From Bacteroidales bacterium (GTDB taxonomy: Bacteria > Bacteroidota > Bacteroidia > Bacteroidales > VadinHA17): a DNA stretch of 64,000 nucleotides. The position numbers and the translations under genes were made by a program. The number at the start of each line of letters is the position of its first letter. The first letter of the stretch is position 1. Below are positions 1 to 64,000 of the stretch, piece by piece. A model generated the notes under the pieces. It searched no databases and had not been told where the DNA came from. It saw only the letters and a program-made list of their open reading frames with translations. The stretch is taken from contig JAOZPG010000002.1 in assembly GCA_029932855.1 (NCBI GenBank), positions 65,714 through 129,713 on the forward strand, written 5' to 3'.

Positions 1-14
1 ATAGCTGATATATT

Positions 15-43
15 AAAGGCTGCCATGATATGGCGGCCTTTTT
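15..43 (+). terminator. Rho-independent terminator
   Basis: An 11-bp stem (positions 15-25 with 31-41, one T-G wobble) with a 5-base loop is followed by a T run at 39-43. It would end a plus-strand transcript entering from outside the window. It lies 6 bases beyond the stop of the minus-strand TPM gene, so it may also end that convergent transcript, although the T run on that strand is short. Confidence 0.75.
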
Positions 44-48
44 ATATC

Positions 49-843
49 TTACCACGATCCGCCGGCACCACCACCCCCGAAGCTGCCTCCGCCAAACCCG
101 CCGAACCCGCCAAAACTTCCTGAACCTGAAGAAAAGCTTCCGAAAGATCCATGACCGGCTCTGCTGGCCGAGCTTGCAAGCAACATAGCTGTCCAGAAGG
201 GTATCCCATGTCCTATGGCATACTGCCTGCTGCGACGTACACGGGAAAGAAGGCTTATTATGATAATGATTATGAATATGAAAAAACCTCCTGCTTTGGC
301 ATCCCGGTCTCCTGAATGTTTATCCAGGTATTCATCGGCTGTGAACTCTTTTCTGGTAAGGGATATTAGTGTGTTGGTAGCATTATCCAGCCCCTTAAAA
401 TATAAAGACTGTCTGAATGCAGGAAGTATTTCAACTTCTACAATCCTTTTTGCTAATGCATCAGGCACGGCACTTTCCAGCCCGTAACCGGGGGCAATGA
501 AAACCTGGCCTTTTTCTCTTGAAGTCTTGGGTTTCACCAATATCAGAATACCGTTATCTTTTCCTTGTTTCCCAATTCCCCAATCTTCGGCCAGCATAAA
601 GGAATAGCTGGCCATATCATAGCCATTTAAGGTGTTTACTATAACAATTGCTATCTGTGTGGATGTCTCTCTGCTGAAAGCCTCAAGCTTATTTTCCAGG
701 CTGTTTATCTCAGACTCATTAAGCAATGAGCTGAAATCATTTACCAGTCTGGGGGGTGTCTGGGGCCGGGGAAAGTCCTGAGAAAATCCGGAAACAGTTG
801 AAAACACAATTATTGTCAGGGATAATATTATTCTTCTTAACAT
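49..843 (-). CDS. TPM-domain (YgcG-type) exported membrane protein
   Basis: This 264-residue protein has a signal peptide at about 1-22 (cleavage after FSQ). A TPM domain follows at about 30-165, recognised by VNDFSSLLNE, WGIGKQGKDNGILILV and GYGLESAVPD. An isoleucine-rich transmembrane segment lies near 185-200, and the C-terminus is a glycine/serine/phenylalanine-rich tail ending GGAGGSW. This is the standard YgcG layout. TPM proteins are often encoded beside LemA, as here, and the family has been linked to membrane stress and protein assembly, but the biochemical role is uncertain. It is the last gene of the lemA-TPM operon, 12 bases after the smaller TPM gene. The Gly-rich tail is typical of the family and does not indicate secretion. 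Confidence 0.88.
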   Translation of the reverse strand: MLRRIILSLTIIVFSTVSGFSQDFPRPQTPPRLVNDFSSLLNESEINSLENKLEAFSRETSTQIAIVIVNTLNGYDMASYSFMLAEDWGIGKQGKDNGILILVKPKTSREKGQVFIAPGYGLESAVPDALAKRIVEVEILPAFRQSLYFKGLDNATNTLISLTRKEFTADEYLDKHSGDRDAKAGGFFIFIIIIIISLLSRVRRSRQYAIGHGIPFWTAMLLASSASRAGHGSFGSFSSGSGSFGGFGGFGGGSFGGGGAGGSW

Positions 844-855
844 CTGGAGTTTGTA

Positions 856-1305
856 TTATTTTGTATCATCATCGCCAAATGAAATATCATCGGGCAGTTC
901 ATTTATATCATCATCTTCATAAGGGAAATGTTTTTTTAGCTGATGTCCTGCGGTTTTTATAGCATCTGCAAGTCCGCCTGCAATATCCCCTTCAGCAAAT
1001 TTATCAAGCATCCTGCTTTTTGTGCTATCCCAGAAATCTTCAGCAGTCTTCATATTTATGCCTGCATCTCCTAATATTGCACTTTTCCGGTCTTTTGTGG
1101 CAATATAAAATAAAACCCCGTTCCTCAGTACGGTTTTATGCATTTTAAGCTTTTCAAAAATGTAGGCTGCCCGGTCCATGACATCTCCGGGGCACCTGGC
1201 CTCAATATGTACCCTTATTTCACCTGAAGTATTTTTTTCAGCCTCCCTGATAGAATCAGTTATCAGCTTTTTATCTTCTTCACTTAAGAGTTTTGATGCT
1301 TTCAT
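856..1305 (-). CDS. Small TPM-domain protein
   Basis: A 149-residue protein that is almost entirely one TPM domain (about 8-130), with TSGEIRVHIEARC near the N-terminus, the NGVLFYIATKDRKSAILGDAGI core and an acidic tail. It has no signal peptide or membrane segment, unlike the 264-residue TPM protein encoded 12 bases downstream. It may act at the cytoplasmic membrane face with the LemA and TPM partners, which is inference from the operon. The two-TPM arrangement, one soluble and one membrane-anchored, together with lemA is known in other bacteria. The 285 bases upstream, between this gene and lemA, carry a degenerate tandem repeat. Confidence 0.85.
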   Translation of the reverse strand: MKASKLLSEEDKKLITDSIREAEKNTSGEIRVHIEARCPGDVMDRAAYIFEKLKMHKTVLRNGVLFYIATKDRKSAILGDAGINMKTAEDFWDSTKSRMLDKFAEGDIAGGLADAIKTAGHQLKKHFPYEDDDINELPDDISFGDDDTK

Positions 1306-1341
1306 ATTTTATTAATTTCCGGTTTATAAGGGCTTGTTAAT

Positions 1342-1560
1342 TTAGCCTGTGAACTTATTATAAGCAGTGTGCTTTTTTAAGCTGTACAATTATCTTATTC
1401 TGTGCAATTATTTTTAGCCTGTGAACTTATTTTATTCGGTACTTTTTTTAAATGCTACACTTATCTTATTCTGTACAACTATTATTAGCTTGTGCACTTA
1501 ATCTTATTCTTTATTTTATACAACTATTTTTAGCCTGTGCATTTCTTCAGCAGCTTATAA
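1342..1560. repeat. Degenerate ~72-bp direct repeat between lemA and TPM genes
   Basis: The motif TTAGCCTGTG or a close variant recurs at 1342, 1414, 1485 and 1530, each copy followed by diverged AT-rich sequence containing CTTATTCTGTRCAA. Spacing is 72, 71 and 45 bases, so there are three nearly full units and a shortened one. It fills the otherwise empty gap inside the operon and encodes no open frame. Confidence 0.7.
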
Positions 1561-1590
1561 ACTTATAGCTGCTTATTTTTTGAACTTCTT

Positions 1591-2181
1591 CTAAAACTCT
1601 ACCTTAGGCACTTCCTTTGCAGACTCTTCTGCTTCGAAATAGGCTTTTTTGTCAAAGCTAAAGATAGAGGCAACAATATTCTTTGGGAATTTTCTTATAT
1701 AAGTATTGTATTGCCTGGTGGATTCATTAAACTTCCTTCTTTCCACGGCTATCCTGTTCTCTGTACCTTCAAGCTGGGCTTGCAGTTCCAGGAAGTTCTG
1801 GTTTGCTTTTAGCTCGGGATAACGTTCAACCACTACCATCAGCCGCGACAGCGCAGAACCCAGTCCGTCTTGTGCAGCCTGGAATTTCTGCATGCTGGAT
1901 GCATCGAGATTATCTGCATTTATTTGTACGGCAGTAGCCTTTGCACGGGCTTCAATTACAGCCGTAAGGGTTCCTTTTTCAAAATCGGCATAGCCCTTTA
2001 CTGTGCTTACCAGGTTAGGTATCAGGTCAGCCCTTCTCTGGTAGGCATTTTCAACCTGTGCCCATTGTGCACCCACTGCCTCATCCAGGCTTACCATCTG
2101 GTTATATCCGCAACTTGACAGGAAGGGGATAAGCAGCAGGAACCATAGCTTTGAAATGTTTTTTTTCAATTGCTTCATCAT
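1591..2181 (-). CDS. lemA: LemA family protein
   Basis: A 196-residue protein that starts with a lysine-rich N-terminus and a hydrophobic segment at about 11-25 ending in SSCG, which could serve as a lipobox as well as a membrane anchor. The LemA core follows (MVSLDEAVGAQWAQVENAYQRRADLIPNLV in two overlapping parts), with long helices and the family C-terminus RQYNTYIRKFPKNI...FDKKAYFEA. LemA proteins have an N-terminus-out topology and an unclear function; they commonly accompany TPM proteins, as here. The start chosen is the first of two adjacent Met codons. A shorter, divergent relative is encoded just upstream on the same strand. Confidence 0.93.
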   Translation of the reverse strand: MMKQLKKNISKLWFLLLIPFLSSCGYNQMVSLDEAVGAQWAQVENAYQRRADLIPNLVSTVKGYADFEKGTLTAVIEARAKATAVQINADNLDASSMQKFQAAQDGLGSALSRLMVVVERYPELKANQNFLELQAQLEGTENRIAVERRKFNESTRQYNTYIRKFPKNIVASIFSFDKKAYFEAEESAKEVPKVEF

Positions 2182-2277
2182 TTAGAATTGTTTATTTGTT
2201 TTCATATAATCGTAACAGAGAATACAAAGTTAAGAATAATCCCTGAATCTGATAAGCTCTGTTGCCCTGCCGGTGCA

Positions 2278-2766
2278 CTATTGTTCAAAATAAGCTTTCG
2301 CCTGAAAACCAAACAGGCTGGAATAGAAGTTCCTTGGGAATCCTTTTATATAGGAGTTATGTATCCTTGCCTGCATGTTATAGCTTTGTATTATTGAGTC
2401 CGTCCTTGCAGGGTAGCTGGCCAGCCGGTTTGTGACTGAGCTGTCAAAAATCGCACTAAGTGAATCAATATCAGTCAGGTAAGTATTATTTATGCTTTCC
2501 ATCTCGGCCTGGTATCTTTTGTAAATATTAAGGCTGCTAAAACTAATAACAGTATCCCGGGTGTTCAGGGGAGAATGATGGGGGATGTCATTTCCAAGAA
2601 GTAAAAAAATATCTGCCTGTTTCCTGTTAAGTGAGTCGAGACTTAACAATATCCTGTCAACATGCTGTCCCGATTCTTTCATTTTAGAGATCGTTCTTTT
2701 CCCGGATATTATTGCAGTGAAAAGTATTATAAGGGACAGAAGGTATATAAGGACAGATTGTTTCAT
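2278..2766 (-). CDS. Divergent LemA-like membrane-anchored protein
   Basis: A 162-residue protein with an N-terminal membrane anchor at about 4-22 and a mostly helical remainder. Its last about 35 residues (YNMQARIHNSYIKGFPRN, then LFGFQAKAYFEQ) match position by position the C-terminal signature of the neighbouring LemA (YNTYIRKFPKN, FDKKAYFEA). The family's N-terminal AQWAQVENAYQRR-type motif is absent or unrecognisable. I read it as a diverged duplicate that kept the C-terminal helix motif. It lies 96 bases upstream of lemA on the same strand and is the likely first gene of the operon. Function is unknown; it could partner LemA. Confidence 0.75.
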   Translation of the reverse strand: MKQSVLIYLLSLIILFTAIISGKRTISKMKESGQHVDRILLSLDSLNRKQADIFLLLGNDIPHHSPLNTRDTVISFSSLNIYKRYQAEMESINNTYLTDIDSLSAIFDSSVTNRLASYPARTDSIIQSYNMQARIHNSYIKGFPRNFYSSLFGFQAKAYFEQ

Positions 2767-3080
2767 TTAAGGAAAGATAATAGTTTAAACCTACATAATG
2801 TTTATTATGAAAACAACAGACAGGCTTTATAAAAAACATTATAAGAGTTCCTTGCTATAATTTAAATTTTTGTATCATTTTTCTCAAAAACAGAAGTATT
2901 ACAGAGGAAAGTTAAGAGATACAAACCGGCTAATAAATATCTGCTTATAAATATTGAATATTGAATTATGAAAATTAATTTTGTATGTCTCCCATTTAAA
3001 TACTGTGACCGAATACTTAAATAGTATTTCTTAATTGTATAACACAGGGACTTAAAAATTACAAATTAATTAATAATATA
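2767..3080. other. AT-rich divergent intergenic region
   Basis: This 314-base stretch separates the minus-strand lemA operon from plus-strand hutU, so it should contain both promoters. I see no clear match to the Bacteroidota -33 TTTG / -7 TAnnTTTG promoter. A small inverted repeat, CATAAT-N4-ATTATG, lies at 2794-2809. No gene is supported here. Confidence 0.5.
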
Positions 3081-5096
3081 ATGAACGATTTTCAAAAAGC
3101 TATAAGACAGGGCATTCCCGGGGAACTGCCTGAGCTTAAACCAAGGGAAAAGAATATCAGTCATGCACCGGTCAGGGCAGATCTTTTATCGGAGGAAGAA
3201 AAGAAACTGGCTCTTGCCAATGCCCTGAGGTATTTCGATAAAAAATTCCATGATAAGCTGGCCCCGGAGTTTGCATCTGAGCTGAAAGAATATGGCAGGA
3301 TATATATGTACAGGTTCAGGCCCGGCTACACTATCACGGCAAGGACCATAAATGATTTTCCCCATAATTCCATTCAGGCTGCTGCCATAATGCTTATGCT
3401 CAGCAATAACCTCGACGAAACCGTGGCCCAGCATCCTCACGAATTGATCACATATGGAGGTAACGGATCGGTATTTCAGAATTGGGCCCAGTATCTATTA
3501 ACAATGAAATATCTTTCTGAGATGACTGATGAGCAGACACTTGTGCTATACTCGGGCCATCCCCTGGGTTTGTTTCCTTCTCATAAAGATGCTCCGAGGG
3601 TGGTGGTGAGTAACGGGATGGTAATTCCCAATTACTCATCCAGTGAGCACTGGGAGAAGTTTAATGCCATGGGTGTTAGCCAGTATGGCCAGATGACGGC
3701 AGGATCATTCATGTATATCGGTTCACAAGGGATAGTGCACGGTACAACTATTACTGTGTTGAATGCAGGGAGGAAAATACTTAAGAAGGGTGAAACAAAC
3801 CTGGGTGGTAAGCTTTTCGTAACATCGGGACTGGGTGGGATGTCGGGGGCTCAACCCAAGGCAACGGTGATATCGGGGGCAATATGCCTGGTGGCGGAAA
3901 TAAATCCTATGGCCACACAAAAAAGGCTGGCACAGGGATGGGTAGATGAGGTTTATGATGATCTCAGCAGTCTGATAGAAAGGCTGAAAAAGGCCAGGGC
4001 CGCTAAAGAGGCAGTATCTATTGCTTACCAGGGAAATATTGTCGATCTCTGGGAAAAGCTTGTGTCTGAAGATATAAAAATTGAACTGGGCTCTGACCAG
4101 ACTTCCCTGCATAATCCATGGGCGGGAGGTTACTATCCGGCGGGACTTGGCTTTGAGGAGGCAAACAGGATGATGGTTGAAGATCCGGGATTATTTAAAG
4201 AGAAGGTGCAGGAGTCATTGCGCCGTCAGGTGAAAGCAATAAATATTCTGGCAGACAGGGGGATGTATTTTTTCGATTATGGAAATGCTTTCCTGCTGGA
4301 ATCGGGCAGGGCAGGGGCAGATATATATTCTGCCGAAAAGGAATACAGGTATCATTCTTATGTGCAGGATATCATGGGTCCCATGTTTTTTGATTATGGT
4401 TTCGGTCCCTTCCGCTGGGTATGTACCTCATCGGATGAGCACGACCTGGAGGTGACCGACCGTATTGCCAGGGAGGTGCTGGAGGAAATACATAAAACTG
4501 CCCCGGAGGAAATTCGGGCACAGCTGGAAGATAATATCCTGTGGATAAGCGAGGCAGGGAAAAACAAGTTGGTTGTTGGTTCGCAGGCAAGGATACTCTA
4601 TGCCGATTGTGAGGGAAGGACAAAGATAGCCGAACGCTTCAACAGGGCAGTAAAAGAGGGAGAGGTAAAAGCTCCAATAGTATTGGGCAGGGATCATCAT
4701 GATGTGTCGGGGACAGACTCGCCCTTCAGGGAGACATCTAATATTTATGACGGTTCAAGCTTTACTGCCGATATGGCCATACAGAATGTTATTGGTGATT
4801 CATTCAGGGGAGCGACATGGGTCTCAATACATAATGGGGGCGGAGTAGGCTGGGGAGAAGTAATAAACGGTGGCTTCGGGATGGTATTGGATGGCAGTGA
4901 GGATGCTTCGAGGAGGCTCAGAATGATGCTTCACTGGGATGTGAACAATGGCCTGGCCCGCAGAAGCTGGGCCAGGAATGAGGAGGCAATATTTTCAATA
5001 ACAAGAGAAATGGAGAAGACTCCGGGCCTGAAGGTAAATATTCCGAATATTGCTGATGATGACCTGCTAAGCAATGCTATAAAAGATACTTTCTAG
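3081..5096 (+). CDS. hutU: Urocanate hydratase
   Basis: This enzyme converts urocanate to imidazolone propionate, the second step of histidine breakdown, using tightly bound NAD+ as electrophile. Diagnostic stretches are VLYSGHPLGLFPSHKDAPRV (about 155-175), the NAD-binding FVTSGLGGMSGAQPKA, GPFRWVCTSS with Cys448 (in the position of the conserved urocanase cysteine) and VLGRDHHDVSGTDSPFRET. At 671 residues it is longer than the about 555-residue enzyme of Pseudomonas and fits the long form I associate with Bacteroidota. No hutH, hutI or formiminotransferase gene is next to it. Its stop codon overlaps the stop of the convergent gene on the shared bases CTAG (5093-5096). Confidence 0.96.
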   Translation: MNDFQKAIRQGIPGELPELKPREKNISHAPVRADLLSEEEKKLALANALRYFDKKFHDKLAPEFASELKEYGRIYMYRFRPGYTITARTINDFPHNSIQAAAIMLMLSNNLDETVAQHPHELITYGGNGSVFQNWAQYLLTMKYLSEMTDEQTLVLYSGHPLGLFPSHKDAPRVVVSNGMVIPNYSSSEHWEKFNAMGVSQYGQMTAGSFMYIGSQGIVHGTTITVLNAGRKILKKGETNLGGKLFVTSGLGGMSGAQPKATVISGAICLVAEINPMATQKRLAQGWVDEVYDDLSSLIERLKKARAAKEAVSIAYQGNIVDLWEKLVSEDIKIELGSDQTSLHNPWAGGYYPAGLGFEEANRMMVEDPGLFKEKVQESLRRQVKAINILADRGMYFFDYGNAFLLESGRAGADIYSAEKEYRYHSYVQDIMGPMFFDYGFGPFRWVCTSSDEHDLEVTDRIAREVLEEIHKTAPEEIRAQLEDNILWISEAGKNKLVVGSQARILYADCEGRTKIAERFNRAVKEGEVKAPIVLGRDHHDVSGTDSPFRETSNIYDGSSFTADMAIQNVIGDSFRGATWVSIHNGGGVGWGEVINGGFGMVLDGSEDASRRLRMMLHWDVNNGLARRSWARNEEAIFSITREMEKTPGLKVNIPNIADDDLLSNAIKDTF

Positions 5097-6625
5097 TTGG
5101 ATATCTTTACAATTTTATAACTTTTACTCTTGTTGTCTATACTTATATTAAGCAGGTATATCCCATTGGGGATATTAAAATTGCCTGAGTTAAGCTTTAA
5201 TGAATATTTTCCTGTGCCCTGGTATTCATCCTTTATGCTCATGATCTTAATGCCCGACAAGGAATATAATTCAATATTAAGCCAGCCGGATTTATTTAAG
5301 TAATACGAAATATTCAGTTCATCATTAAAAGGATTGGGGTAAAGCTCTGTTTGGTCCTGAACTTTGTTGCTTGTAATATTTAATATCTGGGAGTGGTAAC
5401 AATCATCAAGTGTAGCAAGGGCCGCAGTAGCATGTTGATATTCTTTGCTAAGCAGTTCTGCCACTGCCAGTGGTTTTTTGGTTCTTGTAGTATCAATAAA
5501 AGCATCAACATCCTGAAATATCAGGTCCTCAGCCGGGAAGGTACATGTCCATAGTCCGTTTCCATTGCCATCAAGCAGCTTATAGGAATCTATATAATTA
5601 GTATTATCGCTATAATCAAATAGTTCATCCTTTATTTGCAGCGATTTGTCACAAAGGGGAGATGTTGAAACACCGTCTGCTTCTGCAGGTGTGAAACCAA
5701 CCGGCCAGTAAGGTACTGCAATTGAACTTGCCGGCTGACCCAGCATGGTCCACATGGTAGTATAGCCAGCCAGTTCATCCGGCAAAACGCCATGAATAAC
5801 TGCTGCCGAAACCGATGATGAGCGACAAATGCTGAGACTACAGTATATATAACCAAATGGTCTTCCGCTAACCCATGTTCCGGCATAAGGAACTGACACA
5901 GGATTACTGTCTTCATCAGAAAAGTCTCTCATCTGCCTTCTTAATATGCTTTTATAATTCAGCTGGTTTTCCAGGTAAAAATCAAATATTAGTTTGCCGG
6001 ACCTGAGATATCTCTCCATGCCACTGCTACCGCCGCCATTCATGGCAAAGTTCGTTCGTATAACATAGCCCCTGGCTGAGGCTGATGCATCAAATCTCCA
6101 GTAATTATTACCTCCGGTTTCAAATATTGCTGCCGCACCTGTACTGTCAATAACTCCAAAATTGGTTTTTGTGGTTCTTCCTGTGATATTGGTAGCATCC
6201 AGATAATCCTGAAACTCGGCAATTGTTTTGCAGTGTCCAAGGGCATATTCCATAACATCACCGTTTCCCGGGCCGCTGCTTCCGGCAGACAGGTCGCTTG
6301 CAACAGAGTTGATAATGGAAAAGCCATATTCATTTAGTCCAAGCCATGGTGTTGTTGAGCTTCCTGCATTTGAAACACTAATGAATTTTATCGGGTTTGC
6401 CGTATTGTATTTCATTTCGTTATTTGGCCGTGAGGAATAATCACGCGTTTTCCACAGCAGGGGCCGTCCGTCACTTGTGGCACTCCCGTTTGCAACGCCT
6501 ATAGTACATTCTTCTTCCATTTGCTCATCTGCACTATCTGTTGTTGTCTGTCCATAGCCCTTATCATAATTTATAATAAAAATAAGGATGGCAAAGCTGA
6601 TGCTAATAATTTTAACTGACTTCAT
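5093..6625 (-). CDS. T9SS-exported Ntn-hydrolase (C45/choloylglycine-hydrolase-like)
   Basis: A 510-residue secreted protein with a signal peptide at about 1-25 and a short spacer. A likely autoprocessing site precedes Cys40 (EEECTIGVANG), the expected N-terminal nucleophile. The Ntn-hydrolase body follows, with DGRPLLWKTRD and WLGLNEYGFSIINS. The last about 80 residues form a T9SS type A sorting domain (YPNPFNDELNISYYL ... GIYLLNI). Family members cleave or transfer linear amide bonds, such as bile-acid conjugates, penicillins or carcinine; the substrate here is unknown. It is the final gene of the porU operon, starting 2 bases after the thioredoxin stop, so a likely T9SS cargo is encoded with part of the T9SS machinery. 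Confidence 0.85.
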   Translation of the reverse strand: MKSVKIISISFAILIFIINYDKGYGQTTTDSADEQMEEECTIGVANGSATSDGRPLLWKTRDYSSRPNNEMKYNTANPIKFISVSNAGSSTTPWLGLNEYGFSIINSVASDLSAGSSGPGNGDVMEYALGHCKTIAEFQDYLDATNITGRTTKTNFGVIDSTGAAAIFETGGNNYWRFDASASARGYVIRTNFAMNGGGSSGMERYLRSGKLIFDFYLENQLNYKSILRRQMRDFSDEDSNPVSVPYAGTWVSGRPFGYIYCSLSICRSSSVSAAVIHGVLPDELAGYTTMWTMLGQPASSIAVPYWPVGFTPAEADGVSTSPLCDKSLQIKDELFDYSDNTNYIDSYKLLDGNGNGLWTCTFPAEDLIFQDVDAFIDTTRTKKPLAVAELLSKEYQHATAALATLDDCYHSQILNITSNKVQDQTELYPNPFNDELNISYYLNKSGWLNIELYSLSGIKIMSIKDEYQGTGKYSLKLNSGNFNIPNGIYLLNISIDNKSKSYKIVKISN

Positions 6626-6627
6626 AA

Positions 6628-6963
6628 TTAATTAAAAAATAAGGAGTATGGTTTTTCTATGTCATGCTCAAGTTCGGCAAGTCCGATATTGCGGCTCTTC
6701 CTGATTATCTCCTGCCCATCCATATATGCCACAATAGTGGGTACGGCAAATATGGATTGTTGTCCTGATATTTCAGGTCTTTCATGTATGTTAACATAAT
6801 ACATTCCTATCTCAGGGTAATTATCCTTGAGAAGCTCAAAGATTTTGGGTTTTAAAACCTTGCATACATTACACTGTTCGTGGGAGAAATAAAACAAGCT
6901 GGCTGCCTTGCCGGCAACTATTTCCTTAAATTCTGCTTCATCTTTTATTTCCGGGATATTCAT
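6628..6963 (-). CDS. Thioredoxin-family protein with CNVC active site
   Basis: A thioredoxin-fold protein of 111 residues from the preferred start, MNIPEIKDEAEF. The active site is HEQCNVCKVLKP, a C-x-x-C with Asn-Val instead of the usual Gly-Pro, and the cis-Pro loop reads FAVPTIVAYMDG. It has no signal peptide and should be cytoplasmic. A longer frame reaches upstream to 7029 but would overlap ispF by more than 60 bases; the chosen start lies one base past the ispF stop. The dipeptide between the cysteines sets redox potential in this family, so activity probably differs from housekeeping thioredoxin. The canonical WCQPC thioredoxin is encoded at 50796. Confidence 0.88.
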   Translation of the reverse strand: MNIPEIKDEAEFKEIVAGKAASLFYFSHEQCNVCKVLKPKIFELLKDNYPEIGMYYVNIHERPEISGQQSIFAVPTIVAYMDGQEIIRKSRNIGLAELEHDIEKPYSLFFN

Positions 6964-6964
6964 A

Positions 6965-7450
6965 TTAGTCTGATTTTTTTTGCAGGAGAACAACAGCCCT
7001 GGCTGATACTCCTTCTTCGCGGCCCGCAAAACCCAGTCCCTCTGTGGTGGTGGCTTTTACAGATACCTTTGACTCATCAATGTCAAGCACTTTTGCTATG
7101 GCTCTCTTCATGGCCGGGATATGTTCTTTTATTTTTGGCCGCTGAAGGCAGAGGGTGCTGTCTATGTTTCCTGTTTCATAACCCTCTCTTGTAATAAGCT
7201 CATAGGTCTTTCTTAAGAGTATCTTACTGTCAATACCCTGGTATTCAGGATCATTATTCGGGAAATGTCTGCCTATATCCCCCAGGCTCAAAGCTCCCAG
7301 CATGGCATCAATTATTGCATGTATGAGTACGTCGGCATCTGAATGTCCTAGGCAGCCTTTATCATGAGCTATTTTTATCCCTCCAAGTATAAGATTTCTT
7401 CCGGCAGCAAGCCTGTGCACGTCATAACCTGTTCCTATGCGGATACTCAT
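6965..7450 (-). CDS. ispF: 2-C-methyl-D-erythritol 2,4-cyclodiphosphate synthase
   Basis: IspF catalyses the cyclisation of CDP-methylerythritol phosphate in the MEP isoprenoid pathway. Recognisable features are RIGTGYDVHRL (metal-ligand Asp and His), GHSDADVLIHAI, the SLGDIGRHFP segment and the C-terminal KATTTEGLGFAGREEGV. The length of 161 residues from MSIRIGTG fits the family. An upstream Met at 7477 would overlap the porV stop and is rejected. It sits between porV and the thioredoxin with gaps of 10 and 1 bases, so it is certainly co-transcribed. As I recall, ispF also follows porU-porV in Porphyromonas. Confidence 0.96.
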   Translation of the reverse strand: MSIRIGTGYDVHRLAAGRNLILGGIKIAHDKGCLGHSDADVLIHAIIDAMLGALSLGDIGRHFPNNDPEYQGIDSKILLRKTYELITREGYETGNIDSTLCLQRPKIKEHIPAMKRAIAKVLDIDESKVSVKATTTEGLGFAGREEGVSARAVVLLQKKSD

Positions 7451-7460
7451 ATAAGTATTA

Positions 7461-8663
7461 TTAGCTGCCAAGATCAAACAGGAGTGAAAACCTGAGTGTG
7501 TTGGACAGGGGATGATTCTGGTGTAAAGGTAGTAAATATGAGAAATCTATATCCAGGACATTTAGCTTCAGTCCCACTCCCATGGTAAAATATTTACGGT
7601 TTCCCTTTGTGGAGTGTTCATGAAAATAGCCTCCCCTGACTGCGAATTGCTTGTTATACCAATATTCAAGCCCAAAGGAATAAGTGATCTCATGAAGTTC
7701 TTCCGTAAAACCTCCCGGGGCATCGTAGAATGAATGAAACATTCCAACCGGAACCGAAACATTAGGATCCATGCCATACTTAATAAGGGTCTCGCTACCA
7801 TTTACTATTGAGCCGTCATCCAGGGTATCGCCATCTTCCCACCATATTGGGGGAGTGGGGACGAGCAGCTTATTTACATCCATGGTAAATGCTATGGAGT
7901 TGAACTCATCCACTTCCAGCTCAATAATACCTCCCAGCTTCAGGTTGGTTGGAATAAAATCGGGATTCCTGTCATCGGTATAAGATATTTTGGTACCTAT
8001 ATTGGAGATGTTAATACCGAAGCCGGCATTTCCGTTCATTCCCGAAATCTTTATATCCTTATTATAATAAGTTGATATGTCTGCGGCAAAAGAGTTACCC
8101 GCTTTGCTTTCTGCTCCGTTCACTGTTACTCCGCCGGCAAGGTTTGAATATATCCACCTGAAGGCGATACCACCTGAAATGTTTTTACTGAAGGCCCTTG
8201 AGTAAGCAATGTCAAGTGCAAATTCATTGGGGTTATAGTTCCTTGTAACATCTCCCCACATATCTGTGAATACTATATTTCCCAGTGAGAAATACAACAT
8301 GGAAGCACTTATTGTTTGTAGTTTGTCAATCCTGTAATATCCTGTGAGGTAGGCAAGATTTATATCGGGAACCAGGTTCCTGAGCCATGGTGAGTACGAC
8401 AGTGCAAAACCTCCTTCTCCTTCGATAAATGCATATTTGGCGGGGTTCCAGTGCTGTGAATTGATGTCTGGTGATGTTGCAACGCCGGCATCACCCAAGG
8501 CCCCTGCCCGTGAATCGGGGGCAATAGTTAGAAAAGGTACTCCTGTCTGAATAGCATTTAACTGTCCTGTTACTTCCTGCCTTGATATCTGTCCCTTTAC
8601 AGGCATTAATACAGCAAATATGCTGATAACTAAAAATAATAATGTCTTTCCTCTGCTTATCAT
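7461..8663 (-). CDS. porV: T9SS outer-membrane protein PorV (LptO)
   Basis: PorV is an outer-membrane beta-barrel that collects T9SS cargo leaving the SprA translocon and delivers it to the PorU sortase. The 400-residue protein has a signal peptide (about 1-24). A characteristic N-terminus follows (GVPFLTIAPDSRAGALGDAG, then INSQHWNPAKYAF), with alternating strands typical of the FadL-like barrel and a C-terminal strand ending LRFSLLFDLGS. It lies 46 bases after porU on the same strand, the usual porU-porV pairing, and 10 bases before ispF. Only one PorV-type gene is in the window. Confidence 0.93.
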   Translation of the reverse strand: MISRGKTLLFLVISIFAVLMPVKGQISRQEVTGQLNAIQTGVPFLTIAPDSRAGALGDAGVATSPDINSQHWNPAKYAFIEGEGGFALSYSPWLRNLVPDINLAYLTGYYRIDKLQTISASMLYFSLGNIVFTDMWGDVTRNYNPNEFALDIAYSRAFSKNISGGIAFRWIYSNLAGGVTVNGAESKAGNSFAADISTYYNKDIKISGMNGNAGFGINISNIGTKISYTDDRNPDFIPTNLKLGGIIELEVDEFNSIAFTMDVNKLLVPTPPIWWEDGDTLDDGSIVNGSETLIKYGMDPNVSVPVGMFHSFYDAPGGFTEELHEITYSFGLEYWYNKQFAVRGGYFHEHSTKGNRKYFTMGVGLKLNVLDIDFSYLLPLHQNHPLSNTLRFSLLFDLGS

Positions 8664-8709
8664 CTTTTTACAAAATAGTTTGTATTACAAATATAGTTCT
8701 TTTTTGTAT

Positions 8710-11700
8710 TTATCTGGCTTTTACCATCTTGCCGCTTAGTTCATCTATTATCCCGTCAGGCCCTTCTATAACAGCCCTGTATATATAGAATCCGCTCTCA
8801 ATATAATTGCCTCCGTCATTCATCCCGTTCCAGTGAATAGGGGCTATGCGGTATCCGGTGGTATAAGAACGATTTACAATTGTTTTTATTATTCTTCCCG
8901 ATATATTATATATGTAAATAGTAATTTTCAGCTCTGTATCAGGCAGGTTGTGCTCAATGCTGAAATTGGTCTCCCAGGCGAAAGGATTGGGGTAGTTCAG
9001 AATGTTCCTGAATACCCGTTCATCATTATCAACCTCAAAATTTAATTCTGCCCTTGAGGAATTATTGTAAACATCCCATACTTTAAGGCTTAATTTATGT
9101 TTTCCTTTCTCAAGATTAAAGAAAGGAAAGCTTATGCTTCCGCTCATATATGTGTCGAGATCCGATTCGAAGTAGGAGTTCAGGATATAAGGATTGGATA
9201 TATCATCATCCATGATGGCAATTATATCATGCCCTATACCTATTCCAATTGTGTTTATCCCCGATATATCTGAAATATTGGCAAACAGCAGGGGACTGTT
9301 ATCTGTTATTCCCCCGTTTTTAAATTTATCATCGTTAAGGTAAAGCTCTATTTCGGGACCAGTGGTATCGCTTTCAATATTATCCGATATGCCACCTATG
9401 ATTATGCTGTCGGTAAACCCTCCGGCATCTCTCTTATTGTTCATGTCACGGGCATAATAGATCAGCCTGCCGGGACCGGCCTGGAAGGATATGTCTTTAG
9501 GTACACGGAATGAAAAGTCGAACATGCCCGATTCTACACGGGCTTTCCCTTTATAAAGGATTTTGTCCATAACTTCAAATTCCATTACAGGGGTTCCGTT
9601 ATTGCTTAATGTTTTAACAGTGCTTTTTTTATCGTAAACACTTGGGTTTACATAACCGTTGAAATCTTTCAGGGTATCACCATTAATATCCTCAATATGG
9701 CCCGAGAACTTATACAGGTTTAATCCTTTTATGGTGTCGTTAAAGGCAGATTCGGCGACAGCATTAATAGAATCTGTAAAGATGAATTCACCGGGGTAGG
9801 CCAGTTTAAGTGCCGGGTCTCCGAGCAGTGTAAAATTCCTTTTGTTAAGGCTTGGTCCCGACTTATTCTTGGTAAGACGTAAGACATCACCCAGGGCAAG
9901 CTGTATTCCGTTAGAATCTTTTTTAAACGCGTAGCTATAGAAGTTTTTATTTAGTATGAAATTAGGACTCGAATATACAAGCCTGGTAGTGGTAAGCAGT
10001 CCTATGCCCCCGCCATTTTCTGTAAGTATAACATGTTCGCCGGCTGAGGTTTTTCTGGTTATTTCCCCGCTGTTGTCTTTTGCAATATCATCAAACCTGC
10101 TGAACTCGCATGTGGCGGTAATAAATAGAGGGAGCTTATTCCTGTTATTCCATGTTTGTATGTCATTGATGCCCAGTATGTCCTCGTGGGCAAGCCCCCT
10201 CTCATTCCCATGCCCGGTATAATTAAAAATAAGTATTCCTGATTTAATTGCTTCATTTATTGCTTTGTTTACGTCGGGATAGGCTTCGCCGGAAGGGGAT
10301 GAAACCTGCTTGTATGCATCAAGGAATATTTTTTGAATATGAAATGAAGGATTGGCTGTGTCTATGTATTCGGTAAGACTGTTGGCATCCCTCATATGTA
10401 TATTATTATCCTCGTCATCTCCTACAAAACACAGCTTGCTTCTCCAGTCGCCATAAGTGGCGGTATCATAATAAGCAAGTATCTTCCCGGTAACGATCTC
10501 TGCTTCATTTACAGTATTTGAGGGTATTCTTCCAATGCCAATATCTATCAGTCCCGAAGCTTCTCCTTCGTTAGTATCGAGCAATCCGTAAAAATCATCG
10601 GTAACATATGAATTTATGGGATTAAGGGAATTCCAGGACTGGTATGTGGGTATCCTGTTGGTGTTGTTCCTGTGGTCAGACTTATTGTCGTATGAACCAT
10701 CCCCAAAAAGCAGAAGGTATTTTACCCTGTTCTCAGCATCTGAATTCAGGTAAACATGCCTTACAAAATCTCTTATAGCTGCCGGGTCGCGGGCACCGGA
10801 TGAAAATTCATTGTAAATATCAGCAGGCTCTGTAACATATACACTCAAATTATCTTCCTGCTGATGAAAGGCTGCTATAAGCTCTGCCTGTTCCCTGAAC
10901 TCTGGTGCGCTTACGATTAGCAACTGCCGGTTAATGACGGACCTCAGGTTTTGATTTGCCAGCCTGTTGTCAATTATTTCAGGACTGAATGCTTCGGATC
11001 GTTTAAAAGCAATATACTCCCTCAATGAATCCAGTTCTGCTTTAAAAGAACAGCCATAAGATTCATCCTGGTAGTCAATATTCTTTATTTCACTTTTGTT
11101 TGTGATATCCCAGATAAGAAGATCGTTTTGATTATGCTTTAGATGAAACTCTCCGGCCAGGGCAGGGCCCACAGAATTTATGTCCCTGAAAAGCAACTGT
11201 TCTCCCTCGTAAATAAGTTCTTTTCTAAGGTTTATATCTATCCTGTCGAGCCAGAAGGCCGATCCTCCGGGATTAATGTTGGTCGGCTGTATCTCCAGGT
11301 CCAGATTTCCTCCTCCGGGATAGAATACTGCGGTTTCAGTACCTGTCCTGGCATAGTCGCTTGTATAAGCGCTCATTACTACAGGAGAAACTTCAATGCT
11401 GCTTATAAGCTGGTTATTTATCCTTATTTCAAAGCCTGAGCTGCTGCCTGCCCGTGCTGCAACCCTGGTTTTGATCTTGCCTGCCGACCCTGCCACTATA
11501 CTGCCTGCCGGAAAAGAAATATTTGTGTTCATGGAAGGGGGCAGTGGCTCAAACCACTGTCGTCCTGACCTTATAAGGTTTTGTGTTTCCTTCTCGTGCA
11601 TCATATAATGGTCATAACTGTCAATAAGCCTGTCGGGAGAAGAGGCAGGAGCTACTGCATTATCAATTATTTCCGGAGGTGCATTGCCTGAGCTGACAAA

Positions 11701-12141
11701 ATAATAACTTGCCTCATCGTATAAATGCAGGCTGTGCAAAAACATTGAGTCAGTGCTGCTGTACGACCAGCTGACAGGACCCTCGCAGTAAAAAAGTATA
11801 TAGTCGCCCGAATTGAAAATTCCATCCCCGCCTTTCTCTATCCAGATATGGTTTTCCACAAGTCCGCTGTCACGCGGCTCGGCGTTCATGAGGGGAAGCA
11901 TTTTTCCTCCATTGCCAAATACCCGGGGACTTGAAGGATCGGAAAAAACAGCAGCAAGTTCATCATATCCAAGCTTATAAACTCCTGTTTTCTTAATGCT
12001 TAATTTTATCCATTCTCCTGAACTCAGCAGGCATCCTTCTTTAGCCTGTGATGCCTGCATCGTTCCCGCCAGTGCTCTTGCTCCGGGGAAGCATAGAAAC
12101 AGTAAAAAGATCAGCAGTTTATTAAGGATAATCTTTTGCAC
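8710..12141 (-). CDS. porU: T9SS sortase PorU (C25 gingipain-like)
   Basis: PorU is the cell-surface sortase that cuts off the C-terminal signal of T9SS cargo and attaches anionic lipopolysaccharide. The 1143-residue protein has a signal peptide (about 1-26), an N-terminal beta domain, and a C25 peptidase core with His644 (NYTGHGNE) and Cys678 (FITATCEFSRFDD) as the probable catalytic pair. The C-terminal domain resembles a T9SS signal (YPNPFAWETNFSIEHNL ... GFYIYRAVIEG). PorU keeps its own C-terminal domain. It leads a five-gene operon porU-porV-ispF-trx-Ntn hydrolase. The 117-base gap to divergent porP should hold promoters for both directions. Confidence 0.93.
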   Translation of the reverse strand: MQKIILNKLLIFLLFLCFPGARALAGTMQASQAKEGCLLSSGEWIKLSIKKTGVYKLGYDELAAVFSDPSSPRVFGNGGKMLPLMNAEPRDSGLVENHIWIEKGGDGIFNSGDYILFYCEGPVSWSYSSTDSMFLHSLHLYDEASYYFVSSGNAPPEIIDNAVAPASSPDRLIDSYDHYMMHEKETQNLIRSGRQWFEPLPPSMNTNISFPAGSIVAGSAGKIKTRVAARAGSSSGFEIRINNQLISSIEVSPVVMSAYTSDYARTGTETAVFYPGGGNLDLEIQPTNINPGGSAFWLDRIDINLRKELIYEGEQLLFRDINSVGPALAGEFHLKHNQNDLLIWDITNKSEIKNIDYQDESYGCSFKAELDSLREYIAFKRSEAFSPEIIDNRLANQNLRSVINRQLLIVSAPEFREQAELIAAFHQQEDNLSVYVTEPADIYNEFSSGARDPAAIRDFVRHVYLNSDAENRVKYLLLFGDGSYDNKSDHRNNTNRIPTYQSWNSLNPINSYVTDDFYGLLDTNEGEASGLIDIGIGRIPSNTVNEAEIVTGKILAYYDTATYGDWRSKLCFVGDDEDNNIHMRDANSLTEYIDTANPSFHIQKIFLDAYKQVSSPSGEAYPDVNKAINEAIKSGILIFNYTGHGNERGLAHEDILGINDIQTWNNRNKLPLFITATCEFSRFDDIAKDNSGEITRKTSAGEHVILTENGGGIGLLTTTRLVYSSPNFILNKNFYSYAFKKDSNGIQLALGDVLRLTKNKSGPSLNKRNFTLLGDPALKLAYPGEFIFTDSINAVAESAFNDTIKGLNLYKFSGHIEDINGDTLKDFNGYVNPSVYDKKSTVKTLSNNGTPVMEFEVMDKILYKGKARVESGMFDFSFRVPKDISFQAGPGRLIYYARDMNNKRDAGGFTDSIIIGGISDNIESDTTGPEIELYLNDDKFKNGGITDNSPLLFANISDISGINTIGIGIGHDIIAIMDDDISNPYILNSYFESDLDTYMSGSISFPFFNLEKGKHKLSLKVWDVYNNSSRAELNFEVDNDERVFRNILNYPNPFAWETNFSIEHNLPDTELKITIYIYNISGRIIKTIVNRSYTTGYRIAPIHWNGMNDGGNYIESGFYIYRAVIEGPDGIIDELSGKMVKAR

Positions 12142-12258
12142 GCGATTTAAATCTAAGCAGCAATAAATATAATTAATATCAGTTTCCTTGATTAACGGTT
12201 CTTTTTTCTTTTTATTGTTAATTTAGTAAGGTGGCAGATAGCAGAAAGTTTAAATATA

Positions 12259-13323
12259 TTGATGCTTTTTAATATAAACAGTATTTCGGGTATTCATAAG
12301 AATAGTATAGCGGGTACTCACAGGAGCAGTATAGGGGGTACACATAAGAGGAGAAGCTGTATTCTTGTTTTATTATTGCTTATGTCTCTCATGCATTTAT
12401 ATTCCCAGGATGTATATTTCTCACAGCCTAACAATAAGCTTTTATATCTGAATCCGGGCTTTGCCGGTATAGAAGGGGATGCAAGAGTCAATATCAGTTA
12501 CAGGAACCAGTGGCCGGGAAGTGCAACAAGTTTTGAAACATATTATGCCTCTTATGAGCAGGCCGTTGATGCCCTTCATGGGGGGCTGGGCTTGTATATT
12601 ATGGATGACCGGTCGGGCCAGTTCATGAACCTGTTTGATCTTTCCCTTATCTATGCTTATAAGCTACAGCTCAGCAGCAAGCTGTTCCTGCAGGCCGGAT
12701 TCCAGCTTTCGGCAAACCAAAGGAGTATTGGTACTGACGGACTGATATTTCCCGATATGATAGATCCTACGGGAATAGTGCATCCTACAGAAGAGATTTT
12801 TGGCAAGCTCTCTAAGTTTTATATGGATTACAGCGCTGGTGTAGTGGCATATTCAGGTGAGTGGACAGGTGGATTTGCCCTTATGCATCTTACCAAACCG
12901 GAAATAGCCATGTCTCATGCCGGTGAAATGCAATTATCCAGGAAATATACTTTTTACCTCAACAGGAATATTCTGGTAACTCACAGGCCGCAACGTGAGG
13001 ATTCCTGGATAATAAGTCCTGATATACAGTATTCTAACCAAAAACCCTTCTCTTACTTTAATTACGGCTTTATTCTGAGCAAATCTCTCCTTTCAGCAGG
13101 GATGCATTTACATAATGACCTGAAGTTTGACCATAGTTTTTTGAGCTTTTCCGCAGGATTCCGGAACTCTTTTATGAGATTTACGTATAGTTACGATGTT
13201 TTAGTGACTAATAGCGTGGTTTACAGGGCTCCGGGGGGTACTCATGAGCTTGGACTGGTGTTTGGTTTAAAAACTTTTAATAAAAGCAGGCTAAAACATG
13301 CAATAAAGTTACCCGGAATTTAG
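12259..13323 (+). CDS. porP: PorP/SprF-family T9SS membrane protein
   Basis: PorP/SprF proteins are outer-membrane components of the T9SS. One founding copy sits beside gldK/porK, and paralogs help export particular cargo. The family signature is clear: QDVYFSQPNNKLLYLNPGFAG, NQWPGSATSFETYYASYEQ and GGLGLYIMDDRSGQ. The signal-peptide core (CILVLLLLMSLMHLYSQ) is preceded by an unusual about 30-residue extension holding three 8-residue repeats of the type NSISGIHK / NSIAGTHR / SSIGGTHK. No ATG lies between the repeats and the hydrophobic core, so the extension is either translated or a near-cognate start is used. The gene precedes gldK by 83 bases on the same strand. Confidence 0.92.
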   Translation: MMLFNINSISGIHKNSIAGTHRSSIGGTHKRRSCILVLLLLMSLMHLYSQDVYFSQPNNKLLYLNPGFAGIEGDARVNISYRNQWPGSATSFETYYASYEQAVDALHGGLGLYIMDDRSGQFMNLFDLSLIYAYKLQLSSKLFLQAGFQLSANQRSIGTDGLIFPDMIDPTGIVHPTEEIFGKLSKFYMDYSAGVVAYSGEWTGGFALMHLTKPEIAMSHAGEMQLSRKYTFYLNRNILVTHRPQREDSWIISPDIQYSNQKPFSYFNYGFILSKSLLSAGMHLHNDLKFDHSFLSFSAGFRNSFMRFTYSYDVLVTNSVVYRAPGGTHELGLVFGLKTFNKSRLKHAIKLPGI

Positions 13324-13406
13324 TTATTTTGTAAAATATGTTAAGTAAAAGAACATTTTTATTTATATTTGAAAATAGTAATAATCCTATATTAAACTGG
13401 AATGTC

Positions 13407-14906
13407 ATGAATCTTAGAAATTTAAGAGGGCTTTTATTCATACTGGCCGGATTTTCAATGCTTAGTTCCTGCAGCATGCTTGGAGGTGGCGGGAATGCAA
13501 ATCAGTCATCTACAACAGGTTGGGCCTATAATGATCCTGAAATGGGGGGATTTGAGGTTATTGCGGAGCATGAACAGGCTACAGGTCCCGGACTCGTTCT
13601 TATTGAAGGAGGAACCTTTACAATGGGAAGAGTTGAGCAGGACGTTATGTTTGACTGGAACAATACACCGCGGCGGGTAACAGTTTCTTCCTTTTATATG
13701 GATGAGACCGAGGTAAGAAACGTTGATTACAGGGAGTATCTTCACTGGCTTAAAAGGACTTATGTAGATTATCCCGAGGTTCACAGAAAGGCTTTGCCTG
13801 ATACGCTGGTCTGGAGAACGCCCCTGGGATATAACGAGCCTTATGTGAAGTATTATTTCCGTTATCCATCTTATAATGAATATCCTGTTGTTGGTGTTAG
13901 CTGGGAGCAGGCTAATGATTATTGTGCATGGAGGACAGACAGGGTGAATGAAATAATTATGATCAGTGAAGGGATTCTTAATTATGATCCCAACCAGTTA
14001 AATGAAAATAATTTTAATACTGAAGCATACCTGGCAGGACAATATGAAGGTATTGTAAACCAGAATCTGCCCAGCATGGATCCCAACCAGGAAGAAAGAA
14101 GGGTTAGCATGGAAGACGGCTTACTTCTTCCAAGGTACAGGCTTCCCACCGAGGCAGAATGGGAATATGCTGCTCTGGCCCTTATCGGGAATACCTTTGA
14201 GGAAAGGGTATATGAGAGAAGGGTTTATCCATGGGACGGACATTACCTGAGGAATGCCGAGCTGAAGCACAGGGGTAAATTTATGGCCAATCTTTCCAGG
14301 GGTCGTGGCGACCTGATGGGCGTTGCCGGCAACCTGAATGATAATGCCAGTGTTACAGCACCTGTAACCACATACTGGCCAAATGACAATGGACTTTATT
14401 GTATGGCTGGAAATGTTAATGAGTGGGTTGCTGATGTGTACAGGGATATGAGTTTCGAGGATATTGACGATTTTAATCCTTACAGGGGAAATGTGTTTAT
14501 GGACCTGGAGAGGAATGAGGATGGCAGCCTTGTTGAAAAAGATAGTCTTGGAAGATTGAAATATGTGGAAATGAGTGCAGACAGGATGTCCGGAAGATAT
14601 AATTATACAAAATCAGACTACAGGAACTTTGAGGATGGAGACAAGAGATCTTCAATAAAGGGGAATGATGACAGCGACTGGACAGGTAATGATGTTCCCG
14701 GATCAATGTATAGCCAGGATATGAAAGCAAATGATTTCAATACTCTTATAAATGACAATTCAAGGGTATTTAAAGGAGGTTCATGGAGAGACAAGCCATA
14801 CTGGCTCAGTCCGGGTTCCCGCAGGTACCTCGACCAGTCTTCATCCCGTGATGATCTTGGATTCAGGTGTGCTATGATACGCGTTGGCTCACCGGGAGGT
14901 TATTAA
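13407..14906 (+). CDS. gldK: T9SS ring lipoprotein GldK/PorK
   Basis: GldK/PorK is an outer-membrane lipoprotein forming, with GldN/PorN, the large periplasmic ring of the T9SS. From the Met at 13407 the protein has 499 residues with a lipobox ending LSSC at Cys22; an in-frame Met at 13338 would place a charged extension before it and is rejected. The body is an FGE-sulfatase-like domain (ETGPG-type start ATGPGLVLIEGGTFTMGR, YRLPTEAEWEYAA, GNVNEWVADVYRD, GGSWRDKPYWLSPGSRRYLD) carrying insertions typical of GldK. A strong hairpin terminator follows the gene, and gldL, gldM and gldN do not follow, unlike the usual porPKLMN order. Confidence 0.92.
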   Translation: MNLRNLRGLLFILAGFSMLSSCSMLGGGGNANQSSTTGWAYNDPEMGGFEVIAEHEQATGPGLVLIEGGTFTMGRVEQDVMFDWNNTPRRVTVSSFYMDETEVRNVDYREYLHWLKRTYVDYPEVHRKALPDTLVWRTPLGYNEPYVKYYFRYPSYNEYPVVGVSWEQANDYCAWRTDRVNEIIMISEGILNYDPNQLNENNFNTEAYLAGQYEGIVNQNLPSMDPNQEERRVSMEDGLLLPRYRLPTEAEWEYAALALIGNTFEERVYERRVYPWDGHYLRNAELKHRGKFMANLSRGRGDLMGVAGNLNDNASVTAPVTTYWPNDNGLYCMAGNVNEWVADVYRDMSFEDIDDFNPYRGNVFMDLERNEDGSLVEKDSLGRLKYVEMSADRMSGRYNYTKSDYRNFEDGDKRSSIKGNDDSDWTGNDVPGSMYSQDMKANDFNTLINDNSRVFKGGSWRDKPYWLSPGSRRYLDQSSSRDDLGFRCAMIRVGSPGGY

Positions 14907-14919
14907 CAGACAAAAAGGC

Positions 14920-14958
14920 AAGGGGGCAGTCTTAATAAGATCAGCCCCTTCTTTTTTT
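14920..14958 (+). terminator. Terminator after gldK
   Basis: The inverted repeat AAGGGGGC (14920-14927) / GCCCCTT (14944-14950) with one extra G is followed by seven T at 14952-14958. It begins 13 bases after the gldK stop and should end the porP-gldK transcript just before murF, whose start at 14965 lies only 6 bases beyond the T run. Confidence 0.75.
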
Positions 14959-14964
14959 GAGGCG

Positions 14965-16254
14965 ATGAGCATATCTGAACTGTATGAGATATTTTTAAAG
15001 TCGGGCTCGGTTTGTACCGATTCAAGAAATATTGTAAAGGGAAGCATTTTCTTTGCACTCAAAGGTGAGAACTTCAATGCCAACAGCTTTGCTGCCGAGG
15101 CCCTTTCAAAGGGCTGTTACCGCGCAGTTATTGATGATGCCCGATACCAGTCAGAGAAGACAATTCTTGTTGATGATAGCCTTGCAGCCCTGCAGGAGCT
15201 GGCGGCCCTGCACAGAACTAAGTTTAAGATTCCACTGTTGGCAATTACTGGTTCCAATGCCAAGACAACAACCAGGGAGCTGATCTCTTCAGTACTGAGA
15301 AAGAAATATAAAGTGGTGTCAACGAGTGGAAATCTGAATAACCATATTGGATTACCACTCAGCATTCTTAAGCTGAACAAGGATACAGATATTGCTGTAA
15401 TTGAAATGGGTGCCAGTCATTGCGGAGAGATTGCCCGTTTATGTGAGATTGCACAACCTGCTTATGGCATAATAACAAATATTGCTTTTGCTCATATTGA
15501 GGGTTTTGGTTCGGAGGCAGGGGTGATAAAGGCAAAATCGGAACTTTATGAATGGCTGGGAAGCACGGATGGTACAATATTCAGGAATAGTGATGACAGC
15601 ATGCTAGAGAGTATCAGTCCCCCCGGAACCAAAATTATTCCTTATTCGCTTAACAATACAGGGCAGGGGAGTCTCTCTCTTCTTGAAGCCGACCCATACC
15701 TGAAGCTGATGTTCAGGTATGAGGGAGAAGAGACAGAGATCGCTACTAAGTTGTTTGGGGAATATAATCTTATAAATATTGCAGCAGCAACAGCTGTGGG
15801 AATACATTTTAACCTGCCTCTAAAGGATATTTTTTCTGCCTTGTCCGGTTACAGTCCCGGGAATAAACGCTCCCAGGTATATGAGACAGGGAATAACAGG
15901 CTCATACTTGACTCATATAATGCAAATCCTTCAAGTATGGAGGTGGCTGTCAACAGTTTTAGTAAGCTGAGTGCGAAAAAAAAACTTATTATATTGGGAG
16001 ACATGTCTGAACTGGGTCCCGATTCACATAATAAGCATTGCCAGCTGATTAAGAGGCTGGAGGAACTGGAGGATATTGAAGTAATCCTTGTGGGCAAACA
16101 TTTTTATAAGGCTGCCAGGGGAAGTTCTTTCAGGCTGTTTGCCGGGAAAAACGAATGTATGGACTATTTTTCTGAGAACAAGCTTAAGGGATACAGCATA
16201 TTGCTAAAAGGCTCGAGGAAAATGAGTCTCGAATCTTTGATTCCTGTATTCTGA
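14965..16254 (+). CDS. murF: UDP-MurNAc-tripeptide--D-Ala-D-Ala ligase
   Basis: MurF adds D-Ala-D-Ala to the UDP-MurNAc-tripeptide in the last cytoplasmic step of peptidoglycan precursor synthesis. From MSISELYEIF the protein has 429 residues: an N-terminal MurNAc-tripeptide domain (SVCTDSRNIVKGSIFFAL), a central ATPase (AITGSNAKTTTRELI, VIEMGASHCGEIA, NIAFAHIEGFGS) and a C-terminal ligase domain (DSYNANPSSMEVAV, ILGDMSELGPDSHNKH). The P-loop reads GSNAKTTT, with Ala where Gly is normal. An in-frame Met at 14884 would run through the gldK stop and terminator and is rejected. The family is short in Bacteroidota, so the length is ordinary. Confidence 0.94.
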   Translation: MSISELYEIFLKSGSVCTDSRNIVKGSIFFALKGENFNANSFAAEALSKGCYRAVIDDARYQSEKTILVDDSLAALQELAALHRTKFKIPLLAITGSNAKTTTRELISSVLRKKYKVVSTSGNLNNHIGLPLSILKLNKDTDIAVIEMGASHCGEIARLCEIAQPAYGIITNIAFAHIEGFGSEAGVIKAKSELYEWLGSTDGTIFRNSDDSMLESISPPGTKIIPYSLNNTGQGSLSLLEADPYLKLMFRYEGEETEIATKLFGEYNLINIAAATAVGIHFNLPLKDIFSALSGYSPGNKRSQVYETGNNRLILDSYNANPSSMEVAVNSFSKLSAKKKLIILGDMSELGPDSHNKHCQLIKRLEELEDIEVILVGKHFYKAARGSSFRLFAGKNECMDYFSENKLKGYSILLKGSRKMSLESLIPVF

Positions 16255-16276
16255 TCAACATTACCCCTTATGTAAA

Positions 16277-16306
16277 TCCCGGATGGTATTTAAGTCGGGA
16301 ATTTTT
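16277..16306 (+). terminator. Weak terminator after murF
   Basis: TCCCG (16277-16281) pairs with CGGGA (16296-16300) over a 14-base loop and is followed by an interrupted T run (ATTTTTGTTTTAC). It sits 22 bases past the murF stop and 31 bases before the convergent glycosyltransferase stop. The short stem makes the call tentative. Confidence 0.45.
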
Positions 16307-16336
16307 GTTTTACTTTTTTTGAAAGATCGTAAAGCA

Positions 16337-17365
16337 TTAACTATACTTAAAGTTATAGTCGGAGAACTTTGTCTTTCCTTTGATGTAAAAGTTTAAGATC
16401 ATACTGCCCCTGAATATATTTTCAGGAAGTTCCTTTGTATTTGCAGGCTTTGATTTACGATATTTCCTGTATTTTCCCAGCTGCCTGTAGAAGCTGATGT
16501 GGGCCTTTATAACTGCAGAGAAATGTTTTGGTTTCAGGCTTAGCAGATACTTCATGGCTGCAACACCATCCAGTGTCATGCGTAATGTCATAGTGGGTAT
16601 AAGCCTGTTTCCCGGGAGGTTCTTATAAAGTAGTATGAGGTTATTCCTGAAGTTCAGGAACAGCTTGAACGGATGCTCGTTCGGGAGACTGCCCCCGCCA
16701 ACATGAAACACCTCTGAGCCGGGGGTATATAAGATAGTGTGACCGGCATTCTTAAACCTCCAGCAGAGGTCAATCTCTTCCATATGAGCAAAGAAAGCAG
16801 GATCAAAACCATCCTGCCTGTGAAAATATTCTGCCCTCAGGGCCATGCAGGCTCCCGTTGCCCAGAATACTTCAGTGATATCATCATACTGGCCCTCGTC
16901 TCTTTCAATTACATTCATTATCCTGCCACGGCAAAAGGGATATCCTAACTTATCTATAAATCCGCCTGCAGCACCTGCATATTCAAAATACTCTCTCTTA
17001 TGAAATGACCTGATCTTTGGCATTACTGCAGCTACATTAGGGTCTTTGTCGAGTTGCACGATCAGTGGCTCCAGCCAGTTTGCCTCTACTTCAATATCGG
17101 AGTTGAGAAGCACATAGTATTCACTGCTGATCTGTTTAAGAGCCTTGTTATAACCATCGGCAAAGCCGTAATTTTTATCCAGTTCAATAAGTCTTATCCC
17201 GGGAAATCCTGATTTTATGAGTTTAACTGATCCGTCGGAGGAACCATTATCTGCTATTACTATCTCAATACTACTTCCTTTTGTGTGTTTCACAACAAGG
17301 GGAAGGAATCTTTTCAGAAACTCTTCCCCGTTCCAGTTAAGTATTACAACAGATGTCTTGATCAT
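16337..17365 (-). CDS. Family 2 glycosyltransferase
   Basis: A 342-residue GT-A fold enzyme that transfers a nucleotide-activated sugar. The GT2 features are VVILNWNGEEFLKRFLP at the N-terminus, IADNGSSDGSVKLI, NYGFADGYNKAL, the DxD-like LLNSDIEVE near residue 92, and a WATGACMALRAEYF / GFDPAFFAHMEEIDLCWR block typical of rhamnosyltransferase-like members. A C-terminal hydrophobic stretch may associate with the membrane. Sugar and acceptor are not predictable; likely roles are surface polysaccharide or LPS synthesis. It stands alone, convergent with murF, and 129 bases separate it from ppk1. Confidence 0.9.
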   Translation of the reverse strand: MIKTSVVILNWNGEEFLKRFLPLVVKHTKGSSIEIVIADNGSSDGSVKLIKSGFPGIRLIELDKNYGFADGYNKALKQISSEYYVLLNSDIEVEANWLEPLIVQLDKDPNVAAVMPKIRSFHKREYFEYAGAAGGFIDKLGYPFCRGRIMNVIERDEGQYDDITEVFWATGACMALRAEYFHRQDGFDPAFFAHMEEIDLCWRFKNAGHTILYTPGSEVFHVGGGSLPNEHPFKLFLNFRNNLILLYKNLPGNRLIPTMTLRMTLDGVAAMKYLLSLKPKHFSAVIKAHISFYRQLGKYRKYRKSKPANTKELPENIFRGSMILNFYIKGKTKFSDYNFKYS

Positions 17366-17494
17366 TTAGCTTTTCCGGTCATTGGTTCTTAGAAGTTCGG
17401 TAAATGTAATAGTTTTTATTATAATAAGCTTTCCTGCCTGCATTGAAGTTTATTCTTTATTTGCGATTAAGATCACCGGCTTAAGGTGTGGGTT

Positions 17495-19555
17495 TTACAA
17501 CTTGTTAATGCTTAATAAGCGGTAGTGTTCATCCTGAGCGTTGATCTTTTTCTTATTGTCTTTTCTGTATTTATTATCCTGTTTTGCACTAATTAGCCGT
17601 GTCTTGACATTATCGGCCAGGTGAAGGTCAATAATGTGCCTCAGCTCTTTTTGTAGGCCTTTATCATAAATCGGTGCTACGGTCTCTATCCTGTGATCAA
17701 GGTTCCTGGTCATCCAGTCGGCTGACGAAATAAAATACAGTTCATTTCCGCCGTTCTCAAAAATAAATATCCTGGAATGTTCCAGGAAGCGGCCCACAAT
17801 GCATATGGCACTGATATTTTCACTCAGTCCGGCAACACCCGGTATCAGTGAACATATACCCCGTACAATTAAGGTTATTTTAACCCCTGCCTGGCTGGCA
17901 TGATACAGTTTGGCAATCATCTTTCTGTCAACCAGGTTATTAAGCTTAAGGATGATGGATGCCTTTTTGCCTTCTTTTGCATTTTCCACTTCCTTGTCAA
18001 TAAGAGTACCCAGATCATTTCTCATATAAACAGGCGAGACCAGGAGGCTCTTGAATTCTATTGGCTTGTATGGTGCCTCAATAAAATCAAAAAGCTTTCT
18101 TACATCCCTGGTGATCTTTTTCTCAGAGGTGAAGAGGGTAACATCGGAATAAACCTTTGCTGTTCCCTCATGAAAATTGCCTGTGCTGATACATGCAGTA
18201 TAATGTATCTTCTCATCTTTGTTTATCTTCCGTCCTATGAGCAATAGTTTGGCATGCACCTTTAGTCCCGGAATCCCAAACACTACTTTCGCTCCTGCTT
18301 CCTCCAGCTTTTGCGACCAGTAAATATTTGATTCTTCGTCAAATCTTGCCTGCAGCTCAATCACTACTGTAACATCTTTTCCGTTAAGGCTGGCATTGAT
18401 GAGGGTATTAATAACTTTCGATACCCTGGCAACCCGGTAAAGGCTTATTTTTATTGAGCTGACAGTGGGATCGATAGCTGCTTCGCGTAGTATGTTTACG
18501 AAATGAGAGAAATTATGATAAGGAAAATAAAGCAGCAGGTCTTTCTTGTCAATTGTATCAAGGATGTTTTTCCCTGGCATGAAGTCGGGATGTGTCAACG
18601 GCTTAAGCTTTTTATACTCAAGCTTATCGGGACCAATGTTGGGGAATTCCATGAAGTCCTTGAAATTATGATAACGTCCTCCGGGTATCAGGTTGTCTTC
18701 AGTGTCAATACTTAATTGTTTTTTCAGGAAATCAAGCAGATCGGCAGGCATCTTTTTGTCATATACAAATCTTACAGGTTGACCCTTTTTCCTTTCTTTA
18801 ACTCCTTTGGATATTTTTTCAAGAAAGCTTTTTGTAAGATCATTATCAATATCCAGCTCGGCATCGCGTGTTATCTTAATCGTATAGGAGTCAAACAAGG
18901 TATAGGGGAATTTGCTGAAGATCAATCCCATCTGCGACCTTATAACATCATCAAGAAGTATTATATAGCTGTTCTTGTCTTCATTTGGAAGCTGTATGAA
19001 CCTGGGCAGTGTTTTGCGGGGCAGCTCCATAAGGCTGTACTCATAACCTGCCTTACGGCTTTTATTCATTAATTTTGTTGCCAGGTATATAGACTTGTCC
19101 TTAAGCCTTGGGAAGCTGTTAACATAGTTGAGCATAATGGGACTAAGCTCAGAGATAATATTATCTACAAAATAGTTGTTTACATATTTCAGTTGCTTTT
19201 CGCTCAGCTGCTTTTCATTGATGATGAAAATATTTTCCTTTTCAAGTTCTTCGAGCAGGGAGTGAAATGTTTCATCGAAGAGTTCCTGCAGTTCAATAAC
19301 TCTTTTCTGTATCTGGGTTAACAGTACCTTGGGCTCCTCAATGGTTAGCTTACTGGTATCTATCTTAAGTTCACAAAGCCGTTTAACAGAAGCCACCCTT
19401 ACCTTAAAGAACTCGTCAAGATTATTTGAAAAGATACCAAGAAACCGTATCCTTTCAACCAGGGGAACAGTCTTATCTGCAGCTTCCTGCAATACGGCAT
19501 GGTTAAAAGTAAGCCAGCTTAGTTCCCTGTTTATAAAATCTTTCATCTCCATCAT
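17495..19555 (-). CDS. ppk1: Polyphosphate kinase 1
   Basis: PPK1 reversibly makes inorganic polyphosphate from ATP through a phosphohistidine. The 686-residue protein shows the family N-terminus (INRELSWLTFNHAVLQEA, RIRFLGIFSNNLDEFFKVRV), the catalytic GLKVHAKLLLIGRK with His434, GNFHEGTAKVYSDVTLFT, RGICSLIPG and FLEHSRIFIFENGG. The length is standard and all expected motifs are intact. It follows sixA by 8 bases on the same strand and is the last gene of phoH-sixA-ppk1, a group with a shared phosphate theme that probably gives one transcript. Confidence 0.96.
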   Translation of the reverse strand: MMEMKDFINRELSWLTFNHAVLQEAADKTVPLVERIRFLGIFSNNLDEFFKVRVASVKRLCELKIDTSKLTIEEPKVLLTQIQKRVIELQELFDETFHSLLEELEKENIFIINEKQLSEKQLKYVNNYFVDNIISELSPIMLNYVNSFPRLKDKSIYLATKLMNKSRKAGYEYSLMELPRKTLPRFIQLPNEDKNSYIILLDDVIRSQMGLIFSKFPYTLFDSYTIKITRDAELDIDNDLTKSFLEKISKGVKERKKGQPVRFVYDKKMPADLLDFLKKQLSIDTEDNLIPGGRYHNFKDFMEFPNIGPDKLEYKKLKPLTHPDFMPGKNILDTIDKKDLLLYFPYHNFSHFVNILREAAIDPTVSSIKISLYRVARVSKVINTLINASLNGKDVTVVIELQARFDEESNIYWSQKLEEAGAKVVFGIPGLKVHAKLLLIGRKINKDEKIHYTACISTGNFHEGTAKVYSDVTLFTSEKKITRDVRKLFDFIEAPYKPIEFKSLLVSPVYMRNDLGTLIDKEVENAKEGKKASIILKLNNLVDRKMIAKLYHASQAGVKITLIVRGICSLIPGVAGLSENISAICIVGRFLEHSRIFIFENGGNELYFISSADWMTRNLDHRIETVAPIYDKGLQKELRHIIDLHLADNVKTRLISAKQDNKYRKDNKKKINAQDEHYRLLSINKL

Positions 19556-19563
19556 TCAGGCAT

Positions 19564-20064
19564 TTACTGTTTATTTTTTTTCGGGTAATTAAACTCGTGC
19601 TCCCTGAGGGTTTCGGCTGATATGTCATCCCATCCGCCGACATCAAACTTAAGCCACACATATGCAGATGTGGGCAGATTGTTGAGGTACTCCGGCAGGA
19701 AGTAATTGGCAAGCTCTGTAAAACCCGGGTTATGACCAAATATTGCCAGGTGTTGACAGGCATTGTCCTGTGCCTTAATGATTTTAAGTATTGAGTCAGG
19801 ATTACCCGGATATAAATTCTCATTGATCTGTATCTTTTCAAAACTTTTATTTATGGCCCTGGCATATATAACGGCAGTATAAAGGGCCCTGTTGGCAGGA
19901 CTGCTGATAAAGAGGTCAGGTGGAGAAGACTTCTTATAAAGCGATTCGGCCATTCGGTAAGCATCTTTATAAGCCCTTGTTTTCAGGGGCCTGTCATAAT
20001 CAGGCAGGTCATAATAATTCCAGTCTGATTTCCCGTGTCGTACTATTGTAAGTATTTTGATCAT
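19564..20064 (-). CDS. sixA: SixA-type histidine phosphatase
   Basis: A 166-residue phosphoglycerate-mutase-superfamily phosphatase. The catalytic RHG lies at residues 9-11 (VRHGKSDWN), the second basic site at SSPANRALYTA and the second His at FGHNPGFTELANYF. SixA of E. coli removes phosphate from histidine phosphotransfer domains, while other family members act on small phosphates, so the substrate here is open. It lies between phoH (38 bases upstream) and ppk1 (8 bases downstream), and this coupling with ppk1 suggests a role related to phosphate or polyphosphate metabolism rather than a dedicated phosphorelay. Confidence 0.88.
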   Translation of the reverse strand: MIKILTIVRHGKSDWNYYDLPDYDRPLKTRAYKDAYRMAESLYKKSSPPDLFISSPANRALYTAVIYARAINKSFEKIQINENLYPGNPDSILKIIKAQDNACQHLAIFGHNPGFTELANYFLPEYLNNLPTSAYVWLKFDVGGWDDISAETLREHEFNYPKKNKQ

Positions 20065-20102
20065 ATAAATTTATCTTAAAGCAAGCACTTACATATTCTG
20101 TG

Positions 20103-21440
20103 TTATAGCAACTGGCTGGCAAGCTCTGCCAGATAACTTCTTTCACCTTTTACCAGGTTAACATGGGCAAATATTTCCTGACCTTTCATCTTGTCGGTAA
20201 GGTATGTGATTCCGTTGGAGCCTGCATCAAGGTAAGGAGAGTCTATCTGTTCAATATCCCCGGTAAAGATCATTTTTGTGCCCTCGCCTGCACGTGTAAT
20301 AATGGTTTTTACTTCATGAGGGGTAAGGTTCTGGGCCTCATCCACAATAAAGTAAATATGCGAGAGGCTCCTTCCCCTGATATATGCCAGGGGGGTAATT
20401 ACCAGCTTTTCATTTTTTACCATATCCTCTATTTTCTGGTAATCTTTGCTCTGAGGACTGAACTTGTTTTTTATTACCGTAAGGTTATCGAAAAGTGGCT
20501 GCATGTAGGGACCTATTTTCTCACTTACATCACCAGGCAGGAATCCCATGTCGCGGTTGGCAAGGGGGACTATAGGCCTGGCCAGGAATATTTGCTTGAA
20601 GTTAGATCTTTGCTGAAGTGCCGAGGCCAGGGCAAGCAATGTCTTACCTGTACCTGCCTTGCCTGTAAGGGCCACAAGCTGGATCTCGGGACGAATAAGA
20701 GCATCCAGGGCAAAGGTCTGCTCGGCATTTCTTGGTTCTATCCCGTAGGCCATGGTTTTTTCAATGCGGTTCATTACCTGGTCCACAGGATCGTAATGGG
20801 CAAGTACACTGGACTTATCGCTTTTCATTATGTAATACTCGTGGGCAAAGGCTTGTGATTCAAGCTTAAAATCTTTTACCGGAACGCCTTCCTTTTCATT
20901 ATAAAGCCTGGATATGAGTTCAGGATCCTGGTTCTCAAGGGTTTTGAGGTCTCTGTATAGGTCGTCGAGGTTTGTAACCTTATCGGTTTCATAGTCCTGG
21001 GCCTGGATATCCAGCGACTTGGCCTTCATCCTCAGGTTAATGTCTTTGGTGACCAGGACAACACTGGTATCCGGATTTTTCTCGGTAACATAATCAGCTA
21101 TGACAAGTATCCTGTGGTCGGGAGTCTTTTCGGGGAATGATTCACTCACCTTCTCGCCAAATGGCTTGCCTGTTTCAATGAATAATTTACCTTTTCCTTT
21201 TCCAAGTGAAACGCCCTGGGTAAACAGCTTGTCTCCCGATAGCTTGTCAAGCTCCCTGGTGAGTTCCCTGGCATGGAAGTTAATCTGGTTGTTCCCTTTC
21301 TTGAACTTATCGAGCTCTTCCAGTACTACTATGGGAATAACAATATCATTTTCTTCGAAATTGAAGATACACTGGTAATCGTGAAGCAATACGTTTGTGT
21401 CAAGCACAAATATCTTTTTTATTTTTTTCTTTGTGGCCAT
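20103..21440 (-). CDS. PIN-PhoH ATPase (PhoH2-like)
   Basis: A 445-residue cytoplasmic protein with two domains. An N-terminal PIN-type nuclease domain covers about 8-150 (KKIFVLDTNVLLHDY with the first acidic residue, HRILVIADYV, DTSVVLVTKDINLRMKA). A C-terminal PhoH P-loop ATPase covers about 240-445 (LTGKAGTGKTLLALA as Walker A, SHIYFIVDEAQNLTPHE as Walker B, MIFTGDIEQIDSPYLD). The fusion matches PhoH2, which is described as an RNase-helicase. It leads the phoH-sixA-ppk1 group. The E. coli phoH gene belongs to the phosphate regulon, but no pho box is visible here. Confidence 0.92.
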   Translation of the reverse strand: MATKKKIKKIFVLDTNVLLHDYQCIFNFEENDIVIPIVVLEELDKFKKGNNQINFHARELTRELDKLSGDKLFTQGVSLGKGKGKLFIETGKPFGEKVSESFPEKTPDHRILVIADYVTEKNPDTSVVLVTKDINLRMKAKSLDIQAQDYETDKVTNLDDLYRDLKTLENQDPELISRLYNEKEGVPVKDFKLESQAFAHEYYIMKSDKSSVLAHYDPVDQVMNRIEKTMAYGIEPRNAEQTFALDALIRPEIQLVALTGKAGTGKTLLALASALQQRSNFKQIFLARPIVPLANRDMGFLPGDVSEKIGPYMQPLFDNLTVIKNKFSPQSKDYQKIEDMVKNEKLVITPLAYIRGRSLSHIYFIVDEAQNLTPHEVKTIITRAGEGTKMIFTGDIEQIDSPYLDAGSNGITYLTDKMKGQEIFAHVNLVKGERSYLAELASQLL

Positions 21441-21576
21441 ATGAATGGGTTTACTGGGTACTTCGTAAGACGTAGATTTTATTTAAGAAAGATACAAAAA
21501 TGATGCTTAAGGCGGGGAACTCTTAGATATTTTTTTTTGGTTTATAGCTGGAAGTGTATATGTGGAGAGCTTATTT

Positions 21577-21627
21577 TTAGGATAATTTGCAATCGGGATT
21601 AGGATAATTTGCAATTTAATTGCAAAT
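21577..21627. promoter_or_regulatory. Direct repeat and perfect palindrome before the AAA/DUF4143 gene
   Basis: TTAGGATAATTTGCAAT occurs twice, at 21577-21593 and 21599-21615 (22-base spacing). The second copy runs into a perfect inverted repeat ATTTGCAATT-T-AATTGCAAAT at 21607-21627. The palindrome ends 37 bases before the start codon at 21665. The layout fits an operator for a dimeric regulator, possibly self-regulation, but no regulator gene is adjacent. Confidence 0.6.
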
Positions 21628-21664
21628 ATGTTATATTTGAGATTGAATTATAAAGAGATTAACA

Positions 21665-22819
21665 ATGTGGATAGAACGTAAGGACTCACGAAAGATCAGG
21701 GAGGCAGTAAACAAAAGGCCGGTTGTCTTACTTACCGGTGTAAGACAAGTCGGGAAAAGTTCATTATTACAGAGGCTCTACAAAGATGCTGAATATGTTA
21801 CTCTTGACAAGATTGTTCTTGCCGAGGAAGCAGAAAGAAACCCGACAAATTTCTTAAACAGATTTAAAAGACAGGTGATAATAGATGAGATCCAGTATGC
21901 CCCATCTCTTTTTCGTGATCTGAAAATAAAAGTTGATGAAGACAGGAGCTTAAAAGGAAAATGGATTCTGACCGGAAGCCAGCAATTCACCTTAATGCAG
22001 CATGTTAGTGAGTCTTTGGCAGGAAGGATTGGGATATTGAATTTGGGAACCCTATGTGCATTAGAGCTAAGCGAGGCAGGATTATTGATGAACAAGCGAG
22101 ATCTGTTATGGAAAGGTGGATTTCCGGAATTGTGGGCTGAGAACTTAAATGCAGGGGACTTTTTTGATGATTATATACAAACATATCTTGAAAGAGATAT
22201 GAAACAAATACTGAATGTTACAAATCTGAGAGATTTTAGACGTCTTCTCTCCTTGATGGCAATAAGAGTGGGGCAATTGGTGAATTTTTCTGAATTGGCG
22301 AAAGAGATTGGTGTAGCTGTAAATACAATAAAGGCATGGGTCAATGCTCTGGAAGTATCGGGGTTGATAGTATTGTTACCCCCATATTATAATAATCTTG
22401 GTAAGCGATTAATAAAGGCACCTAAACTATACTTCTGTGATAATGGTTTAGTTGCGGCCCTGTTAAATATATCTTCTTTGGAGAAATTGAATAATTCTTT
22501 ATATATAGGTGGTATCTGGGAAAATTTTGTTTTTACAGAATACCTGAAGGAAGGATATCGTGCAGGAAGGGATATTTTCTATTTAAGGGATAAGAACGGA
22601 GTGGAAATTGATTTTGTAATTGAAAAGGGAGATGAAGTTATTCTGGTTGAAGCGAAGAATAGTGAGAGGCCCGATGCAGGGAAGTTGAACTTTAATAAGA
22701 TAGCTCCTCATTTTAGGGAGAAAGTAAAATCAGTTGTGGCCTGCGGAGTAGAAGAAAAAGGCTTTATCGCACTAGAGGGTTATTTTGTTTACAATCCCTT
22801 GTTCGGACATATTCTTTAA
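21665..22819 (+). CDS. AAA ATPase with DUF4143 domain
   Basis: A 384-residue ATPase of a family common in Bacteroidota and archaea. Walker A is LLTGVRQVGKSSLLQ (about 23-37) and Walker B is QVIIDEIQYAPSLF, followed by sensor LTGSQQFTLM. The C-terminal DUF4143 region (about 190-360) contains a winged-helix-like stretch (FSELAKEIGVAVNTIKAWVNALE) and a PDDEXK-like core (GVEIDFVIEKGDEVILVEAK). These genes are often mobile and solitary; some have been proposed to act in toxin-antitoxin-like or defence roles, but function is unproven. The codons look more AT-rich than the neighbours (many AAT, TTA), which suggests acquisition. A palindrome lies in its leader. Confidence 0.88.
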   Translation: MWIERKDSRKIREAVNKRPVVLLTGVRQVGKSSLLQRLYKDAEYVTLDKIVLAEEAERNPTNFLNRFKRQVIIDEIQYAPSLFRDLKIKVDEDRSLKGKWILTGSQQFTLMQHVSESLAGRIGILNLGTLCALELSEAGLLMNKRDLLWKGGFPELWAENLNAGDFFDDYIQTYLERDMKQILNVTNLRDFRRLLSLMAIRVGQLVNFSELAKEIGVAVNTIKAWVNALEVSGLIVLLPPYYNNLGKRLIKAPKLYFCDNGLVAALLNISSLEKLNNSLYIGGIWENFVFTEYLKEGYRAGRDIFYLRDKNGVEIDFVIEKGDEVILVEAKNSERPDAGKLNFNKIAPHFREKVKSVVACGVEEKGFIALEGYFVYNPLFGHIL

Positions 22820-22938
22820 AACCCTGCAATAACTTTAAGAGAATTCGAGTAATTATTGTCTCTTTGTATAGACATTTGAAAATTAATTAATAAAAGGCCA
22901 TGTAAATGGTAAACCTGAGATCTGATATAAAGAAGGGA

Positions 22939-24228
22939 ATGACCTACCAGGAAACACTGAAATTTTTATTTAGTCAGCTGCCTGTGTTCCAGCGAATAGG
23001 TAAGGCCGCCTACAAGGCAAACCTGGATAATACACTTGCCCTGGACGAGTATTTCGGACATCCGCACAGGGAGTATAAATGCATTCATATTGCAGGTACT
23101 AATGGAAAGGGTTCCGTGGCGCATATGCTGGCATCGGTCTTGCAGGAGGCAGGTTATAAGACGGGACTTTACACTTCACCGCACCTTAAGGACTTTACAG
23201 AGCGCATAAGGGTGAATGGAAAGCAGGCAGAAAAGGATTTCGTTATAAGATTCGTGGAGGAACACGGTGATAGCATCAGTCATATGAGACCATCCTTTTT
23301 TGAGATGACTGTTGCAATGGCATTCGATTATTTCAGGCAGAAAAAGATTGATGTCGCGGTGGTAGAGACAGGCTTGGGAGGGAGGCTTGACTCAACCAAT
23401 ATTATAAAGCCCGAGCTATCGGTAATCACCAATATAGGTAATGATCATAAAGAGTTCCTGGGTTCCACCCTTTCAGGGATCGCTGCTGAAAAGGCAGGCA
23501 TCATTAAGCGGGGGGTTCCTGTTGTAATAGGTGAGACCCTGGATGATATTAAGTCCGTTTTTATTAATAAAGCCACAGAACAGGGCTCGGAGATCTTTTT
23601 TGCGGACAGCAACTATAGCATTGATTATTCGCTGGGAACGATGAAAGGGCTTCAGAGAATGAATATTACACACAGTGGAAAGCTTTTTATAGAAGCTATT
23701 GAGTGCGACCTGATGGGAAGCTATCAGCTTAAGAATATTAAAACTGCAATTCAGAGCATTGAAGTATTGAGGAAGAGAGGTTTTAAGATCAGGGAGGAGC
23801 ATATAAGGGAAGGTCTGAAGACTGTGGTTGCAAATACCGGGCTCAGGGGCCGGTGGGAGCTACTGAATGTATCACCTTATACTGTCTGCGACACTGCCCA
23901 TAATCTTGAAGGACTTACAGAAGTTACAAAGCAGATAAAAAACACAGCTTATAAGAAGCTTCACATAGTACTCGGAATGCTAAGCGGGAAAGAAGAACAA
24001 AAGATACTGAAGCTGTTTCCTGAAGATGCCAGGTATTATTTTACACAGCCCAATATCCCCCGGGCGCTGCCTGCTGAAAAGCTGGCAGGCTCTGCTGCCA
24101 GAGCAGGCCTCAGGGGAGAGGTGATTGCTCCGGTCTCCCTGGCATACGAAGCTGCGCGGAGAAATGCCGGTCCGAAAGATATGATATTTATCGGGGGCAG
24201 CACATTTGTGGTGGCAGAGGTTTTATGA
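22939..24228 (+). CDS. folC: Bifunctional folylpolyglutamate/dihydrofolate synthase
   Basis: FolC attaches glutamate to dihydropteroate and extends the polyglutamate tail of folates. Motifs are the P-loop IAGTNGKGSVAHML, GLYTSPHLKDFTERIRVNG, VVETGLGGRLDSTN, NIGNDHKEFLG and the C-terminal CDTAHNLEGLTEV (Mur-ligase DxAHNP site). From the Met at 22939 (MTYQETLKFLFSQLPVFQRIG), which matches the usual family start and has AGAAGG just upstream, the protein has 429 residues. An in-frame Met at 22906 adds 11 residues and cannot be excluded. It stands alone between two unrelated genes. Confidence 0.94.
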   Translation: MTYQETLKFLFSQLPVFQRIGKAAYKANLDNTLALDEYFGHPHREYKCIHIAGTNGKGSVAHMLASVLQEAGYKTGLYTSPHLKDFTERIRVNGKQAEKDFVIRFVEEHGDSISHMRPSFFEMTVAMAFDYFRQKKIDVAVVETGLGGRLDSTNIIKPELSVITNIGNDHKEFLGSTLSGIAAEKAGIIKRGVPVVIGETLDDIKSVFINKATEQGSEIFFADSNYSIDYSLGTMKGLQRMNITHSGKLFIEAIECDLMGSYQLKNIKTAIQSIEVLRKRGFKIREEHIREGLKTVVANTGLRGRWELLNVSPYTVCDTAHNLEGLTEVTKQIKNTAYKKLHIVLGMLSGKEEQKILKLFPEDARYYFTQPNIPRALPAEKLAGSAARAGLRGEVIAPVSLAYEAARRNAGPKDMIFIGGSTFVVAEVL

Positions 24229-24297
24229 ATCGATTGAATTGTTATGATTTATTTCAGATTTATACATAGTAATAGTACATATTTAACAACATAAATA

Positions 24298-26529
24298 ATG
24301 AAAATACTTATTCACTTTATTATTCTCCTGGCTTTTCTTTCTTCATGTTCCGGTAACAGGCTGGATGATCCGTTAACTGATCTTACCTGCTTTGTTGATC
24401 CTTATATTGGAAGCGATTATCATGGCCATGTATTTGTCGGTGCCAGTGTTCCTTTTGGGGCAGTTCAGCTGGGACCCAAAAATCCGACACAGGGATGGGA
24501 CTGGTGCTCCGGTTACAATTATTCCGATTCTGTGCTTATTGGTTTTGCCCATACAGGCCTAAGTGGGACAGGAATAGGAGATCTGGGTGATATCTTGTTT
24601 ATGCCGGTTGGAAATAGTTACATCCCAGGGAATAATAATAATGATAATAATGCTGAAGATCCTTATGACTGGAAAATAATATATAGTCATAATGACGAAA
24701 GCCTTAAACCGGGTTACTATTCAGTTTATATTAATAAATACAATATAGAAGCAGAGTTAACTGCATCAGAACGTGTAGGTTTTCATAGATACAATTATAA
24801 AAATCCCGGGAATTCTAAAGTTCTGATCAACCTTAAGTATGGTACAGGTTGGGATAAGCTTAGCAGGAGCGAAATAAGCCTGGCAGGAAAGAATAGTATA
24901 AAAGGTTTACGTTTTTCAAGTGGCTGGGCCAAGGATCAGCGCGATTTTTATTATACTGAATTTTCAAAGGAGATACTGGATTTTAAGATAATTGAAGCAG
25001 ATGAAAAAACAGGTGAACTTACCGCAATAATTGAATTTGAGGGGAATGGTGAATTGATGGCCAAAACCGCTATTTCTCCTGTGAGCATAGAGGGTGCAAG
25101 GAATAACCTTGCTGCAGAGATTGATCACTGGGATTTTGACAGGGTTTACTCTTCGGCAAAAGAAAAATGGAATAAGGAGCTGGAAAAGATAATTATTGAG
25201 ACCCCCGATTCTGCATATAAAAGAATCTTTTATACGGCTTTGTATCATACAATGATAGCCCCTTCATTATTTAATGATGCTAATGGGGATTATCGCGGAG
25301 CAAACGGGGAAGTGTATAAAGATCCCGGCTTTGACATATATACTGTTTTTTCACTCTGGGATACCTATCGTGCCGCACACCCTCTTTATACGATAATCCA
25401 AGCTGAAAGAAGCATTGACTTTATCAATTCCATGTTAGCCATTTATGAGCAGCAGGGTAAACTGCCTATCTGGCATTTGAAAGGGAATGAGACAAATACC
25501 ATGGTTGGCTATCATGCCGTTCCTGTAATTGCAGATGCTTACCTGAAAGGTTTAAGGGGATTTGGCGCTGAGCTGGCCTTTGAGGCAATGAAAAATTCAG
25601 CCCTGCTGGATGAAGAGGGACAGGATCATGTTAAAGAACTTGGCTTTATACCGGCAGACTCACAGGGCGAGTCGGTTGCAAAGGCTCTGGAATATGCTAT
25701 TGATGACTGGTGTATTGCTGCAATGGCCAGGGCAATGGGTAAGACAGAGGATTATGACTTGTTCTCAAAGCGTGCCATGTATTATAAGAATTATTTCGAT
25801 AATGATATAAAGTTCATGCGTGGCAAAATGAGGGATGGCAGCTGGAGAACTCCCTTTAACCCGTATTCATCACAACACAGGAATGATGATCTTTGCGAGG
25901 GGAACAGTTGGCAATATACATGGTTAGTGCCCCAGGATGTGGAAGGTCTGATAGAATTACATGGGGGAGAGCAGGCATTTATTAAGAAACTGGACAGCCT
26001 GTTTAGTATTTCGTCAGAGCAGGTTGAAGGTGCTTCATCTGATATTAGCGGACTTATCGGTCAATATGCTCATGGGAATGAACCGGGTCACCATATTACA
26101 TACCTGTATCCTTATGCCGGACAACAATGGAAGACCGCTGAAAAAGTGAGGGAGATATGCACAAGTCTGTATAGTGACCAACCTGATGGCCTCTGTGGCA
26201 ATGAGGATTGCGGACAAATGTCAGCCTGGTACATTCTTTCAGCCATGGGGATGTATCCGGTAAATCCGGCTGCCGGGATATATGTCTTTGGAAGCCCTCT
26301 TTTTGACCGTGTTGAGATCAATCTCCCCGGCGGAAATTCATTTAAGATAATTGCAGAAAACAATAGCAGTGATAATCTTTATATTCAGTCTGTAAGTTTA
26401 AACGGACATGCATATAAAAAATCATATATATCCCATGATGAGATAATAAAAGGTGGTATGCTGGTCTTTAAGATGGGAAATAGTCCTAAGCCGGAGTTTG
26501 GTGCCGATATAAATGAAAGGCCAAAGTAA
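24298..26529 (+). CDS. GH92 alpha-mannosidase lipoprotein
   Basis: A 743-residue glycoside hydrolase of family GH92, calcium-dependent exo-acting alpha-mannosidases that trim mannose from N-glycans or mannans. The lipobox FLSSC (Cys17) anchors it to the outer or periplasmic membrane. The N-terminal beta-sandwich opens with FVDPYIGSDYHGHVFVGASVPFGAVQLGP. The (alpha/alpha)6 domain contains DTYRAAHPLYTI, CEGNSWQYTWLVPQDVEGLIE and NEDCGQMSAWYILSAMGMYP, the conserved catalytic-acid region. No SusC/SusD pair or other glycosidase adjoins it, so this is not a polysaccharide utilisation locus. Linkage specificity (alpha-1,2 or other) cannot be read from the sequence. Confidence 0.94.
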   Translation: MKILIHFIILLAFLSSCSGNRLDDPLTDLTCFVDPYIGSDYHGHVFVGASVPFGAVQLGPKNPTQGWDWCSGYNYSDSVLIGFAHTGLSGTGIGDLGDILFMPVGNSYIPGNNNNDNNAEDPYDWKIIYSHNDESLKPGYYSVYINKYNIEAELTASERVGFHRYNYKNPGNSKVLINLKYGTGWDKLSRSEISLAGKNSIKGLRFSSGWAKDQRDFYYTEFSKEILDFKIIEADEKTGELTAIIEFEGNGELMAKTAISPVSIEGARNNLAAEIDHWDFDRVYSSAKEKWNKELEKIIIETPDSAYKRIFYTALYHTMIAPSLFNDANGDYRGANGEVYKDPGFDIYTVFSLWDTYRAAHPLYTIIQAERSIDFINSMLAIYEQQGKLPIWHLKGNETNTMVGYHAVPVIADAYLKGLRGFGAELAFEAMKNSALLDEEGQDHVKELGFIPADSQGESVAKALEYAIDDWCIAAMARAMGKTEDYDLFSKRAMYYKNYFDNDIKFMRGKMRDGSWRTPFNPYSSQHRNDDLCEGNSWQYTWLVPQDVEGLIELHGGEQAFIKKLDSLFSISSEQVEGASSDISGLIGQYAHGNEPGHHITYLYPYAGQQWKTAEKVREICTSLYSDQPDGLCGNEDCGQMSAWYILSAMGMYPVNPAAGIYVFGSPLFDRVEINLPGGNSFKIIAENNSSDNLYIQSVSLNGHAYKKSYISHDEIIKGGMLVFKMGNSPKPEFGADINERPK

Positions 26530-26551
26530 GAGAATCAAACACGGGGCCACT

Positions 26552-26685
26552 ACAACAAATTAAAACCAAATTGCTCACTATGTTCGCAATCCTTTTTGTT
26601 TCACTCACTTTCTTACAAAAGCAAGCTTTTGACGAAAGCTCGTAAAACAAAAAAACCTGGTAAAAACCAGGTTTTAATTTGTTGT
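26552..26685. repeat. Nested inverted-repeat structure beside tRNA-Val
   Basis: A perfect 16-bp inverted repeat (ACAACAAATTAAAACC at 26552-26567, its complement at 26670-26685) encloses further stems. These are ATTGC/GCAAT (26570-26574/26586-26590), TTTTTGTTT/AAACAAAAA (26593-26601/26645-26653), CTTTC/GAAAG (26608-26612/26634-26638), CAAAAGC/GCTTTTG (26616-26622/26625-26631) and the tRNA terminator hairpin. The right outer arm ends on the tRNA discriminator base. It fills the space between the GH92 gene and the tRNA and contains no open frame. Confidence 0.75.
26649..26675 (-). terminator. Terminator after tRNA-Val
   Basis: A 9-bp stem (CCAGGTTTT at 26667-26675 with AAAACCTGG at 26652-26660) and 6-base loop is followed, in minus-strand direction, by seven T through 26649. 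It starts 9 bases after the tRNA 3' end and would end the tRNA transcript. Confidence 0.85.
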
Positions 26686-26759
26686 GGGAACTACTGGATT
26701 CGAACCAGTGACCCCCTGCTTGTAAGGCAGGTGCTCTGAACCAGCTGAGCTAAGCTCCC
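26685..26759 (-). tRNA. tRNA-Val (anticodon TAC)
   Basis: Read on the minus strand, 75 bases fold as a standard tRNA. The acceptor stem GGGAGCT pairs with AGTTCCC and the D arm is TAGCTCAGCTGGTTCAGAGC. The anticodon stem-loop is CTGCCTTACAAGCAG with TAC at 26722-26724, and the T arm carries GGTTCGAATCC. The discriminator base is A, and CCA is not encoded, in agreement with the CCA-adding enzyme at 49013. It is a single tRNA, followed by a terminator. Confidence 0.95.
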
Positions 26760-26959
26760 GAATCGGAGTGCAAATATAACAGTCTTTAGCTTATCTGCAA
26801 AATGATTCAATTGTTTTTTAATTGCTTTCTGTAATCCCTGCTACTGTTAGTTTCTGCTTGTATTCAGACAAACAATATGCAAGTGGAATTGTATATTTCA
26901 TGACATATAGTGCTTATATGTCTGCTTATTGAATGAATTTATCCGGGGCAGGAGCAGAA
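26760..26959. other. Intergenic region upstream of tRNA-Val
   Basis: These 200 bases separate the tRNA from the Cys-rich lipoprotein gene. They should contain the tRNA promoter. I see no coding frame, clear hairpin or repeat. Confidence 0.5.
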
Positions 26960-27487
26960 CTACTGATATTGCGACATTCCCCATGGATATCGCTTTCGTG
27001 TAACGCAATATGAACCCTGGCTGTTCTGGTCAAGACTGACAGAGAAATATAGCTTTTCTTCATCGCCCGCATAGGGCTCAATTATTTTTATGAAATATGT
27101 CCGGGGAAGTACTCCCAGTAATTCAATATCCAGATCATAAAGGCAGTTACAATCACACAATGCACTCTTTTCAGATTCCTTAACAATTATTGTATCACCC
27201 AGCAGACTGGTTTCGCAATATAATTTTTGCGGGCAACAGTTAAAGCCTGCATTAATATGTTTGAGCAGGAGTTTGCTTTCTGCTGCTTCAAATATATAGT
27301 CGATACAACTTAATGTGTCAGACTGGCTCACATCAGACTGAGCCAAATCAGCGCTTAATGATTTTAAGCCTTTGCAATCAGAATAATTAGTGATTTTTCC
27401 TGATACCGGACCCTGTTCTTTTTCGCAACTGCTTGCAAAACAGGTGAGTATAAATAATGGTAGCATTAAATAAAATACAGTCTTCAT
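26960..27487 (-). CDS. Cysteine-rich lipoprotein of unknown function
   Basis: A 175-residue protein with a signal peptide and lipobox FASSC (Cys21). The mature part carries about a dozen cysteines, including FNCCPQKLYC and CDCNCLYDLDIEL, a pattern suggesting disulfides or metal binding. I do not recognise a named family. Small lipoproteins ending in a C-x-C-x-C-LYDL-type motif followed by a short beta-rich tail seem familiar from Bacteroidota, but that is only an impression. It lies 98 bases after the DUF4857 gene on the same strand and could be the last gene of that locus or independent. Confidence 0.75.
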   Translation of the reverse strand: MKTVFYLMLPLFILTCFASSCEKEQGPVSGKITNYSDCKGLKSLSADLAQSDVSQSDTLSCIDYIFEAAESKLLLKHINAGFNCCPQKLYCETSLLGDTIIVKESEKSALCDCNCLYDLDIELLGVLPRTYFIKIIEPYAGDEEKLYFSVSLDQNSQGSYCVTRKRYPWGMSQYQ

Positions 27488-27585
27488 ATTTATTTCTGTA
27501 TTAAGATATTGACTTAATATACAAAATTTATTGAAGAATTACCAGCTGTAAGAATAATAAACATGAAAGAAACAGCTAAGAAGAA

Positions 27586-28821
27586 CTAAGCAAAAGACTT
27601 GTTCGGGAATACATTAACGGCAATGAAGCCGAATAATCCCGTAAGAGCTACTATAATAAGGTCAAATATGTTATTCTTCAGACTAAAGCCTTTCTTTCTT
27701 ATGATATAAAAATGCACAAGGATAAGTAAAAGATTCAGGATCAGCCAGTTGAATCCTTTTGTTATGTCGGGGTAAAAGTCAGTAAAGGATATATTACTGT
27801 CATACATCTTAAGCTGTGCAGGGAAAATATAACTGAATATTTTTCCCTGTTTGCTGTCTGTCCTTCCTGTCCAGCTCTCGTGATACTCATCCACCTTATT
27901 ATAATCCGAATCAAGTATAGTGACATTTACATAATTATCACCTCTTATAACTACATTATAGTAAAAAAGGTTTCCGTATATCCTTAGTTCTTCCGTATCT
28001 GCATTATAATTTTCTATAGCTAATTTTGTCAGTTCATATACATCCTGACTAAGGACATAGATGTCATTATCCTCTGACACCAGGTAGTTATAAAATTTCT
28101 TATCACTAAAATCAACACAGGCAATATGCTTGAACTTTAGTCCCCCGGGAAGTTCAACTTTCTTAACAAATGGTCTGGCCTCAATCATCTTAATATGAAA
28201 AAGCTGGTCTTTTGAGTCTGTAACAAAGTAGCCTTCATCACATGATTTACGTGTGGTTGGTATGCCTGCAATCTTTTTTGCCGGGAACACAAAGCCTCGT
28301 TTTTGGAGTACGGACGTGAACATCCGGCTTTTCTTTTCATTGATCCGGTTATCGGCTGCATCTATGAACTCCATGCGCCAGCTTATGCGGAAATAATCTT
28401 TAGGCATCTCGAGGTTGGCCCTTCCCGATTCAGATTCGAACATAGGGTAAAGTCCCGGATCGGGAGCATAGATCATAGCAGGTCTTAAACGGAAGAATGA
28501 CCTTGCCTTGTTCAGTTCATGAATATCCATATACACCCCGTCAATAGTATCCGGCATAGTTCCCGATATCAGTAACTGCCGGGAATAGAACAGGGGAAGT
28601 TTCTGTTCAAACTCATCTCTTGTATATTCCCTGCCTGTATTATCCATGCGTATTGTCTTCTCACCTGTGCGCTGTATCATAAAATCATGGTCAATACTGC
28701 TGTACATGATGAATGGCGAACGAATGGGTTTATCAAATGACAGCCAGTATAGTTTTGGAATTGCTACTGCGCTTACAAGAATAGCTATTGCTACTAATAT
28801 ATATCTGCTAATTTTTATCAT
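27586..28821 (-). CDS. DUF4857 membrane protein
   Basis: A 411-residue protein with one N-terminal membrane segment (about 7-25), a long extracytoplasmic region and two C-terminal membrane segments (about 355-372 and 385-404, with a short RKKGFS loop between). The sequence matches what I know as DUF4857, a Bacteroidota family encoded beside ABC transporter genes; its function is unknown. It starts 2 bases downstream of the permease stop and is therefore co-transcribed with the ATPase and permease. It may be an accessory subunit holding the substrate on the periplasmic side, which is inference from topology and context. Confidence 0.82.
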   Translation of the reverse strand: MIKISRYILVAIAILVSAVAIPKLYWLSFDKPIRSPFIMYSSIDHDFMIQRTGEKTIRMDNTGREYTRDEFEQKLPLFYSRQLLISGTMPDTIDGVYMDIHELNKARSFFRLRPAMIYAPDPGLYPMFESESGRANLEMPKDYFRISWRMEFIDAADNRINEKKSRMFTSVLQKRGFVFPAKKIAGIPTTRKSCDEGYFVTDSKDQLFHIKMIEARPFVKKVELPGGLKFKHIACVDFSDKKFYNYLVSEDNDIYVLSQDVYELTKLAIENYNADTEELRIYGNLFYYNVVIRGDNYVNVTILDSDYNKVDEYHESWTGRTDSKQGKIFSYIFPAQLKMYDSNISFTDFYPDITKGFNWLILNLLLILVHFYIIRKKGFSLKNNIFDLIIVALTGLFGFIAVNVFPNKSFA

Positions 28822-28823
28822 GA

Positions 28824-29492
28824 TTACATCTCTCCTTTTCTGAATCTGTATGCTGAGAATAAAAGTGAAATACTGCTCAATAAGGTTATTAAAGTCAGCT
28901 TGAGGTTAATAGGTTCATAGCTTCCTGCAAGACCTGTCTCGAAGAACAGCAATAGAAAGGCAGCGGCAATAATGAAGTAAGCGATGCGGTATTTCCATAT
29001 TGCCTCAAGAATTATCAGGCCTGCCATGAAGTATGCTGCAAAACCTGCAAGGAACCAGGGGATGACCGATATAATTGCCAATTTTACTATCTCTGCTGCA
29101 AAAAACTGGTTGCTAAGTCCCAGGAAGATCAGGAACACCAGGGAATAGCTGATAAGCAGGCTTGCTGTACCATAGGCCAGCATCATTATAAGTATCCTGT
29201 TTTCCCTTAATGGTAAATGAAAAGTCAGCTTGATCCGCTTATCGGTGATTTCAGGAATGTATTGTGATGATGCCAGTGCCAGTGCTATTATCAAAGGTAC
29301 AAACTTCAGGTAACTGAAGTAATGACTGTTTTGAAAAAGTATCTGGTACCAGTAATTGCTTGCTTCCTTAAATGACATATTATGCTGGACAGTAAGAAAG
29401 ATATTCCCTACTGCCAGGATGGCTATTAATGTTAAAAGGATGATAAACCATCTGGTCTTTATCCATTCTTTATATATTACAGATTTGAACAT
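28824..29492 (-). CDS. ABC transporter permease
   Basis: A 222-residue integral membrane protein with about six predicted transmembrane helices (first near 14-32 after MFKSVIYKEWIKTRW, later ones including FVPLIIALALASSQYIPE and LISYSLVFLIFLGLS). The KEWIKTRW-type start and the ITDKRIKLTFHLPLRE cytoplasmic loop are typical of ABC-2-type permeases of Bacteroidota. It lies between the ATPase gene (70 bases upstream) and DUF4857 (2 bases downstream). No periplasmic binding protein is encoded nearby, which argues against a classical importer. It should form the channel with the 29563 ATPase. Confidence 0.87.
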   Translation of the reverse strand: MFKSVIYKEWIKTRWFIILLTLIAILAVGNIFLTVQHNMSFKEASNYWYQILFQNSHYFSYLKFVPLIIALALASSQYIPEITDKRIKLTFHLPLRENRILIMMLAYGTASLLISYSLVFLIFLGLSNQFFAAEIVKLAIISVIPWFLAGFAAYFMAGLIILEAIWKYRIAYFIIAAAFLLLFFETGLAGSYEPINLKLTLITLLSSISLLFSAYRFRKGEM

Positions 29493-29562
29493 ATTTATTA
29501 GTGTTTTTCTGTTATTGTTTTATTCTGTTATTGTATTATCCTGCTTTAGTGATCAGCTGTAC

Positions 29563-30450
29563 TTAGTATTTGCCTGTTAATCCTATAAATGCATCTTCCA
29601 GTCCCATTTTTACTTCCCTGAAATTTTTAAAAGCTATGCCTTTTTTGTCCAGGAATTTCCTGATATTATCTTCAGTATCATAGCTGTACAGCTCTATATT
29701 ATTTTCAATTGTATCTACATTAACCACGAATTCTTCTTTTGACAGATCAATGCCTGATCTTTCTGTCTCGAAGTTGAACTGCTTAAATGTTCTCATGAAC
29801 TCATCTACAGGCGTCTGGGTCAGCACCCTGTTATAATCCATTATCAGCACATCATCAATTAATCTTTCCATATCCTGGATGATATGAGAGGTGGCAAAGA
29901 TGGTTTTGTTCCCGGCTTTGGAATAGTTGCGCAGGTAATCTATGAAGAGTCTCCTGTATCCGGGATCCAGGCCCATTGAGAAGTCGTCGAGTATGAGCAG
30001 ATCGGGATTTTGCGCCAGTATCAGTCCAAGTGCTACCTGCGACCTCTGTCCGCAAGACATGCTTGATATTTTCTGTCGGGCTGTTACTTTAAGTTTGGAC
30101 ATCAGTTCCCAGTAAGGCTTGCTGTCCCAGTCGGGATAAAAACCGGAGTAGAATTTCTCTATCTGGTGTATATCCATAAAGGCGTATTGAATATGTCCCT
30201 CGAGAAGGAAGCCTATACGGCTTTTTGTGTGGGGACTAAGTCTCTGGGAGTTCTCACCAAATATCAGGGCCTCGCCGCTTCGTGGCTGCAGAAAACCGTG
30301 AAGTATATTTATGGTTGTGGTCTTGCCAGCTCCGTTTTTACCAAGCAGGCCAAGTATCCTTCCCTCACCAACACTGAAGTTAAGGTCTTCATAGACCATC
30401 TTTTTACCATAGTAGTGGGTAAGATTATTACATTCTATAACAGTATTCAT
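29563..30450 (-). CDS. ABC transporter ATP-binding protein with atypical motifs
   Basis: A 295-residue nucleotide-binding subunit. Walker A is GKNGAGKT at 37-44. The signature loop reads MSCGQ (131-135) instead of LSGGQ, and Walker B ends LLILDDFSMGLDP, so residue 156 is Asp where the catalytic Glu normally sits. The His switch ATSHIIQDME is present. The C-terminal about 90 residues form a separate regulatory-type extension. The gene starts 10 bases after the DUF6850 stop and is followed by the permease. Both motif changes are conservative but could slow ATP hydrolysis; I recall similar DDFSMGLDP motifs in this subgroup, so they may be lineage-typical rather than damage. Confidence 0.92.
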   Translation of the reverse strand: MNTVIECNNLTHYYGKKMVYEDLNFSVGEGRILGLLGKNGAGKTTTINILHGFLQPRSGEALIFGENSQRLSPHTKSRIGFLLEGHIQYAFMDIHQIEKFYSGFYPDWDSKPYWELMSKLKVTARQKISSMSCGQRSQVALGLILAQNPDLLILDDFSMGLDPGYRRLFIDYLRNYSKAGNKTIFATSHIIQDMERLIDDVLIMDYNRVLTQTPVDEFMRTFKQFNFETERSGIDLSKEEFVVNVDTIENNIELYSYDTEDNIRKFLDKKGIAFKNFREVKMGLEDAFIGLTGKY

Positions 30451-30460
30451 ATATTATTCA

Positions 30461-32014
30461 TTAAAAAATTACACCTGTACTAAAGCTGAAGATCGTCCTG
30501 TGCCGGTCATTATCCGCTAAGTACAGATCAATACTTGTATTAAAAAAATATTTGCTAAAGATCTTATTTATCTCTGTCTCCCATCCCAGGTCAATAGAAG
30601 GAGCATAATAACCGGCAGTCGTGAAAATATGATCGGGAAGAAGCAGCTCATTATAAAAGAAACTGTCCTCTGCAAAATCCAGGCTTGCTGAGATATTTCT
30701 CTTATACTTTAGTCCGCATGATATTGATAGCACCTGCCGGCCTATGTAGAATGACCTGCCCATGTCCAGTGAAGCACTAATATTGGCATATCCTTCTTTC
30801 CTGTCCGGAATATAATAAGACTGTTTGTAAGAATTGTAATTAAGAATAAATCCCACTTCATAGTCTCTTAAATATAAGTCCTTCATCTTTATTAAGCTGT
30901 AAGCCAGGGATGCATCCAGTCTTGAGGCATCAAATTTCTCTTCTTCAGCATAGGTCACCCAGTTGGTGGCACCTGTTGTGCCCGATGTTTCAAGCCTCTG
31001 TATGATCTCTGTACCCAACATTCCACTGATTTTAAGGCCTGCATCCAGGTAGTGTATAAATGAGTTTTTGCTTATAGTTGTTGTATTAAAAGCTTCCATG
31101 CTGTTTATGTCTAACCTGGAGTCGTTTTTAATATACGACCATGATGCATTTCCGGCCTTCCTGCCGTCATCTGCTGTTTCGGTGGCGTACTGAAGTTTTA
31201 TTGCAGACATGTTGTTAATATTTCCATGCTTATAATTTAACTGCCCTTCGGTACCTATCCTGTTTTGTTTATAGAGGCGGTTGAATGATCTTGCTTCATG
31301 GAATATGTAAGTTCCCAGACCGTGCATCTGGAAGAAATCATGCTCTTTGTTTGCTTCAATTATGTCTATCTCTATGTCTTCATTATAATAGCTGTACAGC
31401 AGGTTCACCCCTATCTTAATTGAAGGCAGGCTAAATACCAGTCCCGGTGATAGCGACAGCTTAAGTACTTTGTTCATTGGCCGCGGATCACGGTCCTGGG
31501 TGGCAAGTCCCACATCCAGTGAACCGGCCAGGCCCAGCATTATCGCATGACCGAGGGGAGTGCTCATCTTTCCTTCTATAGAAAAGAGTTCCCTGTCATA
31601 AACATCACCTCCGATGCTGTCTGTCAATAGATAGGGGGTTTCCCGGCCCGGGTCGTTTATATTTGTATAATCTGTGCCTTTTTCAAAGCTTTTATTATAA
31701 TTAAAGCATCCATAGAAGAGGCTGTTGCCTATTTTGGAGTAGCTTCTGGTACCAAAGCTGTAACTATTAAGTTTGTCGCCATGCTGAACCTGTTTGTAGT
31801 CACCCTTTTCGGAATAATAATCCAGTTTCATCTCGCCGGGGTATAGTTCGGGATTAAAGGCCATTCCTGCCGGGTTGCTCCCGGACAGCCATGGATTAAG
31901 CAGCCTGATAATATCGAATGAGCCCTGTGACACATAGCTTGTGCTGTCCTGGCCTGCAGCAGTGGCCAGAAGAAGATGAATTAACAGGGCACTATATAAT
32001 AGCTTAGTACTCAT
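30461..32014 (-). CDS. DUF6850 outer-membrane beta-barrel protein
   Basis: A protein of 517 residues from MSTKLLYSALLIHLLL, with a signal peptide ending at about TAAGQ (22). The rest is rich in alternating amphipathic strands with aromatic girdle residues and ends in FSFSTGVIF, the terminal strand of an outer-membrane barrel. I match it to DUF6850, a family encoded beside DUF4876 and TonB-dependent receptors. A Met 8 codons upstream (32038) is possible, but the chosen start gives a proper signal peptide. It overlaps the end of the DUF4876 gene by 11 bases, which implies translational coupling. Function unknown; a second pore or surface partner of the receptor is plausible. Confidence 0.82.
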   Translation of the reverse strand: MSTKLLYSALLIHLLLATAAGQDSTSYVSQGSFDIIRLLNPWLSGSNPAGMAFNPELYPGEMKLDYYSEKGDYKQVQHGDKLNSYSFGTRSYSKIGNSLFYGCFNYNKSFEKGTDYTNINDPGRETPYLLTDSIGGDVYDRELFSIEGKMSTPLGHAIMLGLAGSLDVGLATQDRDPRPMNKVLKLSLSPGLVFSLPSIKIGVNLLYSYYNEDIEIDIIEANKEHDFFQMHGLGTYIFHEARSFNRLYKQNRIGTEGQLNYKHGNINNMSAIKLQYATETADDGRKAGNASWSYIKNDSRLDINSMEAFNTTTISKNSFIHYLDAGLKISGMLGTEIIQRLETSGTTGATNWVTYAEEEKFDASRLDASLAYSLIKMKDLYLRDYEVGFILNYNSYKQSYYIPDRKEGYANISASLDMGRSFYIGRQVLSISCGLKYKRNISASLDFAEDSFFYNELLLPDHIFTTAGYYAPSIDLGWETEINKIFSKYFFNTSIDLYLADNDRHRTIFSFSTGVIF

Positions 32015-33191
32015 AAATCCATGGTTTGGGATCGGCATCCTTTAAAAAATCTTCAGTCGAATTATTTGTGTCCTGATAAATATATCTCCCGTCAATAATC
32101 TCTTTTACTTTTCTCCTTATGCATTTACCTGATCTTGAGCCTGCCTCAACATAGGTGTATCCTGCATCCAGCTCTATGGGGAAGCGCTTATAGATAGCGT
32201 GTGCCTCATCCCAGGTGACCTCAACGGCATCTATTACATACTCATTTGGTATCTTGCCATAGAACCTGCTTGGAATATCCGGCTTGCAGATCAGGTTATT
32301 ATTAATAAAATCTTTTCTTTCCTCTGCATTACCGGGTATACGTATAATTGCTATGGCGCTGCCCCCCCTGGTATGAAAAACATAATCGCTGCCCCTGTAT
32401 GTGAAGAGGTCCTCTATCATATTTTCCGCAAAAGGCCCGTCTATATCGTCGCCCGATATTGTTTCAACCCAAAACTCAAAATCGGCATATTCGAGGTTAA
32501 CAGGACTGAGGGGGTTGCCCAGGCTGTCATCCTGGTGGTTTATTGCATCTCTTGCAATTACAATGCTGTTGCCGGGTAGTATGGGGTAATCATTCCCTTC
32601 TCCGGGGATGGTCCATATAGCGCGTCCAACTATGGTGTCGCTTATAAATTCCCAATAATTGTCTGACAGTGAGTAAGACTCATGCTCAAAGACCGAGATT
32701 CCATCGGCATATTGTGTAAGTCCGGAGTTATTATATATCTCAACATACTGGTCCGCCGAATACTGTTTGCCGGCAGGTGTCAGGCAGCCGCTGTAATAAT
32801 ATTCTTTAACTACCAGGGCGTTTGTCTTGCTTATCACAACCTCCACCGTGTCGATTATGTCTGAGAATACATCCAGGAGTAAGAGCCCGTTAAGGTAATA
32901 TGCCTTTCCGTCTTCGCCGAATGAATGTATCACAGTGGCACTGTAAAACCCGGGTTCAATATTTTTAAATGTTACATCTCCTTCAGCAGTGGTGTATTGA
33001 GTATGGGTATAATTCTTAGTCAGGTTGTTTAATACTACCCTGGCACTGTCACGGTTCTGAAGGGACACTTCCTCACCGAAATTAACCTTTAGCTCAATAG
33101 TATATGAATTATAATCAGCCACTTCTTTTACACAGGATGTGAAGATGAACAATAATACAGCTATATATGTCAGGTGTAATTTCATTTTCAT
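32004..33191 (-). CDS. DUF4876 lipoprotein
   Basis: A 395-residue lipoprotein with lipobox FTSC (Cys20). An N-terminal beta domain (about 30-130) resembles a carboxypeptidase-regulatory or Cna-B fold. The middle (GKQYSADQYVEIYNNSG) recalls a lamin-tail domain, followed by DUF4876-type sequence. It starts 3 bases after the stop of the TonB-dependent receptor and overlaps the next gene by 11 bases. By position and anchoring it takes the place SusD-like lipoproteins have beside SusC, but it is not a TPR SusD fold. It may bind the ligand at the surface and hand it to the receptor, which is inference. Confidence 0.83.
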   Translation of the reverse strand: MKMKLHLTYIAVLLFIFTSCVKEVADYNSYTIELKVNFGEEVSLQNRDSARVVLNNLTKNYTHTQYTTAEGDVTFKNIEPGFYSATVIHSFGEDGKAYYLNGLLLLDVFSDIIDTVEVVISKTNALVVKEYYYSGCLTPAGKQYSADQYVEIYNNSGLTQYADGISVFEHESYSLSDNYWEFISDTIVGRAIWTIPGEGNDYPILPGNSIVIARDAINHQDDSLGNPLSPVNLEYADFEFWVETISGDDIDGPFAENMIEDLFTYRGSDYVFHTRGGSAIAIIRIPGNAEERKDFINNNLICKPDIPSRFYGKIPNEYVIDAVEVTWDEAHAIYKRFPIELDAGYTYVEAGSRSGKCIRRKVKEIIDGRYIYQDTNNSTEDFLKDADPKPWIYEY

Positions 33192-33194
33192 AAA

Positions 33195-35936
33195 TTATAA
33201 ACTGACTTTTATCTCAGCACCGAAATATATTGAAGGATTTCTCCTTGTATAGCTCTCGCCCCTGGTGTACTGATACATAGGCCTGTAGTTAAAGAAATTA
33301 TTTACATAAAAGCTTAGCTTCATCTTATCTGCTATTTCCTTGGATAGCCTGATGTTAGACACAAACAGGGGAGGCATCTTTTCTGTCAGGTAATAAAAAT
33401 CGCTTTTTGTCTTCACATACTTCTTATAGTCAGGATCCTCTTTCATCTCCTCTGTAAATTCAGTTATATTCCCGTCTTTATCATAAAGGTAGAGTGGTAC
33501 TTCATCATATTCAGGATAATAATATTTATTGAACCATATCACCTGTATGGTTGTTGAGAGAATCATCCTCAGCTGGGGTATCTGGGTGACCATCCTAAGG
33601 CTGGTATTCAGCCTTTCGCTCACCTTGCTCTCGCCTGCCGGGTAAACACCTATTTCTTTATACTGTTCACTTGACTGGCTGCCGGGCAATACATCATAAT
33701 CTAAAATACTGTAAAAGCGTGTGGTCTTCAGCCATGCTCCGTCAACAGTGAATGAGGTATATAGCCGGTCTATTTTTCCGAAGTTAAAGCTGAACTCTAC
33801 ACCGCTTTTTATGCTTTCCTTATTATTTACCGGAGTCCTGTATGAAAGGATATAATCGTCATAGTCTTTGGGGAGTGTTGAAGGATCTGGCTTTTCTCCT
33901 TCGGGGACACTGTCGGTATTATACTTGTAACGATCTATAAACTCATATTTTGAAATAAATTCATATCCATCGCTGAGTTTTTCTTTAAATGCCGTGATAT
34001 TTCCTGTTATATTACCTATTCTGAAATCCATGCCCAGCTCTTTCTTCAGGTTTTGATAGGGTTTCAGTTCAGGGTTTTCAGTATTATACTGCATAGAATT
34101 GAAAACTATCATCTGTGTGGCAGGGTCTCCGGTATAATAATCAAGCACAGGCAGGTCGTAATATGCCTTATCGGGGTATAAGAATATTAGTGAAGGAGAT
34201 CTGTATGTTTTTCCTGTCCCCATATTTAAAGAAAGGTACTTTAGCAGCCTGTTGTTGGCCTTGTTAATTAATTCATACTGGACATTGAACCTGGGTTCGA
34301 GGTAGAATCCTATATCTGAGTTAAAAAGTCCTGAAGGCTGGTAATTATTAAGACGGACACCTGTCTGCAGGACAAGCTTTGTGCCTGAGAAAGGAATAAT
34401 CAGCTTGTTCTCGGCATAGAGTGAATAAGTTTGCAGATTAGGTATATCCCTGAATGAACGGGGCCGGCTGCTGTTCCTTGCAATAAAAGGAGGATTGTTG
34501 ATATCATATATCTGTCCATCCCCGTAGTTCCCGTCCATCCTGTATTCTCCCCCGAGCAACAACTTATTTATTATGCCATTTTCAAAATTCAGGAATTTGT
34601 CGAGAGTTATTTGAGAGAATATATTTACCGGTTTACCGTCAATGCGGAGTTCTGTAAGCTGTTCGGTGGGAAGGAATATTCCTTCGTTCTCACCTTCTGT
34701 AAGTGACAGGGAAATCGCATTTACACCACCGCTTGAGCTGCGATACATTTTCTGGTAACTTTCCTGTCTGGTGTATGATGCGGAAAAGCTGTATTGCAGA
34801 TTTGAAATAAATTTCCTGTTAAGCGACCATTTGGAGTTAAGATTGAACCTCAGTCCTTTGTCCTGCGACCTGTATTCCTCCTCGGGGGTTAGTGCATCAG
34901 GATCGGTCTTTGTATTGTCTATTGTTGTGAAATAATTGATTTTTGTATTCAGCGATAACGGAGAGGTCTTTTTGAGAAATACTCTAGACCATGCAGCCTG
35001 TCCCGTTAACCGGTCATAGCCTTTATACTTGCTTCTTACATCAGAGAAGGAAGAGAGGTAGTCGAAGCTGAGGTTCAGGAAGCCTTTATCTGAAGGGAGC
35101 TTAAAACCCTTGTTCAGTGCAATTTGCTTTATCTTTGGATCTGTTTTCAGTTTTATGGCAAGAGGCTGGTAGCCTGCCTTGGTTGTTACTGATACAACTC
35201 CCGATGTAAGGTTGCCGTAAATGACCGAGGGTATGCCTTTAATTACCTCCACCGACTCTATATTATCTGTGGATAGTTGCCTCAGGTCAACACCTGTTCC
35301 TGCTACGTTGCTGAATTCTTCATTCCTGCCTGTTGCTGTTGACATGCTCTGCAGGTTGGCGGTGTTGGATACAGGGGCATTATCAACTATTATGGCTGTT
35401 CCCATAGCGGTATTGTTATCTGTACCTATTTCTCTTATGGATATTTGCTGTGGCTTTGAGAGATCGGGGTTTTCTGCTATATTGCCCGGGAGCAGTTGCA
35501 TTATATCATTCAGGCTGCTGGGCTGAACGTGCTCGATGGCCGCAGTACCAATGCTTGTGGATGTTGCCATTTTGCTGCCGTTTTTTGCCAGTACATTCAC
35601 TCCCTCCATCTCAAAGCTTGTGGGTACAATCTTTATGATCAGTTGTTTTTTCAGGTACTGATCGACACTTACAGGGGAAGAGTATGGTTCATAGCCCAGG
35701 TACTGTATCTGCAGGGTATAATTTTCCTGTATGATATTCACGAATTCAAAAAGGCCGTTCTCATCAGTGATGGTCCAGCGTTCTGTCTCTTTCAGGTTTA
35801 CGGCAGCGGCAATGATGGTCTCGCCGGTTTTTTTGTCAATCACTTTGCCCTTTATACTTACAGTCTCCTGGGAATATACATGGCCTGCAAAAATGCCTGA
35901 TAAGAATAAGAGTAATATGGAAGCGGTACGGCCCAT
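33195..35936 (-). CDS. TonB-dependent receptor
   Basis: A 913-residue outer-membrane receptor. It has a signal peptide (about 1-22), a carboxypeptidase-regulatory-like domain (about 25-105, VSIKGKVIDKKTGETIIAA), a plug (about 120-240, with DNIESVEVIKGIPSVIYGNLTSGVVSV in two overlapping parts) and a 22-strand-type barrel ending RNPSIYFGAEIKVSL. This is the siderophore/metal-type layout rather than SusC. It leads the receptor-DUF4876-DUF6850-ABC ATPase-permease-DUF4857 run, with gaps of 3, -11, 10, 70 and 2 bases. A very strong terminator hairpin ends only 7 bases upstream of its ATG, so transcription needs read-through or an internal promoter. Confidence 0.94.
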   Translation of the reverse strand: MGRTASILLLFLSGIFAGHVYSQETVSIKGKVIDKKTGETIIAAAVNLKETERWTITDENGLFEFVNIIQENYTLQIQYLGYEPYSSPVSVDQYLKKQLIIKIVPTSFEMEGVNVLAKNGSKMATSTSIGTAAIEHVQPSSLNDIMQLLPGNIAENPDLSKPQQISIREIGTDNNTAMGTAIIVDNAPVSNTANLQSMSTATGRNEEFSNVAGTGVDLRQLSTDNIESVEVIKGIPSVIYGNLTSGVVSVTTKAGYQPLAIKLKTDPKIKQIALNKGFKLPSDKGFLNLSFDYLSSFSDVRSKYKGYDRLTGQAAWSRVFLKKTSPLSLNTKINYFTTIDNTKTDPDALTPEEEYRSQDKGLRFNLNSKWSLNRKFISNLQYSFSASYTRQESYQKMYRSSSGGVNAISLSLTEGENEGIFLPTEQLTELRIDGKPVNIFSQITLDKFLNFENGIINKLLLGGEYRMDGNYGDGQIYDINNPPFIARNSSRPRSFRDIPNLQTYSLYAENKLIIPFSGTKLVLQTGVRLNNYQPSGLFNSDIGFYLEPRFNVQYELINKANNRLLKYLSLNMGTGKTYRSPSLIFLYPDKAYYDLPVLDYYTGDPATQMIVFNSMQYNTENPELKPYQNLKKELGMDFRIGNITGNITAFKEKLSDGYEFISKYEFIDRYKYNTDSVPEGEKPDPSTLPKDYDDYILSYRTPVNNKESIKSGVEFSFNFGKIDRLYTSFTVDGAWLKTTRFYSILDYDVLPGSQSSEQYKEIGVYPAGESKVSERLNTSLRMVTQIPQLRMILSTTIQVIWFNKYYYPEYDEVPLYLYDKDGNITEFTEEMKEDPDYKKYVKTKSDFYYLTEKMPPLFVSNIRLSKEIADKMKLSFYVNNFFNYRPMYQYTRGESYTRRNPSIYFGAEIKVSL

Positions 35937-35943
35937 TTTGAGA

Positions 35944-35981
35944 AAAATAAAAGGGGTTTTCCGGAAAACCCCTTTTATTTT
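35944..35981 (-). terminator. Perfect 19-bp palindrome terminator/attenuator
   Basis: Positions 35944-35962 and 35963-35981 are exact reverse complements around a CCGG centre, and the stem carries A/T runs that give a T-rich 3' end in both directions. It lies 13 bases after the stop of the T9SS surface protein and 7 bases before the receptor start, between two same-strand genes. It is either a partial terminator or an attenuator for the receptor operon. Confidence 0.88.
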
Positions 35982-35994
35982 ATTATTTAAAAGA

Positions 35995-38661
35995 TTATTC
36001 CTTAATTAACTTTTTAGTATTTACTTTTCCTTCTTTATCATAGAATGAAATAAAATATATTCCGCCTCTTAAGCTGCCCAGGTCTATTTCCATCTCAGGC
36101 TCAATACCGGATTCTATTTTAAGCAGTGTCATTCCTGTAACAGAGCTGATCACCAGCCTTTCCATCCTGTCGGCATTCTTAATGTAAAGAGTGTTCTTAA
36201 CAGGGTTGGGATAGAAGCTGGCGCTATTTTCCTCTAATTCATTCACGCTTACAAGCACTGTTACTGTTACTGTCCACTCCTGTGTGCTTTCGTCCCAGCC
36301 TGTTACTGTATAAACCACAGGGCTTGTAAAGTCTTGTGCTACTGAGGTGTCGGGACTTATTGTTGCATGTTCTGAAATTTCAATAAGAGGTTTAAGCGAT
36401 GAAGGATCAGTGCCCGGAACAACATTGATTGCAATCGTATGATTATCTGCATCTATTACAGCATCACTGTCCTGCTCATCAAGTACAAATGAAAGAATAT
36501 CTTTTTCCGGTGGTGTGAGGTTCCATAATGGTATCTTATAAAGATTACTCTTTGCCAGGGCAACAAGTGAATTGTTCAGTACACCACCTATCTTCCAGAT
36601 GGTACTTCCCGGGTAACAGCTGGTCCATGTAGCTCCCCTGTCGAATGAAACTTTCGATTTTGTCGAGCTTCCAAGAACTACATAGCTGCTGTCATTCACT
36701 TTGTAGAAGCCGTTTCCACCGCCTATTGAAGGAAGCATTGAATAGTGAATTCCTCCGTCATGTGTCTCAAATACACCATCAACAGAACTTGTGAAATACC
36801 ATTCCAGTCCATTATCAATACAATGCATTGAGGTCAGGTAGAGGGTGCTGTCATTCTGGGCATCAATGCTTGCCTGGGCAAGGGGTGGATACTGGTCAAT
36901 AAATTCCTGTCCTCCATCTATAGTCTTCAGGAATATTGTGTTACCAACGATATATCCTGTAGAAATATTATCGAAGAGTATTTTTGTTACATAACTTGAT
37001 CCGAAATCCTTAGTTACTGATGTCCATGTATCTCCGCTGTCGATTGTTTTAAATACCCTTGAATGATACAGCTTATTATCATAACCTGCTATAGTATCCA
37101 GCCATGTTATATAAGCATATAGGGTTGAGTCATTAATGCATTCAAGTTCTGTGGGACTCATGCCGTAACATGCATCCGCCAGGTTGGGATTTAATGAGGG
37201 ATCTGTCTCACCTGCACCAATATTCCTGTAATCGAGGAAGCTCCATGTTTCCCAGTTGTCTGTTGATTTGGCTATCAGTCCGTGGCCATAAACATCATGA
37301 TTGGGTGAGCTTGACGGGTAGTTAATAAAATACAGACGTCTTGTGCTTGCATAAGAAGTGCCGTCTAAATAACTCAGGCTTACGTCACTCCAGTCATATT
37401 CGGGGTATTCTGCAGTGAAAAGTTTGGGTAGTTCTGCTGCATCCCATGTAAGTCCCCCGTCTGAAGTTGTAACAATTGTTTCACCATATCCTGCAATAAC
37501 AGCATGTGTTCCATCAATTACATGCATCTTTTGCATATTCTCACCATCTTTCAGTGTTTGAGTGACCCATGTTGAAGTGCCTGTTTTAAGGTCTGCAACA
37601 GCTATCTTATACGCATTAGACTTACCAAGTCCATAGAGTGTGTCATTTACAACACCTCCTATTTCATAACAGGTAGCCCCGGGATAGCAGTTAGTCCATA
37701 TTAGTCCTCCATCAATTGTGACTTTTGATTTTGTGGATGTCCCAAGCACCAGAATAGTATTTTCATCAACTTTGTAAAGGTCATTTCCTCCCGTGGGTAC
37801 TCCTGTGCCTGTAAGCTTGGTAAATGATTGTCCCTCATCAACTGTTAAATAGAGTCCGTCTGATGTTGAGGAAATATAAACTTCATTTTTGCTTACTACT
37901 GTTGCATCAGCAGCATAGATTGTTGAGTTTGAATTGGCTGCTACCAGGTTAGGATATATATCTGTTACAGCAGTTGTTGCCAGATCTACTTTTAAAAGTT
38001 GGTTTGAACCGCAAAGATAAACGCTGCTGTTGCTTGCCTCAATGGCATATGGTGTTTTGTTATCATCGGTGATTGACTGCCATGTAACACCTCCGTCAAT
38101 TGTCATGAACGTACTGTTATATGTTACTTTGCCAGCGGCTGCATAATCCCACCAGTACCATTGTAAACCAATAAATGCCGTATCTGCCGAAACGGCTTCA
38201 ACTGCATAAAAGTGCATAGTATAGCATCCTTCTGCATTGGGGTTAAAGGCTGGATCATCTCCTGTACCTATGCCGGATATGTCGGCATGTTGCCATGTTG
38301 CGCCATTGTCGGTTGTTTTTAGTAAGAGTCCCCGGGTATATACATCCGGCTCTCCACCCGATGGGTTATTAACGACTTTTGGATCGCCTGCACATGCATA
38401 TCCTGTCCCGTCGTCAGTTATACTGATGTCGCCAAAATCATATTCTACGTCTAACAGGGGAACATCATTCCATGTTTCCCCGGTATCTGTAGATTTTACA
38501 AATGTCCTGCCATAGCCAACCAAAGTGACAGCATTGTCGTAAATGCTCATCTCCTTCAGGTTGTTGTTGGGACTGATCAACTGTTCCTGCCAGTTGAATG
38601 TCTGAGCAATGACTGAAAATGAAACAATCACTGCCAGTGCCAGAAGTGTAAATTTTTTCAT
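35995..38661 (-). CDS. T9SS-exported surface protein with duplicated BNR/sortilin-like domains
   Basis: An 888-residue secreted protein with a signal peptide (1-19, ending VIAQ). Two homologous halves of about 350 residues each follow (about 20-365 and 370-715), each built of beta-propeller-like repeats with SxDxGxTW motifs. The halves share blocks such as TRGLLLKTTDNGATW / GHGLIAKSTDNWETW and CYTMHF / CYGMSP. A bacterial Ig-like domain follows (about 720-800), then a T9SS type A sorting domain (FYPNPVKNTLYIKNADRME to KKLIKE). It sits between the polyferredoxin (68 bases upstream) and the TonB receptor. Substrate unknown; it may capture ligand at the surface. Confidence 0.88.
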   Translation of the reverse strand: MKKFTLLALAVIVSFSVIAQTFNWQEQLISPNNNLKEMSIYDNAVTLVGYGRTFVKSTDTGETWNDVPLLDVEYDFGDISITDDGTGYACAGDPKVVNNPSGGEPDVYTRGLLLKTTDNGATWQHADISGIGTGDDPAFNPNAEGCYTMHFYAVEAVSADTAFIGLQWYWWDYAAAGKVTYNSTFMTIDGGVTWQSITDDNKTPYAIEASNSSVYLCGSNQLLKVDLATTAVTDIYPNLVAANSNSTIYAADATVVSKNEVYISSTSDGLYLTVDEGQSFTKLTGTGVPTGGNDLYKVDENTILVLGTSTKSKVTIDGGLIWTNCYPGATCYEIGGVVNDTLYGLGKSNAYKIAVADLKTGTSTWVTQTLKDGENMQKMHVIDGTHAVIAGYGETIVTTSDGGLTWDAAELPKLFTAEYPEYDWSDVSLSYLDGTSYASTRRLYFINYPSSSPNHDVYGHGLIAKSTDNWETWSFLDYRNIGAGETDPSLNPNLADACYGMSPTELECINDSTLYAYITWLDTIAGYDNKLYHSRVFKTIDSGDTWTSVTKDFGSSYVTKILFDNISTGYIVGNTIFLKTIDGGQEFIDQYPPLAQASIDAQNDSTLYLTSMHCIDNGLEWYFTSSVDGVFETHDGGIHYSMLPSIGGGNGFYKVNDSSYVVLGSSTKSKVSFDRGATWTSCYPGSTIWKIGGVLNNSLVALAKSNLYKIPLWNLTPPEKDILSFVLDEQDSDAVIDADNHTIAINVVPGTDPSSLKPLIEISEHATISPDTSVAQDFTSPVVYTVTGWDESTQEWTVTVTVLVSVNELEENSASFYPNPVKNTLYIKNADRMERLVISSVTGMTLLKIESGIEPEMEIDLGSLRGGIYFISFYDKEGKVNTKKLIKE

Positions 38662-38729
38662 AAGCTTGGTTTTTAGTTGATAAATATTGTTTTGTGTTTA
38701 ATATTTAAGAAAGTTGTTTTGATAATTAG

Positions 38730-40670
38730 CTATTTCTTTTTCAGGATTATCCCTTCTTCCGGGAAGCTGAAGGGGCTTTTAATTTTGCCGGTTTTGCCGT
38801 TTGAATATGTAAAACTCAATGTGTCACTATTCAGCAAGTTATATATTTTTTCCGGCTTTGTCATACTGTCGACAAATGAAATTTCAAGCATCTGTATATA
38901 ATCTTCGTTCAGTAGCGTTTCAAACTTTACTATGCCGGCATCATTTGACAGGTGACTGACCATATACTGATAGCGTTTGCGCAAAGCAGTGTTCCTGGCC
39001 AAAGGAAGGGTATAAATGCTCACTATTGTACTGTCGTATTTATTAAAGCTATTAAAATCTACTTTATAGGGAGTAAACATCAGGGAAATATATTCACCCC
39101 TTGAGATGGATGATGTCTTTATTTTACCAACCACCTCATATTTTAACACCACCTCATTGCTTTTCCCGGCGGCTTCCCAACTGAGTGTTTTCGATTCCAG
39201 TATTTCAGTCAGTTCATCGTCATTTATTTCAGACTTAGCCGGGAAGTATATCCTTACTATAACCGGACAGGCATACTCTGACAGAAGTCCTATGGCATCT
39301 GTTTTTTGCTGTAGCAGTTTTGCCAGGTAACTAAAATCATAGCTGTCGAAGAAATTTTCAAGCAGCACATCAATAACTTTAACACTATCTATATCCTTTG
39401 CCAGAGCCCGAAGCGGAGCCTTAGCGGGTGTAAATAATTTTTCTTCTATTTTTTCCTTTGTCAGCACATCGGGATCGTAATATATTTTCACCTTGTGGTC
39501 TTCAACATATGTTGCAACGCCATAAACACCTTTAACTCTTTTCATACTGTTGGCAAAAGCTTTGGAACTGCCATAACACTTTATATTCTTAAGTCCTGAG
39601 CGGGAAAATATCTCTGCATTGGCCATCTCTTCAGCCGGGTACCATTTTTGGTCTATAGTGGGTATTTCCCATACCGATTCAAGGAGTAATCCTATGGCGA
39701 ACAGTACTATCACTGCTACCGGAGGCAACCATTTCAGGTAAGTACGTTTATTTATCTGCATCGTATCTTTTTCAGGACACACAGGCAGGCAGTCGCCACA
39801 GAGGTTACAATCAACATGTTTTACTGTTTCAAGACTTGCAACATCAATGCCCTGGGGACAGTTAATGGTGCAAAGCTGGCAGCTGGTACAAGTATCTGCA
39901 TTACGTGTAATTACCGCAACAGGGAACAGTCTGCTTCGCATGCCCAGCAGTTCTATAAGGTAGCCGCCGGCACTGGCTACTGCTACCGGCCATACATATG
40001 ATATTTCAACGCCGGCAAGCAGGAGGCCTATATATATGATCAGTACCGCAATAAAAAAACCTGTGAACTTAAAGATATTGGAAATGGCTCCCAGGGGACA
40101 CAGGTACTTGCACCAGAATAACCTTATAAAAACAGAACCAAGTATCACTAAGGCTATTGTGATAATGGCATAAAGCACAACCACATCATTGTCAAAACCC
40201 GATGCAAGAGCGTAAAAAGGATCATATTCCTTACAGAAGAGTTCGTTTGAAGCAAGGGTGAAATATAAGGTGAGAAAAAGTAATATATACTTTAGTGACC
40301 TCAGGAGCTTGTCGGTAATTCCTTTTATTGTAATCCTGAGCTTCAGCTTATCACCAAATGAACCCAGCCACTCACTTATGGTACCAATGGGACATATAAA
40401 TGAACAGAATAATTTACTGAACAGGAAAACGCCAATGATCAGGAGCACACCCATAACTATCTGGGCGCTTGTCATTGTACATGCCAGGGAATTATTAAGC
40501 AGGTAGCTGCCCAGCGCCTGTATCCCGCCGAAAGGGCAATATGCTTCAAAGTCGGGTGTATAAGCCTTATTTAAGAAGCCCAGGCCTGCTACTACAAGTA
40601 TTGCAAATATCACGCCCCACTGTATGATCTTTCTGGGCCAGTTGGTGTTTTTACGTATTCTCTTATTCAT
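38730..40670 (-). CDS. NapH/NosR-type membrane polyferredoxin with HMA-like domain
   Basis: A 646-residue inner-membrane electron-transfer protein. It has about five N-terminal helices and YCPFGGIQAL near 45. The two C-x3-CP membrane motifs are C89-C93 (CSFICP) and C187-C191 (CKYLCP). Two 4Fe-4S clusters follow (C261/264/267/271 and C288/291/294/298), then a further helix (about 314-331). A C-terminal extension of about 300 residues begins with an HMA-like segment (NIKCYGSSKAFANSMKRVKG, about 361-415) that keeps one cysteine (C365) instead of CxxC. It is the first gene of the run that continues to the TonB receptor and ABC transporter, so it may reduce a metal or complex during uptake. This role is inferred. 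Confidence 0.9.
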   Translation of the reverse strand: MNKRIRKNTNWPRKIIQWGVIFAILVVAGLGFLNKAYTPDFEAYCPFGGIQALGSYLLNNSLACTMTSAQIVMGVLLIIGVFLFSKLFCSFICPIGTISEWLGSFGDKLKLRITIKGITDKLLRSLKYILLFLTLYFTLASNELFCKEYDPFYALASGFDNDVVVLYAIITIALVILGSVFIRLFWCKYLCPLGAISNIFKFTGFFIAVLIIYIGLLLAGVEISYVWPVAVASAGGYLIELLGMRSRLFPVAVITRNADTCTSCQLCTINCPQGIDVASLETVKHVDCNLCGDCLPVCPEKDTMQINKRTYLKWLPPVAVIVLFAIGLLLESVWEIPTIDQKWYPAEEMANAEIFSRSGLKNIKCYGSSKAFANSMKRVKGVYGVATYVEDHKVKIYYDPDVLTKEKIEEKLFTPAKAPLRALAKDIDSVKVIDVLLENFFDSYDFSYLAKLLQQKTDAIGLLSEYACPVIVRIYFPAKSEINDDELTEILESKTLSWEAAGKSNEVVLKYEVVGKIKTSSISRGEYISLMFTPYKVDFNSFNKYDSTIVSIYTLPLARNTALRKRYQYMVSHLSNDAGIVKFETLLNEDYIQMLEISFVDSMTKPEKIYNLLNSDTLSFTYSNGKTGKIKSPFSFPEEGIILKKK

Positions 40671-40800
40671 TTCCTGTTATAAGTTTGAAAGATATGAAAT
40701 CAAATCCGGAATAATCAATATTAAATGTCTGCATTCTATAGTTGTTTATTCCAGTCGTTTTTAGCTAAACAGCTTTGAGGGGACAGGCTGCTTCCGGGAG
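40671..40800. other. Intergenic region upstream of polyferredoxin
   Basis: These 130 bases separate the polyferredoxin from a small lipoprotein gene on the same strand and should hold the promoter of the 40.7-27.6 kb locus. I see no convincing Bacteroidota -33/-7 element or Fur-type palindrome by eye. Confidence 0.4.
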
Positions 40801-41247
40801 CTATAGTGTGAATTTACCTGATCTTTCCTTTTTTTCCAGTATGCCTGATAAATATTTTTCGGCTTCTTCCCTGGTTTTGAAAAGATCTCCCTCTGATTCC
40901 CACCATTTATCTCCTGCCGAGATACCCATTTTAGTACATCCTTCCACTTCGGCAAGGTTTATGGTCTCAAGCGATTTCATTCTTATACTGTCGCTTTTTA
41001 TCCTTAGTATCCTTGCCTGTATTACGGCCCCGTCCTCATATCCGCCGTCAGGATTTACCAGTACCACAAGCCCGTAACAAATAATGCCTTCCTCAGCCCA
41101 GCTTCCTATTCTTTGTTGCAAGTCATCATTAAGTACAGCACTTTCTTCTTCATACTCATATACTTCTCCGGCTTTCTTTGATGAGCTGGGATTGCAGCCG
41201 GATAATAATATTGCTGCCAGGGTGATAACTGAAAATAATTGCTTCAT
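40801..41247 (-). CDS. Small lipoprotein, family not recognised
   Basis: A 148-residue protein with signal peptide and lipobox ILLSGC (Cys18). The mature part has an acidic N-terminal segment (YEYEEESAVL) and a compact mixed alpha/beta region with CYGLVVLVNPDGGYEDGAVIQARI and ETINLAEVEGCTKMGI. It ends in an acidic/basic helix of about 35 residues (WWESEGDLFKTREEAEKYL). I do not recognise a domain. It precedes the polyferredoxin by 130 bases on the same strand and could be co-regulated, but no pathway link is visible. Confidence 0.7.
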   Translation of the reverse strand: MKQLFSVITLAAILLSGCNPSSSKKAGEVYEYEEESAVLNDDLQQRIGSWAEEGIICYGLVVLVNPDGGYEDGAVIQARILRIKSDSIRMKSLETINLAEVEGCTKMGISAGDKWWESEGDLFKTREEAEKYLSGILEKKERSGKFTL

Positions 41248-41289
41248 GATTTTATTTTTTACAGGTCATTATAATTAAGACGCATAAAC

Positions 41290-41363
41290 CCGGATAAACC
41301 GTCACTAAAGTGCAATATGTAGAAAGCCGGATAAGCCGTCACTAAAATACATTATGTACAGAA
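41290..41363. repeat. Two-copy 37-bp direct repeat
   Basis: Two adjacent imperfect copies, starting with CGGATAARCCGTCACTAAA at 41291 and 41328, continue as TRCAWTATGTA plus AGAAA. They lie in the 325-base gap between a minus-strand lipoprotein gene and the plus-strand dipeptidase. The rest of the gap is AT-rich and shows no gene. Confidence 0.6.
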
Positions 41364-41572
41364 ACAAAGCGAATATAACTGTTTTGTATTAAGTGCCTGG
41401 CGTCTGTTATTAATTATTGTTTGTTCATGTTTTGAGTTATTAATGAATAGACAGCCATAAAAATAAGAAAAATCATACAGGCTGTATCGATAAAATAAAA
41501 AAGAAACATTTCTTTTATTTACTTCCTGTTCAATTTGTATCTTAGCATTTTAATCCTAAAATCTTATAAAAA

Positions 41573-42778
41573 ATGAGAACATTTAACATATTACTGCTTA
41601 TGGCAGTTGTGGTTATTAGTTCCTGCCTGCGACAGGACGATAAAGCCAATAAAGAAACAGTGGAGCAGAAGGCTGAAAGGATACATGACAAGGTATTGAC
41701 TATTGATACGCACTGTGACACTCCCATGCGTCTTGTAAGGGGAGGTTTTGATATTGGCAAATGGGACAAGGAAGACAAAGGCGGGCGTGTTGACTTTGTC
41801 AGGATGAAGGAAGGAGGCCTGGACGCCATGTTTTTTGCTGTTTTTACAGGACAAAAGGAAAGGACTGAAGAGGGGAACCTGAAGGTGAAGACCTTTGCTC
41901 TTGAGATACTGGATTCAATAAAAGCTGCTGTTGGGAGATACCCGGACATTGCAAACCTTGCCTATGAGCCCGATGATGCTTATGAAAATGAGAAGCAGGG
42001 CAAAAGGTCGATCTATATTGGTATGGAGAATGGCTATCCTGTTGGTAAGGACCTGGCAAATGTGGAATTATTTTATAATCTTGGGGTAAGGTATATTACA
42101 CTTTGTCACAGTAGTAATAATGATATTTGTGATTCATCGACAGATAAGGGCGGTCCCGAGTATAACGGACTCAGCAGTTTTGGTGAAGAAGTGGTAAAGG
42201 AAATGAACCGCCTTGGAATGCTTATTGATGTTTCTCATATTTCAGACAGTTCTTTTTATGATGTTATAAGGCTGTCTGAGGATCCTGTAATAGCTTCTCA
42301 TTCATGCTCAAGGGCTATGTGCGACCACCCCAGGAACCTTTCAGATGATATGCTTTTAGCACTTGCAAAGAACGGGGGTGTAATACAGATGTGTTTTGTG
42401 GATGAGTATATAAAACCAAATGCTGCCAAGGATTCTGCAGAGTATGAGCTTGGACGGAAATATCCTGAGGGTTATGAATTAAGTGAAGAAGAATCTAAGG
42501 CGCTCAGGGAGGAATGGAATGCAATTCAGGAAAGATATGCGGGATCTGATGTTAAGGATGTTGTCGATCATATCGACCATATTGTTGAAGTGGCCGGTAT
42601 AGACCATGTAGGTATAGGCACTGACTTTGATGGTGGTGGAGGGGTGATCGGTTGCCAGGATGTTAGCCAAATGGGAAATATCACCCTTGAACTTGTTAAA
42701 AGAGGCTATAGCGAAGAGGCTATAGAAAAAATATGGGGTGGTAACTTTATGAGGGTATTCAGAAGGGTAAGGGATTAA
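41573..42778 (+). CDS. Membrane dipeptidase (M19) lipoprotein
   Basis: A 401-residue zinc dipeptidase of the renal-dipeptidase family, which cleaves dipeptides including those with a D-amino acid and, in some members, beta-lactams. It has a lipobox VISSC (Cys18), the metal-binding HCD at 47-49 (IDTHCDTP), the bridging region IGMENGYPVGKDL, the later metal site IDVSHISDSSFYD and DPVIASHSCSRAMCDHPRN, and the C-terminal HVGIGTDFDGGGG. All expected metal ligands appear present. It is likely an envelope enzyme for peptidoglycan-derived or dietary peptides. It is convergent with the M14 carboxypeptidase. Confidence 0.95.
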   Translation: MRTFNILLLMAVVVISSCLRQDDKANKETVEQKAERIHDKVLTIDTHCDTPMRLVRGGFDIGKWDKEDKGGRVDFVRMKEGGLDAMFFAVFTGQKERTEEGNLKVKTFALEILDSIKAAVGRYPDIANLAYEPDDAYENEKQGKRSIYIGMENGYPVGKDLANVELFYNLGVRYITLCHSSNNDICDSSTDKGGPEYNGLSSFGEEVVKEMNRLGMLIDVSHISDSSFYDVIRLSEDPVIASHSCSRAMCDHPRNLSDDMLLALAKNGGVIQMCFVDEYIKPNAAKDSAEYELGRKYPEGYELSEEESKALREEWNAIQERYAGSDVKDVVDHIDHIVEVAGIDHVGIGTDFDGGGGVIGCQDVSQMGNITLELVKRGYSEEAIEKIWGGNFMRVFRRVRD

Positions 42779-42968
42779 TTACTTCTCCGGTTTGTAAACT
42801 GTAAAATTGTATCCCCGGAAAGGCTTTTACATTTGCTGTAACCAGGGGATTATTGTTGCCGTAATATCTTGCTTCCCTTCTCATACCTGTGGATACGGGG
42901 GAAGGATTATTTGAATGTTTGTTCTTAAAGTTTTAACAAATGTTCTTTCCTGGCTTGAGCGGAGAAGC

Positions 42969-45758
42969 TTATTTCATGTTTGTTTCGCTTATTCCACTCA
43001 GGAACAGGCTGTTAAAGAACAGTTTGAATGTGCCATGCGACTGGGCCCTGAAAAGTATTTCGGGACCAAACATGTAAAGCTCACCTTTTCCAATATCAGC
43101 CTTTGCCATGGCTACACCGCCATAAAGCCTGTCCTGCCCCCATGCCCAGCCGCTTTTAAGTGGCTTGTCGCTGTCGAACCAGGCAATTGATGTCATTCCT
43201 TTCTTGTCTGCATCGGGCTTGAACCTGAACACAGGACTGCGGTTAAAGAATATATTAAGCCGTTCAGGCAGTCCGTAAGCCACGGGTAATGAGTTGTTAA
43301 GGCGTACTTCCAGGATAGAGCTGGGAATAAAGTATTCTTCAGATGACAGGGCTTTGCCCTGTCCGTTCACCATATGATTTGAATATGGGAGCCCTGCATG
43401 TTCACCGAGTCTTGTTGAAGACCCTATCGTTACTATTGTACCTCCATTTTCAAGGAATTCAATTAACTGTGGAATAGTTTTATCCTTACTCATATTTCCC
43501 AGCCAGTCCCTGTACTTCCCGGGTATGCTCTCGGGATCTTTAGGCTGTCTGCTATAATAAAAAGCAGAGTTTTCTGAACTGACACCCGGTATGGCCCCGG
43601 CAGGAAAAACAATAACATCAAATCTTTTATTAAGCTTTCCTTTATCAAGATCTTTGGGATAAACCACTTCAAAGTTAAACTCATACTGCTCAAGCAACCA
43701 GCGTGTCCAGCCCGAGGGCATTGATCCCCCGTACCTGTCCCAAAGGCCTATTTTAACCGGTCTCAGCTGCAAAGCATTGCTTCCGGGTTCTTTATCGGTT
43801 CCTGTGAAACTGAGGCCCAGGTCTTTAGCCATTCCTTCCAGATCTTTCCTGGTAGATGATTGAGCTTTAATATAGATCGTCCCCTCTGGGTATTCCACTC
43901 CATTGATATTTATTTTATTCTTTAACCAGTAAAGCTCGTGCCCTGACGCCAGCAGGCGGTTCATTACCACGGCTGCATCATTGGGTTTGTGGCTTAGCAG
44001 GTATGCTTTTGCATCAGCCTTCCCATTTAGTTTGCCGGCTAGAGGTTTTGTGACATCCTTTATGTCTTCAAAAGGACCGTCAAAACTGTCGAGAATACGA
44101 TCGAATTCAATTCCCATCTGGAAAGCCAGGGTATAACCTGCATTATCGTAAGGGGGAATAGGAGGGCCGCCTTCATAAAGGAAATCATTTGGGTGATCCT
44201 GAGGCTCGAATAGATCAAGAATATAAGGTCTGAATGCCTGGGCTGTTTTAAATATATATGAGCCTGCAGGATACTTTTTAGCATTCACTTCAAAGTCCGC
44301 TGTGGCCCTCTGTACACTTATTCCATTTTTAATAAAAGTATTCACAAACTTGGTGGCAGTTGCAAAATCTGCCTGGTCGGATGGCAGTATATAGCCCCTT
44401 GGGTCACGATTCTCCGGTTTTCTGAAAAGCTCATAATATTTCATGTCTAGTCCTTTTCCCCTGCGTCTGAAGGAGGGACTTAGCACTTTTGCAGCTTCAG
44501 GGTCTTTCTTTGCCTCGGCAATAACTTCATCAACTATATCGGGGTGTATGGTCCAGTTATCCCTGCTGCCTTTTTCAATATTATTCCTTCCCATCAGGTA
44601 ACGATTATAGAGCAGTGTCTCCCTGTTTCGCGATGCATAGTCGAGAACAGCCCTGTCCATTGCAATAGAATAATCAATTGCCTGCCTGAAATAAAACTTT
44701 CCCGGTTTATGAGGAAAGGGCATATCAACGCATGGAAGTTGCCTGTCGGGATAAAAGGCCAGGTCCATTGGAGTGGGGTTGCCCTTTATCTCGGTAAGAA
44801 TGCCTATCTGGTTATGAAAGTATCCTGTTGTCCTTAGATTGCCGTTGAACCAGATTGAGTAAGTTGACCTCGATCTCATGCCGCTTCCCGGCATCCCTTC
44901 TGCTACCAGCCTGCTGTGCATTGCAGCTCCTACAGATTCTACCCCAAGCACAACAAGAGGATCGTAATAATAATTTGGAGGGTCTCTGAAGGGAGGAACG
45001 AATACTATAATATCACTGGGTCCTGACTGGTGATGATTGTACATTATCTGCGGGAACCATTCCCTGTACATTATCCTTGACATGTTCTCTGTTTCGGGCT
45101 GAGTGAGCATATATGAGTCACGGTTATTATCATGACCGACATATTTATTATAGAGGCGTGGCAGATTGCCGGTGCTTCTTTTTTGCGGATCTTTATTCCT
45201 CATATACCAGCCTGAGACAAGGCCCATGCCATCGGGATTTGCATGTACAGCAAGGATTATAACATCATCAAGTATCCTGAGGGTTTCCTTATCATTCTGA
45301 CTAACAAATTGTGTTACAAGCTCAAGCAGCTGGTGAGGGCCTACCACTTCCGTGGCATGTAATCCGCCGTCTATCCAGATCACTGCCTTGCCTTTTGCTG
45401 CCAGCTTTTTTGCTTCCGGCTCACCGAGGTCCTTTGCTAGGGCAAGCTTTCTGGAGATATCTTTGTATTCATCAATCTTTGCCAGATTTTCAGGTGAGCT
45501 GATAATGGCCATATACTGGTTACGGCCCTCGGCAGTTTTTCCTATCTCTTCCAGTATCATTCTGGGGGATTCCATGGCAAGCTTTTTCCAGTACTCTGCC
45601 AGCTGGGCATAGGTGGCAAGCTGATAATCATCGCCTATGTTAAATCCAAAATGTTCCATTTGTGTGCTTATCGCTTCCTTATTGTTCGTGTTTTCCTGCG
45701 CGGTCAGGAAGGAAACTGAGAGAAATACCAGAATTAATGCTGTGGCTAGATGTTTCAT
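42969..45758 (-). CDS. Large M14-family zinc metallopeptidase
   Basis: A 929-residue exported peptidase with a signal peptide at about 1-20. The M14 domain carries the zinc-binding HxxE (H134-E137 in GGLHATEVVG), the later His in YNHHQSGP, substrate-binding NNRDSY and the catalytic Glu in GILTEIKGNP. Behind it lie about 550 residues, including a GATase-like/DUF4350-type region (FDVIVFPAGAIPGV, LIEFLENGGTIVTIGSSTRLGEHAG), the architecture of the large bacterial M14 group. It may trim peptides in the periplasm or outside the cell. No T9SS sorting signal is seen at the C-terminus (SGISETNMK). It is convergent with the M19 dipeptidase, giving a local peptidase pair. Confidence 0.92.
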   Translation of the reverse strand: MKHLATALILVFLSVSFLTAQENTNNKEAISTQMEHFGFNIGDDYQLATYAQLAEYWKKLAMESPRMILEEIGKTAEGRNQYMAIISSPENLAKIDEYKDISRKLALAKDLGEPEAKKLAAKGKAVIWIDGGLHATEVVGPHQLLELVTQFVSQNDKETLRILDDVIILAVHANPDGMGLVSGWYMRNKDPQKRSTGNLPRLYNKYVGHDNNRDSYMLTQPETENMSRIMYREWFPQIMYNHHQSGPSDIIVFVPPFRDPPNYYYDPLVVLGVESVGAAMHSRLVAEGMPGSGMRSRSTYSIWFNGNLRTTGYFHNQIGILTEIKGNPTPMDLAFYPDRQLPCVDMPFPHKPGKFYFRQAIDYSIAMDRAVLDYASRNRETLLYNRYLMGRNNIEKGSRDNWTIHPDIVDEVIAEAKKDPEAAKVLSPSFRRRGKGLDMKYYELFRKPENRDPRGYILPSDQADFATATKFVNTFIKNGISVQRATADFEVNAKKYPAGSYIFKTAQAFRPYILDLFEPQDHPNDFLYEGGPPIPPYDNAGYTLAFQMGIEFDRILDSFDGPFEDIKDVTKPLAGKLNGKADAKAYLLSHKPNDAAVVMNRLLASGHELYWLKNKININGVEYPEGTIYIKAQSSTRKDLEGMAKDLGLSFTGTDKEPGSNALQLRPVKIGLWDRYGGSMPSGWTRWLLEQYEFNFEVVYPKDLDKGKLNKRFDVIVFPAGAIPGVSSENSAFYYSRQPKDPESIPGKYRDWLGNMSKDKTIPQLIEFLENGGTIVTIGSSTRLGEHAGLPYSNHMVNGQGKALSSEEYFIPSSILEVRLNNSLPVAYGLPERLNIFFNRSPVFRFKPDADKKGMTSIAWFDSDKPLKSGWAWGQDRLYGGVAMAKADIGKGELYMFGPEILFRAQSHGTFKLFFNSLFLSGISETNMK

Positions 45759-45944
45759 TATTTTCCTATTTGTTTACGCTTATTATTATACTCCTGGCAG
45801 GAATATTATTTCGCTGCAAGGGTGTTTTGTTCATTTTCAGGATCGTTAAAATTAATTTATTTTATTTAAGATAAAGTTGTTTAAGAGCATAAAAATTGTA
45901 AAATCATTGCAGCTTTTTGCGGAGAACAATAAATCCTGAAACTC

Positions 45945-46104
45945 AGTTAAGGCGTATAACACCTAAGAAGTATAACACCTAAGAAGTATAACACTTAAAA
46001 AGAATAACAGTTAAGAAGAATAACAGTTAAGAAAAATAACAGTTAAGAAGAATAACACCTAAGAAGTATAACACTTAAGGAGTATAACACTTAAGGAGTA
46101 TAAA
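45945..46104. repeat. Ten-copy 16-bp tandem repeat
   Basis: Ten consecutive 16-base units of the form ASYTAAGRAGWATAAC run without spacers from 45945 to 46104. Units fall into three variants (acctaagaagtataac, agttaagaagaataac, acttaaggagtataac) in the order starting with a single AGTTAAGGCG copy and ending with an AAA-terminated copy. The array lies in the 590-base gap between the M14 gene and the beta-helix lipoprotein, about 245 bases before the latter's start. The remaining sequence on both sides is AT-rich with no open frame. Confidence 0.93.
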
Positions 46105-46350
46105 CGAGAGTTTAATAACTTGTTGTTATGAAAAAACTGACAATACACATAGCAGGCTTTCAGCCTTTGTTGTTCAGGTACTTAATGGATATTTTTGTGT
46201 GTAAACCTACAGGAAATATTTTGCCGGTATTACTATATTGTTTGACCTGTTGATTGCAATTCGAAATATGGACTTATAAGTTTCCTGCAATGTTTTTGAC
46301 AATAATTCGTTTACATTAGCAGAATAATAATGATAGTTATTTATCCTGTA

Positions 46351-47784
46351 ATGAGATTGATAAAAAACGCCGGGAATTTCCTTTTCTTACTGCTCCTGTC
46401 CATTATGCTGGTTACGGGCTGCATGAAGGAAAATTATTATACGGGCACATCTGCCAGGCTGTCATTCTCAACCGACACTCTTGTCTTCGACACGGTATTT
46501 ACCAGTATTGGTACGGTGACCCACGAGTTTATGGTATATAATAAAAACAGTTACGACCTGCTTATCTCAAGCATAGACATTGCAGGAGCTGCTAATTCCG
46601 GTTTCAGGTTCAATGTTGACGGGCGTGAGGGGACAGAGCTGAAGGATATACCAATACTTGCAAATGACAGCCTTTATGTTTTTATGGAGGCTACTATAGA
46701 CCCGCTTAACAGCGGCAACCCTATGGTGATCTTCGACTCGGTGGTTTTTATTACAAATACCAATGTGCAGGACGTTAAGCTTGTTGCCTGGGGGCAGGAT
46801 GTTCATTTAGTAAACGGAGAGGTGCTTACATCCGGAACATGGATAAATGACAAGCCTTACCTGGTCTATAATTCTGCTCTTATTGATACTCTTAACACTC
46901 TTAGGATTGATCCGGGTGTAAGGGTGTATTTCCATAAAGGCTCTACTCTTTATATATGTGGAACGCTAAAGGTTATGGGCACTATTGATGAGCCGGTATT
47001 GTTTGCCGGTGACAGGCTGGATGAGATGTATAAGGATATACCGGGACAATGGAACGGGCTGTATTTTGTTAACGGGAGCCGGTCGAATGAGATAATTAAT
47101 ACAAGTATCATTAATGCTGTGAGTGGCATTCACCTGGGTAACCTCTATTCAGCAGATCCTGCACCTGACCTGGTGCTCAGGAACAGTGTTGTGAGCCATA
47201 TGACATGGGCGGGCCTTTCATCGCTGGGGGGAAGTATTACCGCCAGCAACTGTGAAATATCCGACTGCGGATATTTTACTGCCATACTCAGTATGGGAGG
47301 CAGTTATGAGTTCATGCATTGTACATTTGCAAATTACTGGGGCTGGTCGCAAAGAAGAACACCCTCACTGCTGCTCTCAGATAATTTTATCTATAATGAT
47401 ACGGCATTGTTTGTGGGCGACCTGCTAAAGGCCGATTTTGGTAATTGCATAATTTATGGGGATCATGATACGGAACTGGCTTTTAGCGATTACCAGGATG
47501 CAGGCGATTTTAATTACCTGTTCGAACATTGCCTGCTTAAGGCGGATACCAGCGTGAACACATCCGACCTGCTTCATTTTACCGATCCTGTTATAAATAT
47601 CTATCCCGGTTTTGTTGATAAGAATGATTCGGATTTTCAGCTCGACACTCTTGCCTTTGCACAGGATAAGGCATTTTTGGATATATCTGTACTTTTTCCT
47701 TACGACCTGATGGGCAGGGACCGGCTGGCCGATGATGGCCCCGACCTGGGAGCATATGAAAGAATTGAAAACATATCGCAGTAA
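46351..47784 (+). CDS. Right-handed beta-helix-like lipoprotein
   Basis: A protein of 477 residues from MRLIKNAGNFLFLLLL, with lipobox VTGC (Cys24); a Met 7 codons upstream (46330) is possible. It begins with a beta-sandwich segment of about 130 residues (FSTDTLVFDTVFTSIGTVTHEFMVYNKN in parts). A repetitive, parallel beta-helix-type region follows (VYFHKGSTLYICGTLKVMG, WNGLYFVNGSRSNEIINTSI, SLGGSITASNCEISDCGYF). The C-terminal YDLMGRDRLADDGPDLGAYE is typical of Bacteroidota beta-helix surface proteins with unknown ligands. The next gene overlaps its 3' end by about 29 bases. Confidence 0.85.
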   Translation: MRLIKNAGNFLFLLLLSIMLVTGCMKENYYTGTSARLSFSTDTLVFDTVFTSIGTVTHEFMVYNKNSYDLLISSIDIAGAANSGFRFNVDGREGTELKDIPILANDSLYVFMEATIDPLNSGNPMVIFDSVVFITNTNVQDVKLVAWGQDVHLVNGEVLTSGTWINDKPYLVYNSALIDTLNTLRIDPGVRVYFHKGSTLYICGTLKVMGTIDEPVLFAGDRLDEMYKDIPGQWNGLYFVNGSRSNEIINTSIINAVSGIHLGNLYSADPAPDLVLRNSVVSHMTWAGLSSLGGSITASNCEISDCGYFTAILSMGGSYEFMHCTFANYWGWSQRRTPSLLLSDNFIYNDTALFVGDLLKADFGNCIIYGDHDTELAFSDYQDAGDFNYLFEHCLLKADTSVNTSDLLHFTDPVINIYPGFVDKNDSDFQLDTLAFAQDKAFLDISVLFPYDLMGRDRLADDGPDLGAYERIENISQ

Positions 47785-48928
47785 GAGGCATCATTACGGG
47801 GACCAGCTATTGTTGTTGTTTCCCCGGCTCTTGCTGAGGGGACTTAGTGTGCTTGTCATCATGAGCCTTAGTATTGCTGATGCCGCTCCTGCTGTTCCGG
47901 CATGGAGTGAGGATTATCCCGCTAATGGAGATGATGGGAAGCTTATAAGGCTGGTTTTTTATAATCTGGAAAATTTATTTGATACTTATGATGATACACT
48001 TAAGCTTGATGATGAATTTCTTCCGGAAGGGGAGAGGCACTGGTCGCCATACAGGTACAGGGCGAAGCTGATAAATCTTTACAAGACAATTGCAGCAATG
48101 GGTGAAGATGTCATGCCGGCCATGATAGGCTTCTGTGAGATAGAAAATGAAAAGGTGATAAATGATCTTCTTTATGATACCCCTCTTAAAAAGTTGGATT
48201 ATGGCTATGTGCACTTTGATAGTCCCGACAGAAGAGGTATTGATGTGGCTCTGATCTACAGGAAAGATATGTTCACAACTGTGTCATCTTCAGGCTTAAC
48301 TGTTGTGTTGCCGGGGGATAATGCATTTACAAGGGACATACTTTATGTAAGGGGAACCATAAAAGGTTATGACAGGCCTTTGCATGTATTTGTCAATCAC
48401 TGGCCCTCGCGCAGGGGGGGACAGGCAGCCTCGGAGGTCCGTAGAATTATTGCTTCCCGCACACTGCTTGCATCTATTGACAGCATGGAACTTACATCTG
48501 ATGATGCAATAGTCATTATGGGCGATTTTAACGATCAGCCATACAATAAGAGTCTTGCCTTATTGTCGGGCAGTAGCAAAACTTTTTCCAGCCGGCTTGC
48601 CGGTAATATAAACAATGCCTCCGGCTTGCAGGATATGAATGCTTTTATTAATAATGCAGCATCATGGAAGGGTGATATAGCTTCTTATAAGTACAGGGGT
48701 GAATGGTATCTGTTCGACCAGTTTATCAGTTCTGCCATATTAAACAGGAGAGATTCACAGCTAAGGCTAAAAGAGGGATCCTTCAGGGTGTTTCATCCCT
48801 CTTTCCTGCTGCAGGATGATAAGACCTACCTTGGAAAGAAGCCATTTTCAACTTACTCTGCTTATAAATACAGCGGGGGCTTCAGCGATCACCTGCCTGT
48901 AATTATTGATCTTGTGATCTTAAAATAG
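47756..48928 (+). CDS. Endonuclease/exonuclease/phosphatase-family protein
   Basis: An exported EEP-superfamily hydrolase of 390 residues from MKELKTYRSKRHH; in-frame Met codons at 47732 and 47735 are alternatives. A hydrophobic signal segment (LLLLFPRLLLRGLSVLVIMSL, in two parts) is followed by the EEP core: RLVFYNLENLFDTYDD, GFCEIENEKV (metal-binding Glu), HVFVNHWPSRRGG, VIMGDFNDQPYN and the final SDHLPVIIDL. The substrate may be DNA, RNA or a phosphoester and is not deducible. It is translationally coupled to the beta-helix lipoprotein by a 29-base overlap, which suggests a shared but unknown surface function. Confidence 0.88.
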   Translation: MKELKTYRSKRHHYGDQLLLLFPRLLLRGLSVLVIMSLSIADAAPAVPAWSEDYPANGDDGKLIRLVFYNLENLFDTYDDTLKLDDEFLPEGERHWSPYRYRAKLINLYKTIAAMGEDVMPAMIGFCEIENEKVINDLLYDTPLKKLDYGYVHFDSPDRRGIDVALIYRKDMFTTVSSSGLTVVLPGDNAFTRDILYVRGTIKGYDRPLHVFVNHWPSRRGGQAASEVRRIIASRTLLASIDSMELTSDDAIVIMGDFNDQPYNKSLALLSGSSKTFSSRLAGNINNASGLQDMNAFINNAASWKGDIASYKYRGEWYLFDQFISSAILNRRDSQLRLKEGSFRVFHPSFLLQDDKTYLGKKPFSTYSAYKYSGGFSDHLPVIIDLVILK

Positions 48929-49012
48929 CGATCCGCTTTGTTTTGTCCGTCCTGTCTGTATGCTTTGTCCTGTCCGTCTGTTTCCGCCGGATTATTTCCG
49001 TTTGCTGCCTGT
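48929..49012. other. Short simple-sequence intergenic spacer
   Basis: The 84 bases between the convergent EEP gene and cca contain repeated TTTGTCC / GTCCGTC / CCTGTCTG blocks (about 48935-48982). No hairpin terminator is clear, and no gene is present. Confidence 0.5.
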
Positions 49013-50476
49013 TTATTCCGTCCCACCTTCTTTTAGTCCCAGTTCTTTTGCTTTTTTCATCATGAACTCATGTGCTTCCTCGTAGTTGTTGCCAATTATC
49101 CCATCCAGTATGGCATCTTTTATGGCTGTTTTTATTTCGCCTATAATGCTGGATGGCTTCAGCTTAAAAGTCTTAATTATTTCATCCCCTGTTATAGGTG
49201 GCTGAAAGGTTCTTATCCTGTCTTTTTCTTCCAGCTCCTGAAGTTTTTTTCTTACCAGCCTGAAATTAGACATATATTTTCTCACCTTAAATTCGTTCTT
49301 GGATGTAATATCTGCCTCACAGAGTATCATCAGATCTTCTATGTCTTCGCCGGCATCATACAGAAGTCTTCTTACCGCCGAGTCGCTGACAATATCCTGA
49401 ACCAGTGCTATAGGTCTCAGGTGGAGCAGTACCAGCTTCTGCACATACTTCATCTTTTCATTCAGAGGTAGTTTTAGTTTTCTGAAGATGGTGGGCACCA
49501 TTTTGGATCCTGCGAAATCATGACCGTGGAAGGTCCATCCGTGTTCGGGGTCGAACCTTTTGGTCAGCGGCTTGGCAATATCATGCATGATGGCTGCCCA
49601 GCGCAGGTAAAGATCATTTGTGTTCACCGAGATATTATCAAGTACCTCCAGTGTATGGTAGAAGTTGTCTTTATGCTTTTTGCCATTGACCGATTCCACT
49701 CCCTTCAGTCCGGTCAGCTCCGGGAAGATCATATCCAGCAACCCTGTTTTGTCCAGAAGCAGAAATCCTTTTGAAGGAGCGGGACTCAGCACTATCTTAT
49801 TGAGCTCGGCAATAATCCTTTCCTGCGATACAATGTCCATCCTTGAATGCATCCTTGCAATAGCATCCAGTGTACTTTCTTCTATAGTAAAATCAAGCTG
49901 GCAGGCGAAACGTATGGCCCTTATCATTCTTAAAGGGTCGTCATCGAAGGTTTTTTCGGGATCCAGGGGAGTGCGAATAAGTTTTCTTTTAATGTCATCC
50001 ATGCCCTGGAAAGGATCAATAAAATTCCCATAGCCATCCCCGTCAAGCCTTATGGCCATGGCGTTAATAGTAAAATCCCTTCTTTTCTGGTCGTCTTCCA
50101 GGCTGCCCGGTACAACAGCGGGCTTGCGTGAATCGCGTGAATATGATTCCTTCCTTGCCCCAACAAATTCAATGTCCTGTCCTTTATACCTGAACATTGC
50201 GGTACCGAAATTCTTAAATACAGACACCTTTATCCGGCGGTCTATGGCAGCTGCTACCATCCTTGCAAGATCAATGCCGTTGCCTGATACCACAATGTCG
50301 ATATCCTTGTTCCCGGGATTCCTGCCAAGTATGGCATCACGCACATAGCCTCCTATAACGTAGGTCTCAAGATCATTTTTCCCGGCTACCCCGGAAATGA
50401 TGCTGAAGATATCAGGCTTAAGGAAGTCTTCAGTATGTATTGAGCTGTTATTCATTTCGTTTACATGGCTAAACAT
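49013..50476 (-). CDS. cca: CCA tRNA nucleotidyltransferase with HD domain
   Basis: This enzyme adds or repairs the 3'-CCA end of tRNAs, needed here because tRNA-Val does not encode CCA. The 487-residue protein has the class II nucleotidyltransferase head ([20 protein letters not shown], with the GG-R and metal-binding DxD motifs), the [11 protein letters not shown] motif, an RNA-binding segment ([19 protein letters not shown]) and an HD phosphohydrolase domain ([12 protein letters not shown]). An alternative Met 7 codons downstream (50455, [10 protein letters not shown]) is equally plausible. It is a single gene, convergent with the EEP gene. Confidence 0.93.
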
Positions 50477-50795
50477 CAGTGTTTTTTATTTATCTTCTTC
50501 TTTGACTGACATTTTGACTGACAAAATTACAATTATAAGCCATGATTTGCAATAATACAGATAAAGGATAATTAATAATATGCTTCATTGCTTCTTCTTG
50601 GAATATTTCGAATGTCGCATGTAATAAGCAGATAAGCAATAAGATAGATGTCTAAAAAAGGACTATTATCAATAATAACAAAGCATATTTTATTTAGAAT
50701 GAGCCGGGTGGGAAAATAAATGGTATGTATTTTGCCTGATAGCGGAGAGTAAAACAAACTGGGAAAAAGATTTTTTTTAATTATAATTTATTACA
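50477..50795. other. AT-rich divergent spacer before thioredoxin
   Basis: This 319-base stretch lies between divergent cca and the WCQPC thioredoxin. Near its cca end is a short direct repeat TTGACTGACA (50502 and 50514). A promoter for each gene is expected, but I see no confident match and no coding frame. Confidence 0.5.
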
Positions 50796-51152
50796 ATGTT
50801 AGAACATTTAACAAAAGAGACTTTCAAGGAAAAGATTTTTAATTTTGAAGTTAACAAGGACTGGAAATTTGAAGGAGACAAGCCTTGTTTAATTGATTTT
50901 TATGCTGACTGGTGTCAGCCATGTAAAATTGTAGCCCCTATACTGGAGGAGCTTCATGGAGAATATGAGGACCTGAATGTTTATCAGATTAATACAGAAC
51001 AGGAACAGGAACTGGCTGCAATGTTCGGGATAAAGAGCATACCAAGCTTATTATTTGTTCCGAAAGATGCCCAGCCACAGATGGCTTTAGGTGCACTTCC
51101 TAAAGAAACACTTGAGAAAGCCATTAAGGACGTACTTAAAGTGGAGAAGTAA
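50796..51152 (+). CDS. Thioredoxin (WCQPC)
   Basis: A 118-residue cytoplasmic thioredoxin with active site DFYADWCQPCKIVAP near residue 41 and cis-Pro loop IKSIPSLLFV. The dipeptide is Gln-Pro instead of Gly-Pro, a variant common in Bacteroidota. It has no signal peptide. It is followed 41 bases later by a strong terminator and stands as a single gene. The second thioredoxin-fold gene at 6628 has a different CNVC site and is embedded in the T9SS operon, so this one is the likelier general reductant. Confidence 0.93.
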   Translation: MLEHLTKETFKEKIFNFEVNKDWKFEGDKPCLIDFYADWCQPCKIVAPILEELHGEYEDLNVYQINTEQEQELAAMFGIKSIPSLLFVPKDAQPQMALGALPKETLEKAIKDVLKVEK

Positions 51153-51193
51153 AAAAAGCCGGATCCAGGATCAGGACTTATGATATTTAAGGG

Positions 51194-51228
51194 AGCTGTT
51201 TTAATTAATTTTAAAACAGCTTTTTTTA
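51194..51228 (+). terminator. Terminator after thioredoxin
   Basis: AGCTGTTTTAA (51194-51204) and TTAAAACAGCT (51211-51221) form an 11-bp stem over a 6-base loop, followed by a T run through 51227. It lies 41 bases past the thioredoxin stop. Confidence 0.92.
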
Positions 51229-51231
51229 TTC

Positions 51232-51450
51232 TTTCCCGGCTTACGTCTTTTTTTCGGATTGTATCTTTTCTCCGGAATTTATCTTTTTCCCGGATTTCAT
51301 CGTATCTGCATACTGCTTATTGTTTTTACCCTGAATAAATTTTAATTGGTTTCCTGTTTTACCGGATTTTGTTTTCCCCTGCCTGGATAATTATTTATGT
51401 CATTTTAAGTTTTCCCATCCTGAGTTTTCCGGCTTTGTATTTTTTTTAAG
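51232..51450. repeat. Degenerate T-rich CCGG-containing repeats
   Basis: A 219-base noncoding stretch repeats TTTTT(C)CGGATTT-like words (near 51237, 51253, 51271, 51289, 51361 and 51428) separated by T-rich sequence. It resembles a decayed tandem array. No open frame is supported. Confidence 0.45.
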
Positions 51451-51491
51451 TTAAGGTTTCTTTTTTCTGTTAAATTATGTAAATTTGTTAA

Positions 51492-51568
51492 TGCTAGGGG
51501 GGTGCCTTACTTTACAGGCTGAGATCAAACCCTTGGAACCTGGTCCGGATAATGCCGGTGTAGGGACA
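51492..51568 (+). promoter_or_regulatory. TPP riboswitch (THI element)
   Basis: The sequence carries the conserved thiamine-pyrophosphate aptamer: a G run and GGTGCC (51497-51506), the P3 arm with CTGAGAT at about 51519-51525, and the P4/P5 arm ACCTGGTCCGGATAATGCC with GTGTAGGGA (51558-51566). It lies 44 bases upstream of a TonB-dependent receptor start. The expression platform is unclear: a C5-T8 run at 51577-51590 could pair with the aptamer's own G run. Confidence 0.96.
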
Positions 51569-51611
51569 ATGAAAGGCCCCCGTTTTTTTTGAGTTACAAA
51601 AATCTTACAAG

Positions 51612-54011
51612 ATGAAGCAAATCGTTTTTGCTATTGTGTTTTTCCTGTATGGGCTTACTCTATACGGCCAGTACCGGGTGTCAGGAGTGGTAAAAGACAG
51701 TTCCGGGGTTAGCCTGCCCGGGGCCACTGTTATGTTAAAGAAAAGCTATTATGCATTGTCTGCCGGGACAGGGGGCTTATTCAGTTTTAGCCAGGTAAAG
51801 GAGGGACAGTATACTCTTTATGTCTCTTTTATGGGCTATGAGTCTTACGAGAAGCTTATAGATGTAAAGGAAGACATGGATATTGAAGTGATACTTAAAC
51901 AGGGATCTATAATGGCTGATGAGGTGATTGTAAGTGCCAGTATGCTTAAATCAGATATGCCCCTTGCATTTACTTCCATAAAGAAGGATGATATTGAAAT
52001 GAGGAACCTTGGCAAGGATATTCCCTTCCTGCTGAACCTTACTCCTTCACTGGTGATGACTTCAGATGCAGGGACAGGAGTGGGTTATTCATCGTTCAGG
52101 ATAAGGGGAAGCGATATGAACAGGATAAACATTTGCCTTAACGGTATTCCCATGAATGATGCCGAATCGCATGGCACCTGGTTCGTGGATATGCCGGACC
52201 TGGCAAGTTCGGTAGAGCAGATACAGGTGCAGAGGGGAGTGGGTACTTCTACAAACGGGGCAGGAGCCTTTGGGGCAAGCATTAACCTGCAGAGTTCCGG
52301 GCTCAGGAAGAAAGCGTATGCGGAACTGGGTTCATCTTTCGGCTCATTCAATACTTTTAAGAACAGCATATTGCTGGGAACGGGACTGATAAATGAGAGT
52401 TTTAGTTTTGATGCCAGGTTCTCGAAGCTATATTCCGATGGTTATATAGACAGGGCCTTTTCAGATCTTTTTTCGTATATGCTTGTTGCCAGCTGGTATG
52501 GCAGTGAGGACATGATTAAGCTGGTTCATATTTCGGGCAGGGAAAAGACCTACCAGGCATGGGATGGCGTTCCGGCTGAACTGCTTGATACAAACCGTAC
52601 ATGGAACGGGATGGGGGCCTATTTGGATGCAGATGGAATATTAAGCTTTTATGATAACGAGACGGATAATTATAAGCAGGATCATTTCCAGGCTTTCTAT
52701 TCTCATGAGTCGGGAAACGGAATACTCTTCAACCTGGCCTTGCATTATACAAGGGGTAAAGGATATTACGAGCAGTATAAAGACAGTGAGAAGCTTGCCG
52801 ATTATGGTTTTGAAGAGATAGTGATAGGTGACAGTATTTTAAGCAGGGTGGATATGGTAAGACAGAAGTGGCTTGATAATCATTTTTATGGCTTTACTTC
52901 TTCATTAAGCTATAAGGGAGAAAGTATGGATCTTATTGCCGGAATGGGGTGGAATCGCTATATGGGTGATCATTATGGGAAAGTAATATGGTCGGAAGTG
53001 GCCATGAAGGGAGATAAAGACAGGCAGTGGTATTTTAACGACGGGCTTAAGCTTGACAGGAATCTCTATGTTAAGCTTTTTTATCGTCCATCATCTGCAA
53101 TGAGTCTCTTTGCTGATATGCAGCTTAGAAGCATTGCTTACCGGATGAGGGGTGCTGATGATGACCTCAGGGATATTACTCAGGATCATGATCAGCTTTT
53201 CTTCAATCCTAAGCTGGGTATTAATTATAGTTTTAATGAAAAGAATAAGGCATTCTTCTCATTTGCCGTGGCCAACAGGGAACCTAACCGGGCCAACTAT
53301 AAAGATGCTGATCCGGCTGAGCCTGTTCCCGTACCGGAAAGGCTTTATGACTATGAGTTGGCTTATAATTATTATTCGGGGAATGTGTCGCTCGACCTGA
53401 ATGCTTTTTATATGGCTTACAAAGACCAGCTGGTACATACCGGAGAGATTAATGATGTAGGGGGTCCGGTAATGACAAATATTCCGGTGAGCTATCGCAG
53501 GGGGCTTGAGATTATTGGTTCTGTGCTCATAGCTCCCCCGGTGAGATGGGAGTTCAATGTTTCCTTCAGTCAGAATAAAATAAAAAACCTGACAGTTCTT
53601 GTTGATGATTGGGATACATGGAGCCAGAGGGAAGAAAATAAAGGAGACTCCGATTTATCATTCTCTCCTCCGCTAGTGGCCTCGGGCAATATTTCAATTG
53701 TACTGCCTAAAGATCTGCATCTGAATCTTATTTCAAAATATGTGTCCAAACAATATATTGATAACACAGCAAATGATGACAGGTCGCTGCATGCATATTT
53801 CCTTAATGATATAGTTATCAAATACAGCATCAGTCCCAATCTTTTCAGAGAGATAGGCATTCAGTTGATGATAAACAATATTTTTAATGTAAAATATGAA
53901 TCCAATGCCTGGATATACCGTTATTATCAGGGAGGTAGTGAGCAAAGTATGAGCGGCTATTTTCCACAGGCAGGAACAAGCTTTTCGGTCGGTTTAAGTA
54001 TGAAATTTTAG
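51612..54011 (+). CDS. TPP-regulated TonB-dependent receptor (probable thiamine uptake)
   Basis: A 799-residue outer-membrane receptor with signal peptide (about 1-20, ending LYGQ) and a carboxypeptidase-regulatory-like domain (about 22-105, YRVSGVVKDSSGVSLPGATV). The plug contains PSLVMTSDAGTGVGYSSFRIRG and VEQIQVQRGVGTSTNGAGAFGA. The barrel ends TSFSVGLSMKF. The TPP riboswitch in its leader supports thiamine or a thiamine precursor as ligand. TPP-riboswitch-controlled receptors of this type in Bacteroides are described as OMthi; assignment here is by analogy. pnuT and thiamine kinase genes, often adjacent, do not follow. The next gene is a sensor kinase more than 300 bases away. Confidence 0.92.
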   Translation: MKQIVFAIVFFLYGLTLYGQYRVSGVVKDSSGVSLPGATVMLKKSYYALSAGTGGLFSFSQVKEGQYTLYVSFMGYESYEKLIDVKEDMDIEVILKQGSIMADEVIVSASMLKSDMPLAFTSIKKDDIEMRNLGKDIPFLLNLTPSLVMTSDAGTGVGYSSFRIRGSDMNRINICLNGIPMNDAESHGTWFVDMPDLASSVEQIQVQRGVGTSTNGAGAFGASINLQSSGLRKKAYAELGSSFGSFNTFKNSILLGTGLINESFSFDARFSKLYSDGYIDRAFSDLFSYMLVASWYGSEDMIKLVHISGREKTYQAWDGVPAELLDTNRTWNGMGAYLDADGILSFYDNETDNYKQDHFQAFYSHESGNGILFNLALHYTRGKGYYEQYKDSEKLADYGFEEIVIGDSILSRVDMVRQKWLDNHFYGFTSSLSYKGESMDLIAGMGWNRYMGDHYGKVIWSEVAMKGDKDRQWYFNDGLKLDRNLYVKLFYRPSSAMSLFADMQLRSIAYRMRGADDDLRDITQDHDQLFFNPKLGINYSFNEKNKAFFSFAVANREPNRANYKDADPAEPVPVPERLYDYELAYNYYSGNVSLDLNAFYMAYKDQLVHTGEINDVGGPVMTNIPVSYRRGLEIIGSVLIAPPVRWEFNVSFSQNKIKNLTVLVDDWDTWSQREENKGDSDLSFSPPLVASGNISIVLPKDLHLNLISKYVSKQYIDNTANDDRSLHAYFLNDIVIKYSISPNLFREIGIQLMINNIFNVKYESNAWIYRYYQGGSEQSMSGYFPQAGTSFSVGLSMKF

Positions 54012-54229
54012 GGATTGTAAGTTCTGTTAATTAGTGCAAAAGATGATTACGGATTAAGCTTAATCGATTAATTATTTTTTTAATAATAATATTTTGCAGA
54101 ATTATTTTTTTGCATTAACTTACCAAAGAAATCTTCAAATAGGGAATCATTTTGTTTTGAATAAATATTGTTTGAATGACAAAGTGGTTTTTCGTAAGTT
54201 TTAGGTTTAATTTTTAGGGTATGAAGCTT

Positions 54230-54263
54230 GAAGCCGGGTTTGACTTCCCGGCTTCTTGTTTTT
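54230..54263 (+). terminator. Terminator downstream of TonB receptor
   Basis: GAAGCCGGG (54230-54238) and CCCGGCTTC (54247-54255) form a 9-bp stem with an 8-base loop, followed by TTGTTTTT. It is 219 bases past the receptor stop, so the receptor transcript has a long AT-rich 3' end or a separate small transcript lies in between. Confidence 0.9.
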
Positions 54264-54325
54264 AACAGATCAGAGGATTTTCTTAGCTAAGAATTTCTTA
54301 ACTTGCCATACTTATTACAGCAGAA

Positions 54326-56743
54326 ATGACTAAGGAAAGAGAAAACAATATTACAGATTTTTTGAGAATAAGGGAGGAGTATAGTGAGCTTATCTTCAGG
54401 AACTCAAAAGAAGGGATTATAATAATCCAGGACGAAAAGCTGGTATATGCTGATCCACAGGTCCTGGATTTCCTGGATATATCAAGAGAGGAGATGGCAG
54501 GCAGGCGTTTTTTTGAGTTTATTTACCCTGACGATCTGGAAAAAGTAAAGGCCATACATAAAAGGAGGATGGCAGGAGAAAATAACATTGAAAAATATCT
54601 GTTCAGGATATTTTCTCCGGGTGGAGGCTATGAGGATCTTGAAACTACTGGATTCCTGATAGAATGGGAAGGCCGGCCGGCAAGTCTCAATATGCTTACC
54701 AAGGTAACAAAGCGTATGGAAGCAGAAGCTATTATCAGGGAATCTGAAAGGAAGTTCAGGTCGCTATACGGGAAAATGATAGAGGCCACCGTGGAGGTGG
54801 ATATTGATGGCAGGATTACGGATATGAACCATGCTTTTGAGAAACTTCTGAGCTATGGCAGGGATGAGCTTATTGGTTCAGTGCTTAAAGATCTGGTACA
54901 TGCCGACTGGAAGGAGGAAGACCGCAAGCATTATGAGCAGGCATTGTCAAAGGGTTATTGCGACCTTTATGAACTTGACCTGACAGATAAACAGGGACTG
55001 CCCATCCCGGTTGAGATACGGTGTTACTTAAGGGAAGATGAGAGATCCAGGCCCGAAGGATGCTGGTATTTCATAAGGGATATAAGAATGCGAAAGCAAT
55101 ACCAGGATGTGCTTAAGGAAAGTGAAAAAAAACTAAAAACTGTACTTGAATATTTCCCTGCCCCTATTATACTTATTGATCTTTCTTTTATATATGACTA
55201 TCTCTCTTCCATATCAGTCAACAGGGATACTGACCCGGAGACCTTCTTCAGGTCCAGTCCCGATGAATTTGCCCGTTGTCTGGGTAATATAAAAGCCAAA
55301 TATGTGAATAAGGAGGCATTCCAGTTTTTTAGCATAAACAGCATGGCAGAGATTGAAGATAAGCTTTTTGATTCGCGGAATGCCGATATGTCGGAGCTTA
55401 TCATGGATGTTATACAAAAGGCCTGGCTGAAGGAAGGAGATTATGAGAAAGAAGTGAGTTTTGATATTGGTCCTGATCATACAAGAACAGCTGTTTTTAA
55501 ATCGGTTATTCTCCCCGGGAATGAAAATAGCTGGGAGACTGTGCTGGTATCTATTACCGACCTTTCTGAAAAGAAGAAGACCATAAAACAACTTGAAGAG
55601 GCAAAAAACAAGGCTGAGGAGTCCGACAGGCTGAAGACAGCCTTTCTGGCAAATATGTCACACGAGATAAGAACACCCATGAATGCTATTGTGGGTTTTT
55701 CAGAACTCTTGCGTACCACCGACGCACAAGGACCGGACAGGGCTGAGTATTTTAGTATTATAAATAACAGTTGTAATACATTGTCCAAGCTTATTGACGA
55801 TATTATAGACCTGGCAAAGATAGAGGCGGGACAGACTACTATAGTTGATGATGCCTGCAGGCTGTACGATCTGATGAAAGAGCTTCAGAGATATTTTGAA
55901 GAGGAAGTGAAAAGGTCGGGGAAAGCAATGAAGATAATAATGGATTCATCCATTGATCCCGATCTTAGCATCAGGGTAGATGAGTTCAGGCTGAGACAGG
56001 TAATCTCCAACATCATAGCCAATGCTGTAAAGTTTACTGAGAAAGGTTTTATTTTCTGGGGATGCGATATTATTAAAAACAGGGAGCTCAGGTTTCATAT
56101 TAAAGATACCGGCATAGGCATTGACCAGGACAAGACAGATCTTATTTTTGACAGGTTCAGGCAGATGGATGGTTCCTCTGTAAGGAAATATGGAGGTACG
56201 GGACTGGGATTGCCGGTGTCGAAAAGCCTGGTGACCCTGATGGGGGGCGAGTTATGGGTTAAATCGCAGCCGGGCAGCGGGTCGGAGTTCTTTTTTACTA
56301 TTCCATACAAAAAGATGACTAAGCCCGAGCCTGAACATGAAGCTGAAGCGGTTGTTAATAATGTGGAAGAATATGATTTCAGGAACAAGGGAGTGCTGGT
56401 TGTGGAAGATAACCTGTCTAACTATGAATTTATCAAAGCTGTATTATCCCGTACAAAGGTGAAGCTATACTGGGCAGACGACGGGGCAAAAGCACTGGAA
56501 ATGTTCAGGAAGAAAAAAAGGCATTTGAACGCGGTACTTATGGATATACAGATACCGGAGATGAATGGTTATGAAACAACCAGGCTGATGAAGAAAATAG
56601 ACCAGGATATTCCTGTTATTGCTCAGACAGCTTTTGCCATGAGCAGAGATAAGGAAAAGTCGCTGGATGCCGGTTGCGATGATTATATTCCTAAACCTAT
56701 AAAACCAACCGACCTGCTTGATATGCTTGCTAAATATTTGTAG
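54326..56743 (+). CDS. Hybrid histidine kinase (PAS-PAS-PAS-HisKA-HATPase-REC)
   Basis: An 805-residue cytoplasmic sensor with no membrane segment. Two clear PAS domains lie at about 16-125 and 140-255, with a divergent third PAS-like region at about 268-415, then a coiled segment. The HisKA domain carries His446 (MSHEIRTPMNAIVGFSELL), followed by an HATPase domain with NAVKFTEKG, DTGIGI and GGTGLGL. The C-terminal receiver domain has phospho-acceptor Asp740 (LMDIQIPEMNGYE) and the PKPI lysine. No DNA-binding output follows. The gene ends 17 bases before the cNMP/aspartase fusion and is probably co-transcribed with it. The signal is unknown. Confidence 0.94.
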   Translation: MTKERENNITDFLRIREEYSELIFRNSKEGIIIIQDEKLVYADPQVLDFLDISREEMAGRRFFEFIYPDDLEKVKAIHKRRMAGENNIEKYLFRIFSPGGGYEDLETTGFLIEWEGRPASLNMLTKVTKRMEAEAIIRESERKFRSLYGKMIEATVEVDIDGRITDMNHAFEKLLSYGRDELIGSVLKDLVHADWKEEDRKHYEQALSKGYCDLYELDLTDKQGLPIPVEIRCYLREDERSRPEGCWYFIRDIRMRKQYQDVLKESEKKLKTVLEYFPAPIILIDLSFIYDYLSSISVNRDTDPETFFRSSPDEFARCLGNIKAKYVNKEAFQFFSINSMAEIEDKLFDSRNADMSELIMDVIQKAWLKEGDYEKEVSFDIGPDHTRTAVFKSVILPGNENSWETVLVSITDLSEKKKTIKQLEEAKNKAEESDRLKTAFLANMSHEIRTPMNAIVGFSELLRTTDAQGPDRAEYFSIINNSCNTLSKLIDDIIDLAKIEAGQTTIVDDACRLYDLMKELQRYFEEEVKRSGKAMKIIMDSSIDPDLSIRVDEFRLRQVISNIIANAVKFTEKGFIFWGCDIIKNRELRFHIKDTGIGIDQDKTDLIFDRFRQMDGSSVRKYGGTGLGLPVSKSLVTLMGGELWVKSQPGSGSEFFFTIPYKKMTKPEPEHEAEAVVNNVEEYDFRNKGVLVVEDNLSNYEFIKAVLSRTKVKLYWADDGAKALEMFRKKKRHLNAVLMDIQIPEMNGYETTRLMKKIDQDIPVIAQTAFAMSRDKEKSLDAGCDDYIPKPIKPTDLLDMLAKYL

Positions 56744-56760
56744 GCTTATATTTAAATAAA

Positions 56761-58620
56761 ATGAAAAAGACAGATATTGAGAGTTTTGTAAAGACTATGT
56801 CCCTTTTTTCAGGATTGAATAAAGAAGAGCTTTCCATACTTGCAAAGAGTTTTAAAAAGCTTTCTTTTGCACCCGGCGATATGTTATTTAAGGAAAATGA
56901 GTCCCGGGAGGCATTATTTATTATATATGAGGGACAGGTTGAGTTGTTCAAGACAAGATCTACGGGACAGGAAAAGCATCTTGCCAGTTTTTACCCTGGC
57001 GATTTTCTTGGTGAGGGTTCATGGGCTGAAAAGAGTATTCACTCCACATCTGCCAGGGCTGATTCCAATACTCTTGTACTTTCGCTTGAGAAAGAATATT
57101 TCCACGATAAGGGTTCCCAGTCAGTAAAGATATTCTCAAATATCATAAGTGTGATCTCCCGAAGGATGAAGTTTGCTAACCAGAGGATAATGAATGCTGC
57201 TGCACAGTATGAGTCGGGGAGGACAAGGACGGAACACGACCTGCTTGGAGAGAGAGAGGTTCCTCTGGAAAGCTATTACGGGGTGCAGACCCTTCGTGCC
57301 ATTGAGAATTTTAATATCTCAGGGGTGAGTCTTAATTTCTATCCCAAGCTGGTACAATCGCTGGTGATGGTGAAGAAAGCCGCAGCAATGGCAAATTATG
57401 AACTGGGACTGCTTGATAAAAAAGTTTTTTCTGCAATAAAGCAGGCATGTGATGAGATAATTGCAGGCCGTTTCCAGTTCCACTTTGCAGTAGACATGAT
57501 ACAGGGCGGTGCCGGCACATCGACAAATATGAATACCAACGAGGTGATAGCAAACAGGGCACTGGAAATAATGGGGTATAAGAAGGGAGAGTATAAGCAC
57601 TGTCACCCCAATAACCATGTGAACCTGTCGCAGTCCACTAATGATGCGTATCCCACGGGTATTAAGCTGGCATTGATATATAGTAATGACGGCTTGCTTA
57701 TAGAGCTTGAGAAACTTATAGGGGCTTTCAGGAAAAAGGCCGGGGAGTTTGCAAGTATTATTAAGATGGGTCGCACACAACTGCAGGATGCGGTGCCTAT
57801 GACCCTTGGACAGTCTTTTGAAGCTTATGCTTTCACTCTGGATGAGGAGGTGAGCAGACTTAGCGAGAATGCCTCGCTTTTTCTTGAAATAAATATGGGC
57901 GCAACAGCTATTGGCACGGGAATAAATTCCGATCCGGCTTATTCTTCCATGGTGATAAAACATCTCAGGAATATTACAAAGATGCAGGTTGTAAATGCAG
58001 AGAATCTTATTGAGGCAACCCAGGACACTGGTTCATTTGTTATGTATTCATCGGCAATAAAAAGGCTTGCCATAAAGTTGTCTAAGATATCCAACGACCT
58101 CAGGCTTCTCTCTTCAGGGCCCAGGACAGGGCTCAATGAGATAAACCTGCCTCCTATGCAGCCAGGATCATCAATAATGCCGGGAAAGGTAAATCCTGTT
58201 ATTCCCGAGGTGGTTAACCAGATAGCCTTTAAAGTTATTGGCAACGACCTTACGGTGAGTATGGCTGCCGAGGCCGGCCAGCTTGAACTTAATGTAATGG
58301 AGCCGGTGATAGTGCAGAGTCTTTTCGAGTCTATAGAGATGCTGAAAAGCGGCATGGCCACATTCAGGTCCCGTTGCATAACAGGCATTACTGCTAATGA
58401 GGAGCATTGCCGCAGCATGGTGGAAAACAGTATAGGACTGGTGACGGCGCTGAATCCTGTGTTAGGCTATGAGATAAGTACGGCACTGGCCAGTGAAGCG
58501 CTGAAAAGCGGCAAGGGGGTTTATGAGCTGGTGCTTGAGAAGAAGCTGATGACCAGGAAAGACCTGGACAGGTTGCTCAGACCCGAAAACATGATAAAGC
58601 CTGGCAGGATGAAGAAGTAA
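56761..58620 (+). CDS. aspA: Aspartate ammonia-lyase fused to a cyclic-nucleotide-binding domain
   Basis: A 619-residue fusion. Residues about 10-130 form a CRP-type cNMP-binding domain (LFSGLNKEELSILAK, FAPGDMLFKENE, GDFLGEGSW) without a DNA-binding helix-turn-helix. From about 155 on it is a full aspartase/fumarase enzyme: ERDLLGEREVPLESYYGVQT-type start (here HDLLGEREVPLESYYGVQT), QGGAGTSTNMNTNEVIANRA, NHVNLSQSTNDAYPT, and the catalytic GSSIMPGKVNPV loop (469-480). Aspartase converts aspartate to fumarate and ammonia. The lyase part has normal family length and motifs, so the extra domain probably tunes activity. The phosphate-cassette ligand is not predictable. It follows the hybrid kinase by 17 bases. 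Confidence 0.93.
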   Translation: MKKTDIESFVKTMSLFSGLNKEELSILAKSFKKLSFAPGDMLFKENESREALFIIYEGQVELFKTRSTGQEKHLASFYPGDFLGEGSWAEKSIHSTSARADSNTLVLSLEKEYFHDKGSQSVKIFSNIISVISRRMKFANQRIMNAAAQYESGRTRTEHDLLGEREVPLESYYGVQTLRAIENFNISGVSLNFYPKLVQSLVMVKKAAAMANYELGLLDKKVFSAIKQACDEIIAGRFQFHFAVDMIQGGAGTSTNMNTNEVIANRALEIMGYKKGEYKHCHPNNHVNLSQSTNDAYPTGIKLALIYSNDGLLIELEKLIGAFRKKAGEFASIIKMGRTQLQDAVPMTLGQSFEAYAFTLDEEVSRLSENASLFLEINMGATAIGTGINSDPAYSSMVIKHLRNITKMQVVNAENLIEATQDTGSFVMYSSAIKRLAIKLSKISNDLRLLSSGPRTGLNEINLPPMQPGSSIMPGKVNPVIPEVVNQIAFKVIGNDLTVSMAAEAGQLELNVMEPVIVQSLFESIEMLKSGMATFRSRCITGITANEEHCRSMVENSIGLVTALNPVLGYEISTALASEALKSGKGVYELVLEKKLMTRKDLDRLLRPENMIKPGRMKK

Positions 58621-58630
58621 GCTTTAATCC

Positions 58631-58843
58631 TTAGTCCTCCTCTTCTTCCATGTCTGATAATATCTTTTCCACTTCTGTTTCAGTCTTATAGAGCTTGTCG
58701 CGACAAAATTTTACCAGTAATGAAACTCTTTTTACCGTTGATGATAATTCATCCACATCCAGTTCTTCATTTTCTATCCTTTCAAGTATTTCCTCAAGCT
58801 CATTTATGGCATCGCCATATTTAAGGTCTTTTTTAACAGCCAT
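58631..58843 (-). CDS. xseB: Exodeoxyribonuclease VII small subunit
   Basis: A 70-residue protein with the XseB core (YGDAINELEEILERIENEELDVDELSSTVKR, in parts), which pairs with several copies per XseA in exonuclease VII and is needed for activity on single-stranded DNA. It ends in an acidic tail (DMEEEED). It is the last gene of a minus-strand run that starts with xseA (62825), from which it is separated by two sensor-kinase genes; the gap to the upstream kinase is 34 bases. It is convergent with the aspartase fusion, with only 10 bases between stops. Confidence 0.92.
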   Translation of the reverse strand: MAVKKDLKYGDAINELEEILERIENEELDVDELSSTVKRVSLLVKFCRDKLYKTETEVEKILSDMEEEED

Positions 58844-58877
58844 ATCTCAGATTTTATATGTAAACCTACATAATGTT

Positions 58878-60830
58878 CTATTTGGATACAAATCCAATTT
58901 CACGGGGCAGCCTGATACGGAATGTGCTTCCTTTGCCTATCTTGCTTTCCACTTCTATTTCTCCTCCGTTAAGCTTAACGAACTCACTCGAGATCACCAG
59001 TCCCAGTCCCGCCCCGGTCTCATTAAATGTTCCCCGGGTGCTATGAAGACTTTTTGTACTGAACAGTTTTTCCTGGTCTATAATGGATATACCTACACCT
59101 TTATCAATTACGGCAATAGAAACATATTTATCCTTGCATGTGCTGCTTATTTTTATACCGGCACCCTGCGGTGAGAATTTGATTGCATTTTGAACAAGGT
59201 TCCTGAGTGCGGAGGATAAAAGGTTGTGATCGGCATAAGTCCGGCAATCATGTTCGCTATTTATTTCTATGGAAATACTTTTATTGTTGGCCATAGCCTT
59301 TACAAGTACTACAATAGAGTTGATAAGTTCAGTAATGTCGAGACTTGATTTATTTGCAACTATCTTTCTTTCCTGGCTGCGGCTCCATTGCAGCAGGTTC
59401 TCGAGCAGGGCATACAGGTTGATGGCCGACTCGTGTATGGCCTGGCTATATTCCTTTATTTCATTCCTGTCGAGTTGATTGCTTCCTTCTTCAAGCAGGG
59501 ATGCATAACCAAGCAGGGCATTAAAGGGATTTATCAGGTCGTGAGCCATTATTGAAAAAAGCTTTGTCTTCGTATCATTCAGCTCTTTCAGCTTTTTCTC
59601 CGATTCCAGCAGCTTGTTCCTGGTTTCTTCCAGTTGCTTATTCTTATGATTGAGTATTACCGATACGCGTTTTCGCTTAAAATATGTTTTCAGGCTAAAG
59701 GCAGCCCCGCCCAGCATTATTAAAAAGAATACCAGAGCATAAAATTGAAATCTTTTCTGCTTGTCCAATGATGCATTTTGTATTGCTTTCTCCTTTCTTA
59801 GCAGTTCCAGGTCTTTGAGTTTTTCTTCGGAATCATACTTCATGTCAAGGAAGGCCATTTGCCTGTTACGATTCTGTCTGGCAAGTGAATCTTTAAGCTT
59901 GTATGCATGCCTGCTGTACATAAGCGCCTTGTCATAATTAGCTTTCATTTTGTACAGATCTACCAGATCCTGCTCTGTCTTAACAATAAGCTCACTGTAG
60001 TTATATTTTTTTTCAAATTCCAGCGCAAGATTAAGGTGTGTAATTGCCAGGTCGGGCTTGTTTTGCATTTTTTGCATAATACCTGTATAATATAGTATCC
60101 TGGCAGTCTCAAAAAACATTTCACTGTTCCATGCAAGCTTTGCTGCAGCTGTCAGATATTCATTTGTTGCTCCGAATTCTTCGTTTTCAAGGCTTATAGC
60201 TGCAAGATAAAGGAGTATCTTTACATGTTTTTCTCTGTAAGCTTCCCCTCTGGTACTGACAAGGCATTTCTCAAGGTAGGCGGCAGCTACCGTGAAGTCA
60301 TTTTTATCAATGTATATCTCTGCAAGTTTAATACGATTGTTAATAATGTTGCTGCTGTCTTTTTTTATTTCAGCCAGCTTTATGGCTCTTTCAAAACTCA
60401 CTATGGCAAGGCTGTCATTTTTTGTTGCCAGGTAGTTAAGTGCCAGTTCATGCAATGATTCTATATAAATACCTGTGTCTGCCAGTTCAGTTGCTGTTTC
60501 TACGGCTAACATAAACTCGGTCCCGGCCTCATCGAACATTTGTACATGAGAGTATATGCATCCTATGCGAAGATGAGCCCTGGCTATCCACAGGGGCTTG
60601 TTAGCCTGCCGGGCAATATCCAGACCCTTTTTTTCAAGATCAAGCCACATCTCCAGGGAGCAGGAACGATATTTCCCGGCCATCTCTGAAAGCATTTCTA
60701 TCTTCAGGGAGTCATCCTTTCCTTCAAGAAGCCGGTTAATGCTATCGGCATGAGCCAGTATTGAGGCATAGCTGTATTGTGCTGTAAGAAGGATGAGTAT
60801 AAGTGTAATATGTTTTATGATATTGTTCAT
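58878..60830 (-). CDS. TPR sensor histidine kinase (second of a tandem pair)
   Basis: A 650-residue membrane sensor with signal peptide (about 1-23) and about seven TPR-like helix pairs in the periplasmic half (about 30-330). A membrane segment lies near 368-386 (RFQFYALVFFLIMLGGAAFSL in parts), then a coiled coil. HisKA carries His430 (SIMAHDLINPFNALLGY), and the HATPase shows NAIKFSPQG, DKGVGI and GAGLGLVI. It has no receiver or output domain, so the partner response regulator lies elsewhere. It starts inside the previous kinase's stop (overlap ATGA) and ends 34 bases before xseB. It is a paralog of the upstream gene. Confidence 0.93.
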   Translation of the reverse strand: MNNIIKHITLILILLTAQYSYASILAHADSINRLLEGKDDSLKIEMLSEMAGKYRSCSLEMWLDLEKKGLDIARQANKPLWIARAHLRIGCIYSHVQMFDEAGTEFMLAVETATELADTGIYIESLHELALNYLATKNDSLAIVSFERAIKLAEIKKDSSNIINNRIKLAEIYIDKNDFTVAAAYLEKCLVSTRGEAYREKHVKILLYLAAISLENEEFGATNEYLTAAAKLAWNSEMFFETARILYYTGIMQKMQNKPDLAITHLNLALEFEKKYNYSELIVKTEQDLVDLYKMKANYDKALMYSRHAYKLKDSLARQNRNRQMAFLDMKYDSEEKLKDLELLRKEKAIQNASLDKQKRFQFYALVFFLIMLGGAAFSLKTYFKRKRVSVILNHKNKQLEETRNKLLESEKKLKELNDTKTKLFSIMAHDLINPFNALLGYASLLEEGSNQLDRNEIKEYSQAIHESAINLYALLENLLQWSRSQERKIVANKSSLDITELINSIVVLVKAMANNKSISIEINSEHDCRTYADHNLLSSALRNLVQNAIKFSPQGAGIKISSTCKDKYVSIAVIDKGVGISIIDQEKLFSTKSLHSTRGTFNETGAGLGLVISSEFVKLNGGEIEVESKIGKGSTFRIRLPREIGFVSK

Positions 60831-62785
60831 TTCTTAAGCTTCATGGGTATGGTAGTTATAGAAAAGCTAAAGCTGCTGCCCAGGCCTGTTCTGCTTTTTA
60901 TTTGCAGCTTTCCACCCATCCTTTTAGCAAATTCCTTACATATTATTAATCCCAGTCCCGTGCCTTTTTCCCCTGCAGTTCCCGGTGTTGATATACTTTC
61001 ATTAAGACTGAGAAGTTTTCTAATATCCTTATTCTTTATTCCTACCCCTGTATCATTTACCTCCAGTTTAATGTGAGGGCCTTCCTCTCTGGCTTCAATA
61101 CTAATGTCTCCTCCTGACTTAGTGTACTTAATGGCATTACTAAGCAGGTTTCTCATTATTACAGTTAGAATATTTCTGTCGGCAAATACGATATATGTTT
61201 TCGGTACTTCATTTACAATATTCAGTTTTTTTGCTACGGCCTGATCTTTTAACAATTCTATTATCCCTTCGGTAAACTCATACAGGTTCAGGTAGCCGGG
61301 ATCATTATGTATCTTACCTACCTGGCTTTGTGACCAGTCCAATAGGTTTTTTACAAGATGAAAAAGATTCCTGGCGGCAGAATGTATGGATGAAGAGTAT
61401 TTCTTTATGTCTGATTCGGATAGTTCTGAGCTGTTATTGTAAAGTATTTCTGAAAGATCGATAAAAGAACTAAAAGGATTAAGCAGGTCGTGGCTGATGA
61501 TGGAATAGAATTTATTACGGCTGTTGTTAAGCTTTAGAAGTTCTTTTTGCGATTTTTCTATTTGTTTGTTGGAATAGTAAAGCTCGGTATTCTTAGCATG
61601 TATCAGGGCAGCATTTCTATCTCTTTCCTGTATGACAAGGCTTGCTATAATTATAATTATAAATAATATCCCGGCAATCATTATTATAAAGAAGCCAAGC
61701 AGTTTTTGTTTGCTGAATTCAATCTTTTTCAGGGCTTTATCTTTTTCCAATAGTTCTATCTCCTTAAGCTGGTATTCAGTATCCAGTATAACCTGTTTTT
61801 CAAATACGGCATTGGCATTGTCTTCCCTGAATATGCTGTCCTGTATGTTTCCGAAAGAAATAAAATGATATAGGGCCGCTTTGTAATCATTTTTCTTTTC
61901 ATACATATCAGCCATTATCTTATGTATGGAAGCCAATTGCAATTTTGCTTCCATTGAAGATGCTATCTCAAGGGCTTTCTTCAGTTCTTTTTCTGCCTTG
62001 ATATATTTTTTTTCATGCATATGCAGTTCTGCGATGCTTGTCCTGGCAATCAGTTCACCTGTAAGATTGTTAAGCTGCCTGTATATGTTAAGAGACATTT
62101 TCTGGTATTCTTCCACCTTATCATATTCCCCTTTCATAGAATACAGATCGCCCAGGTTATTGTATGCATCTGCTATGCCACTTCTGTTACCCAGTTTCTG
62201 GTTCAGTGCAAGACACTTCATCCCATATGGGATGGCTTTGTCGGGCTCTCCCAGTTCAAGATACATCACCATAAGGTTATTAAGGTTTATGGCCATCCCA
62301 TATTCATCATTCAGACTTTTGCTTAAGGCTAGTGCTTTAAGCAGGTATTCAATGGCTTTATCATAATTGAAGTAATCTGAATAGAGAACGGCAATATTAT
62401 TATATGAACCGGAAATTCCCTCTATATCATTTATCTTTTTCCTTTTTTCAAGTGAGCTTAAATAAAGATCCATAGCCTTATTATAATCGCTGAGAACAGA
62501 ATACACATTGGCTATCCAGTTTTCAGCATCTGCTATTCCCCATATAAGATCTTTATTTTTACTTATCTCGTATGCTGCCTGGGCATGTTGCATGGCAGAG
62601 CCAAGAGAGGAACCGTAATATAGCCTGGAAAGTTCTATATGTGCTTTTACCTTCAGGCTGTCATTTTTCAGTTCCGGCAGCCTGGCTTCAATGGAATCAA
62701 TACGACTTTCCTGTGCCGACACGGAGGAACTCAACATCAGTACGAAGCAAAGACTTATTACAATTGATTTTCGGGACATTATCAT
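60827..62785 (-). CDS. TPR sensor histidine kinase (first of a tandem pair)
   Basis: A 652-residue paralog of the downstream kinase with the same layout: signal peptide (about 1-24), TPR repeats (about 35-330, with clear NNIAVLYSDYFNYDKAIEYL and YNNLGDLYSMKGEYDKVEEY), a membrane segment near 370-390 (isoleucine-rich), a coiled coil, HisKA with His432 (SIISHDLLNPFSSFIDL), and an HATPase with NAIKYTKSG, DTGVGI and GTGLGLIICKEF. It starts 39 bases after xseA and overlaps the second kinase by 4 bases. The pair may form heterodimers or sense related signals; this is inference. Confidence 0.93.
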   Translation of the reverse strand: MIMSRKSIVISLCFVLMLSSSVSAQESRIDSIEARLPELKNDSLKVKAHIELSRLYYGSSLGSAMQHAQAAYEISKNKDLIWGIADAENWIANVYSVLSDYNKAMDLYLSSLEKRKKINDIEGISGSYNNIAVLYSDYFNYDKAIEYLLKALALSKSLNDEYGMAINLNNLMVMYLELGEPDKAIPYGMKCLALNQKLGNRSGIADAYNNLGDLYSMKGEYDKVEEYQKMSLNIYRQLNNLTGELIARTSIAELHMHEKKYIKAEKELKKALEIASSMEAKLQLASIHKIMADMYEKKNDYKAALYHFISFGNIQDSIFREDNANAVFEKQVILDTEYQLKEIELLEKDKALKKIEFSKQKLLGFFIIMIAGILFIIIIIASLVIQERDRNAALIHAKNTELYYSNKQIEKSQKELLKLNNSRNKFYSIISHDLLNPFSSFIDLSEILYNNSSELSESDIKKYSSSIHSAARNLFHLVKNLLDWSQSQVGKIHNDPGYLNLYEFTEGIIELLKDQAVAKKLNIVNEVPKTYIVFADRNILTVIMRNLLSNAIKYTKSGGDISIEAREEGPHIKLEVNDTGVGIKNKDIRKLLSLNESISTPGTAGEKGTGLGLIICKEFAKRMGGKLQIKSRTGLGSSFSFSITTIPMKLKK

Positions 62786-62824
62786 TCAGGCTGATATTTT
62801 ACATACGCAAGATAGGCTGAATAC

Positions 62825-64000
62825 TTAGTTTTTATCTCTGATTTCTGTGATTTTACTTTCAGACTCTCCATTGTAGTATTTAGTTGTTATAGCTTCTCCT
62901 TTTTTTAATTCTTTTATACTTTTAATTGCATTACCCTTATGATAAGTAATGCTGTAACCCCGTTTTAAAATATTTTCAGGATCAAGCAGCTTTATGCTTT
63001 TTTCTGCGATTGACAGCTTGTGATGATTATCATGGATCATCTTCCTGAGCTTTTCGCTGAACCTGGCACTTGCGGACTTTAGTTTGTATGATGCCTTGGT
63101 ATTTAGGTTTTTAAAAGCAGGATATAGTTTTGATTTGTATGAAACAAGTTGTTGTGTTTTGCGGTGTAGTGAGTTGATTACAAGGGGGGGGAACTGCTTT
63201 GTTATTCTTTCCGGTCTTAGCTTTTCTTCTCCCAGGTTTTTTCTGACCACTGAAAAAATATCAAGTTTTAGCTTCAGTGTGAAGGCTTCCAGTTCCTGGT
63301 AAGAGCTTAGCAGGTATTCCGCAACTGCAGTAGGCGTTTTCAGACTTGCATGTGCCACCATGTCGCAAACAGACTCATCTTTCTCATGCCCTATTCCCGT
63401 TATCACCGGCAGTGGAAACTGTGCAATATTACTGCTCAGTAAATAGTTGTTAAAACTGTGGAGGTCTGACTGTGAACCACCACCCCTTATAACTGCCACC
63501 AGATCGAAAAGCCCGGCATCCTTGTTTATCCTGTCGAGAGAACTGATAATGGATGAGGGTGATTCCTTTCCCTGAACTATGGATTGATAAAGCCTGGTAT
63601 AGAACTTATAGCCAAAAGGGTTATTATGCAACTGATCGGTAAAATCTTTATATCCGGCTGCTTTGGCCGAGGAGATAACAGCTATCCGGGCAGGAAGAAC
63701 GGGGAAGAGCAGTTCCCGGTTCATCTCAAACACGCCATCTTCCTTAAGCTTATTTATTGTTTCCGCTTTCAGCCTGGCCAGGTCGCCCATGGTATATGAG
63801 GGGTCTATATCCTTAATGTTAAGACTCAGACCGTATAACTCATGAAACTCTACATTAGCCTTTACAAGTACTTTTATTCCTTGCCTGAGGCTGGTACCGG
63901 CAGTGGTCTCGAAATAAGGTTTTAATATCCTGAATGTATATGCCCATATCATGGCCCTTGCTTTGGTATTTATGCTGTCGGTAGCTGCATCTTTTTCAAT
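62825..64000 (-). CDS. xseA: Exodeoxyribonuclease VII large subunit (partial, 5' end beyond window)
   Basis: Exonuclease VII degrades single-stranded DNA from both ends. The window holds the last 391 codons; the reading frame stays open through position 64000 and the residues before the first internal Met (DSINTKARAMIWAYTFRIL) match XseA, so the N-terminal OB-fold start lies outside. The catalytic core is present: VLPARIAVISSAKAAGYKDF, VRGGGSQSDLHSFNNY and PVITGIGHEKDESVCDMVAHASLKTPTAVAEYL (in parts), then the coiled-coil C-terminal domain and NILKRGYSIT near the end. Two sensor kinases and xseB follow on the same strand. Confidence 0.95.
   Translation of the reverse strand: MEKDAATDSINTKARAMIWAYTFRILKPYFETTAGTSLRQGIKVLVKANVEFHELYGLSLNIKDIDPSYTMGDLARLKAETINKLKEDGVFEMNRELLFPVLPARIAVISSAKAAGYKDFTDQLHNNPFGYKFYTRLYQSIVQGKESPSSIISSLDRINKDAGLFDLVAVIRGGGSQSDLHSFNNYLLSSNIAQFPLPVITGIGHEKDESVCDMVAHASLKTPTAVAEYLLSSYQELEAFTLKLKLDIFSVVRKNLGEEKLRPERITKQFPPLVINSLHRKTQQLVSYKSKLYPAFKNLNTKASYKLKSASARFSEKLRKMIHDNHHKLSIAEKSIKLLDPENILKRGYSITYHKGNAIKSIKELKKGEAITTKYYNGESESKITEIRDKN

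Follow-up and report, generated by a model that had tools for sequence, protein, structure and literature searches.

A membrane polyferredoxin within a conserved TonB-linked gene unit of Bacteroidales: a candidate metal-complex uptake system with a reductive step

The locus raises the question of why an iron–sulfur electron-transfer protein of the inner membrane should be encoded in one run with a TonB-dependent receptor, a surface protein and an ABC transporter. The run lies in a 64 000-nucleotide stretch of a Bacteroidales genome, the whole of which is called the window here. An ORF check of the window gave eight genes on the reverse strand (27586–40670) in one tight run with short gaps or overlaps, and the order and spacing given in the initial annotation were thereby confirmed. 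The extent was incomplete, as the unit begins upstream with a conserved lipoprotein gene, g13 (40801–41247, reverse strand), giving nine genes in all. The 148-residue g13 protein has two conserved cysteines (CYG … GC-x-x-MG); its gene was identified as the first of the unit from the order survey, in which most of its ten homologues adjoin the polyferredoxin gene, and from the polyferredoxin-type loci of Bacteroidales, most of which it heads. A 175-residue ORF downstream (26960–27487) is not conserved with the cluster. All features of the locus described below are on the reverse strand.

The polyferredoxin, FdP (38730–40670, 646 residues), was characterized from its sequence and a predicted model (pLDDT 84). 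Seven transmembrane helices, a cytosolic 2×[4Fe–4S] ferredoxin segment and two CxxxCP motifs were found, and Pfam Fer4_5 matches the protein twice. The eight ferredoxin cysteines are invariant in 60 homologues, giving the two CxxxCP motifs and 2×[4Fe–4S] segment of a NapH-like polyferredoxin. With the topology assigned by charge, 12 invariant cysteines in these homologues fall on the cytosolic side and four on the periplasmic side, a sorting that, judged from sequence, would be expected for an electron wire. FdP thus resembles CcoG (FixG/RdxA) and NapH/NosR, likewise CxxxCP-type membrane polyferredoxins with two ferredoxin clusters, but differs from them in its extra periplasmic-side cysteines and HMA-like domains. 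It scores far below the NapH cut-offs (54.1 against 213 bits for TIGR02163 and 52.8 against 234 bits for NF007013) and that of NosR (35.7 against 1000 bits); no FMN-bind match and no match to the Ig-like domain of FixG were found in it, and no oxidase genes of the kind expected beside CcoG were seen in the cluster. The Ig-like tail of the CcoG type can be absent, as in E. coli YccM. Fold and profile searches of solved structures returned no relatives of the membrane part.

Three tandem HMA-like domains are predicted on the periplasmic side from the model and from a domain triplication, with the β-α-β-β-α-β order of strands and helices at residues 353–419, 429–500 and 550–631. A fold match was obtained to the HMA domain 2k1r (MNK1), with 60 columns aligned at a TM-score of 0.64 (Foldseek E = 0.38), and the Pfam HMA profile (PF00403) remains below its cut-off (16.7 against 24.8 bits, E = 0.0095). 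The metal-domain-like segment of the initial annotation is therefore weak by sequence and clearer by fold, and there are three such domains rather than one. The first keeps one of the two usual cysteines (C365) and the other two keep none.

At the cell surface, the 888-residue T9SS protein (35995–38661; Ycf48/BNR by Pfam) is a duplicated β-propeller: its halves of 370 residues each are 37% identical (E = 4e-60), and the duplication noticed at first reading is real. TIGR04183 matches it at 25.8 bits (cut-off 23), Pfam Por_Secre_tail was found and a hydrophobic segment spans residues 4–22, as in T9SS cargo; homologues follow FdP in 23 loci. The 913-residue TonB-dependent receptor (33195–35936; Pfam TonB plug) gave profile matches to the plug domains of siderophore receptors in the PDB, from which no substrate was deduced because only the plug and N-terminal part align. 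Its partner, the DUF4876 lipoprotein (32004–33191; Pfam 150 bits, cut-off 27.9), follows the receptor gene in 73 loci at a median gap of 16 bp. The gene for the DUF6850 protein (30461–32038; Pfam 277 bits, cut-off 27), which is predicted to form an outer-membrane barrel, overlaps that of DUF4876 and follows it in 69 loci.

The inner-membrane part continues with an ABC ATPase of the ABC-2 type (29563–30450; Pfam), for which the nearest NCBIfam models, PmtA (138 against a cut-off of 350 bits), GldA (120.6 against 402.6 bits) and DrrA (119.5 against 312 bits), are all far from assignment. The 222-residue permease (28824–29492) was recognized by its six hydrophobic helices and by its conserved position between the ABC and DUF4857 genes, which it occupies in about 75 loci with median gaps of 9 and 2 bp. 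The DUF4857 protein (27586–28821; Pfam 299 bits, cut-off 25) is predicted (pLDDT 89) to consist of one N-terminal transmembrane helix, a β-rich periplasmic domain of ∼320 residues and two to three C-terminal helices. Fold identification gave only generic β-propeller matches (TM-score <0.3) and no assignment was made. The initial view of a single system spanning the envelope layers is supported.

Dozens of genomes of the order have genes for the TonB receptor, DUF4876, DUF6850, ABC ATPase, permease and DUF4857 grouped together. Within 14 kb of DUF4857 (51 loci), an ABC gene was found 48 times, a receptor 43 times and DUF4876 and DUF6850 37 times each; DUF4876 is present in 26/27 genomes with DUF4857 and in 8/171 others (p = 2e-24). 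The earlier impression that DUF4876, DUF6850 and DUF4857 genes cluster in Bacteroidales was thus borne out by the order survey. The polyferredoxin belongs to the cluster at seven loci on one contig and at two more at contig ends, and in all nine genomes with both polyferredoxin and DUF4857 the genes are linked or lie at fitting contig ends. Co-occurrence at the level of genomes is weak (nine seen, 5.3 expected) and therefore only linkage is claimed. The polyferredoxin-type cluster recurs in Calditrichota and in many Bacteroidales, including Draconibacterium and Maribellus; cultured strains of this type are Draconibacterium aestuarii Z1-6, Maribellus maritimus 5E3 and Maribellus sp. YY47. The initial annotation had proposed this neighbourhood comparison, and had named confinement of the pairing to this genome as the outcome that would speak against it; that objection falls because numerous genomes besides this one, from two phyla, have the polyferredoxin gene next to the DUF genes.

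The job of the polyferredoxin is best judged from what takes its place, a point missed at first: the operon of most relatives encodes a PepSY_TM-like membrane protein and a CxHxCxH lipoprotein instead. The PepSY_TM family includes proven periplasmic ferrisiderophore reductases. None of the 32 relatives whose operon encodes a PepSY_TM_like_2 protein, the CxHxCxH lipoprotein or both has the polyferredoxin; one locus without ABC genes, L203, has both types. Many independent swaps from polyferredoxin to PepSY_TM were considered as the source of this exclusivity and rejected, since the DUF4857 tree shows the switch only once. The lipoprotein/PepSY pair exists outside the operon in polyferredoxin-type genomes. 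In the genome studied here, the PepSY_TM protein is absent from the operon, and the only copy found is encoded with its lipoprotein on another contig, directly downstream of FeoAB. A general link of the pair to FeoB was rejected: its two genes mostly stand alone as a unit, and this genome is the only one, among the matches listed, in which they adjoin FeoAB.

The gene set was described initially as belonging to no known system, which was too strong because loci of the same make-up in Bacteroides thetaiotaomicron and Porphyromonas gingivalis belong to the iron stimulon, though without proven function. BT3625–BT3633 of the former share DUF4857, the ABC ATPase, DUF4876 and the TonB receptor with the window by annotation and are induced ∼37–128-fold by iron depletion (PMC10434189); the receptor, DUF4876, ABC, permease and DUF4857 genes of this locus type all stand together in the window. 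PG1019–PG1022 of the latter share DUF4876 and the receptor, again by annotation, and are induced ∼21–214-fold (PMC10434189). Where the window has the polyferredoxin and the T9SS propeller, the BT3625–BT3633 locus encodes PepSY_TM proteins and a protein of fimbrillin type. The iron-induced xenosiderophore system XusABC of B. thetaiotaomicron (BT2063–65) likewise pairs its TonB receptor with another surface protein; it has a PepSY protein, and DUF4374 instead of DUF4876, and lacks the ABC/DUF4857 genes and a polyferredoxin. The PepSY_TM siderophore reductases of the FoxB/HiuB type also pass electrons across the inner membrane to a periplasmic metal complex beside a TonB receptor, but are heme-based, whereas FdP is iron–sulfur based and unrelated in sequence. 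The iron capture system (ICS) of Capnocytophaga, also an outer-membrane iron system of Bacteroidota, is set apart by its description as a polysaccharide-utilisation-type locus with icsA and icsC–H. Neither a description nor a test of a polyferredoxin variant of iron uptake was found in the literature.

The nine-gene set is best read, with a probability of roughly 0.55, as a system for TonB-dependent metal acquisition, most likely of a ferric (siderophore-type) complex or heme, in which reduction by the polyferredoxin is an integral step; the redox step on a metal suggested initially is in line with this. The substrate is most likely iron, or a metal complex much like it, by analogy with the same-make-up loci (likened by annotation), which are iron-regulated, and with the PepSY_TM alternative that includes siderophore reductases; the sidedness of the cysteines, FeoAB and the precedent of CcoG, a membrane polyferredoxin proven to reduce Cu(II), speak for the reading as a whole. 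Surface binding of the ligand or its carrier would fall to the T9SS propeller and the DUF4876 lipoprotein, and the receptor with DUF6850 would move the ligand into the periplasm. Electrons from a cytosolic donor would enter the cytosolic [4Fe–4S] clusters of FdP, passing through the ferredoxin segment and then a putative cluster on C89/C93/C187/C191, and would reach a periplasm-facing cysteine site (C45, C64 and C146, with C365 possibly close) where the metal is reduced. Candidates for holding the metal are the HMA-like domains and the g13 lipoprotein, and released Fe(II) would probably enter through FeoAB. The ABC ATPase, permease and DUF4857 may supply the energy with which the ligand, once stripped, is released, transferred or expelled. 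Counted against this reading were the copper-type chemistry at which HMA-like domains hint and the failure of CcoG to reduce Fe(III), and likewise the many polyferredoxin homologues elsewhere, the single switch on the DUF4857 tree, the weak co-occurrence by genome, the L203 locus and the PepSY pairs outside the operon.

A copper (or other soft metal) system, in which FdP would be a cupric reductase and periplasmic counterpart of CcoG, draws on that same precedent and on the resemblance of the HMA-like domains to those of copper ATPases, and Bordetella has a known TonB copper transporter that is accompanied by a PepSY_TM protein. In relatives, copies of the operon also include genes for an ECF sigma factor, an anti-sigma-like protein and a small, membrane-anchored protein with cysteines, a possible metal sensor. 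The strong iron response of the same-make-up loci (by annotation) and the sparse cysteines of the HMA-like domains, however, make copper quite unlikely. Acquisition specifically of heme or hemoproteins has somewhat better prospects but is also unlikely: surface proteins and proteases would free heme, the receptor would import it and the polyferredoxin would reduce heme iron or aid periplasmic iron release. The DUF4876 gene of P. gingivalis is repressed by hemin, yet hemin also supplies iron, so this regulation does not discriminate between heme and iron. A secreted C25 (gingipain)-like protein often follows the receptor/DUF4876/DUF6850 set, which in other cases lies with S46 and M16 peptidases; such company would fit protein-bound ligands. 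The C25 match is, however, below the Pfam cut-off, and the window operon itself encodes no protease.

Two further readings are improbable. The polyferredoxin with the ABC/permease/periplasmic protein set might act in assembly rather than uptake, in the manner of NosR with NosFYD, by providing the electrons and the cofactor or sulfur needed for maturation of a metalloprotein at the surface or in the periplasm. The part types do match (a NapH/NosR-like polyferredoxin, an ABC-2 ATPase, a six-helix permease and a β-rich periplasmic partner), but no homology to NosD or NosY was detected, FdP lacks the NosR FMN-binding domain, most relatives have the ABC genes without any polyferredoxin, and the tight link to a TonB receptor together with iron regulation favours uptake. 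Alternatively, the polyferredoxin may be a neighbour of unrelated function, as might be suspected from its many homologues in unrelated places, most of which, at 35–45% identity, lie away from the cluster genes. Against this, the linkage is kept in Bacteroidales and Calditrichota despite differing gene orders, with gaps of tens of bases, and where the locus is split in one genome (L096 and L253) the polyferredoxin stays with the ABC/DUF4857 genes.

More tentatively, FdP might belong to a novel class of periplasmic reductases dedicated to metal complexes, in which an all-iron–sulfur transmembrane wire is combined with three tandem HMA-like domains for handling metal or ligand. Such a protein would serve TonB-dependent iron uptake of anaerobes in the role that heme-based PepSY_TM reductases fill in other bacteria. 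In B. thetaiotaomicron and P. gingivalis, the response of loci with this make-up to iron starvation ranks among the strongest, and the locus of the former also rises in a colitis model. Through the comparison, a conserved core can be told apart from two alternative inner-membrane redox modules and the DUF genes acquire a context open to testing; it also points to an iron–sulfur route for reducing imported metal which, as it needs no heme, would suit anaerobes short of heme.

A local ECF sigma factor as regulator of the window operon was rejected, the sigma and anti-sigma genes of the relatives being missing here. A search for an operator upstream of g13 shared across loci gave nothing clearly above shuffles beyond A/T-rich words. 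A repeat and pattern search located two 36-base tandem direct repeats just upstream of g13 (41286–41321 and 41323–41358), both of which match one pattern without mismatch (chance expectation 0) and which are the only two copies in the genome; they form a candidate operator. Scans of the locus for sigma-70 promoters and terminators were near chance except for a perfect 17-bp hairpin between the T9SS and receptor genes (35944–35981). Hairpins of unrelated sequence occupy the same position in relatives, and at 12 of 19 loci they surpassed all 60 shuffles.

The eight genes of the candidate operon (27586-40670) were all found on the minus strand at the positions given in the initial annotation, and the family names proposed for them were upheld by Pfam. 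In order of transcription they encode a 646-aa polyferredoxin (FdP; 38730-40670), a T9SS propeller protein, a TonB receptor, DUF4876, DUF6850, an ABC ATPase, a permease and DUF4857. The proposed extent held for these eight genes but not for the full unit, to which a ninth also belongs: g13 (40801-41247, minus strand) encodes a 148-aa lipoprotein, lies 130 bases upstream of FdP and is the first gene of the cluster in most FdP-type relatives among the Bacteroidales. Two tandem 36-base direct repeats (41286-41358), without further copies in the genome, are located upstream of g13 and the operon. The T9SS propeller protein is an internal duplication (37% identity between halves) and its sorting tail scores barely above the NCBIfam cut-off. 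A Cys-rich putative lipoprotein of 175 aa (26960-27487), 98 bases downstream of DUF4857, is not conserved with the cluster.

The survey covered 393 genomes of the same order; DUF4857 neighbourhoods were retrieved, and their genes were called by a simple ORF method and clustered; the calls rest on ORF length and many contigs are short. DUF4857 was present in 51 of the 393 genomes, and within 14 kb of it (51 loci) were found the ABC gene (48), the permease (45), the receptor (43), DUF4876 (37) and DUF6850 (37). Among 198 genomes, DUF4876 occurred in 26 of the 27 with DUF4857 and in eight others (Fisher p = 2e-24). FdP homologues spanning most of the length were found in about 41 genomes, and a scan of named genomes yielded 80 FdP loci. 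All nine genomes with both FdP and DUF4857 have them linked or at contig ends fitting a broken locus (G072, G367). The unit recurring in Draconibacterium, Maribellus and many MAGs runs g13, a sigma/small protein/anti-sigma group where present, FdP, T9SS protein, receptor, DUF4876, DUF6850, ABC ATPase, permease, DUF4857, with median gaps of 2 to 91 bases between the main gene pairs; the Calditrichota version has a different gene order with FdP at the end. The neighbourhood check thus showed the polyferredoxin linked to the DUF genes well outside this genome, the opposite of an association confined to it. Linked FdPs do not form one clade in the FdP tree, and those of Calditrichota are nested among unlinked ones; therefore, the link is either old with many losses or was gained more than once.

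Between the lipoprotein gene and FdP, several loci (L064, L065, L068, L071, L132, L138, L141 and others) carry an ECF sigma factor, a small Cys-bearing membrane-anchored protein and an anti-sigma-like protein, which look like a metal-sensing regulatory trio; the trio is absent from the window. One subgroup (L156-L174) has TetR, TolC and RND efflux genes immediately upstream of the lipoprotein/FdP unit.

Sixteen cysteines are invariant in FdP (60 homologues). Loop charges and an AlphaFold model (mean pLDDT 84) indicate seven helices with the N-terminus inside and the C-terminus outside. This predicted topology places Cys 89, 93, 187 and 191 and the eight ferredoxin cysteines on the cytosolic side, whereas Cys 45, 64, 146 and 365 face the periplasm, the arrangement that a transmembrane electron wire, with its putative clusters, would need. 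The 310-residue periplasmic part comprises three beta-alpha-beta-beta-alpha-beta domains (353-419, 429-500 and 550-631) that are mutually related (P = 3e-7, 3e-6 and 7e-11, single profile comparisons). The metal-domain-like segment noticed earlier was recovered by fold, the first domain resembling the copper-binding HMA domain of MNK1 (TM 0.64, 60 columns), but scored below the Pfam HMA cut-off, and unlike an HMA domain it retains only one cysteine.

At 32 of the 51 DUF4857 loci the neighbourhood contains a 190-aa PepSY_TM_like_2 protein (PF16357), a lipoprotein bearing a conserved CxHxCxH motif, or both; seven loci, plus two at contig ends, contain FdP, and none of the 51 combines FdP with either. 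The associated Fisher value (4e-4) is not a measure of independent replacements, because a single change on the DUF4857 tree separates the two types and L203, which lacks ABC genes, carries both. Many genomes also carry the CxHxCxH lipoprotein and PepSY_TM_like_2 genes as a pair that stands alone. Among the places listed, only the genome of the window has this pair immediately downstream of FeoAB and on its strand (L222:7739-11441), a position that is suggestive of ferrous iron.

In the DUF4857 model (pLDDT 89) a single helix at the N-terminus precedes a large, beta-rich domain in the periplasm, and two to three helices follow at the C-terminus; a PDB search with this fold returned only generic propellers at low TM scores. 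The permease has six hydrophobic segments, and the ATPase is of ABC-2 type, with no curated NCBIfam family fitting. The outer-membrane set of TonB receptor, DUF4876 and DUF6850 is a separate module with varying partners, often proteases. DUF4876 loci lacking DUF4857 often continue with a secreted protein with HEAT repeats and a borderline C25 (gingipain-like) match, seen 3' of the set in many genomes (L246-L251, L158-L163, L183), at times in two to three copies. Some FdP loci with the set lack ABC genes and carry S46 and/or M16 peptidases (L104, L123, L130, L131, L186, L207, L208), an arrangement reminiscent of protein-bound iron piracy. At L067 and L100, the inner-membrane ABC-permease-DUF4857 part (DUF4857 twice) stands behind two SusC/SusD pairs, DUF4843 and a PKD-type protein, and is recruited by a different uptake system.

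The strongest outside evidence on function is published transcriptomics: on iron depletion BT3625-33 (annotated as DUF4857, ABC ATPase, PepSY proteins, fimbrillin-like, DUF4876 and TonB receptor) rise 37-128-fold and PG1019-22 (DUF4876, receptor) 21-214-fold (PMC10434189), these B. theta and P. gingivalis loci being equated with the operon by annotation rather than by sequence. Hemin represses a P. gingivalis DUF4876 gene (PMC10470040), and FoxB and similar PepSY_TM proteins are periplasmic ferrisiderophore reductases (PMC13038864). The main rivals are copper uptake and a NosR/NosDFY-like maturation system. CcoG, a membrane polyferredoxin, is a cupric reductase for which Fe(III) reduction was not seen (PMC7558416). 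Taking the iron and hemin regulation, the PepSY_TM reductases and CcoG together, uptake with reduction is most likely: an iron complex or heme would be taken up, FdP would reduce the imported metal in the periplasm (electron donor and direction both putative), and the iron would then enter through FeoAB, with a presumed role for the ABC part.

The literature search returned DUF4876 and DUF4857 as table entries only, and DUF6850 not at all. The outer core is a known iron-stimulon locus, as matched by annotation; undescribed, as far as could be found, are the FdP form, its triple HMA-like tail, its spread over two phyla and the way it alternates with PepSY_TM at the operon level. A perfect 17-bp hairpin (35944-35981) lies between the T9SS and receptor genes; this gap holds strong hairpins of unrelated sequence in other loci (12 of 19 beat all shuffles), as does the DUF4876-DUF6850 gap (15 of 27), and these may act as partial terminators that adjust how much of each protein is made.
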